Assembly: GCF_000150955.2 (NCBI RefSeq)
Contig: NC_011695.1
Span: forward strand, 62,001-126,000
Length of the DNA stretch: 64,000 nt
Direction of reading: 5' to 3'
Source of the DNA: Phaeodactylum tricornutum CCAP 1055/1
Taxonomy: Eukaryota; Bacillariophyta; Bacillariophyceae; Surirellales; Neidiaceae
Shown here: positions 1-64,000 of the stretch, one piece after another
Numbering within the stretch: position 1 is the stretch's first letter
Layout of the letters: each line of letters opens with the position of its first letter
Position numbers and translations under genes: made by a program
Notes under the pieces: model-generated
Database searches by the model: none
Seen by the model: the letters and a program-made list of their open reading frames with translations, nothing else
What the model was told of the DNA's origin: nothing

Positions 1-350
1 GTAGACGTCCGTTGAGTGTCAGTCGGGCGTATGTGAAACAATGGACAAATAATATCGAAAGGCTTGCCGGACTTACAGTTAGTTGGGACTTCGACTATGA
101 ATTATACAACGAACTCACAGTGACAGCCCGTACCTGGACAACCGTCTGCCCTGCTTCACGGTCACAATTTTCTGTAAGTGAACACTCCAAACGGATTTCG
201 GTGAGCAAACTACACAACACAACGTAGAATAACAATTGTGTGAGCCCCACCAATCGACAATCGCTTCACGCCACAACGGTGTATGGCCCATCAAAGACAA
301 GACTCGGTCACGCACTATTGCGAGTCAATACAGCATTACGTAGTGATTCC
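1..350. other. 5' flank of RRP45, no gene seen
   Basis: No supported gene. The short open frames here lack homology and good start codons. A CTCACAGTGA element at 114-123 is a one-base variant of the motif found upstream of several other genes in the window. This stretch probably holds the promoter and 5' UTR of the exosome gene that starts at 351. Confidence 0.6.
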
Positions 351-2068
351 ATGTCCAGGATCATTCCGATTCGTAACGACACGGGCGTAAAATCCCTCGC
401 GAATGTTGAGCGTGATTTCATTCTGTCCTGTGCATTGCGAGAAAATCGACGAGTGTTGCGCACGGACGGTCGGGTGTGGAATCAACTCAGATCTTCCCGT
501 TTGAGCTTGACGCGTTGGGAGAATGGCGCAACTTGCACCACGCAGTGGGGCAAAGGGACACGGGTTTCTTGTACGTGTACGGCCGAGCTGCTACCGCCGA
601 ATCCGGATCGTCCCAACGAAGGTATGGTAGCCTTGAGTGTGGACTTGTCGCCCTCGGCTTCGACCGCATTTCGACAAGCTGCACCCGTCACGACGGGAGG
701 GTCGTCTTTTGCTCCTTCCCGGAGCGGACCGCCTCCTGACGAAGACCAAAAGCTCCTGTCGAATAGGATTCTGCGATCCTTGGAGAGGGTTCTATTGACC
801 GGAGGCGCCCTCGACACGGAGGCCTTGTGTGTGACTCCGCAGTACTGGGTTTGGAAGCTGTCTCTCGCGGTTACAGTTCTAGATGACGGCGGGAATTTGA
901 TGGATGCCAGTGTTCTGGCGGCTTTGGCCGCTCTCCGGCATTATCGAAAACCCCACGTCGAGCTGGCTGCTGAAGGGTCTAACTCCGGTGTACCGCCGCG
1001 TTGGATTCAGTCCGACTTGAAGGAACCAGTGCCACTACCACTCCATCATACGCCCCTTTCTATCAGCTTTGCACTTCTGCCGCACGATACCGCAGCCCAG
1101 TCCACTGCCTCTGCGAAAGTTACCCTTTTGGTGGATCCGGATGCCCGGGAAGAACTAGTCAGCGTAGGCACGCTGTCCATCGCCATGAACGTGCACGGCG
1201 AAGTCTGCTTATTAGATTTTGGCGGTGGCTGTGAACTGGCAACAGAAAGGTTACGCGAAGCCTATCGACTTGCAGCGCAGCATGTTCAAGATTTGTGCCA
1301 AGCTTTGGAAACGTCTCTGCAACAAGCCGACGAGCAAGCCCTACGGGACCGGCTGTCAAGACTACAAGCCCGACAACACCCCGGCTATCAATTACCAGAC
1401 TCCACTACAAAGCAAATACCAGCCGTTCCCTTTTACAACGAGATAGACATGGAGGACGTAACGTTACAAATAGATGCAACGGATACGAAAACGGAAAGCA
1501 AGCAGGCTCAGACTGAGGCGGAAGAAGCCTACCGTCGACAAGCGCTGGATTATAACATTGGACACGTTGCGAGTAAAGTGCGAGAAAATAAAGTAAAGTC
1601 TCAGGCTAGTAAGTCGCAGCAACCATCCACCTTGCTAAAGTAAAGTCTCAGGCTAGTAAGTCGCAGCAACCATCCACCTTGCTCAAGGCTATGCTGCGCT
1701 CAGCACAAACCTTAACAGAGACAACGCGAAGCACAGACGTCAACGAGAACGCAACGGATGGTCCTGAAATACCGGCAGGGCCATCAACGGAGCCCATACA
1801 GCTTGAAGGTGAACCGAGCGAGACGAAGTCGTTTGTGAATAGCATTGCTGTCCCCACCCCTATGACTATCGGGACCGACAAAAAGATCGACAGCGACGAA
1901 GAGGATGCCACCATGCAGCTTAAGAGTGAATTTGAATCGGTTGAACTAGCAAAAGCCAGTCAGTCACCCAAAGTAGCTCAGGTGAAGGAGGATGAGGAAA
2001 AAGAAGTCAATGACTTGGCTGCGGCCATCAAAAAGAAAAAACCCAAGGGCAAAAGGTCAAAACGATAG
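351..2068 (+). CDS. RRP45: Exosome complex component RRP45 (EXOSC9-like), frame interrupted near the C-terminus
   Basis: This is an RNase PH-fold subunit of the RNA exosome ring, which acts in 3'-to-5' RNA processing and decay in nucleus and cytoplasm. The ATG at 351 gives an N-terminus (VERDFILSCALRENRRVLRTD) typical of RRP45. It is followed by the RNase PH core, including the PNPDRPNEG and LDTEALCV segments and the strand-rich half with LVDPDAREE. Like eukaryotic RRP45, it should be catalytically inactive and structural. The frame from 351 stops at 1641-1643. A direct duplication (1589-1636 and 1636-1683, period 47 bp) lies exactly there, and the acidic, lysine-rich tail (ending KKKKPKGKRSKR) continues to 2068 in the frame shifted by the duplication. 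A 53-nt intron (GT 1593 to AG 1645) would rejoin the frames; otherwise this is a real frameshift or an assembly error. The core assignment is firm; the structure of the tail is not. Confidence 0.85.
1589..1683 (+). repeat. 47-bp tandem duplication inside RRP45
   Basis: Two perfect copies of a 47-bp unit (TAAAGTAAAGTCTCAGG... to ...CCACCTTGC) lie head to tail. The period is not a multiple of three, so the second copy shifts the reading frame. Both copies translate to the same peptide (SQASKSQQPSTLLK), each in its own frame. Confidence 0.95.
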
Positions 2069-2110
2069 ACAACAGTCTAACTCTCAAATAATGATTTCCT
2101 TTCGAAATTG

Positions 2111-2121
2111 ACTCACAGTCA
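2111..2121 (+). promoter_or_regulatory. ACTCACAGTCA element upstream of XPF
   Basis: An exact copy of the motif shared by several upstream spacers in this window, 239 bp before the XPF ATG. Its function is inferred from position only. Confidence 0.35.
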
Positions 2122-2349
2122 CGTAAATTTGAAAATTACTAATTTCTGGTTGAAATATTTTGAAATGTAGCTGTATTTTTGACAATGAAATTGCGATCAG
2201 TCAAGCCTAATTTGTTTTTGGCTGCCACCAGACAGCATCCCCGTTGAGAGATAAAATGGTGTACGTTTGGTTCTTCCATTCTGGTAATTCGCTTGCATAG
2301 TGAGAGGCTACTACTCAGGCACCGTGTCCAGCGCACAGGGAAGTACAGC

Positions 2350-5300
2350 ATGAATGAGGCATCTATCACCAGTTCACGGTCTACAGCTGGCAAAAGACAG
2401 CGAGAGAACGCCGGGGTCGAAAACCATAGCAATGCCATGGATTCGTCGTATACGGCAGGCAATCCACTTATACCAGAGGGTCTCTTGCCTTGTTTCTTGG
2501 CAGACGCATTCAGCGAACTTTATGAAGAAGACGGCTTGATGGTTTTAGGCAAAGGATTGGGATGTTTGAGTCTCTTGGCCGCCTTTTGCCGATTCTACGC
2601 CGATATCGAGGAAGGCCATGTTTCAATCGTACGTGAATCTGTTGCCAGTAATACCGCCTCCTCCAACAATGAACCGTCTGTAGCTCCCTTGGTAATCGTT
2701 CTGGGACTCAAGGACGGCGAGCGCCAAGCGCTCGTGGATATATTGGAGAGCTGGGGCACGCCTCCGGAACTTCTGCCAACCATGGTTACGAATGAAGCTG
2801 GACAAGGCAAGGATCGCGCCGCTCTTTACGATCGGGGTGGAATATTTTGCATCACATCTCGTATTTTCATCGTTGACTTGCTTACCAATATAGCGTCTCC
2901 TAACAAAATTGACGGATTACTGGTGGCACATGGAGAGAATGTGACGGAGCAATCCACGGAGGCATTTATTTTGAGAATATTTCAAGGTCAGAAGCAGCCT
3001 TTCGGATCCGGTTTTATCAAGGCTTTCACGGACGCTCCGGATCAGCTTATGTCAGGCTTTGCCAAAGTCGATAAAATTCTGAAATCGCTGCACGTTAGGA
3101 GGCTCTATTTGTACCCCCGCTTTCATGAAAGTATTCGACAGGAACTCGAGTCGCATCCACCGTCCGTTACGGAACTTCACCAGGAACTGTCGCCACTACA
3201 AAAAGAAATGCAAAATGCAATCGCAGCTGCCGTTTCAGCATGTATACGGGAGCTCAAGTCGTCAACCACGTTATTGGAATGGAATGACTCGGAGCTTTCG
3301 ATCGAGAATTGTGTGACAACAAATTTCGATCGGGCCATTTCCCGTCAACTGGAACACGATTGGCATCGACTCAAGCCACAAACCAAACAACTTGTCCAAG
3401 ACTTGCGTACTTTACGTACACTCTTTCAGTCCTTAATTCAGTATGATTGTGTCACGTTCTGGAAATTGATAAATTCCATTAAGACCATGAGCGCAGCTTC
3501 TCGTTACCCGTCGTTATGGTTGCTGACTCCTGCGGCTGATGTACTCTTCCGCAAGGCCAAAGCTCGGGTGTACAACATCTCGCGACCGCGGCCCACGTCC
3601 CAACTATCCCATCCCGTCGCTCACTTAAAGGCTATTCTGGAAGAGAATCCTAAGTGGAAGTTGTTAAAACAAATCTTAGATGAAATCCGACTAGATGATG
3701 CCCAGCGAGTGCGAAACGTGGACTGTGATGGACCAAGAAATGTATTGGTCATGGTAAAGGACGACAAGACTGTTGATACGCTACGCGAATATCTCACCGA
3801 CGGTAAAGATCGGACATTGACGCTTCGCTGGCTTCGATTCTTAGACCAGTACAACGATCGATCGAGGTCCATTACCAATTGCAAAGGCGGAATATCGGCC
3901 ATTTCGGAAGAGTCACGTTTGCTACTTGAAGAAGAATCCCGTGTTCGCAATGCGCTGTTCGGGAAAAGGCGAAATAGAGGTCACCGAGATACTGTTACAA
4001 AACCAAAAAGCCAACTTAACCAAATCCCTGACTTTCTACGAAAACGCCGGCGGATCGCCGTGGAAAAGGGACGAGGGCAGCTCACCCACCAGGCCGATGA
4101 TTTAGATCGTGAATTTGTGTTGGATGATGCTTTAGAAGCCACAGAAAAGGCTCTGAATGATGCCAGCTTTTCCAAAACTATATTGGCCAGAATTAGAGCG
4201 GATCTTAATGCTGAAGAAGACGCTATGCTTCGTATTTCCAACCCCAGTGAGCTCCGTATTATTCTCAAGAGCTATTCCAGTATCGACGGCGACCAATCCT
4301 CCCTTTTCCTTCAAGACATGGAACCTCAATATGTAGTATTGTATGATACTGACGTGGCTTTCATTCGTTCTGTGGAAATGTACGAAGCCTTGTCGACTCA
4401 CTCAGATCCCGTCAGGGTATTCTTCCTGATGTTTGAAGCGAGTTCCGAACAAAAGACATTTATGAAGACCTTGGAGCGAGAACAGAACGCTTTCGAACGC
4501 ATGATTGATCACAAAAAGACGATGCCTCCTCCAGCGCTGCAAGTGGTTGGTACCCAGGAAATGCAGCAGGCCATGCATGTTGGTAGTGCTGGCGGTAGTT
4601 ACATGGACGGGTCTTTACCGCTGGCATTTGATAGTCGCCGAGGCCGCGGAAAAGAGGACAGGTCCAAAGAACGACGAGATATTGCTGTCGACGTTCGTGA
4701 ATTCAGGTCGGCGTTGCCTTCGATTCTTCATCAAGGCGGAATGCGCTTAGCACCTGTGACGCTGACGGTCGGAGATTTCGTACTCAGCAACGTCCATTGC
4801 GTTGAACGAAAGAGTATAAGCGATCTATTTGGGAGCTTCGCGAGCGGTCGCCTCTATACTCAAGCTGAGGCGATGTCCAAGCACTACAAGTGCCCATGTT
4901 TGCTGATTGAATTTGATCCCACGAAGTCGTTTTGCTTGCAAAATTCGAACGAGCTGGGAGTCGAAATCCGAACCGAGTCTGTATGCAGCAAAATTGCCTT
5001 ACTAACTATGCACTTTCCTCAATTACGCATACTTTGGTCGCGCAGTCCCCATGAGACTCTCCGAATATTTCGAGAGCTGAAGACGAACCACGACGAAGTT
5101 GATGTGGAGAAGGCAATCGACATTGGACGGAACGAGTCACCGGACGCTTTGCTGCAACTTCCAGCCGGGCTTGCCGAAGGTGAAGATGAGATCAATGAAA
5201 TGGCTCGTGACATGTTGCTGCGACTTCCAGGTGTCAACGTCCATTCAGCCAGGCGCATCATGCAGGAGTGCGATAGTTTGGCGGAGCTTGCTGAAATGTC

Positions 5301-5385
5301 CCGGGATGAGCTTCGACGAATCGCTGGTCCGGTGACTGGCCAAAAACTGTTCGCCTTCTTTCGACAAAAGATCGCCGCAACGTAA
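2350..5385 (+). CDS. XPF: XPF/ERCC4/Rad1 structure-specific DNA repair endonuclease
   Basis: Catalytic subunit of the XPF-ERCC1 nuclease, which cuts 5' of lesions in nucleotide excision repair and crosslink repair in the nucleus. The first in-frame ATG (2350) gives 1011 residues, against about 916 in human. The N-terminal half is the degenerate SF2 helicase-like region (LPCFLADAF, LVIVLGLKDGERQAL, GGIFCITSRIFIVDLL) with no usable Walker A motif. The ERCC4 nuclease domain starts near residue 780 (VDVREFRSALPS) and has the catalytic GDF (808-810) and ERKS (819-822) motifs. A tandem helix-hairpin-helix domain closes the protein (about 955-1011, LPGVNVHSARRIM), the expected ERCC1-binding end. No intron is apparent. 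It lies 281 bp downstream of RRP45 on the same strand, with an ACTCACAGTCA element at 2111. The assignment is secure. Confidence 0.95.
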   Translation: MNEASITSSRSTAGKRQRENAGVENHSNAMDSSYTAGNPLIPEGLLPCFLADAFSELYEEDGLMVLGKGLGCLSLLAAFCRFYADIEEGHVSIVRESVASNTASSNNEPSVAPLVIVLGLKDGERQALVDILESWGTPPELLPTMVTNEAGQGKDRAALYDRGGIFCITSRIFIVDLLTNIASPNKIDGLLVAHGENVTEQSTEAFILRIFQGQKQPFGSGFIKAFTDAPDQLMSGFAKVDKILKSLHVRRLYLYPRFHESIRQELESHPPSVTELHQELSPLQKEMQNAIAAAVSACIRELKSSTTLLEWNDSELSIENCVTTNFDRAISRQLEHDWHRLKPQTKQLVQDLRTLRTLFQSLIQYDCVTFWKLINSIKTMSAASRYPSLWLLTPAADVLFRKAKARVYNISRPRPTSQLSHPVAHLKAILEENPKWKLLKQILDEIRLDDAQRVRNVDCDGPRNVLVMVKDDKTVDTLREYLTDGKDRTLTLRWLRFLDQYNDRSRSITNCKGGISAISEESRLLLEEESRVRNALFGKRRNRGHRDTVTKPKSQLNQIPDFLRKRRRIAVEKGRGQLTHQADDLDREFVLDDALEATEKALNDASFSKTILARIRADLNAEEDAMLRISNPSELRIILKSYSSIDGDQSSLFLQDMEPQYVVLYDTDVAFIRSVEMYEALSTHSDPVRVFFLMFEASSEQKTFMKTLEREQNAFERMIDHKKTMPPPALQVVGTQEMQQAMHVGSAGGSYMDGSLPLAFDSRRGRGKEDRSKERRDIAVDVREFRSALPSILHQGGMRLAPVTLTVGDFVLSNVHCVERKSISDLFGSFASGRLYTQAEAMSKHYKCPCLLIEFDPTKSFCLQNSNELGVEIRTESVCSKIALLTMHFPQLRILWSRSPHETLRIFRELKTNHDEVDVEKAIDIGRNESPDALLQLPAGLAEGEDEINEMARDMLLRLPGVNVHSARRIMQECDSLAELAEMSRDELRRIAGPVTGQKLFAFFRQKIAAT

Positions 5386-5709
5386 TAAACTTAATGAGCA
5401 TTGCATTTTATAGGGTGGAACAAAATTCTTTGTTCAGGAGTGCTACAATCGTCATTGCATTGAACGTCTACACTCGTCAATGCATTGAACGTCGCAATTT
5501 TGACAAATGAACCCCATTAAGTTTTTGAGAGGGTTTCCTCGTTTCGTGACATGAAAATCTCACTCATTGTCAAGCAGTCAAATTGCGGTACCTTACATGC
5601 ATCATCGCAAAGTTAGCGACGCGGTGCTACTTGAAAGGAGCAAAAGTCGACGAAGGAGTGCGTTCGATTACAGACCTACCCGCTCAGAATCGTTGCATAC
5701 ATCAATAGA
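5386..5709. other. Spacer between XPF and fibrillin
   Basis: No gene. It contains a short imperfect direct repeat, TCGTCATTGCATTGAACGTC at 5449-5468 and the same unit with one change at 5474-5493. It probably holds the XPF 3' end and the fibrillin promoter. Confidence 0.5.
5449..5493 (+). repeat. Imperfect 20-bp direct repeat, period 25
   Basis: Two 20-bp units differing at one position (TCGTCATTGCATTGAACGTC versus TCGTCAATGC...). They lie about 220 bp before the fibrillin start, so they may be regulatory or simply a local duplication. Confidence 0.7.
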
Positions 5710-6507
5710 ATGAATCCGTCTAGTTCATTGGCCCTAATACTGCTCATTCTTACACGAAAGGAAACACTTGCGTTGCAATCAATACCAAGTGAAGGGCTAT
5801 TGAGACCCTCGGCAGAGTTGTTGTCGAGAAGGACGCTAATTTCATCCGTGGCTTCTACCGCAATTCTTTTCACTTCAACTATATCGTATGCGGAAACCAA
5901 CGACAGGAGCGATTTGCTCAGAGCCATATCTCGAAAAGCCTCTGACGAGGAGGTGATCGGCATCATTGAAAACCTACAAGACCCCTCGGGAGGGAAAGCA
6001 ACATTTTATCCTGATCGTTTAGAAGGACAATGGGAACTGATTTGGTCGTACAAGGCAGAAGCATTTTCTCCACTACTCAAACTTCCCGAGCCTTTCCGAC
6101 CAGAATCCTATCAGTATCTTGGATCGGCGGCGGCACAAGAAGTCGGGGATGGCCGGATTGCGCAAGGCTTGACAGGTGGTATTCTAGGGAAAAGCCAACT
6201 CTGGCTCAGCTCCGGAGCTGTTCCTTTTGAAGACGACCCTTCCGTTCTCGAAATCCAACCGCCGTTTCGGTTCCAGCTTGGCGGAAAATACGGTAGCGGT
6301 GTTCCCAAGAAAATGATTGTCGAATCCGGGAGTGACGCCGAGTTTCGACAAGTCAATGGACGATCAAAAGAAGAACAGGCAGCCGGTAAAAACCAGTACC
6401 AGCAAATGTATTTGGAGAACATTGGTCCCGGTTCCTTACGCGTGTCCAGCGTAATTGCGGGTGACCCGGTCATTGTTGGAGAAATCTTTGTCCACCGAAA
6501 ACTGTAA
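5710..6507 (+). CDS. PAP/fibrillin-family protein, predicted thylakoid lumen
   Basis: Plastid lipid-associated protein (fibrillin, lipocalin-like) of 265 residues. The PAP/fibrillin signature is seen as DRLEGQWELIWSYKAEAFSPLL near residue 100, and the closing strand (PGSLRVSSVIAGDPVIVGEIFVHRKL) matches the family end. The N-terminus has two targeting parts. The first is a hydrophobic signal peptide (MNPSSSLALILLILT) for ER entry into the complex plastid. The second starts with a twin arginine at 40-41, followed by a hydrophobic run and a SYA cleavage-like site at 59-61, which resembles a Tat lumen signal. Fibrillins bind lipophilic molecules, and this one would act in the thylakoid lumen. The family call is firm; the lumen location is inferred from the presequence. 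Confidence 0.82.
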   Translation: MNPSSSLALILLILTRKETLALQSIPSEGLLRPSAELLSRRTLISSVASTAILFTSTISYAETNDRSDLLRAISRKASDEEVIGIIENLQDPSGGKATFYPDRLEGQWELIWSYKAEAFSPLLKLPEPFRPESYQYLGSAAAQEVGDGRIAQGLTGGILGKSQLWLSSGAVPFEDDPSVLEIQPPFRFQLGGKYGSGVPKKMIVESGSDAEFRQVNGRSKEEQAAGKNQYQQMYLENIGPGSLRVSSVIAGDPVIVGEIFVHRKL

Positions 6508-7245
6508 GGAAGGTACAAAGTTTAGGGCAAACGATGCAAGTGCTGCTCATTTTCTTGACTAGGAGAAGCGATCTGCTTGAACAGAAAAGGAAATAAAGAA
6601 CCGAGTTTCACTTTAAGCAAAACCTGAAAGACCGGACCAGAAACTCTGTTTGCTAACAGTAAAATTGACCCGAGGACTATGTTTGTTACGTTGATGCTAT
6701 GTGATTCGGAGGCGGATTGGATACTCATTGCTGTAGACAATATTTCAATACTGCTGAGAGCTGCAGAGCCGTAATTTAAGAACGTAGAGGGAGTAACATC
6801 AATGGAATCGTATTCAATCATTTTCTCCCCAAAGAACGCATAGCATTTCTTGTCGTGAACCTGTTATCCAATCTGGACTAGGCTAATTGGCGATCGGAAT
6901 AGGCAATTATAGGATAAATAGATTATATTTTGGACATCTACTTTACATCAGCTACACCTAGCCGTCAAGAGCAGCGTGCTCGTGCGCCCTTCTCCGAACA
7001 AAACAACATAGTCCTGCAAAGGTAACTTGGGTCACGATTCCACATCCAAGCCGTAAATCTTACCACGGCCAAAACTCACAGTCAAAATCACGATGCTAAA
7101 TTCATTGTATCAATAGTACAAAACAGGGAAAAGGTACGTGGTTCGAGTCGGAGGCACTGCTACGCTCGACCAGCCGCACTTCTTTCGCATCGAACACCGG
7201 TAGTAAGCGGTCTTTGGGAAAGATCGTAAAGCGGTGGGACGCAGC
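6508..7245. other. AT-rich spacer, no supported gene
   Basis: About 740 bp without a convincing gene. A 99-codon minus-strand frame (6522-6821) starts with ATG but has no recognised domain and lies in low-complexity AT-rich sequence. An ACTCACAGTCA element occurs at 7074-7084, 162 bp before the next start codon. Confidence 0.5.
7074..7084 (+). promoter_or_regulatory. ACTCACAGTCA element
   Basis: An exact copy of the motif also seen upstream of XPF, in the region expected to hold the promoter of the gene starting at 7246. Its role is inferred. Confidence 0.35.
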
Positions 7246-8490
7246 ATGTCGCACTCGGAAGCAGCGAACGACCTTGACGGCAGAATCCGTGCGGAAAGCA
7301 AAGGCACAACGCTGTCGTTGAAACGAAAAGCTCCGCCGGAGCGTCGCGTCGGTTCTACAGCTCCAGACAAACATGATCGACGTATCTATGCAACAGCGGC
7401 TTCACCGGGTCTGCTAGCTGTCTTCTCCGCCGACGACTCGATCCACAATGATTACCGTAGCAGGTCGTACTCCGAGCCGATCAAAGCAAAGTTGGAAGTA
7501 GACCAGAGCCTACTCTTCTCACCGTCTTCTGCCGCGAACTATGACGAGCTCCGAGAACGCAAGCGTTCCGCAACAAACTCTCGCAAAGCTGCTGCTACGG
7601 CTCGCCAAACGCTAGACAAAGGTACCCAAGGTAGGGAAAACCTGTACATGCGTCGGGACCCACCTTCTGTTGGAACCGAGTCGGTATCCGTACACGGTAA
7701 TTCTTCGACGGAGGAGGACGATGTCGACCGCCAGCACATCCTCAAGCCAAAGCCACGTTCGCCTGCGGACAAAGCTCGCTCGCAACGACGTCGATTGCGG
7801 AAAACAGCTGGTGCAGAAGTGCGCCGACGAAAGATTCGAACGCTGCCATCCAATCCACTAGAATTTGAGGGAGACTACAAGACCCAATTTGCCCCGGAAG
7901 ACGGAACCGGCAAGCCTCTCACCGCCACTAGTCTTTTGTACGTCATGAATGTCATGGAAAAAGAGTCCTCGGAAGCAGTCAAAGCTGTCACCAAGGGATT
8001 CTCGCGGGACGAAAGTCGTCGGATTCGTCAGTCCACAACTAAACATTCACAAGCTATTCTGAAGAGTACGCGACTATTTTTACGAAGCGCCAAAGTCTCG
8101 ACCGTCTACACAGGAGCTGAAGACCCTATGGGGAGCGGGCTTGCACAGGCCAATAAAACACGCAAAGCGGACATTGAACGGTCGAATCGAATTTTGCAAC
8201 AGTTGGAATCGCAACAAGATGTTTTAGAAGCGGAGTTGGCCGAATATGTTGAGAAGCAGTCGCAGCTGGAAGAGACACTGCGGGCGTTGCAAGCTTCTCA
8301 GGAACGTGCTCATCCTTTGTTGATACCTGCGCTGGCCCCCGTCGCGGAAGAGAACGCGTGGAATGAAGGCTTCCCAGCGCGACGATTTCGTCCGGCGCCC
8401 CGAGGTTGCATGCCCCAGCTTCTGGAAAAGCTGGGTGACGAAGAATGGAGAAGCAGAGGCAGTGCTTTGAATACAAACAATCCACGGTAG
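7246..8490 (+). CDS. Unassigned basic coiled-coil protein (414 aa)
   Basis: Not recognised. The ATG at 7246 is the first in-frame start. Residues 1-200 look disordered, rich in Ser, Arg and Lys, with several basic clusters (RKRSATNSRKAAATARQT, RSQRRRLRKT) that suggest a nuclear protein. Residues about 205-290 form a more conserved-looking block (LPSNPLEFEGDYKTQFAP, LYVMNVMEKESSEAV). A heptad-like coiled coil follows at about 305-362 (ERSNRILQQLESQQDVLEAEL), then a short tail with MPQLLEKLGDEEW. This layout is seen in chromatin and kinetochore adaptor proteins, but nothing here fixes such a role. Its 3' end converges on the crotonase gene. Confidence 0.7.
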   Translation: MSHSEAANDLDGRIRAESKGTTLSLKRKAPPERRVGSTAPDKHDRRIYATAASPGLLAVFSADDSIHNDYRSRSYSEPIKAKLEVDQSLLFSPSSAANYDELRERKRSATNSRKAAATARQTLDKGTQGRENLYMRRDPPSVGTESVSVHGNSSTEEDDVDRQHILKPKPRSPADKARSQRRRLRKTAGAEVRRRKIRTLPSNPLEFEGDYKTQFAPEDGTGKPLTATSLLYVMNVMEKESSEAVKAVTKGFSRDESRRIRQSTTKHSQAILKSTRLFLRSAKVSTVYTGAEDPMGSGLAQANKTRKADIERSNRILQQLESQQDVLEAELAEYVEKQSQLEETLRALQASQERAHPLLIPALAPVAEENAWNEGFPARRFRPAPRGCMPQLLEKLGDEEWRSRGSALNTNNPR

Positions 8491-8546
8491 GCAGTACGAA
8501 TAATTCCTTCTCAATTTTAGCAAAATGCAAAGTGAACAGTGACGTG

Positions 8547-9617
8547 TTATAACTTCTTCTCCGTATCAAGGGTCCCGTCTTTGCGTTGAAAGTAAGGAAC
8601 CTTCCAGCCAAAGCTCCTACCCGCGGCGGCCATTTGGTTCCACGAAACCAACAGTTTTCGTTGCAGTGCTGTTTCCACCTTTAAACTATACTCTTCCGGT
8701 GCAACCCACGTTTGGTGGTAAAGTTGTTTGGTGGCGGCCAGAGAATCCGGCGACCTCTGCAGGAAGGCTTGTACGAGTGTTTCGGCTTGTTCGAGGGGAT
8801 CGTCGACGACCCTCGTGACGAGTCCGAGTGCGGCAGCCTCGTTCCCGTCCACAATCCGTCCCGTCATGGTCAACTCCTTGGCGACATCGATGCGTACGAG
8901 TTCCCGCAAGAGCACGGACGCACCCATGTCGGGAATCAATCCCCACTTGGCTTCCATAATCGCCAAGCGGCAATCCGGGGTGGCCAAGCGCACGTCGGCC
9001 CCTAGGGCAATCTGCAAACCGCCCCCGAAACATTCACCGTGCAGACAGGCTACGACGGGTGCCGGGATATCCCGCCAGGCCATGGAGACGCGTTGTGCCA
9101 AATTCGCGATGGACCGTCTTTCGTTCGAGTAGTTGTTTTTGTTGTCGTTGTTGTTGTCGTCAACGTCGTCTCGCGTGAGGAGACGTTCCGAGTTTTTCAA
9201 GGGATTGGTGGAGAGAACGGAAGCGACGTCGAGACCGGCGGAAAAAGCACGGCCAGAGCCGGATAGAATGACGGCGCGAATGGCTCGATCCTTTTGTAGT
9301 GAAAGGGCCGTATCGGCTACGGCGTCGAACATGGGCATGTCGAGTGCGTTGAGTTTGGTGGGTCTATTGAGGCACACACGAGCGACGCCTTGGTGATCCA
9401 CGTCCACCAAGACGCGGGATTCATCGGACGGTGACGTTTCCGTCGACGAGGATTTGCTAGCATTGGGAGTTGTTGATGTTTCACCGGTAGACGCGTAGAA
9501 CCTTGTACGGAACGAGCGGGGAAGGACAAGCTCACGCTCGAGTCGGTGGCGTGGGACTCCGGCGTCCGCAACGGAACTCCCGCAATGCCGAGACCAACCG
9601 AACAACGCTCGCTTCAT
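8547..9617 (-). CDS. Enoyl-CoA hydratase/isomerase (crotonase) family protein
   Basis: Crotonase-fold protein of 356 residues; ATG at 9617. The first 45 or so residues are Arg/Ser-rich without acids (MKRALFGWSRHCGSS...RTRFYAS), consistent with mitochondrial import. The CoA-binding and oxyanion elements are visible (GSGRAFSAGLD, HGECFGGG). The position of the first catalytic Glu of enoyl-CoA hydratase is Gln here (GGGLQ, residue 202), while a Glu (222) and an Asp (230) are kept with the eight-residue spacing of dienoyl-CoA isomerases. A straightforward hydratase is therefore doubtful; isomerase or another crotonase reaction on acyl-CoA is more likely. An Asn/Asp-rich insert (DDVDDNNNDNKNNYSNERR) interrupts the middle. 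The upstream flank was shared with peptide N-glycanase before the retroelement inserted. Confidence 0.85.
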   Translation of the reverse strand: MKRALFGWSRHCGSSVADAGVPRHRLERELVLPRSFRTRFYASTGETSTTPNASKSSSTETSPSDESRVLVDVDHQGVARVCLNRPTKLNALDMPMFDAVADTALSLQKDRAIRAVILSGSGRAFSAGLDVASVLSTNPLKNSERLLTRDDVDDNNNDNKNNYSNERRSIANLAQRVSMAWRDIPAPVVACLHGECFGGGLQIALGADVRLATPDCRLAIMEAKWGLIPDMGASVLLRELVRIDVAKELTMTGRIVDGNEAAALGLVTRVVDDPLEQAETLVQAFLQRSPDSLAATKQLYHQTWVAPEEYSLKVETALQRKLLVSWNQMAAAGRSFGWKVPYFQRKDGTLDTEKKL

Positions 9618-9974
9618 CGAGAGAGGTGAAAAGAGTGTACAGGATGGAGATGAGATTTTTGGTAAAGGAACAAAACTGATCGAAGAGTTCGGCTGACAGG
9701 AATTGAACGAATTTATATGTTTGCGTATGTTTCATTAGGTATTTGCTTGCAACGATACGAAGGATTTACAGTCACACTTATCATTTTCTCCAATGTTTCC
9801 CGTCCGGATCGTTTTATGCGCGACACCCGGTTTCCATATATGGGTCCTATTCAATTTCCGGGTATAATAGGCTCCGGGTATTTTACGGTCTGGACATTGT
9901 CCGTACAATCGGTACCCGAACTATTTTTGGGTTTCCGGGTTTGTGCGGAACATCAACCATGTTGGGTTTGGTGT
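9618..9974. other. Remnant of divergent promoter spacer, crotonase side
   Basis: No gene. A TTACAGTCAC element at 9766-9775 is a variant of the shared upstream motif. The stretch from 9838 to 9940 holds several short GGGT/CCGGGT-rich units. It ends in GTGT, the left copy of the target-site duplication of the element that follows. Confidence 0.5.
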
Positions 9975-19940: not shown

Positions 19941-20920
19941 ACTTGTAATATCAAAGTACTACGCCAGCGAATGAATGTAGAGAGATGGGTTCGAACACGA
20001 AAAAGGCTGGGTGTCGATATTCCACGAGTGGAGGGTCAGTGAATCTCGCGATTCCGTGAACGAAAAACGGATGGCAGACATACTTCGGAAACGTCAGTGT
20101 CGTTTCCGGATGGATCGGACGAACACAAGAATGGGTTTGTCCCGTATCTAACAGTAAGAGAAGCAGCAGATTGGGCCTGTATGTCGCACGATAAACACGG
20201 GTCAGAAGCGAACCTGTCCCCCATTTCGGCGCTCGAGCTCTGCGTTCCAGTAGAAAAAGCACTCTCGACGCCTCACATTTTCGCGGAACCATCAAGATCG
20301 AACGGTCGGTCGGCTTGACGCGGACAGTCGCTGCTTCAGAGTCCATCGATCGATCGACCACGCGGAACAATCCGTTACGTGCACAACCAACAATCCCAGC
20401 AATTCACGTATTCAAGGCGCTCACAAGCTACTGGTTCCAAGGTATGTTGAAGGAGTCTTTCTGCCCTGTAGAGTCCTGTAAAGTGAGAGACTGAGGATAC
20501 GATGAGATGCTAAGCGAAAGGTACCCAACGATCGTCATGCGAAGACAAATCCATGAGAAGAAAATGCACTGCCCATGACGAATCTATGATTCTCGCGAAC
20601 CCAATCGTGTGCGCATTGAATCGACCACAATTCTCCGAGGCCTGGCAAAATTTCAGCATGGTTTGGATCGTTTTCGTCGTCCTTGTCCTTGCAGTCGACC
20701 TCGTTGGCGTCCCTTCGTGTATCTTGACTTGATTCGAAACATAGCCGATGATTCTATGCATTTTAAAGTTTGAGATCACAATGCAGAGACATCTTCTCTG
20801 TGTATGCGTGACAACATATTTTCCATTGTGAGGCTTGCAATGTTCATTTACATTTGTGTTGTGCACCCTTTCCTGGCACTCTCTTTTTCATCCCATCGTT
20901 CTGTTTTTGACCATCAGAAT
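19941..20920. other. Divergent spacer between RRM and Mpv17 genes
   Basis: About 980 bp without a convincing gene. Open frames on both strands here are short, overlap each other and show no domain. An alternative in-frame ATG for the Mpv17 gene lies at 20804. No element could be named beyond presumed promoters of both flanking genes. Confidence 0.5.
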
Positions 20921-21679
20921 ATGGCACTGACAAATCTGCTACAAAGTGTCCTTGTTTTTTTTCTCTGTGGCCTAACGCTATCAACGGCACGAGGATTCTC
21001 CATCACCCACTATCGTCGAATACAATTGGCGTCTTCATCACCGGCTACCCTGCTCACGCTTCGAGGAGGAGAACAAGACCAAGAACAGACAACTCAACAG
21101 AATCTCTCGACTGCAATGGCGATACCTTTGGCTAATTTTGGCAAGGCATACGCTAGTTCACTGGATGCCCGACCCATCTTGACCAAGAGTGTTACGGCGG
21201 GCTGTATTTTTGCAGTCTCAGACTACCTGGCACAGCGATTGGAATCATCCGGAAGTCGCGAACGAAAAATCAATCCTACCAGGCTGCTCACATCAGCCGC
21301 CGTCGGATTGTTTTACTTCGGACCCGCCGCACACGCGTGGTACAATATGATATTCCAACTGCTTCCAGGGACTTCCCTTGTTTCGACGCTACAGAAAGCT
21401 GTCATGGGACAGTTGTTCTTCGGACCATCATTTACATGCATCTTTTTCGCGACGAGCTTGATGCAATCAGGAAATTTTACAATCGCGAATTGGCTGCGGA
21501 AGATTCGGCAAGATTTGCCCGGAGCATGGCTGGCAGGGGCTAGCTTTTGGCCTCTGGTGGATCTGGTCAGCTTTTCAATGATTTCGAAGGAATGGATTCC
21601 GCTATTCGTAAATATGTGCTCGTTGGTCTGGACAATTTATCTATCCAGTATTGCTAATCGGGGAAGCAAGTCAAGCTAG
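20921..21679 (+). CDS. Mpv17/PMP22-family membrane protein
   Basis: Small integral membrane protein of the Mpv17/PMP22/Sym1 family, which occurs in mitochondrial inner, peroxisomal and plastid membranes; its transport role is not settled. Family features are visible: TKSVTAGCIFAVSDYLAQ near the start of the core, YFGPAAHAWYN, QLFFGPSF, and the closing segment WLAGASFWPLVDLVSF...PLFVNMCSLVWTIYLS. Four membrane segments are expected. The ATG at 20921 gives 252 residues and a clean signal-peptide-like start (LLQSVLVFFLCGLTLSTARGFS), which would suit the secretory or plastid route. The in-frame ATG at 20804 would add 39 residues with a second hydrophobic stretch. An AT microsatellite follows the gene. 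Confidence 0.85.
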   Translation: MALTNLLQSVLVFFLCGLTLSTARGFSITHYRRIQLASSSPATLLTLRGGEQDQEQTTQQNLSTAMAIPLANFGKAYASSLDARPILTKSVTAGCIFAVSDYLAQRLESSGSRERKINPTRLLTSAAVGLFYFGPAAHAWYNMIFQLLPGTSLVSTLQKAVMGQLFFGPSFTCIFFATSLMQSGNFTIANWLRKIRQDLPGAWLAGASFWPLVDLVSFSMISKEWIPLFVNMCSLVWTIYLSSIANRGSKSS

Positions 21680-21765
21680 CTCGCATTTGTGTGTACCGCT
21701 AAAAGGCAAATTCCATTCGGGTGTGGGACGTCTACCTGCAGACCGCTACTTACAATAGCTTGCCC

Positions 21766-21786
21766 TATATATATATATATATATAT
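21766..21786. repeat. (AT)n microsatellite
   Basis: An uninterrupted alternation of A and T of about 21 bp in the short spacer between the converging Mpv17 and APP1 genes. It is likely length-polymorphic. Confidence 0.9.
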
Positions 21787-21884
21787 TTGTAATAAAATCG
21801 TATGACGCTGTATTTTAGTTGCCTTTGTGCGCACCCGATGGATTGTATAGACTGTAGCGGCATCTCCGAGTCTCTGCGGGTCTT

Positions 21885-22928
21885 CTAAAATACAAAAGTC
21901 GCTTGAGCGCGAGCAATATCTCGTTCCAGGTCAGCCCACTTGTCACTTTCTCGCGGGACGTCTGCCAATCGCTGACAGGAGGCCGCAATTACACTATCCA
22001 GTCCATCCATGCTCATAAATCCTAGTTGCACTGCCGCCACGGCGGCTCCAACGTACGTTCGAAAGAAAATGACCGGTCGTCCGTTAATAATTTTGGGTGG
22101 CGGCACCGTTACGGACCCAATTTTGTCGGCCACTACGTGTAGAAAGACGGCTTTGACGACTTCCGGATATTCGCGTAACATGGTTTCACCGGCTTCTTGG
22201 TCCAGTTCGCCAGTATCGCCAACGTACACGTACTGGAATATGATTCCGGTTGGATCCTGTTGCAGGAGTCGCTCAAAATTAGTAAACTTCCGAAACCCCT
22301 TACGGTCCTGCGCGATCCATTCCGCCACGCTACCGTACAACACCGGTCCCACGCCCCAATTGCTAACCCCCGCCGTTTCGCCTGCCTGGCGCAGAGCCAT
22401 TACCAAGGGCGAATCATCCTTCAGCTGCAAAGCAATTTTGAATTCTTCGGCGCGAGCGGTTAGAATGGCAATTTTGGGAGGGGCGACGGCAAGGGCAGGA
22501 TTGGATACTGTTGGTGACGAGGCTACTCCCAAACTCATTTGTAGCATGAATTCGGCCACACCAGGATACATTTCACCACGGGGATATTGAACATCGATTC
22601 CACCCAAGGCGACGCCCGCAACATTGACTCCACCCGAAGATTTGAGTGTATCGTCGACGTCACTAATAACTTGAGTAAAGAGCGGTTTGTCGCCGTTGCT
22701 GGAATCGGAAAGAGCAGCGTAGACGCGCGTACCGGTATCAGTCGATTCCAAGGTGAACAAGGTAGGAAATCTCGTTTTCCGTAACGCCCGAGGGAATGGA
22801 GCTCTCGAGAATAGACCCCTCTGCTTTCGGGAGACCGCGAAACAATCGACCGGAGTCGATAACAAAAGAATTCCCCAAATAATGAACAGCGATGCTGTGA
22901 CTTTGCACTCAAACCTAGAATAAGCCAT
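21885..22928 (-). CDS. APP1-type phosphatase domain protein (HAD-like), plastid/secretory targeted
   Basis: 347 residues; ATG at 22928. Residues 86-100 hold the HAD-like acid motif ISDVDDTLKSSGG (D90, D92, T94), and the later motif YVYVGDTGELDQEAG supplies the metal-binding acids. This DxDxT plus GDTGExD pattern is that of the APP1 (DUF2183) phosphatidate phosphatase catalytic domain of fungi and bacteria. A phosphatase acting on phosphatidate or a related lipid is therefore plausible, though the substrate cannot be read from sequence. The N-terminus (ASLFIIWGILLLSTPVDCFAVSR) is a signal peptide with a Cys-Phe-Ala junction, and the following 30 residues are basic, like a diatom transit peptide. 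It is divergent from the CD2BP2 gene across a 553-bp spacer with a palindromic CRE. Confidence 0.8.
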   Translation of the reverse strand: MAYSRFECKVTASLFIIWGILLLSTPVDCFAVSRKQRGLFSRAPFPRALRKTRFPTLFTLESTDTGTRVYAALSDSSNGDKPLFTQVISDVDDTLKSSGGVNVAGVALGGIDVQYPRGEMYPGVAEFMLQMSLGVASSPTVSNPALAVAPPKIAILTARAEEFKIALQLKDDSPLVMALRQAGETAGVSNWGVGPVLYGSVAEWIAQDRKGFRKFTNFERLLQQDPTGIIFQYVYVGDTGELDQEAGETMLREYPEVVKAVFLHVVADKIGSVTVPPPKIINGRPVIFFRTYVGAAVAAVQLGFMSMDGLDSVIAASCQRLADVPRESDKWADLERDIARAQATFVF

Positions 22929-23481
22929 GACGAAACTCTGGACGCAGTCGCCCCTTCCGGATGTGTGCTACAACAGCTTCCACATGTGCTACATTAGATC
23001 AAGAAGTCGCATCGTCGACTCCACAAAGGCTTGGACGAATGGGAACATGAGCTGCATCCGTTTCGTGATCAAATCCGGGTCTTTTTACAGTTCTTTCACA
23101 GTCAATTCTCTGACGGATGTTCGTGACTGACTGTGACGTCACTATCTCTAGAATGGAGAGGTTCGTTGCCCTGCACAAACGTACGTCGTCCAAAAGCAGG
23201 GTTTGTATTCTGTGGACTGTCATGTCAGTCCACTATGAGCTTGCTAGCTAGAGAGAGAGAGATACCATAGCTATCGATGCGAATCACACACGGTCAACTT
23301 TCAACATCCATCGCCTCGCCAATCGCAACCCACAGCAAGGTAGGTAGCCAGCCAGCCAGCCTTTTGCAACGAGTGACGGTGAAATAAACTGTTCCCAAAG
23401 CCCAGGGACCTGCAGTACGGTAGACCTGGGATTGATCGCCGGAATCCGAGTCTGCGATACGCAACGCCTCGATTCTCGATC
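22929..23481. promoter_or_regulatory. Divergent promoter spacer, APP1/CD2BP2
   Basis: 553 bp between two start codons. It carries TTTCACAGTCA at 23094-23104 and a full palindromic CRE, TGACGTCA, at 23134-23141. It also has short CCAG and GA runs (CCAGCCAGCCAGCC near 23347; GAGAGAGAGA near 23257). No gene is seen. Confidence 0.5.
23134..23141. promoter_or_regulatory. Palindromic CRE-like site TGACGTCA
   Basis: A perfect consensus for bZIP (CREB/ATF-like) factors, about 205 bp from the APP1 start and 340 bp from the CD2BP2 start. The TGACGT half-site is known in this diatom as a CO2/cAMP-responsive element; activity here is inference. Confidence 0.45.
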
Positions 23482-24696
23482 ATGTCGGGCATTGGGAGAG
23501 GTGATGGCAAGAGTCACCCCCGTGGCTTCCCGAGCCGCGGCACGGTTCGCTTCGCGGAAGGAACCCAGGGACCGAGTCACTCAGCATTGACGATGGTCAC
23601 GAGAGGAGGCGATGATGACGATACGAAGCTCGAAGAGACGACGCCCCGACGGAAACGCCCCCGTCACGAGCGGCCCAACGAAGATGAGATCGACGATGTG
23701 GATGAATGGAATGATACAGAGGAGCAAGAGGATGATGCACCCAGCGTACCGACAGAGCACGAACTCTTGCAAGCCAAACAAGAGCGACGGAGAAAACGAG
23801 AGAAGGGTGGTCCGGAATTAGAAGGCGACGAGGTTTCCAAAGAGGGCAGAACTAGTATAGATAACAGCACATCCCTGGCTTCAGAAGGCATCGAAATTGA
23901 ACCGTTCCATATGCATCAAGAGTCTTCGGACGGAACTGGCTATTTTGATGGCGATACGTACGTTTTCCGCAAGGTTCAAGAGGAAGACGAAGAACCGGAT
24001 GCTTGGTTAGAATCGCTCAGCAGTCGTAACGACGAAAGTGAAAGAGAACAGCGAGGACACCAGCCACTCACCAAACCGCAACCTGACTTTGAGAAGAGCA
24101 ACATGGACGATTGGCCCAAGGAATCCTTGTACGCAAAAATTATTCCTCTCGTGAGTGATACAGAAACTGTTATGCAAGCTATCGCGCGCTACGGGCATTT
24201 ACTCAAGCGCAAGCATAAAACTGGTGCGAATATCGGAAGCAACAATGCCAACGACGAATCTCGCAAATTCGCGCAATCCGCATTGAACGACCTGACCGGA
24301 GCTGCGAACGCACTATTGCTTAAAGGAAACGTTGATATCTACCAAAAAACAAGGAAAGAGCTCGTTTGCCAGCTACCTCCTCAACTAGGACGAATGAAGA
24401 CAGCAACCAAACAAAAAGCGCTTTGGGAATACATGGGCAATCAAGATGGAGCAATTCACGGTCCATTTACCACCGAGCAGATGCATGGATGGATTGCCCA
24501 AGGATACTTTGTTGGTCCCACAGCGGTTCAAGTTCGATCAGTGATCGAACAGCCCAAAGAGACAAGCCTAAAAGACGACCTATTGTCCGATCTGATGGAT
24601 GACGACGATGACACCGCGGCCACACCATCTGCGCTCGAGAGCGTTCGCGGAGATTGGATGCAATCGGACCAGGTGGTATTTACTAGCTATACTTAG
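23482..24696 (+). CDS. CD2BP2: CD2BP2/LIN1-like U5 snRNP protein with GYF domain
   Basis: Homologue of human CD2BP2 (U5-52K) and yeast Lin1, an assembly factor of the U5 and tri-snRNP in the nucleus. The 404-residue protein has the usual layout. A disordered, charged N-terminus with basic clusters (RRKRPRHERP) is followed by the family motif GIEIEPFHMHQE with GYFDGDTYVFRK (about 137-160). After acidic and Gln-rich middle parts comes a C-terminal GYF domain from W315 (WEYMGNQDGAIHGPFTTEQM) to GYF at 341-343, which binds proline-rich ligands. The tail is acidic. The ATG at 23482 is the first good start. No intron is seen. Confidence 0.9.
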   Translation: MSGIGRGDGKSHPRGFPSRGTVRFAEGTQGPSHSALTMVTRGGDDDDTKLEETTPRRKRPRHERPNEDEIDDVDEWNDTEEQEDDAPSVPTEHELLQAKQERRRKREKGGPELEGDEVSKEGRTSIDNSTSLASEGIEIEPFHMHQESSDGTGYFDGDTYVFRKVQEEDEEPDAWLESLSSRNDESEREQRGHQPLTKPQPDFEKSNMDDWPKESLYAKIIPLVSDTETVMQAIARYGHLLKRKHKTGANIGSNNANDESRKFAQSALNDLTGAANALLLKGNVDIYQKTRKELVCQLPPQLGRMKTATKQKALWEYMGNQDGAIHGPFTTEQMHGWIAQGYFVGPTAVQVRSVIEQPKETSLKDDLLSDLMDDDDDTAATPSALESVRGDWMQSDQVVFTSYT

Positions 24697-25121
24697 CATT
24701 AAACGTTTTCGACGCTATATCAAGAAGGATGGACGATTCCTTGAGGTTACCTTTCGCCCATGGCGGTATTTATCAAAATTGGACCGCCACTAGGTATGCC
24801 CGTTTTCTAGATATTTTGCGCCTTTTGACTGCTTTGTCGACTTCACATGTTGTTGTCGGGGAATAGCATGTAGCTCGTTCTAGCTAGCGATCACATGTCT
24901 GAAGGAACTGCTAGAAAAATTGCAACAGACGCAACCTCTATCCTTTTAGATTTATCAAATTGGACATGATCTTTACCGAGGTCATCACCCATACATTAAT
25001 TGCCTGTAATTTTTCTAAATAGAAGGCTTATCAATCCCTCCTTGTGCTTTCTTTGATCCAAATTTCCTGAATATTGTGAGAGCGGGAATGAAACCGGAAA
25101 TCGTCGTATGGCTACCTTTGA
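24697..25121. other. Spacer between converging CD2BP2 and HSF genes
   Basis: 425 bp, AT-rich, with no gene or recognisable element. It should hold two 3' UTRs. Confidence 0.5.
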
Positions 25122-26665
25122 TCAAGGACGTCGCAGCCTCTGGTTGAGCTGCTCCTGCTCTTTGAGTACAATCATTTGGTAGAGCACAGGATCAGTTTCT
25201 CGCAGACTTTCCAGTGAAGCTAGAGGGAAGGATGTCTGATCCCGTCCAACGCCTTGTAACGTCCTCATATCTGGAGCAATGTTTTGGTGCTGGCTAGCGG
25301 AGTAACCGAGGCTAGCCAAGAGAAGTGATCTAGCATCAGATGATATATTCACTAAATTCTGTAGTTGCATCTGTGTTTGATGGTGATAATGCTGCAAATG
25401 ATCCTGCTCAGCCGCGTGACGTTGGAACAACGCCTGGCGGGCGGCATGCTGTCTACCAGCTTCATTGGCCTGGAATATTTGCAGCTGTCTCTCCATCGCT
25501 AGACGGCCACTTTGCTGCGACTCCAGCATCTGCTGTATAGCTGTGCTGCTACTGAACGATCTCAAATCAAGTGACCGTTGCAATTGAACATCTGAACTGG
25601 ACGTGTTTTCCTCTTGAATGTGTTGAAGCCTGAAAAGGCGCATCACCTGTCGCTCTGAAAAAGTCGCTCCACTAGAGTGAGGCAGGAAATTACTGCATGG
25701 AACGCCGAAAAAATTTGATGACAATTGGAGCCTTACAGGTAATCCGGCTTCTATCGTAGCTACCGGCGGCAAAACACCTGCGAACTGTGCATTGTGGCGC
25801 ATTTCGGCATATACTGAATTTCCATGTCGTGTTATGGCAGGTGCTTGGCTTTTCCGTCCACTCCTTATACCCTTCAGCTCATCTAATCTACCCTTTTTGA
25901 ATAGTACATGGTGGTATGCAATAGCATTTGGTGGCACTCTCTGTCCTGCAACGCGCTTGAACCCCCTTTGAAAGGGCCAATGAGAGAGACAAACTTTTAG
26001 GTTTGAAAAGGTAAGGAGTGCATCGTCTGACGTCGGGGTCGATACGTACCATCGATTCAGCTTCCTGGTGAAACTTTCGAACTTTGTTCCATAAAAGTAT
26101 GGAGACAAGACTTTGCTGGAAAACAGCTGCGGTGCTAGTGCGAACCCTTCTCCATCTGTTAGCCACCACATCACGTCCTTCAAGGCTTCGGTCTCAAGCA
26201 ACTCCATGAGTTTCTCGGGAAAGGTCCGATAGGCTACGTCGAGATGCTTCCCCAAAGTTGATGATTCAAGGTTTTGCTTCGATGTCTTGTATTGTACGAT
26301 ACTCACTTTCCCATCTTTGAAGAGTTTGGAGGGAGCATTGTTTTCGCGTGTCCCGTCATTGTGAATTGCATCACTTTCTGCTGTTGCAAAAGAGGCTTTC
26401 TCATTTAGGATTTGAGTCGCTTCAGTCTTTGGGCTTTCGAGCAATTTAACACTGCTGGCCGCTCTGAGTGAATCGACAAATCGGTCATTTGTATTTTTCC
26501 CTTGAGTTCTTGGTCGCTTGATCCCAACGCGCGCTTCGTAAAGAATTGATTGTTTAAGTACTAGTCGGCGTTTTTTTGCCTCAAAAACGATGCTATATCG
26601 TGGCGTTGGCCTCTCTCGCCGCACTTACCGTCAGGCGAGCCTCCTTGATTCGCTACTCTATCCAT
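25122..26665 (-). CDS. HSF: Heat shock transcription factor (HSF), with in-frame intron
   Basis: DNA-binding HSF of the diatom-expanded family. The HSF domain begins near FPEKLMELLETEALKDVMWW and continues through the recognition helix (FESFTRKLNRW) to GFKRV and HHVLFKKGR. Between LNRW and GFKRV lies a 28-residue insert that breaks the domain. At the DNA level it is an 84-nt GTACGT...CAAAG segment (26049-25966) with exact splice sites, and its removal restores LNRWGFKRV, so it is almost certainly an intron without a stop. The frame has no ATG near its start. A small upstream exon with ATG at 26665 (MDRVANQGGSPD) ends in a GTAAGT site at 26628; it could join at 26560 or 26533. The rest is Gln-rich (QQMLESQQSGRLAMERQLQIFQ), suggesting a coiled coil or activation region. 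Confidence 0.85.
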
Positions 26666-29467
26666 TTTCACGTCGGTCAACCTGGCCCGCTTCTTCCCTA
26701 TATTATTTGTAGTTTTCTTGCTCACGGTTCAACGAACACGTCTTGTCCTTTTCTCAGCTGTAGCAAAAAGTTTCCCCGCCCACTTTTCTCTGTTCATATC
26801 ATCCACGCAGTGCTTACGCATTGTCCACGAGCCATACAGCAGGAGAAGGCATGCTGTTTCGACTACAGCTGGGCTATTGTCATACTCCATCAACTATAAG
26901 AAGATTTCGGCCCTTCAAAACTTCACAACATCGAAGCAGTCTTCGGCAAGAGAAATCTGATGTTTATATATGCAACACCCCGTGACAAGCTGACTGTGAA
27001 CATTTAACATTTTCAGATTTGAACGGATTTCTGTCGCGGTAAATCCAGCCTTCTGTGTTAATTGGAACATCTATTTTCGGAGCATTTATTATTGATTCTT
27101 TTTATATCTATCTAAAGCCAATTTTAGATTAATGGAACTTCGATGGTGTTTGCATTATATTAGAGAAATACAAGTACTACAGCAATCTTTGGTTTTCTAG
27201 AGAGGGTAGATCCTTTTTATAGAGCCAGTCGACGGAGTCTCTCCTGGTACGCGTTGCGAATCTTTCAGTTACTAATGGTTCGTGGACGTCAGGAACGACG
27301 ATATCTAGCTAGAGTTCTGACGAAAGCGCTGGAGCAATATGTCGTAAACCTCGGTATGGCATCCTCACAACTATAGGATTCTTTTTTTTAACACCTTAAA
27401 ATAAGTAAGATTTCTCCGGTGTGCATTTTCATAAACATTTCGATTCAATCGGCTGGTGAAACAAGATTGACTTTCAGTAATTAATAAAATGAGTCTTGCT
27501 TCAGGTTCAGACGGATTTACTAATGTAGAGTTAAAAACGGAACTTTCTCTAAATACAGCCTGCATTGATTCTCGAAATCTGGGGGAAAAACATGACGTTG
27601 CATCACTTGAAGTTCGAGGTTTTCACGCATTCCTGTATACCATTATAAACAAGGGAAGCCGAAACATCGGAAATACCCTTTGTAGTGCTTCATACCGAAC
27701 CGTTTGACACGGGTTTGACAGTGAGTGTGAATCTAGTAGTGATGAGACGTTCAATGCGCGTTAACTACGTCGTTCAGATCGATTCCGTCGGACGTGATCA
27801 ACTATTACCATTCTGAATGTTGTTGCAATCTACCACTTTTTCCTCAACGTTGGAAGCAAATACAAAATAAAGTTTCACATCATCTCATTTGAAAAAAGTA
27901 ATACCCGCTTCTACGCCTGATTGATTTCGAATGTTTTGCTACTTGTATCTCGACTGACGTTTTGAGTAAAATGGGTCACCGTATCACCGCTTTCTACATT
28001 TCCATCTCTTCCAGTTTTCACTGTGAAAAAGAAGACAAAAAAACCAATCTAATAAAGGAGTGCTGACAGGCACAATTCGTGTAAAAAGAGTTGGGTCGAA
28101 TAACAAGCAAATAGACACCAAATCTAGAGTAGTATAATCTCAGGAGGTGGAGACGAGAGGTGAACCAGCAACAACTTGTGGGATGGGAAGCTTGTGAGAC
28201 GTGGGTAGGCATCTTGTAAGCATGTTAGAATTGTGTGGCAGCTAGAATGTACTGTGCTCCGATATCTCATCAGATTGTGTAGACGACGTGTGTCATCTTC
28301 TCTTTGCCAAGACGACTACCAGAACCATTGACTGGTTCTAGTATGCAGATATCTTTAACAGCTAGAGGCCAAGCCTGGGTAAAGGTGTTGTCAAACACGG
28401 CAGACATCTTGCTCAACTGGCTTCCGATTGTAAGGTGCAGCCCAAGCGAATTGCCGAGAACTTCGTCAAATTTCGCAGGCTCTTCTTTCGCACGGAACCG
28501 AAGCGAGCGTCATGGATACCGTTGGTAGCGGTAACAATAGGACAACGTGGCGCGGTGGTCCTTATAAAGCTTCAGCAGGCATTTTTGCCGTCAATGGTTG
28601 CGATTGCTGTTACCCCGGGGTGAAGGTTGGAATACAAAATGGGACCATATTTTTCTATCACATCTATTGATGCTGATACTCATCCATAGGAATATGAAAG
28701 ACGTCAGAAAATGACAAAACTCTCTAATTGCTTTGGATACTACGCGGTGCCCGACCTTTGTTACTTATACTGACAATTAGCAATTTTTGGTTTACGTTAG
28801 GCCGGATTAGTGATTTTGCGCTTTCTTCGAGGCCGCACTGGTGAACTTCCTCTACAATGTATTGCCGTATACGATATTTTTCCTAATCCCAACCCTATAC
28901 TACTTTGTCTGTGGTCTAACAGTAAGATATTTCGTGTCTATGGTTGTCCTATCTTACATTACATTAATGTGAGGTGTAACAGGTCGGTATCGGACTAGGA
29001 CATTAAAAGATCCTTGCGTTACTCGCAATGGAATGTGCCGAGGTGGAGTTTCATTACGACTGTAGTTGTCTCCTTACAATTGTGTTGTAGAAGCAATGGA
29101 TTTATGGGTGTAGATTTGACCAGAGGGAGTTTCGTACAAACCCGCAACCCTGGTAGATAATATTGTGTTTGAGGATCGCCTGGCAGTTGCGGTGTGTGTG
29201 ATCCAATCCCATCATTTGCTGTGAAGGCATGGATAGGGGATAGCAAGTCCATTGTACTGCGTAAGGGCCGTTCATTCGAGAAGAGAAATCATACTGCAAG
29301 TAATATTGGGATTGTTTTTCGGATAGAAATTGACGAGGGGAGTCTGCAAGGTCGACAGGGAACCGGTTACCACAGTGGTTAAAGTGAGAGATTTGCAATT
29401 TGGCTTGCTCTCGTTTGCTCTCACATCCCGTATTGATAAAACAGGCACTTCTGCACGCAAGGAGAGA
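26666..29467. other. Gene-poor AT-rich region
   Basis: 2.8 kb with no convincing gene. TGACTGTGAA at 26992-27001 is a copy of the shared upstream motif, 327 bp from the HSF start. A minus-strand open stretch of about 79 codons (28273-28509) is locally richer in GC but has no start codon or recognised domain. A probable decayed copia fragment lies near 28.80-29.00 kb and is listed separately. No tRNA was recognised. Confidence 0.5.
28800..29000 (+). mobile_element. Possible decayed Ty1/copia fragment
   Basis: Short pieces resemble the region just after the integrase core of copia polyproteins (a YNVLP-like piece and an RVYGCP-like piece at the expected spacing). It is broken and surrounded by sequence with no recognisable element ends. 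If real, it is an old fossil unrelated in age to the intact copy at 10-16 kb. Low confidence. Confidence 0.3.
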
Positions 29468-29590
29468 ATGTCTACGCAGGAGTGGGCGTTAGCAGCAGTC
29501 TTTTCCGTCCCGGCTTTAGCGTTGGTTGTTTGGGCGAGCCTGGTCAGACGTGAAATGAAAGAGGAACAAGAGCGCAAAAAGATTCATTAA
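29468..29590 (+). CDS. Possible 40-aa single-pass membrane protein
   Basis: From the ATG at 29468 the frame encodes STQEWALAAVFSVPALALVV, then a WASLVRREMKEEQERKKIH tail: one membrane helix followed by a strongly charged end. This is the typical shape of small subunits of photosynthetic or respiratory complexes. The frame is open upstream to 29330 without obvious targeting, so an upstream exon could supply a presequence. I do not recognise the family. An antisense frame overlaps it but looks less protein-like. Confidence 0.35.
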   Translation: MSTQEWALAAVFSVPALALVVWASLVRREMKEEQERKKIH

Positions 29591-29814
29591 AAATGTGATG
29601 TGTTCCACAGAACACACTCCGGTTCTTTTCGAGAAGGGGTGTGTAAAAGTGCGTTTTCTCATGCACCCTGGATAGCATTTAATACTGAAAAAGCCGTGTG
29701 AAACTACTAGTGCATGCGTGTTCAGTCAAAATCACGCGTTAGCTAAGAATGTATTCCAAAAACATGTCTCATATCTGAATAAAGAATACTAACAGACGTA
29801 TTAATTTTCACCAC

Positions 29815-31455
29815 TCATTCGTCTTCGTCGCCACTCCCGTTGGAGGAAACATCTCTACCGTCGCCTTCTTCCGAACCTGCTGCCGACGCACGGTCTGCAG
29901 GTTTATACAAATGATTCCATACCAAATGGGCCACACGAGTATCCTTGCTGGCCAGGGTTACCAGTCTGGATTGAATGTATTGAAAGGCGACTCGATTCGC
30001 ATCAGTCTTGGACAATTCTCGCAGCAGTTGCGTCGCGAGCAAACTAGCGTCGTTGCGACCGACAGTAGTTGTCACGGCCGGAACGAGGGCGTCGAACAAG
30101 CGCACGCGGATTGCTCCCGTGTCGTGTCCCAGCCGAATCGCCATCCGTGGCGCGTCCAATTCCACCAAGGGCACGAGGATGTCCAGCACGCGGTCCCGCA
30201 CTTCGGTGTCGACTGTTGCTTCGTAGCCCATGAGTAGTTTGAGTGGATTGACTCGCGTTACAACGTTGTGCACCGGATCAACATAGTCGATTGCATCCGG
30301 TCCCAGTCGTGGAATGTAGAGGCAATCGACCAGGCGAGACAACAGATTATCCGGCATGTGTACTAGGATTGCGCGCAACGTGGGAATCTCTTCGTCATCT
30401 TCGTGGATATTACCGACGACTCCGATCCGGGCCACGTTGATGAGTTCTTGCAAGACGTCTAGAACCATGAGCAGCACGTTGCGAGGGGTCGAGGGATCCG
30501 TCAAAGCATGTCCGAGCGGACCAAAGATGCTCCAGGCAGATTCCAAGTACGTACTGGCAACGGCGAGCAAGAATGCCTTGGAGATGTTTTCCATGGTGTC
30601 TTCCTTGGAGTCGTGCTGCTTGGCCAGGTACGCTCCACCAAATCCCCAACCACCGTTGGCTGTCCAGCCAAAGGATTCCGGATCCGGCACCACCGGACCG
30701 CCATCGGCTGTGTGGGGTCGATAAAAGAGTCGATCCACCGTACGTCGTTGACCGGAAACATCCCAATACGGAGCCAAGTGCAGCAGGACGTGCGCAGCGG
30801 CCAACGCCAGGTGGGTACCGGTGCCCGCCAAGGAGGAGTCGGTACCTTTGTATTCGAGGGGACGCTCGTACAGGCAGCCCCCCAGAATGGCCAGAATGTC
30901 CGGAACGTATATAAAGAGACGCAAATTGGCACCTACGTAGCTGAGATTGCGAAGAATAACGAGGATCACATCGAGTGTCTGCAAACTGGCCTGGTCGAGC
31001 AGTACACGGCGCGTTCCCAGCATTTGACGACAGTGGTGGAACCAAGCCGTTAATCGCGGGGTTGGTGCTTGAATCCAGGTGAGCTTGGATTTGAGCAAAA
31101 GCTCCTGTTTCGCTTGCGCGTTGTCCTGGACGTCTTTACTGTCTTTGTCTTCCGGTAGAATAATGTGCGGTTCGTTCCATTCCAGACATTCCTTGACAAT
31201 CTGCGCCAAAGTCTGCAAAAGAGAGTCCGAAGACATGGCGAAACTTGGATCGTGACTGAGCGAAAGCTTGAGCATATCGTTCAGTGTATCGTTGCGAGTT
31301 TCCTCGTTGGATAGCTTGTGGATGAGCTGCGCATCGCGTTCGACGGCGGCCTGGAGTTGGCGTTTGGTTTGCGCAGGATTGGTCGGAACGGGAGTACTGG
31401 AACGCGAACGTTTGCGAGAGTTCCCGTGGCTCGGAACCACGTCTTCGACATTCAT
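29815..31455 (-). CDS. Helical-repeat nuclear protein, BAF250/ARID1 C-terminal-like
   Basis: 546 residues; ATG at 31455. The N-terminus has a basic stretch (RKRSRSSTPVP) suited to nuclear import, then an alpha-helical, armadillo-like protein. The segment LDVILVILRNLSYVGANLRLFIYVPDILAIL resembles the C-terminal (BAF250_C) domain of ARID1 subunits of SWI/SNF chromatin remodellers, where an LRNLS motif is typical. Further helices (DRVLDILVPLVELDAPRMA, ATQLLRELSKTDANRVAF) continue the solenoid. The C-terminus is acidic and Gly/Ser-rich. No ARID DNA-binding domain is present, so if related it would be a stand-alone C-terminal half. The SWI/SNF link is inference; the gene itself is well supported. 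Confidence 0.7.
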   Translation of the reverse strand: MNVEDVVPSHGNSRKRSRSSTPVPTNPAQTKRQLQAAVERDAQLIHKLSNEETRNDTLNDMLKLSLSHDPSFAMSSDSLLQTLAQIVKECLEWNEPHIILPEDKDSKDVQDNAQAKQELLLKSKLTWIQAPTPRLTAWFHHCRQMLGTRRVLLDQASLQTLDVILVILRNLSYVGANLRLFIYVPDILAILGGCLYERPLEYKGTDSSLAGTGTHLALAAAHVLLHLAPYWDVSGQRRTVDRLFYRPHTADGGPVVPDPESFGWTANGGWGFGGAYLAKQHDSKEDTMENISKAFLLAVASTYLESAWSIFGPLGHALTDPSTPRNVLLMVLDVLQELINVARIGVVGNIHEDDEEIPTLRAILVHMPDNLLSRLVDCLYIPRLGPDAIDYVDPVHNVVTRVNPLKLLMGYEATVDTEVRDRVLDILVPLVELDAPRMAIRLGHDTGAIRVRLFDALVPAVTTTVGRNDASLLATQLLRELSKTDANRVAFQYIQSRLVTLASKDTRVAHLVWNHLYKPADRASAAGSEEGDGRDVSSNGSGDEDE

Positions 31456-32094
31456 CGACTAATGAGGCTACGTGAGAGGCAGAAACGGTCCTCACTCTTG
31501 GACACAACAATTCACAGTTACGGTTGACAATAATAAGGCAATTACATGCATTGACTGGGAATAGGGATGGATAGGTAGGCCGTGGGGGTAGCAATACGGC
31601 GGCGAACTGGAACTGCAAATGTACACGAAACGGTGCTCTGCCGCACTCGTCGTCGCACCAACCTGGTAGACTGACAGGCAACCCGCGTGTTTCTAGTCGC
31701 CGTGGAGCATTAGAGCAGTCTTCCGACCGACCGGTAGGAAGGACAGACTCGACGACGACATAAACATCTCGAATCATCTTTCGAAGGGAAACAAGATTCC
31801 GCTTTTGGTATTTGCCTGTGAGTTTCTACCACGCATCACACGAGTCACTATCAAGTACGTGTCGATGATGGTGCGGTACGGCTTTTGTGATTCTGTTATT
31901 GTGATCGTCTTGATGTTGCGTCGTCAACCACCACAACACAACAAACAACGAACGCCGACGGCTCCAACTACAAACTAACATAATACCTACGACACACGTT
32001 GCTTCGTTGTTAGACAGAGCGCTCCATTAGAAGACTGGGTTTTTGGTTTCCTTTTTGCAATTATCTTTTACGTTTTCCATTGCCTCGACGCGCC
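31456..32094. promoter_or_regulatory. Divergent promoter spacer, BAF250-like/lumen protein
   Basis: 639 bp between two start codons. No gene is supported. TTCACAGTTA at 31511-31520 is a weak variant of the shared motif. Confidence 0.45.
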
Positions 32095-32721
32095 ATGCTT
32101 TCCAGACTGCATTCCACAGCGCTACTGCTGACGGCTGTCGCTGGCTGGGTTCTTCTCTCGTCCAGCTGCGTGCAATCCTTTTCCGCCCCATCGTATTCCC
32201 GACGCGAAGCCGTGGCGGCAAGTATCGGTTGGACCACTGCCGTTCTGTCCCAACACAGTCCAGCGTGGGCGGTAGCCGCTGGACCTCCCACGAAAGAAGA
32301 TCTGGAACGGATCAGACTCGGACACGCGCAAATTGTCGATTTACTCGACAATTTTGAAGCCGCTACCACCGTATGTCGGGAAAATGGGGGAGAATGCAAG
32401 CGAGACGCCGAACCCATTCGGAAGGTACTCGGACTGCGATCCACCACGGATCCACTCTTTCAGATTGAAAAGGTTTTTAATAAAGTCAAGAATATGGATT
32501 TGGATCCGGACGCGCTGGAAGCATTTTTCGAAGCCAGTGAGGACTGGAATTCGGCCATGAGTCTCAGCAATTCAATGGCGTTTATTTCGCAATTTGGTGA
32601 GTACAACCCAGGCGGGGGTAAGGACGAGGTACTCAAATACCTCAATGAAAGTAAAAAGCAAGTCGTTGTTGCCGAAAAAGCCTTGAAGACAATCATGGGG
32701 AGCCTCGGCATTGACGGTTAG
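32095..32721 (+). CDS. Thylakoid lumen protein of unknown function
   Basis: 208 residues from the ATG at 32095. A signal peptide (ALLLTAVAGWVLLSSSCVQ) ends at SFSAP, the diatom plastid cleavage motif. A second signal follows with a twin arginine (36-37), a hydrophobic run and AWA (57-59) before VAAGPP, a Tat-type thylakoid-lumen signal. The mature part (about 148 residues) is all helical: TKEDLERIRLGHAQIVDLLDNF, a Cys pair (VCRENGGEC), LRSTTDPLFQIEKVF and a conserved-looking EYNPGGGKDEVLKYL. As I recall, plants and algae share a lumen protein with the STTDPLF and NPGGGKD motifs and no fixed function. A PsbQ/Psb31-like four-helix extrinsic photosystem II protein is an alternative. Location is more certain than function. 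Confidence 0.78.
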   Translation: MLSRLHSTALLLTAVAGWVLLSSSCVQSFSAPSYSRREAVAASIGWTTAVLSQHSPAWAVAAGPPTKEDLERIRLGHAQIVDLLDNFEAATTVCRENGGECKRDAEPIRKVLGLRSTTDPLFQIEKVFNKVKNMDLDPDALEAFFEASEDWNSAMSLSNSMAFISQFGEYNPGGGKDEVLKYLNESKKQVVVAEKALKTIMGSLGIDG

Positions 32722-32912
32722 GAAGCGGTACACAAAACAGTCAACCATACACAACCTCCTTGGGATGCGAACCTGGGGATGCTACTCTTTCTACAGACTT
32801 TCGCTACCCACCCAGACGTACCTATCTACACTTCAACCCGCGACACAAAAGCTAGTTATGGACTGTTTTACGTAGAGCCACTTGCATATATGCGCACGTT
32901 AGACTGGAGTGC

Positions 32913-32931
32913 CCCGGGAAAAAAGCCCGGG
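32913..32931. other. Strong GC hairpin between converging genes
   Basis: CCCGGG, a seven-base A-rich loop, then CCCGGG, able to form a 6-bp GC stem. It sits 21 bp beyond the stop of the HMG-CoA synthase/ketoacyl synthase gene and 191 bp beyond the lumen-protein stop, so it lies in a 3' UTR on either strand. Confidence 0.5.
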
Positions 32932-32951
32932 ATTCCTTCTGGTTGTTCTGA

Positions 32952-35900
32952 CTATTCAAATTGTGCCGTCGCGTAAAGCGCAAAGGCAACTTGACTGCCA
33001 AAGCCCGCCGCGAACCGCAATGCGTACCGACACGCGTACGGTCCACCCTTGGAAATATTCAAATTTCCCAAGTAGTCGTCCTTCACCTGGTAGTTCGGCA
33101 CCGCCGGGACTGTCTGTCGCATCAACACTTCCACCGCAGCCACGTCTTCAAACGAGACCCCCATAGGGTGTCCGGTAAAGCCTTTTGTATTCAGTATGAG
33201 TAACTTGCTCAATAATTCATCGCCAAAGGCCGTCCGCAACGAGGCGACCTCGTTGCCGGAACACGAACTGGCGTCGGTAGCGTGTGTGCACGTTTCGTGA
33301 GAAAAGTATACACCGTGCGTGGCTATTTCCGCCTTGCAGATTCCATGCACAATTTCAATATCGTTCAAAAATCGAATCAGTTCGGAACCAATGTGTTTGC
33401 GGTCCAACGCCGCTCCGTGGTAGGCGGAGTTGGAGTACTGAGTTGCCAACAAACGGGCCTTGACCTGAAACGGATACGGCGATAGTCTTTGACGTTCAAC
33501 CATACTCAGCTCTGTTTCGAGGACCATGCCGATACCGCCAGCACCCAGCAACATGCCCGATCGACGCTTATCGAACGGTAAAGCGGCGTCTTCCACAGTA
33601 GCAGCCGTAGTGGCGGCACCCAAAGCGCGGAATCCGGATCCTAACCAAGGCAACAGCGTTTCTCCCGAAGCATTGTCCCCGGCCACGACCACTACTCGTT
33701 GAGCACGTCCAGAAATTAGCATGTCTTGCGCCATGGCAATTGCCTGAGTCGTACCGGCACAGGCAGCATTGGTTTGCGTGTTGGGACCTCGGCAACCAGC
33801 CAACTGAGCGAGCTGAGCGTTGCCCAAGACAAGTACGCGGAACAAGAATTTGCGATCAAACTCGTAGGGTTTGTTTTTTGTTTCTTCCGATTCTGTTTCG
33901 CGTGCGCGAGCCACCAGTCGCGCAAAGGCGGCTTCGTCGTCGTCGGAAAGTTCGCGACTCGGCGATGCTCGCACCAATCGGTTCCGCAAGGCCGTAACCA
34001 GTCTAGTGGAATCCGCCGCGCCGACCGTTTTGGATTGCAAAAACCGCATAACCTCACCAACGGCCGCGTCCATGGCGGGAAAGCTGCTGGCGTAGACGAC
34101 TCCCGTCGAATCACGATAATGTTCCGGCAACATCCAGTCTTTCGGATCGTTGGATTTGCCGCAGACGAGTCCCGCATTTTTTAGGGCTTCCATGCCGGCA
34201 GCAACCGCAACTTGAGCGGCCACATCCATGGTTTGCGCCAAGCCCGCTGGTACACCGTAGGCTTCCGTCAAATTAAATGAGCCTAACTGTGCAGCCAATT
34301 GGATCACATCGGATTCCTTGTCTACCGGCACACGCTGAATGGCTCCATTTTTGGACTTTTTCAGCTGTACCACATTCTTGTCCAACATGTGTGCCTTAAC
34401 GCTTCCTGATACAGGAGTGATACACTGATCGCCACGGGTTAGTCGCTCCAGATTGTGTTCGGCAAACGGATGTTCCAATCCGGGCAAACCGGCAGCGGTT
34501 CCGGTAATGACACAGGCAATTCTACGCCGCGCTTCGGTGTGCTGATCGGCATTGCCTTCCCGCGTGCTGGCCAGAACCTGCAGTTTTCCCGTCACGGGCT
34601 GCGAGACGGAATCCCGTTTAGCTTCCCGCAGGACAATCGGTGGAGCCAAGGGGCTGCCGGGAGCGACGGTAAAGGTTGCGTCGAGGGGAACGCGGGAATA
34701 GGTGCGACGGAATAGCGCGTCAATGCCGTTTAAATAGTAGGTTCCGGGGAAAAGACGTCCCACGGTGGGATAGACGGGACTGTACGGGGCACCAGCTCGA
34801 TGCATGCGGGCGCGAGTTTCGAGTGCGTAGTCCAACTCACCCGGGTGTACCATCTCACGTGACGCCAGGCGCTCGGACAGGTTCATGGTGGTGGCCATGG
34901 ATTTTACCGTGAACTGGGACTGTTTCGTGGGAGTACGACTAACAAGGAACAAGAACAAGAATCTAAACGTGAGCCAACGCCCGGGATCTTTTCCGCAGAT
35001 GGATTCACAGGCACGTCACCAAACTTACACGGTCAATCGGTACATGGTTGCGAGGGCTCCGGATCCGTAGGAAAAGAGAACGATGTTTTTACCAGGCGTC
35101 AGTTCGTCCCGTGTTCCCGCCTGGTCGAGGAGTGAGGCCAAACCCAAAAACACGCTGGCGGTGTATGTATTACCAACGAGTTGACTGGCCACGTTGGCGT
35201 CGGCGAGACGCGCTTGCAAACTGGTTGCGGCCCGCTTCTTCAAGACTGCGTCCAATGCTCGATCGTTGTAGGTATCAGCGATCGGCACGTCCAACCACGG
35301 CGCGAGCGGATCGGGCTCGTCCTGATCGGCACTGGTCGATTCGTCCTTCTTTTCTTCCGCCGAGTGGCGTGCGTATTGCGCGCGTGCGTCCATGAGAAAG
35401 AGGCGGGCGTAGGATTTTTGCACGAGTTTGTTGTAGGGTGCGTGAAATACGAGGTAATCGGGTGATTCGGCCGTGAATTGTCTTCCACCGTGCGTGGCGC
35501 CGTCTCGGAGGGTGACTTTTTCGGTAAAGCGAGTGTAGACGTCTTCTAAAGCTTGATAGTAGCAAACCTGCGAGAGTGCGCCATCCACGGTTGGGTATTC
35601 CACGGTATGGTCGGGTTTGTAAAAGTCCCAAACGTTGGCGGCGTGCGTGGCTCGGGTCCGTGGGTCAAAGGATAAGGGCGCATCACGTCCCACGAGTATG
35701 GCAACGGCGCCAGCCCCACTAGTGGGTCGGGCGGGGCCGCGTGCGTAGGCAGCAATATCGGCGGCGACGACGATGGCGTAGCGGCCGTCCCATCCGTCCG
35801 ATTCGACCCACAAAAAGGCGTTGAGCAGGGCGGCGGTGCCTCCGTAGCATGCGTTGATAATGGTGGCGCCTTCAATATCGGTATTGTTGGGAAATAGATC

Positions 35901-36474
35901 CATGAGGAGTGTTTTGGTGGACTTGGACTTGTCGACGAGCGTTTCCGTTCCCACTTCGAGTCGTCCCACCAAGGCGGGGTCGATATTGTATCTAGCGAGC
36001 AGCAAAAAAGAGACGATAGGAAGGGAAAGTGTGGGATTGACGGTCTAGCAATGACGTACGACTTTCATCCAACCGCATGTATTCATGCGATACGGATATG
36101 GATAAGGATTCGAGTCCGGGTACTTACTTTTCCAACAAAGAGTGTACGACCGTCAAGCACAAGGAATTGACGTCTTCGGCATCTCCGGTAACGGCCAGGC
36201 CTTGTTGTCCCAAGCCGATGGTGTACTTGCCCTGGGGGACTCCGACGTGTTCCTCTAGTGCGGCTTGGGCGACGTAGGCGCGCGGAAAGTAGACTTCCAC
36301 GGCGAGAATGCCGACGTGTTTCTGTGTCGAAGGATCGTCCGGTGCGGTCCGCCCGAGCTCCTGCAAGGAGTTGTGGCTGAAGCGGTGACGAGCCGCCAAC
36401 GCGGCACCGGCAACCGTCGCTGCTCCCATAGCGAGGGCACTGGTAGCAGCGCTACTGCTGCCACTACTCGTCAT
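32952..36474 (-). CDS. HMGS: HMG-CoA synthase fused to a C-terminal ketoacyl synthase domain
   Basis: Three exons: 36474-36128, 35991-35029 and 34938-32952, giving 1098 residues. Exons 1-2 encode HMG-CoA synthase, which joins acetyl-CoA to acetoacetyl-CoA in the mevalonate pathway: GKYTIGLGQ, RLEVGTETLVDKSKS, catalytic C164 (NACYGGTAA), and FHAPYNKLVQKS with the active-site His. The second frame seems to stop at 35025, but the stop overlaps a GTAAGT donor (35028). A 90-nt intron ending TTCCTTGTTAG is in phase with exon 3, which opens with the missing HMG-CoA synthase C-terminus (SERLASRE...LFPGTYYLNGIDALFRRTYSR). A complete ketoacyl synthase of bacterial polyketide type follows, with C830 (NAACAGTT), H978 (THGVYFSHET) and H1027 (FTGHPMG). 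The first intron is 136 nt (GTAAGT to GCTAG). Residues 1-45 are Ala/Ser-rich and may be a membrane or targeting segment. I know of no such fusion. Confidence 0.88.
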
Positions 36475-37510
36475 GACGACGGAGAAAAGAGGGGAGAAGG
36501 GGTTTGGCGCAAATATCTGTGTTTTGATGATACCGGGCGTGTTGTACCGTGGTCTAGCGTGTTGTATCTTTTTTTTATCTTGTCCTGTGCTGTGCTACTC
36601 TATACGTTATGACCAGAAGAAGCCCCTCAGTCAACTCGGAAGTACACACACGCACACTCTTGTTGGCGGGTCGTTCGTTCGTTCGTTTGGTGTTGGGTTT
36701 CGACCGACCGGTATCGAACTTGTGTGACAGAGCATGTAATCTGTCCTTTTATGTTATTTGTGTACCCCCTACCTACCATATCTATAGGGTGGTAGGTAGT
36801 TGTCGTTCCATTTCTATTGTTCGACTCTTTTTGGTTGTAACTCTAGTCTAAGTGCCCTTGTCGTTATTAGAGGAAAATTGTACTTGGACAGCTAGAGAGA
36901 GACAGACATTGGTTTCGAATCTGTCAAGTGTACGGTATGCGTGGTGATTTGGGCCCACTACCGATCCGTGGTCCACCGCGCGGTTGACGGCGTGCAGCAT
37001 TGGCACTCTGGAGTAGGAGCCGTTGTCCCTCGCGCCCAAGTTGGCTGGTGGGCTTCGTGAACGGGAATAAGCACTTGCCCGTCGGAAAAAGCGGTGCCTG
37101 CTGCGCCCGTCCGCTGCACAACACCCACTCATTGGTAGTTCTGCACGCTCCCTCGAGCGCATACCGCTGCTGCCTTGGCTTTACTATTAGAAACCGAGCC
37201 AATCACAAACGAACCATAGCACGAATGCTCACCGAAACACGCACACACCACTTACTATTACACACTCGATTCGTCGATCGGACAACGTATAGACATACTC
37301 GTGATTTTTATATTATCCATTAAACTTTTTTCAACTTTGACGGCAGATTCTGGCTCCCATGAATGGGCACACACTGGATAACAAGAGGTTTAATGGAACA
37401 ACTTGTCCTCCGGTAACGAACGCGTGGTGACGCCGCAACAACACTATATCCAATAAATCGTCCCACTGTAGACGGCAGGCACGTACATACAACACGACTA
37501 CTACACTGCC
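36475..37510. other. Spacer upstream of HMG-CoA synthase, no gene seen
   Basis: About 1 kb without a supported gene. It contains short pyrimidine-rich runs and a (CGTT)n tract near 36663-36688. It should include the promoter of the HMG-CoA synthase gene and the 3' UTR of the EF-hand gene downstream. Short frames on either strand show no domain. Confidence 0.5.
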
Positions 37511-38109
37511 TTAGGATTGCATCAGCTCTTTGAATTCTTCGAAACTGATTTCTCCGTCTCCATTCGTATCTACTTCATCCATCATGGCATCGATCTCTTG
37601 TTCTGTCAGCGCTTGTCCCAACTTTTTCATCAATCGTTTGAGTTCTTTCCGATCAATAGCTCCTGACCCGTCCGTATCGAACACGGCAAAGGCGTCCCGG
37701 AGTTCCTTTTCCGGATCCCGGTGTCCAATCCGGGACTTCATCAGAATCAAAAATTCGTCAAAGTCGATTTCGTGATCGCCGTTGTCGTCTACCGAGGAGA
37801 TCATCTCGATCAACTCCTTTTCCGTAGGATTCTGACCCAATTTTTGCATCACTTGTTGCAGTTCGTGAATCTCAATAGTGCCTGACGAGAAGAAGCAACA
37901 AGACATTAGCAATCGCCAAAGAACGCACGGTACCGGCTGCGTCGCACAGTGAAAGCGCCACGACACCTCCCAAGATACTTTCGAATCCGCAACACAATGC
38001 GAGGCAAACACTCACCGTCTCCGTTTATATCAAACATGGCAAAGGCTTCTTTGAGATCCGCCACTTGTTCTTCGGTTAATCCGCTGGCTGCGGTAGATTC
38101 CGTCGACAT
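37511..38109 (-). CDS. Calmodulin-like protein with four EF-hands
   Basis: Two exons, 38109-38016 and 37881-37511, giving 154 residues. The 134-nt intron runs from GTGAGT to CGTCAG. Four EF-hand loops are complete or nearly so: [36 protein letters not shown] and [12 protein letters not shown]. The second loop has His and Glu at positions 6 and 7, unusual for calcium binding, so it may be weak. A short Ser/Thr/Ala-rich N-terminus precedes EF1. A calcium sensor role is expected; centrin-like or calmodulin-like targets cannot be separated by eye. The intron splits the Gly codon at position 6 of the first loop, exactly as in the calmodulin gene 4 kb away. It is divergent from phosphoglucomutase. 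Confidence 0.93.
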
Positions 38110-38701
38110 GCTTCTATTGTAGGAATCGGAGGAAAAAGAAAAGGGCTAGAATGAATACTGCGCGAAATAAATGGGGCTAGTTTCGACAAAAGCCAGTGTG
38201 AACGGAGTTCGTTCTTAACGATAGGCTCGGTACGTATGGTAGTTATGGTACGTAGATGCGGTATTTCCTGCCGAATATTGGAAGGTGTCCCGGTGAAAGC
38301 GATCGCGCTCGTCCGGGCGTTCCGCACCGCTGCCAGCGTCGTCCACCGCCGTCTGTCGTTAGCAGAGTAGGCTACGACGCGACAAGGGTGAGAACCCAAC
38401 TGTCCCGATGACCCAAATAAGTAAGTGGTGAGAGCCGAAAATGACCCGTCGTCGCCGCAGCAACGTCTCGAACTAGCGGCTCTCTGGCGTCCTTTCCGTG
38501 AACCAGTTTACAGCTACAAGACTCACTGGAAATACCCGGAAATTGTGAGTTGTGGAGACTTGGGTCCATTTGGATAACGATCGATCGATCGCTCGCTGGG
38601 GAACTTTCCCACACGGAACGTTTGGGACGCCTCTGGCGAGGAACTCGACTTTCGGCTGACCATTGTCCAGCGTGTCGGGTTCTAGAGTGGGGTGCTGTAC
38701 C
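38110..38701. promoter_or_regulatory. Divergent promoter spacer, EF-hand/phosphoglucomutase
   Basis: 592 bp between two start codons. Open frames here lack homology. A (GATC)n-like run, GATCGATCGATCGC, sits near 38579-38592. No further element could be named. Confidence 0.45.
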
Positions 38702-40642
38702 ATGCACGTGCGTAGCAGTGTTGTCGAACGAGCGTTGGCGTGGAGTCGCCTGGATCCGAACGAAACCACGGCCCGGTACGTCGACCATTTGCGGTCGCAG
38801 TCGACAACGGTGACACCTCCGGGGGGAACCATCCATGCTCACGATCACGCCGTCGCTCTGGCGGAACTTAACAAGCTCTTTCCGGAAACAGGAGAACGGA
38901 TTGCCTTTGGTACTGCCGGTCTTCGATCCGCCATGAAACCGGGACCCTTGGGAATGAATGATCTGGTCGTTGTGCAAACGGCACAAGGCCTCGCGCGGTA
39001 TTGCCGAGCTCAAGCCGAGTTGACCGAGGAATACGTTGCAAACAACAACAATAGCCGTAAATTATGCGCAGTTGTGGGGTACGATCATCGGGCCAACCCG
39101 TCTCTGCAGCTATCGTCCTTGAGTTTCGCCTTGTTGACGGCCCTGGTCTTTCGACACGCTGGCTGGGAATGTTTCTTGATGGACGGCTTTGTTGCGACGC
39201 CGCTCGTTCCCTTTGCTCTTTCGCAAATCAGCAACGCCGTCGTGGGAATTATGATTACCGCCAGTCACAATCCCAAACAAGACGCGGGCTATAAAGTATA
39301 CTGGAACGACGGTTGCCAAATCCGTCCCCCAGTCGATGCCGGGATCGCGCACGCCATTTTGCAAGAATTGCAGCCCTGGATGGACTATCGAAGAGAACTA
39401 GCCACGCAACGAGCAACCTTGACGAATGATCCGTGTTTGGGATTGAGTGACGCTGCACGCACACAAGGCATGATTCGAGCCTACTTGGCCAGTATTCAAG
39501 CATCGGGACTGGTTACCGCCCAGGGTGCGCTCATCGTGGACGATTCCGTCAGTTGGAAGCGACCGCCACCCAAGTTTTGTTACACAGCCATGCACGGGGT
39601 TGGCCTCGCGTTTGTGCGACAAAGTTTCGACGCCTTTGGATTGCCCGAATTTCTCAGCGTTCCCTCGCAGCAGAAGCCGGATCCAGCCTTTCCGACGGTA
39701 CCCTTTCCCAATCCCGAAGAAGCGGGTGCTCTCGATCTGGCCAAGGCCTTTGCTGAGGAACAAGGTTGCAGGATCGTGCTCGCCAATGATCCTGATGCGG
39801 ATCGATTAGCCGTCGCCGAACAACAGGACAATGGCTCGTGGACGGTCTTTACGGGCGATCAAATTGGGGTTCTGCTCGGGCACTGGCTATGGAGTAGACT
39901 CGGCCCTGTCTCCGACAAACCAATCGCCATGTGTGCCTCAACGGTATCGTCTCGTATGTTGGCGGAAATTGCCGCCCGGGAAGGCTTTTATTTTGAAGAC
40001 ACATTGACAGGCTTTAAATGGATTGGGTCCAGAGCGGCGGAACTCCATCGGTCAGGATCGTATCGAACAATCTTTTGTTACGAAGAAGCCATTGGCTTTT
40101 GTTGCGGGGATCTAATCTTCGACAAGGATGGTGTAACGGCGGCCGCTGTCTTCGCCGAACTTGCCTTGGACTCGTATCGGAATGGACGTACACTGGCGGA
40201 ACACATGCAGACTCTCTACGACAAATACGGAGAGTTCGTGTCCAACAATGGTTACTTTATTCTCGATGACCCCACCGTCGTGCCTGCAATTATGGATCGG
40301 ATCACTAATCACGGTGCTTTTGAGACACTCGATTCGGTGGGCACGTACGCGATAGACTCGATTCGGTATCTGGGTGAGCCCAGCTATGACTCAACGACAC
40401 CCGATCGAAAGCCGACACTCCCAACTTCCCAGTCTTCACCAATGTTGACCATTCGGCTGGTGAACGGTTGCGTTGCGCAATTCCGGGCCAGCGGAACAGA
40501 GCCTAAATTCAAGTACTACATTGAACTCAAGGGGGCACCAGGAGTCGATCGGAAAGTGGTAGAGGCAGAACTGCGGACCGTGTCCAGCGTACTACTGCAG
40601 GAATTGTTGCAGCCGTCCAAATTCGGGTTGAAACAGCCGTAA
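38702..40642 (+). CDS. PGM2: Phosphoglucomutase/phosphopentomutase (PGM2-like)
   Basis: Alpha-D-phosphohexomutase of 646 residues from the ATG at 38702. It interconverts glucose 1- and 6-phosphate or ribose/deoxyribose phosphates. The N-terminal signature RIAFGTAGLRSAM is typical of the PGM2/phosphopentomutase branch. The phosphoserine is S188 in TASHNPKQDAGYKVYW. The magnesium loop is DPDADR (363-368), the sugar-binding loop CYEEAIGF, and the phosphate-binding loop RASGTEPK starts at 595. Length agrees with PGM2 (about 610) better than classical PGM1. No plastid or mitochondrial presequence is apparent, so it is probably cytosolic. No intron is seen. Confidence 0.95.
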   Translation: MHVRSSVVERALAWSRLDPNETTARYVDHLRSQSTTVTPPGGTIHAHDHAVALAELNKLFPETGERIAFGTAGLRSAMKPGPLGMNDLVVVQTAQGLARYCRAQAELTEEYVANNNNSRKLCAVVGYDHRANPSLQLSSLSFALLTALVFRHAGWECFLMDGFVATPLVPFALSQISNAVVGIMITASHNPKQDAGYKVYWNDGCQIRPPVDAGIAHAILQELQPWMDYRRELATQRATLTNDPCLGLSDAARTQGMIRAYLASIQASGLVTAQGALIVDDSVSWKRPPPKFCYTAMHGVGLAFVRQSFDAFGLPEFLSVPSQQKPDPAFPTVPFPNPEEAGALDLAKAFAEEQGCRIVLANDPDADRLAVAEQQDNGSWTVFTGDQIGVLLGHWLWSRLGPVSDKPIAMCASTVSSRMLAEIAAREGFYFEDTLTGFKWIGSRAAELHRSGSYRTIFCYEEAIGFCCGDLIFDKDGVTAAAVFAELALDSYRNGRTLAEHMQTLYDKYGEFVSNNGYFILDDPTVVPAIMDRITNHGAFETLDSVGTYAIDSIRYLGEPSYDSTTPDRKPTLPTSQSSPMLTIRLVNGCVAQFRASGTEPKFKYYIELKGAPGVDRKVVEAELRTVSSVLLQELLQPSKFGLKQP

Positions 40643-41421
40643 TCTGGGTCGCCTCCGGGATGGCCGCATTGTGCGAATCCATTGCGTTAGAAGGTCTGCA
40701 AATTCGCAATTATTTGCATGCTGACGGAACCATTCCAAGCTCTTTATACAGAATTTGTTGTTGCCGTAAGCAAAATATACAGAAAAAGTGTGGTTATTAG
40801 GACGGAGAAATAAGTGTTACGGTAGGACTGGCTGTGTTGGAATGGCATCCACCTTGCAAGCTGACCGTGAAATACCTTACAATTCGTTGATTTGTTTCCG
40901 TAAAATGTCGGCCCATTCTGCCCCACATATCCTATGTCTCTGTCACATTCTCTATCTCAGTCAATGCAATTTTGAGCGTTTTCGGCATTGAAAACTATTT
41001 TTATCTTTGCTATCAGCCTGCAACAAGATCGAACAGAAAAATCACTTTCGGCGTTGCAAGGAATACGGACAACTCCTAATGAAAAGAAATAAACATGTTA
41101 AGAGGCAGATCAACAACACGCCCGAAAGGCGAATCGATTGCTAGTAAACGGCACGGCCGTTCGAGCATTGGTCATTTTCGTGCACGAATGAGGTGAATGA
41201 CCGCCCGTCTGTAGGGCGGGTAGTAAACGAGAAGGCTGACAGCTACCGCTGCTACTATACGAGAACTATCACAAGAGTGACTTCCCAGGAACCCCGACTA
41301 GTGCTTTGCAATTACGGCACTACTAGACGTTAAAGGCTTCGCGACGGTGGCAATGTCAATGCGCCGAATAAGAGGGATGATGTATACTACCATAAACAGG
41401 ACGTTGTCTGATTGTGAGTGT
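40643..41421. other. Spacer between converging PGM2 and calmodulin genes
   Basis: 779 bp without a gene. A small GC hairpin (CCGCCC, 7-base loop, GGGCGG) occurs at 41202-41220. The rest is AT-rich and presumably 3' UTR. Confidence 0.5.
41202..41220. other. GC-rich hairpin in the calmodulin 3' region
   Basis: Inverted repeat CCGCCC/GGGCGG around the loop GTCTGTA, about 200 bp past the calmodulin stop. Its function is unknown. Confidence 0.4.
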
Positions 41422-42862
<1,441 letters not shown>

Positions 42863-43282
42863 ATGTTTTCCGCTGGGAGTAGAGCAAGAAAAAGACCTCG
42901 CCTTGTAGCATCGAATGATCTACTTTCGGTTCCTTTCCGGTTCGCACAGAGGCCCGACACAATCCTGTCGTCCACTTCTCGCACACTGTGCGAAGAATCG
43001 TCGACGTCCGTGAGCTTCCCAACCGACCGGGCTTCCTTGGAACGTGAGAAAGCTCGCGTGCAAGCCGAAATTGATCGTCTGGACAGTTCATCCTGTTGGG
43101 GGTGTTTACTGACGGGCGTGGGTACCTGCCTAGGCTTGTCGACATATTTTTTCTACCTCGGCTATGGGGAAGAGCAACGCTGGCAACGCGCACGGCTCCG
43201 CCAAATCCGGCAGCGGCCGTTCTACGTCGCAATTTCCGCATCTTGGCTAGTCGCAGGAGCCTACCGACTGCATCTCGGATAA
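42863..43282 (+). CDS. Small two-pass membrane protein, possibly DMAC1/DUF4536-like
   Basis: 139 residues; ATG at 42863. The N-terminal 60 residues are basic and Ser-rich, consistent with a mitochondrial presequence. A short charged helix (LEREKARVQAEIDRL) leads into the first membrane segment, CWGCLLTGVGTCLGLSTYFFYLGY. The second is FYVAISASWLVAGAYRL. A CxxC at the start of the first helix followed by a Gly-rich membrane segment resembles DMAC1 (TMEM261), a complex I assembly protein of the mitochondrial inner membrane. The match is by pattern only and the protein could belong to another family. Confidence 0.6.
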   Translation: MFSAGSRARKRPRLVASNDLLSVPFRFAQRPDTILSSTSRTLCEESSTSVSFPTDRASLEREKARVQAEIDRLDSSSCWGCLLTGVGTCLGLSTYFFYLGYGEEQRWQRARLRQIRQRPFYVAISASWLVAGAYRLHLG

Positions 43283-43530
43283 GAGAGCGGTAGTGTCTCC
43301 CTACTGAGACGCCTTGTCCAAATAGGTAGATACAGTAGTGTACGAAAAGTTTGGAATAGTAGAAGCGAAAAAAACCTAGTTTATCGTAACGTCTACAAAC
43401 CAAAGCAGCCGATTTTATAGATTTCAATCGCATCCACCTCTCGTCAGACAATAATTCTTCCATTTCGGCCACAACGGTAGCTTCCCCGCAACTTCCAGGA
43501 CCCGTGCCTGCTTGATAGACGCTTCTTCCT

Positions 43531-44122
43531 TTACCGGCCTCCGGCTTTGGGCACGCGCTGCGGATCGTGTTGCAACAAGTACGAGGCCAAAAACTCAATG
43601 GGCTTCGCCGGACGTTCCTTGACGAGTTCGGCCATGCCTAGGAATTGAACACACATCCGCGTGGTGGTTAGACAACTATACAACGAGGTGCACTCGTCCT
43701 GTATGATTGTATACAATGCACGTACCATCCAACAAGATAGGAACGACCGTCTGGTCGAGATAAGCACGAATCGGAAGACGTTGCAATTGTGGGTCGCCTT
43801 GCGTCTGCTGTTGTTGTTGCTGCTGCATTTGCGGGGGCGCCTGTTGAGGTTTCATCGGCGTCGGTTGAATCTGTTGCGCTTGCATCGGCGTCGGTTGAAT
43901 CTGTTGCGCTTGCATTGTCTGCGGAGGCTGTTGCATCTGCGGAGGCTGCTGCGGGTGCGCCAGTTCCTGTTGGCGCTGCTGCGTTTGCGCCAGCATTTGC
44001 TGCAACTGGTGCTGCTGCGTCATGTGCTGCATTTGTTGCTGCTGGGGATGTTGCGGTTGTCCCTGACCCGCACCTTGCTGGTCGTGATTGTACATGCCAC
44101 CGTTAGGATTCGTACCGTCCAT
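43531..44122 (-). CDS. DPY30: DPY30-domain protein with Gln-rich N-terminus
   Basis: Two exons, 44122-43726 and 43637-43531, encoding 167 residues. The 88-nt intron runs from GTACGT to TTCCTAG. The C-terminal 45 residues form the DPY30 dimerisation motif, [40 protein letters not shown], split by the intron in the Gly codon after LLD. DPY30 is a core subunit of COMPASS/MLL histone H3K4 methyltransferase complexes and also occurs in flagellar proteins. About 110 residues before it are almost entirely Gln, Pro and Met, with an exact repeat of MQAQQIQPTP. This low-complexity extension is absent from animal DPY30 (about 99 residues). Nuclear COMPASS is the more likely home. Confidence 0.9.
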
Positions 44123-44607
44123 GGGAAGAAAAAAGGATCGATAGCAAGCAGAAGAAATCGATCAAGGAACGCCAAGTACCTTCTGCCGTTGTTTGGCTGC
44201 GCCGTTTGTCATTGCGTTGGCAGGCAAAAAAGCATGGGACTGCGCGTGCGGCGGTCTTCCAAACAATCCAACGTGATTCTACGTCTTCCAGTAGTTTCCG
44301 CCGAATTCTATGATCCACAAACATTCCCAGTTCCATAACCTCGGAGGACTTTCTAGATTCCGGATTCCTCTCAAATCAGCCTCGGAGCAAGTTGGACGCG
44401 CACTCTCAGAATTGACAACCATTTGCAGTCGCTCACGGTCTCAGGTCGAGAATTGGTTTCTAATAGTGCAACTTTCAATCTACATTAGTCAACCATCAGA
44501 GCCGCGCTGCACCGGCAGAGAGGAGGGAGCACTACCCAGTTGGAAGATCCAGCGGATTGAATCTGGCTTTCCTCGGAAAGAGGCGAACGTCGGTGGGTGG
44601 GAACGCG
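44123..44607. promoter_or_regulatory. Divergent promoter spacer, DPY30/acidic coiled-coil gene
   Basis: 485 bp between two start codons, with no supported gene. No specific element is called. Confidence 0.4.
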
Positions 44608-45249
44608 ATGACAGCGCCATTGCAAGCAATTCAGAGTGAGCAAGACCAATCGGACGGAGCAATCGCACCCACTGCCGCTGCACATCGATCAATCGGCAAC
44701 ACATTCTCATCAGAAACAGACCTCTCCGCTTGTGCGATTCTTTCTAGAAACGTGGACGACCGATCCAATTCGACTCTCGAGGAAGAGACGACTGACTGTG
44801 AGGTATCCGATTGGGAGGAGCACGACGAAACAGAATGGGACGATTATCTCGACGAAGCGTCGGACGAGGCTCAACGAGAGTTGGACCGCGAGCTTGATCG
44901 AGAACTTGAACGAGAGATGGATTGTCTGATGAGAGAGACCTACGGAAACGTTGAAGATTCTTTACAGAAGGAACTCGATGCGGCAATAGAACAACAGATG
45001 AATGACCTTTTGGCCCGTGAGGAGGAAGCAGAGTGTGAGCGGCATCTACCGGCTTCCCGAACTTTTGCAGCGTTTTTCTCTCGACGCCTACTTACAAACA
45101 ACGAATTCGTCCCGTCTGAAAAACACCCTTTCACTGTAAGAGAGAAAGGACGTCCCGAAAAAATCGTTACAGCTGCTAGTCTTCAAGCTACAATCCAAAT
45201 AGCGATCGACAACTACAACCAAACAGTGAAGGATGAGAGCCCACGATAA
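44608..45249 (+). CDS. Unassigned acidic coiled-coil protein (213 aa)
   Basis: Not recognised. The ATG at 44608 is the first in-frame start. Residues 1-60 look disordered. A strongly acidic, helical centre follows (EEETTDCEVSDWEEHDETEW, then repeated ELDRELDRELEREMD), in which a REL(D/E) unit recurs and predicts a long single helix or coiled coil. The C-terminal 60 residues are more mixed (FAAFFSRRLLTNNEFVPSEK, ATIQIAIDNYNQTVK). No targeting signal is seen. The gene is supported by an uninterrupted frame and its place in a divergent pair with DPY30. Confidence 0.6.
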   Translation: MTAPLQAIQSEQDQSDGAIAPTAAAHRSIGNTFSSETDLSACAILSRNVDDRSNSTLEEETTDCEVSDWEEHDETEWDDYLDEASDEAQRELDRELDRELEREMDCLMRETYGNVEDSLQKELDAAIEQQMNDLLAREEEAECERHLPASRTFAAFFSRRLLTNNEFVPSEKHPFTVREKGRPEKIVTAASLQATIQIAIDNYNQTVKDESPR

Positions 45250-45493
45250 AGGTGGGTGGCATTGCCTTCTTCCCATATACCACAATTGAACTCGTACAAA
45301 TCGCGCAAAAGAGGTGCTTAGCGCACGGGAGAGCCGTCAACCCTGACGTACCAAGTGAAATCTACCCGATAGGTCAGAAAATAGTGGTTTGGTTGCTTTT
45401 TGTAAGTGGCGTGGCATTTCCAGATGATGGTTTCCTACCGTGTCATTTCGTCTTTGGTCTCCAGAATACAGCTCAAAACAACAAATGTAATTA

Positions 45494-46921
45494 TTAGTAG
45501 GCTAATCTATCATTTTGGCAGGTTGCCAACCGCTCTTCGATGCGTTGAACGACGTAGGCGGGAATTTTCTCCTTTCCCCCTGGTTTATCAAAAGCTTGGA
45601 TCGCGGCGGTGCACATGAGCACTAGATTGTCACATCGTGAAGGTTTTGCATTATTCCAGCGGACGAGCTCCAGCGTGGTGCCCAAGCGAGCGTTGGTGAC
45701 GCCGCACCGATTCCGCCATATTTCGTTCAAGTATTCCACGTCGTCCCGGTCGATCTGCAACGGGCCGATCCAGACACTGTCGACAACGGTACCACCGGTT
45801 GTAGCGATGGTTGCTACGTCGTCGCGTGTGGTATTTTGCAGTACTCGCTTTTGGATGCGGTCTTCCCGTGTTTGCAAATGCTGAAACAATTTGTTGCGTA
45901 CATTTTTTCCCACTCGTTCTCCCGTCACGGGTTGAAAGGGTTTGTTACCAACTTGCGTTAGGACCATGGCCGCCAATGCCTGCCCCATAATGGCAGGCAT
46001 GGTACCGAGCACGGGAATCACTCGGATTCGCATCCCGTCGACGGCTCCAAATTGGTGCACGCCGGCTTCTTTTTGTTCGGCGGTAAAATCCGCCAACTTG
46101 ACCACCGGCTTTTCGGTACTGTACACGATGGATATTTTGTCCATATTATCGAGGTAGTCACTTTTTTGGTCGTCGCTGTGGTCCGCCATGTATTTTTTGA
46201 GATGTTGCCGTAGCTTGGTGGCCAGAGGATCGCGGGATGCCGTGCGCAAATCGGACACGTGCAAGCGCGTAACGTCGGCTTTGCCTCCGGCCCCCATACA
46301 AGAGACTACGCGTGTTTGGGTTTGGCAGCAACGAGCCAGAAGCACCGCCTTGGTCGGTACGTCATCAATGGCGTCCACGACCAAATCCCAGTGCTCGCCG
46401 TCTGGCAGAGACAGCAACGCGGCGCCGGTGTCGGCGGTGTACATTTCCACACGTGTGTCGAGAACCAGTTTCGTCGGATCGGGACAAATGCGGCGACAAA
46501 ACTTCGCTAGACAGGTTGCTTTGGGAGTGCCAACGTCAGCGAGGACGGCGCAGGCGTGTCGATTGAGACTGGATAAGGTGACTTGGTCAAAATCAATGAG
46601 ACGGAGGTACCCCACCCCGGCGCGGGCCAACATATGAGCAGTGTGACTTCCCACTCCACCCAGTCCAACGACACAAATCTTGCAACGTTTCAGTCGGTCC
46701 ATGCCATCCTCGCCAAAGTAAAGCAAATGCCGGGAGAGTTGCTCGTCGCGAATGTCGTCGGGTAAGAGGGTGGATGCCGTTGGCGTCTGGTTAAGTGTCG
46801 GTGAGTACAACGTCTGCGGATTTTTCGTCGATTGATATCGCTGGAGACACCATGTGGCTATCACAGTGCTCAGAGATCCTGCTACAAGGCCGATCCAAAG
46901 GTCGGAACGGTCCTTCTTCAT
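45494..46921 (-). CDS. TCD1: tRNA threonylcarbamoyladenosine dehydratase (TcdA/Tcd1-2)
   Basis: E1-like (ThiF/MoeB fold) enzyme that cyclises t6A37 to ct6A in ANN-decoding tRNAs using ATP. The frame of 475 residues starts at the ATG 46921. Residues 8-26 (LWIGLVAGSLSTVIATWCL) form a membrane anchor, as in yeast Tcd1/Tcd2 of the mitochondrial outer membrane. The nucleotide motif is GLGGVGS (86-92), followed by the family segments IDFDQVTLSSLNRHA, DLVVDAIDDVPTKAVL and SCMGAGGKADVTRL. The C-terminal region (WRNRCGVTNARLGTTLELVRWN) also matches the eukaryotic form. No intron is seen. Bacterial TcdA (about 268 residues) lacks both extensions. Confidence 0.93.
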   Translation of the reverse strand: MKKDRSDLWIGLVAGSLSTVIATWCLQRYQSTKNPQTLYSPTLNQTPTASTLLPDDIRDEQLSRHLLYFGEDGMDRLKRCKICVVGLGGVGSHTAHMLARAGVGYLRLIDFDQVTLSSLNRHACAVLADVGTPKATCLAKFCRRICPDPTKLVLDTRVEMYTADTGAALLSLPDGEHWDLVVDAIDDVPTKAVLLARCCQTQTRVVSCMGAGGKADVTRLHVSDLRTASRDPLATKLRQHLKKYMADHSDDQKSDYLDNMDKISIVYSTEKPVVKLADFTAEQKEAGVHQFGAVDGMRIRVIPVLGTMPAIMGQALAAMVLTQVGNKPFQPVTGERVGKNVRNKLFQHLQTREDRIQKRVLQNTTRDDVATIATTGGTVVDSVWIGPLQIDRDDVEYLNEIWRNRCGVTNARLGTTLELVRWNNAKPSRCDNLVLMCTAAIQAFDKPGGKEKIPAYVVQRIEERLATCQNDRLAY

Positions 46922-47277
46922 GGTCCAACGCGTGTCGGCCGTGGGAAAGAATGTGAGAGTTTCACAATGTTACATTTTCCGAAGGACGATTGCAATGGAC
47001 GGTGCGGGAGACTGCGCCCAGCGAAACAAACTTTCTATTGGCTTTATAGGTATCTTAGCGACATTGAATATTTATATTTATCATTCCTGACGGCACCACC
47101 TTTCGAAGAGAACGAGACTCCAAAATCTACCAACCGTATTCATCCTGGGAGACACTTCTATTTGACAGCGACAGTGACGATGAACGATCGAGCTTGCATT
47201 CGCCTTGGTGAGTTTTGGTAGACGTGGACAGAAACTGCCTACCGTAGTACAGCAGTGTGTGAAAGACCTCCGTTTTC
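46922..47277. promoter_or_regulatory. Divergent promoter spacer, TcdA/CCDC130
   Basis: 356 bp between two start codons. A short AT-rich block (TTATAGGTATCTTAGCGACATTG... near 47043) lies centrally. No gene is seen. Confidence 0.45.
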
Positions 47278-48405
47278 ATGTCGTCGTTAGCTGCAACCCA
47301 AGCGGACGGCTACTACGTGCCGCCCGAGTACTTTGAATCGGGAGCGTACCAAAAGAAGTCCAAGAATCAGTGGCATGCTGCCACCGCTTCCCGAGGCAAA
47401 GCCAAGTCCAACCAGTCCCAACCGGTCGTTCGCTTCGAATTGCCCCACTCCGGTGTTTGTGAAGCATGCGATGCCCGTATTATGCGTGGAACGCGATACA
47501 ACGCGACCAAAATTGCCACGGACGAATTTTACTTTTCCACTCGTATTTGGGAATTTCGTATCCAATGTCGCGCCGATTGTACGCAGCAGTTTGTGATACG
47601 AACCGATCCGGCCGCTCGTGATTTTAAGTACGTCTCGGGCATTCGATTGCGAGTCCAAACATGGGATACGGTGGAAGCAGGGAGTCTGGGGGTCGTGGAT
47701 TTGGCGCAATCCGGACCCCGCGCGCACGCGTTGGAATCGGCCGCCATCGCGAGCGATTTGGAACGTCTGGAAGTCGCGCAGTTGGGTGCCCGCCGAGCCC
47801 AAACGGAAGTGGAACAACTCATGACGCTGCAACGATTGAATCTGAACATATATCGCAACGATGCGGACCGCAACGCACAAATTCGTAGGGGATTTCGAAC
47901 GGAACGACAATCTCGCAAACGTCAACTAGTGAACGGTGATGCTTTGGGATGGAGGCGAGGCATGTCGTTGTTGGATCACAACAGTGCGGATGAAGGACAG
48001 GCAAAAGGTACGACGTTTGGAGATCGAAGACAATCGGAACGGCAGCGTTGGCAAAAAGTACGACAGTCTACCATCTTTTCGGCAAAAGCGACTTGTGCAA
48101 ACACTTCCAGCACACCCACTGCGAAACAAGAAGTAATACCGGACCAAACTGCATCGTCGTCATTCACGGTGAAAAGAAACAGGCGGAATGGTCGGGAATG
48201 CGCAGATGTGGTTGACTTGACGGAAACGTCGAGCTTGAAACGTGCGATCGCTCCACAGCGAATCGTGAAGCGACTAAAGGTTGTGGTCAATGGGGCCAAA
48301 GGGTCTCTTGTGAATCACCTTAATACGGAGACGAGAGAAACTGTTACCAGGACTCATGGTTCTGCTCTCGATACCCTGACGGCGTACGATTCCGACAGCG
48401 ACTAG
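47278..48405 (+). CDS. CCDC130: CCDC130/Saf4-type splicing factor (YJU2 family)
   Basis: Spliceosomal protein of the YJU2/CWC16 family, which acts at or near the branching step. The 375-residue frame starts at the ATG 47278. After YYVPPEYFESGAY, equivalent to the family's YYPPDF start, comes the zinc-binding core: VVRFELPHSGVCEACDARIMRGTRYNA, with CxxC, and FRIQCRADCTQQFVIRTDP with the second cysteine pair. IRLRVQTWDT then matches the family's RKEERWD turn. The RRGFRTERQSRKRQL helix corresponds to the conserved basic helix of CCDC130 rather than CCDC94. The C-terminal 180 residues are low-complexity and nuclear-like. No intron is seen. Confidence 0.92.
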   Translation: MSSLAATQADGYYVPPEYFESGAYQKKSKNQWHAATASRGKAKSNQSQPVVRFELPHSGVCEACDARIMRGTRYNATKIATDEFYFSTRIWEFRIQCRADCTQQFVIRTDPAARDFKYVSGIRLRVQTWDTVEAGSLGVVDLAQSGPRAHALESAAIASDLERLEVAQLGARRAQTEVEQLMTLQRLNLNIYRNDADRNAQIRRGFRTERQSRKRQLVNGDALGWRRGMSLLDHNSADEGQAKGTTFGDRRQSERQRWQKVRQSTIFSAKATCANTSSTPTAKQEVIPDQTASSSFTVKRNRRNGRECADVVDLTETSSLKRAIAPQRIVKRLKVVVNGAKGSLVNHLNTETRETVTRTHGSALDTLTAYDSDSD

Positions 48406-48565
48406 GACGGATCCTTGTAGACAAACCTGATCGCTTCAGAATACAAGCATAGCACTTTAGTATCAGTAAGTGCACTATACCTAAAACCCAAGTTCATACA
48501 ACAAAAGGCGAGTACATTACATCGGTTGCCAATACTTAAAATCTCGTGCTTGACAGCAAATATGA

Positions 48566-49549
48566 CTACTCTATGGCTTTCTGCCCATTATCATGGGTAG
48601 CGCGGTTGTGCTCACGATCCCTCTTCTTCCGTAACAACTTAAGCGAGTCAACCGTTGCTCCGCTATCCACCGAGTCATTCGAGCTGACCTCTCTCCGTTT
48701 CCGACGTCGTCTTTCGGAATACTCCTGATGATCGCGTCTCTTGTTCTGCCGACTGTGGTGACGTTGCGATGTGGATTCATCGTCACGGTCCTTTCTACGA
48801 CGCTTGCGAGAACGACGATCTCGATCAGCAGTACTCAGGCTCTGCTCATCGTCCGTGCTTGAGTGGACCGTCTGCTTTTCCTTCCGCCGTCTTTCTTTGT
48901 GCCTTTGTCTTCTTTTCTTCCGTCGCGCCGAAGATGAAGTTGAATCCGATAGTGACAGGGAGATGTCGTCTACAACGCTGTTGTCTTTTTCGCTACTTCG
49001 TCGTCTCCGCCGTCTTGTCTTACGGTGTTTCGATTTTTTGTGACGTTTCATTTTCCGTCGATCGTCTTTTTCTTCCCGCGTTTCTGGCAGCAGGGGATAG
49101 GGATTGTCCTCCGTGGCTGTGGCTGCCGTTGCGACGGTGGTTGACTGGATCGTCGTCGCGGTCTGCATCATTTGCTGTTCCAGTGAAGCGTCCCGCAACG
49201 CCACGGCGGATTTGTCGGCCAACCCCGAACGCCGTTGCCGTAAAGCCACCGCCTGTCGGATTTCTTCCAAGTAGCGTCGCGCGTTGACGTGCGTAGCATC
49301 CACCTCCAGCGCTTGCTGGAGCAGCTGTTGGGCCCGGTCCCATTTTCCCTGATTGGCTTCCAGCGACCCGTAGGCGACCAACAAGTCGGCGTGGCGCGGG
49401 ACTAGATCAAGACCTTGCTGATAATGATGGCGAGCGGTAGTATAATCTTCCTTTTGGGCCGCCTGGATCCCTTGTTCGAGTTGCCTTGAGCTCCAAGACA
49501 AGTTCTGTCGGCTTCGGAGTGTCAGGTAGTCCACGTCGGGGTACGCCAT
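48566..49549 (-). CDS. TPR protein with Arg/Ser/Lys-rich tail (TTC14-like)
   Basis: 327 residues from the ATG at 49549; the frame extends further upstream but that part overlaps another possible gene and reads like noise. Residues about 10-105 hold TPR-like helices (LEQGIQAAQKEDYTTARHHY, LVAYGSLEANQGKWDRAQQL, QALEVDATHVNARRYLEEI). The remainder is strongly basic with runs of Arg, Lys and Ser (RRKMKRHKKSKHRKTRRRRRR, DRRSRKRRRKDRDDES), a tail seen in nuclear RNA-processing proteins. TTC14 joins TPRs to such a tail, but it also has an S1 domain not seen here. A nuclear RNA-related role is inference. Confidence 0.75.
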   Translation of the reverse strand: MAYPDVDYLTLRSRQNLSWSSRQLEQGIQAAQKEDYTTARHHYQQGLDLVPRHADLLVAYGSLEANQGKWDRAQQLLQQALEVDATHVNARRYLEEIRQAVALRQRRSGLADKSAVALRDASLEQQMMQTATTIQSTTVATAATATEDNPYPLLPETREEKDDRRKMKRHKKSKHRKTRRRRRRSSEKDNSVVDDISLSLSDSTSSSARRKKRRQRHKERRRKEKQTVHSSTDDEQSLSTADRDRRSRKRRRKDRDDESTSQRHHSRQNKRRDHQEYSERRRRKRREVSSNDSVDSGATVDSLKLLRKKRDREHNRATHDNGQKAIE

Positions 49550-49628
49550 TGCGTGATGCTGCTGTTGCCGTTCTAGCGGGGCATTCGTTTTATCGTTTGC
49601 GATTGCCGCAATTGGATTCGTGTCGTGG

Positions 49629-49910
49629 TCATGGTACGGACAAGGAAGTTTCTGGTGGCAGAGTCTCGACGGTTTGTAGAACCCACGGAGTGTGGGAAAA
49701 CTCGGCGTCGTAGTTAGCGTACGCATCCAACCGAGACGGGTCCAACAATCGCTTCTCCCAGAGGTCCATACCGCGTTCGGTAGTTTCGGATTTGGTCGAT
49801 TCCGGAGTGTGGAAAGGGACACTCTGGCTATAATGATCCGGACGATTCCAGTCCGTAGGGTGCTCGCCTTTCGTCGTTCCGTGAGCTTTTCCGCAAGTTC
49901 GTTGGCTCAT
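49629..49910 (-). CDS. Small hypothetical protein (93 aa)
   Basis: Not recognised. From the ATG at 49910 the frame reads MSQRTCGKAHG..., with protein-like composition at the C-terminal half (MDLWEKRLLDPSRLDAYANY, then DAEFSHTPWVLQTVETLPPE). It lies 80 bp upstream of the TPR gene on the same strand. A longer frame on the opposite strand (49692-50201) overlaps it but is Arg/Ser-rich and looks like a shadow. An intron-bearing or longer gene is possible. Confidence 0.4.
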   Translation of the reverse strand: MSQRTCGKAHGTTKGEHPTDWNRPDHYSQSVPFHTPESTKSETTERGMDLWEKRLLDPSRLDAYANYDAEFSHTPWVLQTVETLPPETSLSVP

Positions 49911-50413
49911 GAATCGACAACACAATCCGCGGTCACGGTCCACCGGTATCCGCAAGTCTACACAGCATCCGCTATCGAAACACACCCTCGCACGCGTTCG
50001 CCGTCTCGAACCAGAGAGGAGATTCGACCAAGTAGACGGAACGACGGATCCGAATGTGCGTTCGTTTCGGGAAGAATGCCTTTGGGGGCCCATGGTGTCA
50101 TGGTCGTCGTTGTTCGGAGCGGGATGGACCGAGTCCCTCTTGATTGGGTCACGTTGGATACGTCGAGTCGTCGATCGAATCCACTCCCTCTAGTAATGTA
50201 AGGGGAAGGGTTGACGATGGACCGTGGACCGTGACAACCTCCAACCAATTTTTTCTCTTTGTCACCAAAACTACCGCAACCACTTTTCCCGAACCTCTTT
50301 GGTCGGAAGTCAAGTTTCATTTCTTCTGGAATAGTCGACCTTTCCTCTCCGCCAAATTTGCTTTTGTACACAGGCTGGCGTCTGCTTTACAGCATACATA
50401 GCGTGCGGATAGA
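49911..50413. promoter_or_regulatory. Spacer upstream of KLHDC4
   Basis: About 500 bp without a supported gene. It probably holds the promoters of KLHDC4 and of the small minus-strand gene. Confidence 0.4.
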
Positions 50414-52807
50414 ATGCCCAAGAAAAAGGGCAAAAAGGCGGATCCGGAGAAAAAAGCGGCGTTGCAGGCGAAAAAGGAAGCCAAGGCCGACAAGAAAGCG
50501 ACCAAGCGCCTGCACAAGGACGGCAGTCTCGATCCCGCCACCGTCGGTAGTGTGGACGATGTGGATTCGTTGCTGGAGCAGTACCAGCAACAGGATGTGG
50601 CCGGCACCGTCGAATCGCGTAACAGCCAAGCACTCGCCATGGAAGGCTTTCCCGCGGCACGGGCCAACGCTTCCTGGACGCTTTACGAGGATACCAAAAA
50701 GAGTCACGCGGAAGCGTACCTCTTTGGCGGGGAATACTACGACGGCGTCGAAAATATAGTCCTCGATCATCTTTACAAGATTGATTTGACCCGTAACGAG
50801 TGGAAGCAGATCGTGCCGGCGGGGCCAGCCCCACCGCCGCGCTGTGCCCACTCGGCTGCCTACGCCAATCACCATATTTACGTCTTTGGGGGAGAACTCG
50901 CCAGCGCCGATCAGTATCATCACTACCGAGACTTGTGGAAGTACAGCATTAAGGATAGTCAGTGGGCCGAATTGAAGCCGTCCAAAGCGGTAGGGAGTCA
51001 TCCGACGGCAAGGTCTGGACATCAGGCCGTCACGTGGAAACATTTTATGATACTCTTTGGGGGCTTTTACGAAGCGCTCCGAGATACCCCGCGATGGTAC
51101 AATGATGTATACGTCTTTAATCTACAAACGGAATCGTGGATGGATGTCCCGCATTCCAAATTAACCGCACGACCGGAGCCCCGGTCGGCTTGCAACGCCG
51201 CTGTAATTGGGGATCAAATGATTGTGCACGGTGGATTCTCTAAATTGTCCAAGAGTATCCTGGCAAGATCCAACAACCATAACAACAGCCAAATCAACCA
51301 AAACAATCCAGAGGAGGAAACGTCAGAAACCAAAACTCATTCCGACGCTTGGGTCTTGCAGCTCAAGCCCCTCTTGACCGGCCAGCCTCCGATTTGGGAA
51401 CGGCTTCTGTCCAGTACCCAACGCGGCCTGGTCGCGGCCAAGAATCCCAACAATCGGGCGGGGACGGCTTCGGTTGCTTACAAATCCCGATTGCTCGCGT
51501 ACGGGGGAGTGGTCGACCAAGAATCGCACAATCACAAGATTCAGTCCATCTTTTACAACGACCTCTTTGCCCTGGATGTAGCCCGCCGCAAGTGGTTTCC
51601 GGTACACGTCAAGAAGATGCCCAGTAACGGCACTGGCAGTAAGCGCCGACGCCGGAAAGAGGACTCCACTCCGGAACAATCAGAACTTCCGGAATCGAAG
51701 GAAACATTCGGCGACGATATCGAAGAGTCTGAGAATGATAGTGACTTGGAAGAAGACGAACATGATGACGACAACGGTGAAACTCACGCTTGGGACTTGG
51801 ACAAGCTGCGTTCAAACATGTTTGCGTTTGTCGATGGCAACGGAAACACAATTTACGAAAAAATTGAGGAAGAATCCGACGACGAGGTCGGCTATAGAAA
51901 GCAAGACTCTGAAGAAGAAAAGGAAGAGACCAAGCAGGAGGAGCTGGAACAACCGAAACCCGTGGCCGACCATTCAGAATCATCGTCCGGAGAAGAAAAG
52001 GAGCAGAAGAAGGAGCCCGTCAGTAAAGCAAAAACTTCTCCCCTTGAACGAAAAGTCATTGCATCTTCGTCCGTAATGGTAGTCGATCCGGAAACGAAGA
52101 TTCCCGAGGCGGTTGCCCGCACCGAACCCTTGCCGCGTATCAATGCTTCTTTATTGGTAAGCGGTCATACATTATTCGTGTACGGGGGTCTACTTGAAGT
52201 AGGCGATAGAGAAGTCACCTTGGACGATCTTTGGTCGTTTGATTTGCGCAAGCGTGAAAAGTGGGAATGTCACTGGCCAGGGACCATGCACAAGCAAGTA
52301 TGGCGGGGTGCTATTCATGATGATGATGACAGTTACTACAGTTCGACTGCTGCTGCGTTGGACGATGATGAAGAAGAAAGAGAAAGCGATTTGAGCGATG
52401 ACGAAAGGCTAGAAGAGAAAGGCACAACAAGGAAGCCAAAAAAGAAAAGTTCTGGGCTGCGGCAAGAAATCGCCGAGCTCAACGAAAAATATCATCTAGG
52501 TGACGGAAATCGGACTCCGCAACCGGGTGAAGCTTTGTCAGACTTTTACGCGCGGACCTCCGACTATTGGAATCAACAAGCGGCCGATCGGATGCCGGGG
52601 ACAACAAGTGGTGTCGTCAAAAACCCGTCGGAGAGACTGTCCAACAAAGAACTCAAGCGCGAAGGCTTCGGCCTCGCCAACGCACGGTTTGTGGAGTTGG
52701 AACCAGTCATTGAGCGCCTCCATGAGTTAGACTTGGAAAGAGAAGAGCGCAAAGGGCTCAAAAAGGAAAAGAAGGACAAATCCAAAAAGAAAGACCGGCG
52801 GCATTAG
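50414..52807 (+). CDS. KLHDC4: Kelch-domain protein KLHDC4 with C-terminal DUF4110
   Basis: 797 residues; ATG at 50414. A lysine-rich start (MPKKKGKKADPEKKAALQ) leads to a six-bladed kelch propeller: AYLFGGEYYDG, YVFGGELASADQYHHYRDLW, ILFGGFYEALRDTPRWYNDVYVFNL, MIVHGGFSKL, LAYGGVVDQE and, after a long acidic insert (about residues 410-560), LFVYGGLLEVGDREVTLDDLW. The C-terminal 95 residues (LSDFYARTSDYWNQQA, NKELKREGFGLANARF) are the DUF4110 domain found with kelch repeats in KLHDC4 and yeast Kel3. It ends in a lysine-rich tail. Function in this family is poorly known; a cytosolic or nuclear scaffold is likely. No intron is seen. Confidence 0.93.
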   Translation: MPKKKGKKADPEKKAALQAKKEAKADKKATKRLHKDGSLDPATVGSVDDVDSLLEQYQQQDVAGTVESRNSQALAMEGFPAARANASWTLYEDTKKSHAEAYLFGGEYYDGVENIVLDHLYKIDLTRNEWKQIVPAGPAPPPRCAHSAAYANHHIYVFGGELASADQYHHYRDLWKYSIKDSQWAELKPSKAVGSHPTARSGHQAVTWKHFMILFGGFYEALRDTPRWYNDVYVFNLQTESWMDVPHSKLTARPEPRSACNAAVIGDQMIVHGGFSKLSKSILARSNNHNNSQINQNNPEEETSETKTHSDAWVLQLKPLLTGQPPIWERLLSSTQRGLVAAKNPNNRAGTASVAYKSRLLAYGGVVDQESHNHKIQSIFYNDLFALDVARRKWFPVHVKKMPSNGTGSKRRRRKEDSTPEQSELPESKETFGDDIEESENDSDLEEDEHDDDNGETHAWDLDKLRSNMFAFVDGNGNTIYEKIEEESDDEVGYRKQDSEEEKEETKQEELEQPKPVADHSESSSGEEKEQKKEPVSKAKTSPLERKVIASSSVMVVDPETKIPEAVARTEPLPRINASLLVSGHTLFVYGGLLEVGDREVTLDDLWSFDLRKREKWECHWPGTMHKQVWRGAIHDDDDSYYSSTAAALDDDEEERESDLSDDERLEEKGTTRKPKKKSSGLRQEIAELNEKYHLGDGNRTPQPGEALSDFYARTSDYWNQQAADRMPGTTSGVVKNPSERLSNKELKREGFGLANARFVELEPVIERLHELDLEREERKGLKKEKKDKSKKKDRRH

Positions 52808-52929
52808 TGTCTTTGCTTCGGCATTTTTAAATATTGGCTACTTTTGATAAGGACGCAAGAACATGCCGCTAAGAATCACATTTAATGGCATTTAAAGGTT
52901 CCCACGTGAAATGCGAGCAAAAAGATCGT

Positions 52930-54555
52930 CTACCGACGTCCTTTCGTAGAGTCGGACAAGACCGCCAAAATCTGATCAAGCTTGAGCGCGTTGGCTGCGA
53001 CCGTGCTTTCCAGAGCTTCCATACGTGACATCATACTCGCATTGACCAGTGCCGTTTGAGACGACGTGATATCGTGAGGGTCCTCCCCCATGGACGCTTG
53101 GAGTTGAAAAAACTCTTTGAGGGTCAAGGTTCCGTCCATGTTCCCGTCAGCTTTGATAAATCGTTCCCTCATTTCTTTCATCCACGGTGTATCGTTTTCG
53201 CCATCACCTTCTTCGTCGGCCCCCGCAATGATGCGAAAGTACTCCTCGTCCGTAGAATCGTCGTCCGGACTCTCTGATTCGTAATCGTCCGTGGACGTCG
53301 TCGACGAACCGTGCGTCGAGCGCCGTTGCAGTAATCGTTTGTGCGCTTGTTTGGCCATGCGTTCGGCTTCGGCTTCGAATCCCCACGTCAGCATACTGGC
53401 CGGAATGGCTGTCGTGTCAGCGAAGGGGAAAAAAGCAGTGTGAGTGTTTGTATTTCAAGATAGTGTCGCCCCTTGGTCTACGGCCGGGCTCGGCACGGTT
53501 GCACACGCACCAAACATGGCGACAGAGAATACGGACGTGAGGAGCACAATACTCTTCGTGTACCAGGGCAATTCTCCGCTTGGTCCGCCTTGACCAGTCA
53601 GCATGAGCGTACTCATATAAAAGGTTGCCGCGATGGATCCAAAGTCTTCCGCGTCTTCCTTGTTGGCGGGGCGGAGGTAGTACAACAAGACGGCCGTGAC
53701 GAGAATGAGGAAAATGCAGAGCAAGGCCGCGACGTAGAGAATTTCGGAATTGTAGTAGACCACACGGTAGATGGCGTCCATGGCTCGGATGTATCCTTCG
53801 GTTTTCAAAATTCGAAAGAGTCGGAAAAAGCGCAAGTAAGTGAGCGTGGGCAAGTTCCAGCCCGTGGGGTATTCGAGAAAGAAGGGTAGGGTGGCGAACA
53901 AGTCAATCAGGGCGGGCCAGCTGCGCAGGTACTGCAGGCGACCGAAAAGGGGGCCAGCAGCCTTATAGCGCTTGCTTTCTGTAATGATCACCAAACGGCA
54001 GAAATATTCAATGAGGAAGATGGTACTGGACACGCCTTCACTGAAGTGGAAAAAGTCTTTGTGTTTAGCCATGATGTGTTCGTCGGTGGACGTGATGAAA
54101 AAGAGCAAGTCGACGAGAATGACGACGGAGATGAAACGTTTATAAGCAACCGCTTGTATTCGCTTGGAATGTGGATTCAACAAAGTATACACAAAAGAAT
54201 GTCGGTGTTGTTGATGTTTCCGGCGATCCGGTAGCACGGTATCGTCCTGGGAGGCCTTGGAATTGGAAAAGATCGTGGAGGATGCCGGTGGTAGAGCAGG
54301 TCCTTGATTCATCCTATTTCGTACGCTCCTTTTGGACTGAGTCTTCTTGCCGTCGGAAAAGAGCTTGTCGAGCACCGAACTCTGCTGACCCTGTCGACGC
54401 ATTGCCATCTCGCGTCGTCGGTGACGCGGCAAAGGCGGCGGCAAGAGCGGCCTCGTTGTGGCTTGTTCCTGGTCGTCGTCTTCTTCGTCATTCCGGTCGA
54501 GGTCCACGGCCAGGGAGCCGTACGTATTCTGGTTGCTCGTTGCCGTTGCCAGCAT
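52930..54555 (-). CDS. Single-domain voltage-gated cation channel with EF-hand
   Basis: Two exons, 54555-53511 and 53408-52930, encoding 507 residues. The 102-nt intron (GTGCGT to CGACAG) falls inside S6 and restores MFAIPASMLTWGFEAEAER. Residues 1-125 are cytosolic and low-complexity. S1 (about 141-155) is ISVVILVDLLFFIT, and S4 carries spaced arginines (LTYLRFFRLFRILKTEGYIRAM). The pore region reads FYMSTLMLTGQGGPSGELPWYTK, whose filter (TGQGG) is not the potassium TVGYG sequence. The C-terminus has an EF-hand (DGNMDGTLTLKEF) and a coiled-coil-like end (MMSRMEALESTVAANALKLDQI). Six-helix channels with cytosolic EF-hands occur widely in diatoms. Ion selectivity cannot be read. The ATG at 54555 is the first in-frame start. 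Confidence 0.88.
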
Positions 54556-55087
54556 TGTGGGATCGACGGGCCCAACCGTACGAAAGGGAGTGTTCAAAGA
54601 CAAAGAGGAGGTGCGAATCGATTGTTTCCGTGGGAAGAATTGTGCGATGACAATCGAGTAATTTGGGAATGTCGCGGAAGTCGAAACGACATTCGCGGCA
54701 GTGTCCGTTTTCGTACGGTACTGGTACGTTTTGATCCCGCATTATCAGATCACGTTTCTGCCGAAGTTTGACTGTGAGTGTGAGTGTAAATTGGCTGGCT
54801 GGCTCACAGTCAAATACAAGATTTCAAGTTGAAACAAACGAATATTGAAAGTTTTCGAATCGTTTCCGTGTTTTGGGACCAAGTTCGAAATTTCCCTCCG
54901 ACTTTTTGTTTCCTGTCGCCCCCACGATGCTTCGACCCCGTGTGTTTCCAATTCTTTCCTTTCACTGTCTCTTTGTTGACCAAACGAAAAGAACAACCTG
55001 CTTTACGTTCAAGTCATTGAAGAGCAGCAACATTGACGATCCACCAGACCAACACAGCGGGAATACCGTACCGCTTGAGCATGCTCC
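54556..55087. promoter_or_regulatory. Divergent promoter spacer, channel/REV3
   Basis: 532 bp between two start codons. It holds a perfect 12-bp inverted repeat: TTTGACTGTGAG at 54767-54778 and CTCACAGTCAAA at 54803-54814. Each arm carries the shared upstream motif. No gene is seen. Confidence 0.5.
54767..54814. promoter_or_regulatory. Inverted pair of TTTGACTGTGAG elements
   Basis: Two 12-bp arms in perfect inverted orientation, 24 bp apart. They lie 212 bp from the channel start and 274 bp from the REV3 start, so they could serve both genes. Arms contain the TGACTGTGA motif seen in other spacers of this window. Confidence 0.5.
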
Positions 55088-58000
55088 ATGAGTCGTCCTC
55101 TCGAGGTTCCTCCTCCATACTCCTCATCGTCCTCCTCCCCACCCGGACCGAACGTTACGCGGGGTAACCAGAACTTGCCGCCACCGGGTAGCACCTCTTC
55201 GTCGTTGCCGGATGACAACAATGGATTGGACGCGTCAACAACCAAACCGACGCCGATTCACGTTTGTTGTTCCGTCTTGAATACCGTCATTGATCACGTC
55301 ATGGTCTCACCCAGTGCACTGGAACCGGAAGAGCTTCGAGCACAGTACGTCGACGATGCGGTGTTGTCGAGATCCACCGAGTTGGGAGCCGCATCACAGA
55401 CACGCACACCCCTGCAAGTTCCCGTTCTCCGTGTCTTTGGTCCCATCTTGCGTCGGGACAACGACGACAGCAATCCAGATGGAAATGGATCGTTGGATCC
55501 GCCAACCCAGTCGGCCTGTTTGTACATTCACGGTGCCTTTCCCTACTTGTTGTGTCGGCCAGTCGTGGCAGGCGCCGACGGATCCTGGCACCGATCGTCA
55601 CACAATCACCACGGCCTGACGCCATCCGGACACCTCGATTGGGACGATGCCGCGGCGGTGGAACGCATATTGCCCGTTTTGCACGAACATCTCGAAGCCT
55701 CGCTGCAAGCGTCCCTCCAACAATCCTCCCTCGGTCTCGACAAGCACAGCAACAGTAACCGTGAAGCTACCGGGAATTCACGACAACCACCCAAGCCACC
55801 GGCAACCAAAATTATTCGCCGACTGTCTCTCGTGGTCGGTCGTGGATTTTACACCTACTGCGCGGGTCCGCCCGCTCCCTTTGTTCGGGTCGAATACTAC
55901 AATCCCAAATCACGATGGAAAGTTAAAATGCTCCTGGAGCGTGGCTTGGAGCTCCCCAGTTTGTACCATCCCGATCCAATCCAGTACGAACCGGCGGCTC
56001 GGGAAGATCACGTCGAGCCAGACATTGATGCGGCCAATGCGGAAACCTTGTCCTTTCACTGCTACGAAGCACACATTCCGTACACGATGCAGTTCTTCAA
56101 GGACTACAATCTGGCCGGCATGCGGTACATTCATATTGGTAAGACCAAATTCCGACAACCCTTGCCACGAACCCGACGCGCCCGATTTTGGCACAAGCAT
56201 GACGTTCTGGTGGAACCACACGTGCGGGACGAAACCATGTTTCTCGAGTCCAACACCCCAGCCGTCTATCGATGGAATGACGACACCCAAACCAATGTGA
56301 GCCTATTACACGTATCCCCGACCGCACAAAACGATTTCGGCGTGGACGATTCGGTGGCGCATTCGGGTTTGGGAGACACGTTTGCGTTGGCGCAACTATC
56401 ACAGACAGATATTCCGAGCAGTCCATGGTCGGACCGCCCCGACAATGCCAGAGCGGAAGAGGCTGTGTCCCACGCTGAAAGTACACCCCAACACTCCAAT
56501 CCAGACGCGCGAGAATGGATTGTCTCGCCAGGAACGTACGAATGGGAGAAACGCCTCGAAGCGCAAGCGCCACCCACGAAAGAAACCACCTGCGATTTGG
56601 AACTCGATATTCACGTCGACGATATACTAAACGTCCACGAAGTAATTCGAGAAGTGCCAACCATTACCAACAATTCGCGACAACCAGTGCATTGGAGGGC
56701 GGTACCCAGTCTACGAGAGATTTGGGCCGAAGAACGTATCCGCATGGGCAAACTACTACCTCCACAGGATGACTTTCTGAGTCCAGACCGTGGAGCTAGT
56801 ACCACCACACCACCCTTCACGTTAAATGTCCAGCTTCCAGATTCGGCTTTGCCGGGCACCAGACTTGCAGTCACAGGAATGAAACGTCTACGAGACTTGA
56901 CGCTCGGCTTGGACGATAACTTTCGTCGGGTCATGAAAGATATAATTGCCCGCCACGACGTGGCTGTGCAGCGAATTGACGAAGGTCTCGCACGCCGACG
57001 ATTAAATTCCGATAGATTGGCAGAGGCTCAGGAATGGGGGCTTTTGAACCCCAACCGTTCGTCGGGTCCGAAAGGTTTGACCCCCTCCGATCAGGAAGCG
57101 ACAGACACTTTGGCAATGCTTGGTTCTTTATTCAAAGAACCATCACCACCACACGCAAACAACAATTTCTCGAGTGATCAAGGACCGGGATCATCTTCGA
57201 AGTATAGTTGGTCATCCAGTCCGCAGAATTTTTCTTCGAGCCAAGACATCACAGTCAATGGCAAAGCGCATGGTATCGAAGAGGATCGACATTCTTCGCA
57301 GAGCGAGCGCTTTCAAAGCTTGTCTCAAACGTATTACGATGGTCAAGCTGAAGCTGCTGCGGAAAGTGACTTTGAATTGAGCCAAAGGATGGAGCGAGGA
57401 GATGGGATCTTCGAGGGGCCGTTCGAATATGTAGAAGACTTTATTGATCCGGAAACGCTGGCGCCTTTTGAGTCAATCGACGAGGATGGGGATGATTTGT
57501 TCGATCTAGACAGCGATAGCGACGATGGCGCAATGGATGAGTCTCGAATAGAGGAAGAGCTAACGCAACTTGCAACTCAAACGTACAACAAATCAATGGA
57601 AGATTACACCGACGATTCTAGATCAAAACCGTTCGATATGAAGGGTAGCCAAGATGGTTATTGTGCCTCATCGGGCCGTGACCCAGTCAGCACAGAAAAG
57701 TCCATGGCAGAAGCCGACTTATCGGACCATGATCCAGCCAGCAGAGAAAAATTCATGGCGGTTGACATGAAAGCCGACAACCCAACGCCTATGTCTGGGA
57801 AGCAAAATTTGCAAGGGTGTGGTAATGAGAGCGCTAGAGAAATTTCCGCTTTTACAACAAGTCTTCTGAGCTCATCTGACTGCCATGCTCCTTCTAAGTG
57901 CTACGTTGAAATTTTGCGAAATCCTCCTACACGAAAGGCATCGAAGAACAGCGGTACATCCGTCGGGTACCATCCGTTAGCAACCGTTGGTGATGTCCCG

Positions 58001-61000
58001 CCGTGGTTGTTTTTTGCAGAGTATCAAAAGCTTCGTGGTACTACCTCCAGCGCTGCACCATTTTCTTCGTTTCCTTCCATTCCCGATGGTGGATTAAGTG
58101 TCCTTCCGACGAAATCCCCTCCTACTCGGCGAGCTGTACAAGGGTGGATGCTGCGAGAACGCAAACGAAAGCAGCCTTTGGATTCGGGATGCGACCAGGA
58201 GCACGTCGCAGAGAAAAAGCGAATTGCAGGCGCTTCTGCGAGCCTTTCTGTTGTCGCTGAGATGAATGTTGCCATCGACAGAATTCCTCGTCAGCTTGAA
58301 TTGCCACAGACAGCAGAAATTCATTGCAAGGAATATGCTGTCAGGGACAAAGATCAAGCTGGAGCTTTGACCGTTGAAGAAGTAGACTGGTCCAAAAGCC
58401 AAAATCTTTCACAGTATCAAGCTTCGCAAACCGGAGACGAAATTGAGACTGACCATTCAACAAGTAACGGAGGGTTTCAAGTCGTTTCGACTGCTGTTCA
58501 AGAGAAGGTCAGAAGTAGCGGTGACACTGCGAAAAATCACTTACCCACAGACTATGAGTCATTGAGTCAAAGCATGCCAATCAGCGAATCAGGCGGATCG
58601 TTTTTTGTTGCTCAGCCACTGGATGGTATTGGTAATCAAGGGGGTCGAATATGGGTGGAAGGTGGTGGCGTTTTGAAAGCAAACACAAGGTCCTCAGCCC
58701 GACAGTCAACAGCCGACAAAAGCCCGTGCTCTACTAAGGCACATTCCGAGACTATCGGCGGGCCTCACTTACCCTCACCACTTTCAGTCATGATCATCGA
58801 CGTTCATGTGCAGTGTCGGTCGGGTCGCGCTGGAACATCTGATTCGAAAACGATTGCTTTGACCCCCGATTCTGATCGAGACAAAGTCGCTTCAGTGATT
58901 TACTTGTATGGAAAGGATCCTGGCGGAGGAGAGTCTCTGGAGATTCTTGAAAGAGGATGTATCTTTATTCCTGTAGAGAAGGAACTATCCAACACGTCCT
59001 TAGACTTCAACGAGAAAAAACTCCTGAAACGCTTCGCAGACGATCTTCGTCTGGCGATGCCGACGAAAGTCTTAGGATACGACGCGCCCTTTAGTGTAGA
59101 CTGTGTGAGCGACGAGAGGCAGCTTTTACTCAGGCTTTCTTCGGTAGTATATTCCAAGGATCCCGACTTGCTGCTTAGTTGGGACACTCAAGGTACAGGG
59201 CTCGGGTACTTGATAGAAAGAGGCTCCAAAGTCTCGGGTACAACAAATTCAGACTTATCTCGAGAGTCGGATAAGTCGGAACAGGGTATTGACATGGCCC
59301 GACTTTTAGGGAGGACTAGGAAGGTCGACAAAAAGGATAAAGCAAAGGACGGCCGCTTCGCTGGCATGTCGACGGATGATTTTTTAGGCGAAATTGCGAC
59401 AGATGATGCTCCACGCGCTGCCTCGAAGGCTGCACAGGCGCAACGAAGCGAGTGGGCAGGAAGTGGATTGGGCAGGTATGTCTCGCGATTTTCTGTCAAA
59501 CGACAAACGTTGTTTACATGCTCTCACATGCCCGGCCGGATAGTGATTGGGATGACAGAGTTGGTGCTGGAGCTGCTGCGGCGTCAATTGTGAGTGTTTA
59601 CTACTGTTGCTTAAAGAAAATTGTTTTGCTACCTTTGACACTCACTATAAATTTCAAGCTTAGGTGGGGCGTCTTGTGTTCGCCGGTTGGAAGATCATCG
59701 CTGAGGAGGTAAAACATCCGAATGCATCATACTTACCAGCAGTTGTCGCCACTGTCCTGAATCGTCGTATCCCCAACTACGACAATCTGAAATTGACTGA
59801 GTGGTACGGACACAACAGTGGACGAGAACGATGGAGAGTAATTCATCATAAGTTGACGCAGGCAGCGGCATGCCTACTTCTATTCGATGCACTTGACATT
59901 ATTGGCAGGGCAGGCGAAGCCGCTCGTTTGAGTGGAGTTGAGTTCTCTCAGAGTTTCCCCGGAATTCGTGGCTCACAGTACAAAGTCGAAGGGGTTCTTC
60001 TTCGCGCTCTCCAAAGTCTCAACTCGGACGAGCGAGGTTCCAAGAAAGGCCGACAAGATGGACGACTTCACACCTCGAGATCAACGATGTTTAGCGATGA
60101 GAGCAAATCACAGACTCAAAGCCCGTGGAAGATGCGTAGAGCAGCTGCCGGTGGAGAGGACGATGGCCATCCTCTTCATTCGATTTCCGATCGCAATTAT
60201 TTCTTTTTTTCTCCTTCGCTTCAAGACACGAATAAGCAAGAGGCTTTGGAAGTGCAGGCAATGACGCTGGAGCCACAATCAGGGCACAGACAAGACCCCG
60301 TGATTGTTTGTGATTTTACAGCTCTGTATCCGTCTCTAGTGATTGCTTACAATCTGTGCTATTCAACCTGCGCTGGGCGATTGGAATACCACACAACCCG
60401 GAGCGAAATGCGGCGCCAGGGAAGGACGACCGGGAGGCTTGGACCGTTCACGTACCCGGAGGGACGAACAGCAACAGTTCTAAAGCATCACATGAAAACG
60501 ATTTCTGAAGAATCCAACGCAAAAGATAGGATATATGCGGCTCCAACAGGAACCATTTTCGTCTCGGAATCGGTCGTTAAGGGTGTTCTTCCGCAGGTTT
60601 TGGATGAGATTCTTAGCACCAGGGCTATGTTGAAGAAGGCTGCAAAGCAGTACAGGGAAAAGGTGCATGATTTATCTCCGTCGATTTTGCGTCAACTGGA
60701 AGCTCGTCAATTGGCGTTGAAGTACGTCGCGAACGTTACTTATGGTATGTGTGTGCCCAAATTTCACCATTCCTCTTTGAAGCCCTTTTCCCTCTAAAAA
60801 CGTTCGTTGTCTACCATTTCAGGCTACACTTCGGCTACATTCTCCGGTCGATGTGCAATGCCATTGTTGGCTGATACGATTGTTGAATGCGGTCGACGGA
60901 CCCTCCACAATGCGATAGACTTAGCCAATAGTTGGGGCCGTGATAGCAATGGGAAGTGGAGAGAATGCGAAGTGATTTACGGGGACACTGATTCGGTCTT

Positions 61001-62221
61001 TATCAGCCTTCCAGGGCGTTCTGTTCAGGAAGCATTTCGATTCGGAGAAGAATTTTGCGCCGCTGTCACAGCAGCAAACCCACCACCGGTTCAATTGAAG
61101 CTGGAGAAGGTGTATCTTGGCTCGATCATGCAGACGGTACGAGTTTATGATTGTTTCTACGAAAGGGCATCATTGGTCGCTAACCCTTTTTGTTTTCATA
61201 ACAGAAAAAGAAGTACTGTGGAATGAAGTATGAATACGCTGAGCAACGTGTTCCTGTTTTCGAAGCAAAGGGATTAGAAACGATTCGACGTGACCAAGCG
61301 GCAATAACCCAAAAGATTCTCCGTAACAGTCTCGTTACGCTATTTCGAAGCGGAATCTCTTCTGTAAAAGAGTACTTATTCCGTCAATGGACTTTGATAC
61401 TTTCCGGCCAACTGCCGATTTCTGATTTTATCCTTACAGGTCGTGTTCGCAGTCGATACCGTGGCGGACGCGTCGGACCCGTACAGGCGGTTCTATCTCG
61501 ACGACTGGCAGAATCTGATCCAAGTCGAATCATTCGCCATAAAGAGCGCTTGGCGTACGTCATCGTGGCTACTCCTGGACTTACATTTAAGCTTCGTGAC
61601 TGCGTACTCACTCCCATGGAGCTACTTGAACAGTGGGACGCTTTTACAATCCACACTGGCTACTATATTACGAAGCACGTAAATGCGGCCCTTCAGCGTT
61701 GTCTTGGACTGTCGCCCCATTGTGTCGACGTAAGTGCTTGGTACGAAGAATGCCCCAAACCCCGGCAGCGCATTCACTTTTGGCCAACAACCAAGTCAGG
61801 AGGGAGCTTAATGATTTCGTCCTATTTCGGGAGCGACACCTGTTCTCTTTGTGGTAAGAAGTGCAAAGCGCAGGGACGATCTCGTGCTGCAGTTTGCGCG
61901 TACTGCTGCCGAGACGGCGTTTCGGCGATACAGACTGCATTCCAAAGGATGAACATTGTGCAGGAGCAAGCGAGTATTGCTGCTCAGCGATGTCGCCAGT
62001 GCAGCGGTTGCTTTGAGGATGCCGCAACTTTCGGCGTAACAAGGACGGCATCCCGGCCAAAGTATCGGGGGAGCCTTTTAAACGGGACTGTATCAAACGG
62101 CATCATTACTCCTTTGGCGAACTGCACCTGTATTGACTGTCCCAACACTTTTGAGCGTCATAGGCTTCGTGAGGCGGAACTAGAAGCAGTTGCCATTTGT
62201 GAAGCCCTCGACGTGTTTTAA
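55088..62221 (+). CDS. REV3: DNA polymerase zeta catalytic subunit REV3
   Basis: B-family polymerase for translesion synthesis, nuclear. Five exons: 55088-59475, 59544-59589, 59664-60744, 60823-61136 and 61205-62221, 2281 residues. Introns of 68, 74, 78 and 68 nt have GT-AG borders and correct phases, and the joins restore the REV3 sequence (SIVGRLVFAGWK, ANVTYGYTSATFSGR, GSIMQTKKKYCG). The N-terminal domain has VPVLRVFGP and CLYIHGAFPYLLC. A long Ser/Asp-rich linker fills about 370-1230, as in other REV3. Polymerase motif A is DFTALYPS (D1695), B is LKYVANVTYGYTSA, and C is YGDTDS (Y1891). The exonuclease-like region appears degenerate, as expected. CysA is C2156xxC2159 and its partner pair; CysB (C2206, C2209, a Cys near 2250, C2255) should hold the iron-sulfur cluster and bind REV7/POLD accessory subunits. 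Confidence 0.95.
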
Positions 62222-62263
62222 TTTTTGTACGCATAAAATATAGACTAGAATACTTCAGACTTT

Positions 62264-64000
62264 TCAAGACCGTCGCTGTCGGGAAAACTTTCCGAGTCGC
62301 TTTCTTTGGTCATGAAAGTCTGTAATTTCATTCGTATACTTGCCCGTTGGATCCTTGGACAAAATTTGAATAGCCAAGGATAAACTTCGATCGTCCGGAA
62401 ATGCATTGAACCAGCCGACTCGACTAAGCGCTTCAATCTCCCCCAATATCTTCAACGCCCTTTCGGGCGCAGCTGTGTCACTCGAACGGAGCAAAGCAAA
62501 GAGTACCATGTTGAGAATGCGCGTAGAAGGCAGTGCCGATTCATTGCCATGCTCAAAGTCTTTGATCATGACATGGAACAGACGTTCTGCCTTGTGGTCA
62601 TCTCCAACGTGCCCAAATCCATGAATGGCGGCTCCATACATGTGTTGGTCGGGGCGTGCCCGTTGATTGCCCGCCTGATATGACTCTACAGCTTGATCGA
62701 ACCAATCCTGAATATTACTGGCGCTGTCCCTGCGTTGACTATTTGCCCACGTACGAATTACAGCCGTATAGTGAAAGGCATCGGGTTGCAAATGGACTAG
62801 ACCGTCCTCGTACCGTCGTTGCAATTCAAACAGGAGATCCTCGCAACGCCCCACCGCCTCGTGCGATTTAGATCTCGACCACGCAACCATGACGTTGGTG
62901 AACGCATTGGGTCCCAACACCGAGGACTCCGCGTTGGGGACCAACTTTTGAATGGTGCGTAAGAGTACCTCGGCACGAAAGGCGGCATCCTGGCGCTCAG
63001 ATCGTGACCAACTCAACAAAACCTTTTCAATTAGCATTTCATTGGGCATGTACCGATCCTTCTCCTGTTCGTCTTCCATGCTACTTGCCAGCTCGATAAG
63101 CCTTATCAAGACACCTTCGGCGCGTTGCGAAATTCTGGTGTCGCGGGGGTGGGTGAGCCATGCCACAATCACGTCCCGGTAGTGACTGGGCTTGGGTAAA
63201 AAAGATGGATCACCACGGGCGGCCGCCTCTTCCTGCATTTCGATTAAGAGCTTTTCCGCCGAAACGGCACGGTGAACTCCACAGTGGACCAGAATCATGG
63301 CACGTTTGGTGAATGTTTCGGGACGGAATCGTTCTTGACCAGTTTTTTCGTACAGAGCGAGCAAATCGTCGTAGGCTTTTTGGGCGATTTCGAAACGGCC
63401 GACGAGCGCGGACGCCGAAATAAACTTGGAAAAGAAGGTAGCATCACAAGCGACGCCTTCAATCCCGCTCTGATCTAGTTCCAGCATGGTATGGAGCAGC
63501 CCGTACGCCTTTTGCAAAGGCATGGAGACAGGATCGTTCTCGTCCCGTGCATCCACTAGACAACTTTCCCGTTTCGGTGATTCCTCGTCGTCAGCGTGCA
63601 GAGTTACGGGCATCTTTCCCGCCCAGCGCAACCAACCGAAGATTACGAGACGAAAGGCGATCGTGTCGGGTGTCACGGTCTCGTGCAGGTGCCCCATCAT
63701 ATCGCGCAATACCTGGTCGGCGTGCTGCATGTACACCAAGTCTTCCGCCGCAGTCAAGACGTCCAGAAGAGTGGTGTAGGCCACAACATTGGGTGTAGCC
63801 GTCACAGTCCCCTCCCGGCGCAGTTCACGCCAGTCCTTCCAGAGAGCCCATGCGCCTTGCGCGGCATCCTCCCGTCCACTGAGGGCCCAGGCTCGTAAGG
63901 TGGCCGTGAAAAGAAAGGTATCCGGCAATTCTGCCTGTTGTGTGGCGCCGCGTTCGAGCATGATGGCCAGCAACTCTTGCCCAGAGAGAGGAGCCTGCGT
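62264..64000 (-). CDS. Pentatricopeptide-repeat (PPR) protein, 5' part outside the window
   Basis: The frame is open to the window edge, so the N-terminus is missing; about 578 residues are visible. PPR-like units of about 35 residues recur: PDTFLFTATLRAWALSGREDAAQGAWALW, PNVVAYTTLLDVLTAAEDL, PDTIAFRLVIFGWLRWA, FTNVMVAWSRSKSHEAVGRCEDLL, PDAFHYTAVIRTWANS and PDQHMYGAAIHGFGHVGDDHKAERLF. Spacers between them are longer than in plant PPR proteins, a common trait of algal ones. Such proteins bind organellar RNA and act in processing or translation; whether this one goes to plastid or mitochondrion depends on the missing start. It converges on REV3, only 42 bp between stop codons. Confidence 0.85.
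   Translation of the reverse strand, partial: TQAPLSGQELLAIMLERGATQQAELPDTFLFTATLRAWALSGREDAAQGAWALWKDWRELRREGTVTATPNVVAYTTLLDVLTAAEDLVYMQHADQVLRDMMGHLHETVTPDTIAFRLVIFGWLRWAGKMPVTLHADDEESPKRESCLVDARDENDPVSMPLQKAYGLLHTMLELDQSGIEGVACDATFFSKFISASALVGRFEIAQKAYDDLLALYEKTGQERFRPETFTKRAMILVHCGVHRAVSAEKLLIEMQEEAAARGDPSFLPKPSHYRDVIVAWLTHPRDTRISQRAEGVLIRLIELASSMEDEQEKDRYMPNEMLIEKVLLSWSRSERQDAAFRAEVLLRTIQKLVPNAESSVLGPNAFTNVMVAWSRSKSHEAVGRCEDLLFELQRRYEDGLVHLQPDAFHYTAVIRTWANSQRRDSASNIQDWFDQAVESYQAGNQRARPDQHMYGAAIHGFGHVGDDHKAERLFHVMIKDFEHGNESALPSTRILNMVLFALLRSSDTAAPERALKILGEIEALSRVGWFNAFPDDRSLSLAIQILSKDPTGKYTNEITDFHDQRKRLGKFSRQRRS

Follow-up and report, generated by a model that had tools for sequence, protein, structure and literature searches.

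HMG-CoA synthase is a textbook step, which a major group of eukaryotes would feed or control differently, given a fused and apparently active condensing enzyme reported in diatoms as well as an oomycete. A locus in a 64,000-nucleotide stretch of Phaeodactylum tricornutum DNA (the window) raises this question because an HMG-CoA synthase appears to run on into a ketoacyl synthase there. Are the two domains parts of one enzyme, where does the ketosynthase come from, and what might it do for the synthase to which it is attached?

A Single Gene Is Predicted to Encode Both Domains

Joined in silico through GTAAGT donors and TAG acceptors, three exons on the minus strand yield one 1098-aa frame (Table 1). 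A sequence-only reading of this DNA had placed the end of the HMG-CoA synthase frame at 35025, overlapping the GTAAGT donor of a 90-base intron, and both points hold. If intron 2 is retained, the frame ends after residue 437 at an in-frame TAA (35027-35025). Intron 1 was absent from that reading, and its view that the next exon begins with the missing C terminus was right about the exon but not about its opening: exon 3 starts with RTPTKQSQF, and LFPGTYYL follows about 60 residues further in.

Table 1. Predicted parts of the fusion gene, in window coordinates
Feature	Position	Strand	Details
Exon 1	36128..36474	-	ATG, 51-aa N-terminal extension, HMG-CoA synthase start
Intron 1	35992..36127	-	136 nt, GTAAGT...CTAG
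Exon 2	35029..35991	-	HMG-CoA synthase core with Glu132, Cys164, His299
Intron 2	34939..35028	-	90 nt, GTAAGT...TTAG
Exon 3	32952..34938	-	HMG-CoA synthase C terminus (to about residue 521), Met-free linker, entire ketoacyl synthase
Fusion-gene stop codon	32954-32952	-	End of exon 3
Ketoacyl synthase domain	32955..34529	-	Residues 574-1098; Cys830, His984, Glu1000, Lys1022, His1027, Phe1083

Exon 3 is common to the last ~80 residues of the HMG-CoA synthase and the whole ketosynthase. Residues 482 and 621 bracket a stretch of the 1098-aa frame without Met, so that a full ketosynthase with a start of its own would need to initiate within the HMG-CoA synthase. Codon usage, scored against nine Pfam-supported ORFs within the window, fits this frame in every part: both synthase exons and, within exon 3, the synthase C terminus, linker, and ketosynthase reach 0.14 to 0.31 bits per codon. 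The same parts score below 0 in both other forward frames, and two of 15 antisense readings are barely positive (0.03). Judged by its sequence, the gene is well supported as a single fusion enzyme with both domains in one frame, in agreement with the earlier argument that two separate genes are unlikely.

The Fusion Has Been Listed Before

The sequence-only reading knew of no published example of this fusion. That claim falls, because the pair is listed in Table 2 of Morris et al. 2009 (PMC2705460) as "Beta-ketoacyl synthase & hydroxymethylglutaryl-CoA synthase," the species being the diatoms Thalassiosira pseudonana (Tp260768) and P. tricornutum (16649) and the oomycete Phytophthora sojae (Ps128154). 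That table holds 21 cases, described as keeping domain order; its row names the ketosynthase first and carries neither function nor origin. With both domains in one protein, the window gene matches this stramenopile fusion type by domain content rather than by sequence comparison with 16649, which may be the present gene. Given its reported presence in an oomycete as well as two diatoms, the fusion is probably ancient among stramenopiles.

An active fusion would also bear on sterol and terpenoid engineering in diatoms, where Phatr3_J16649 passes as the plain HMG-CoA synthase of P. tricornutum (PMC6330534); the same source gives HMGR the identical number, apparently a slip. In the open-licence literature searched, we found neither a functional study of the fusion nor a stated origin for its ketosynthase. 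The existence of the fusion being already published, what is new here is the kinship of the ketosynthase and a testable mechanism.

The N-Terminal Half Is Typed as a Mevalonate HMG-CoA Synthase

Pfam matches HMG_CoA_synt_N at residues 52-221 (7.6e-72) and HMG_CoA_synt_C at residues 223-519 (3.7e-69), the latter match crossing intron 2. The NCBIfam model TIGR01833 (HMG-CoA-S_euk) is matched over positions 2-456 of 457 with 524 bits against a cut-off of 286.2, which places residues 51-519 as a full eukaryotic-type HMG-CoA synthase. The best solved-structure matches to this half are 7cqt, 2f82, and 2p8u, at 381-402 bits; the next are shorter enzymes with at most 163 bits. Glu132, Cys164, and His299, which we take to be the catalytic residues from the human and plant HMG-CoA synthases, are present in conserved motifs. 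By these sequence criteria, the synthase half is of the mevalonate type and intact. Its 51-residue N-terminal extension carries a hydrophobic stretch at about residues 8-29 and is possibly a membrane or organelle signal.

The Ketosynthase Has Kin in Prokaryotic Megasynthases

Family models describe the C-terminal half less closely. Pfam ketoacyl-synt matches residues 811-911 (3.7e-12), and the best NCBIfam ketosynthase model, fabF (TIGR03150), reaches 97 bits against a cut-off of 493.75, which leaves the domain outside that family. It also falls outside the KAS III class, the fabH model (TIGR00747) giving 24.5 bits against 292.1 with 37 residues matched.

A tblastn search with a 516-aa ketosynthase query found a locus of Nonomuraea gerenzanensis with 40.4% identity over 99% of the query (E 3e-97), inside a 2555-aa megasynthase; the other tblastn records listed (19 of 121) show 26-30% identity over 50-72% of the query. 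Scanning genomes with the single window protein confirmed no prokaryotic relative. With the two aligned sequences as query, the scan returned 156 relatives; the best 80, at 39-44% identity, were retained and span, among others, Chloroflexota, Acidobacteriota, Actinomycetota, Myxococcota, Calditrichota, Thermoplasmata, and Heimdallarchaeota. Across the domain, identity to the 81 loci is 39-46%, above that of generic ketosynthases. The earlier label "bacterial-type" is supported in the wider sense of prokaryote-related, the related megasynthase domains being both bacterial and from Asgard archaea. On viral contigs, no relative was confirmed; phage records gave six weak matches, of which the five listed cover 53-63% of the query.

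Of the 80 loci, 66 have 995 or more residues ahead of the domain within one ORF. Of the remaining 14, 12 are cut by a contig end, one (L049) has 154 preceding residues, and one (L055) is stand-alone. All six loci scanned with Pfam, from the 81, have KS, AT, ACP, KR, and DH matches flanking the domain (L001, L002, L003, L005, L010, and L028), with weak ACP and DH matches in some. The kin of the window domain are the second ketosynthases of bacterial and Asgard archaeal megasynthases with the order KS-AT-KS-ACP-KR-DH. The window ketosynthase itself does not occupy such an AT-to-ACP position within one megasynthase, and Pfam finds no AT, ACP, KR, or DH in the 1098-aa protein.

Several features of these loci are worth recording. 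Three megasynthases end in a phosphopantetheinyl transferase (L002, L003, and L010), and that of L010 starts with a nitronate-monooxygenase-like (enoyl-reductase-like) domain. The domain lies in megasynthase ORFs of 3265 to 3604 aa in the Asgard archaeal loci L002, L003, L010, and L020. In L055, a Heimdallarchaeota metagenome contig, the ketosynthase is a 548-aa ORF (734-2380) outside any megasynthase, whose neighbours resemble, by eye, nucleotide synthesis genes. Adjoining the Nonomuraea megasynthase (L001) is a 1821-aa ORF (19649-25114) that by eye resembles a fused acyl-CoA carboxylase, which fits the expected supply of malonyl-CoA.

We also searched the 81 loci for an HMG-CoA synthase by tblastn, in a 1.26-Mb set with flanks of up to 10 kb (15 kb for L001), many of them shortened by contig ends. 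Five matches up to E 10 were returned, the best with E 2.8, and there is thus no sign of an older functional link between the two enzymes.

A tree of the ketosynthase, which the sequence-only reading had proposed, singles out no donor lineage. Without an outgroup, a quick tree groups the window sequence with six Asgard and one Thermoplasmata sequences (SH-aLRT 95); when rooted on first ketosynthases, the tree puts it in a basal polytomy with Myxococcota and Asgard. Constrained placements with the six Asgard sequences (p-AU 0.466), with four Myxococcota (0.482), or with L055 alone (0.483) are all unrejected, and the end branch of the window ketosynthase is long (2.3-2.8). We infer that a prokaryotic lipid megasynthase was the source of the ketosynthase, and that the transfer ran in this direction, with no particular donor claimed.

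The Ketosynthase Keeps Its Catalytic Residues but Differs from Its Relatives Elsewhere

The sequence-only reading had described a full ketoacyl synthase with Cys-His-His, and this description stands (Table 1). The Cys, both His, the Lys, the Glu, the HxTxT motif, and the Phe of GFG are kept in the window ketosynthase and identical in 81 of the 81 relatives examined, and because of this retention the domain looks catalytic. An AlphaFold2 model, built from an alignment of the window sequence with 46 of the 80 loci, has a pLDDT of 84.8 and a pTM of 0.86. Its best structural matches are FabF chains, the listed ones giving TM-scores of at most 0.88 by target length and 0.60-0.68 by query length. 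With its FabF fold and Cys-His-His-Lys set, the C-terminal half is a divergent but full FabF-fold ketoacyl synthase, resembling the elongating type.

Elsewhere, the domain has changed. It differs from 46 relatives at 38 of the 163 columns that are at least 93% conserved among them, two of the 38 being gaps. The loop directly after the catalytic His (residues 989-997) is unlike that of the relatives, and residues 986-995 have a pLDDT under 50 in the model. A Trp found in 81 of 81 relatives is Met843 in the window, an Arg (80 of 81) is Ala947, and a Lys (81 of 81) is Glu1040. The chemistry seems to have been kept, and contacts to a partner or substrate may have been altered.

Comparison with Known Systems

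FabF (KAS II) shares fold and catalytic residues with the window ketosynthase but is only 18-22% identical to it in the listed structural matches, the window domain being more than 100 residues longer. FabF-type enzymes normally use ACP-bound rather than CoA-bound substrates. The acetoacetyl-CoA synthase NphT7, a stand-alone enzyme of the FabH class (KAS III), catalyzes the reaction that we propose below but belongs to a different ketosynthase class; kinship with NphT7/FabH is ruled out by the fabH score given above, and the analogy is weakened by the finding that the kin are second ketosynthases of lipid megasynthases. Beta-branching cassettes likewise pair a relative of HMG-CoA synthase with a ketosynthase, as separate proteins with a Cys-less ketosynthase and ACP-bound substrates; Cys830 and the mevalonate-type synthase rule out such a cassette here. 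Chain length factors, as usually defined, lack the catalytic Cys, and that role is excluded by the presence of this Cys in the window and in all 81 relatives.

A published layout that these megasynthases fit is that of Type R secondary lipid synthases (KS-MAT-CLF-ACP(3-6)-KR), reported from Roseiflexus, Koribacter, Solibacter, and Elusimicrobium (Shulse and Allen 2011, PMC3098273), in which the second-ketosynthase position is termed chain length factor. In Koribacter, the stretch separating the two genes codes for part of an acetyl-CoA carboxylase (PMC3098273). The window ketosynthase is nearest to the second KS of megasynthases with a like layout (Roseiflexus, Acidobacteria, and others), whereas the window protein is without AT, ACP, KR, and DH and has HMG-CoA synthase as its N-terminal partner. 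Since the layout and taxa of our loci agree with those published for Type R (PMC3098273), the window ketosynthase and the Type R "CLF" position most likely have a common ancestor.

Possible Function of the Fusion

Our best guess, to which we give a probability of about one in three, is that the ketosynthase performs malonyl-driven formation of acetoacetyl-CoA for the attached HMG-CoA synthase. A ketosynthase of a prokaryotic lipid megasynthase, no longer accompanied by AT, ACP, and KR, would now act as a condensing enzyme beside HMG-CoA synthase. It would join acetyl and malonyl units into acetoacetyl-CoA by decarboxylative condensation, the least certain step, and the attached synthase would join acetoacetyl-CoA to acetyl-CoA. 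Entry into the mevalonate pathway would then be drawn by malonyl-CoA decarboxylation and not by the unfavourable thiolase reaction alone. This reading is supported by the fit between the two halves, since acetoacetyl-CoA, the proposed product of one, is the established substrate of the other. Counting against it are the FabF class of the domain, with no ACP or AT in the protein, the changes in loop 989-997 and at Met843, Ala947, and Glu1040, and the lack of any HMG-CoA synthase match better than E 2.8 in the 81 prokaryotic loci, many of them truncated. An extra supply of acetoacetyl-CoA is probably unnecessary for the pathway to run, since acetyl-CoA acetyltransferase is reported in two other stramenopiles, P. 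infestans (PMC5289490) and Schizochytrium (PMC10174431). We consider it rather unlikely that stramenopiles in general, from oomycetes to diatoms, use a captured ketosynthase that makes acetoacetyl-CoA from malonyl-CoA and passes it to the fused synthase, tying isoprenoids to the malonyl-CoA pool of fatty-acid synthesis. The proposed origin makes the function testable, through dependence on ACP or CoA, chain length, and Cys830.

Two other explanations are nearly as likely as acetoacetyl-CoA formation. The ketosynthase could be an independent lipid condensing enzyme, elongating acyl-ACP or acyl-CoA and merely tethered for location or dosage, which we regard as a tentative possibility. Its kinship with second ketosynthases of lipid megasynthases, its FabF fold with retained catalytic residues, and the stand-alone archaeal ORF, which indicates that the domain can exist outside a megasynthase, all favour such a role, but an ACP partner is absent from the protein, and the reported occurrence of the fusion in an oomycete and diatoms points to some importance of its connection with HMG-CoA synthase.

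Somewhat more doubtful is a domain that binds or decarboxylates malonyl-CoA without condensing, thereby feeding acetyl groups, or signalling malonyl-CoA levels, to HMG-CoA synthase. An analogy comes from beta-branching polyketide clusters, in which decarboxylating ketosynthases supply homologues of HMG-CoA synthase. The rebuilt loop at the catalytic His and the loss of residues fixed in the relatives would suit this role, as would the annotation of the Type R position as chain length factor (PMC3098273); however, Cys830 is kept here and in all 81 relatives, whereas beta-branching ketosynthases replace it, and the attached synthase is of the mevalonate type. Finally, it is very improbable that the locus holds separate genes or gives alternative transcripts, with the HMG-CoA synthase terminating in intron 2 and the ketosynthase starting within exon 3: retention of intron 2 does bring an immediate stop, but the truncated synthase would be without its last ~80 residues, which sit in the ketosynthase exon, the Met-free stretch offers no start between the domains, and this domain pair is on record from three species (PMC2705460).

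Surroundings of the Gene

Elsewhere in the window, a 1828-aa open frame on the minus strand (10318-15804) has a Copia-type reverse transcriptase domain (RVT_2) and is probably an LTR retrotransposon, a 1504-aa open frame on the plus strand (55079-59593) has no Pfam match at 1e-5, and an HSF-type gene is also present. Short introns, a Copia-like element, and the HSF-type gene give the window a diatom-like look. Convergent with the fusion gene is a 235-aa open frame on the plus strand (32014-32721), likewise without a Pfam match at 1e-5, whose N terminus resembles by eye the signal and twin-arginine stretch typical of thylakoid lumen proteins.
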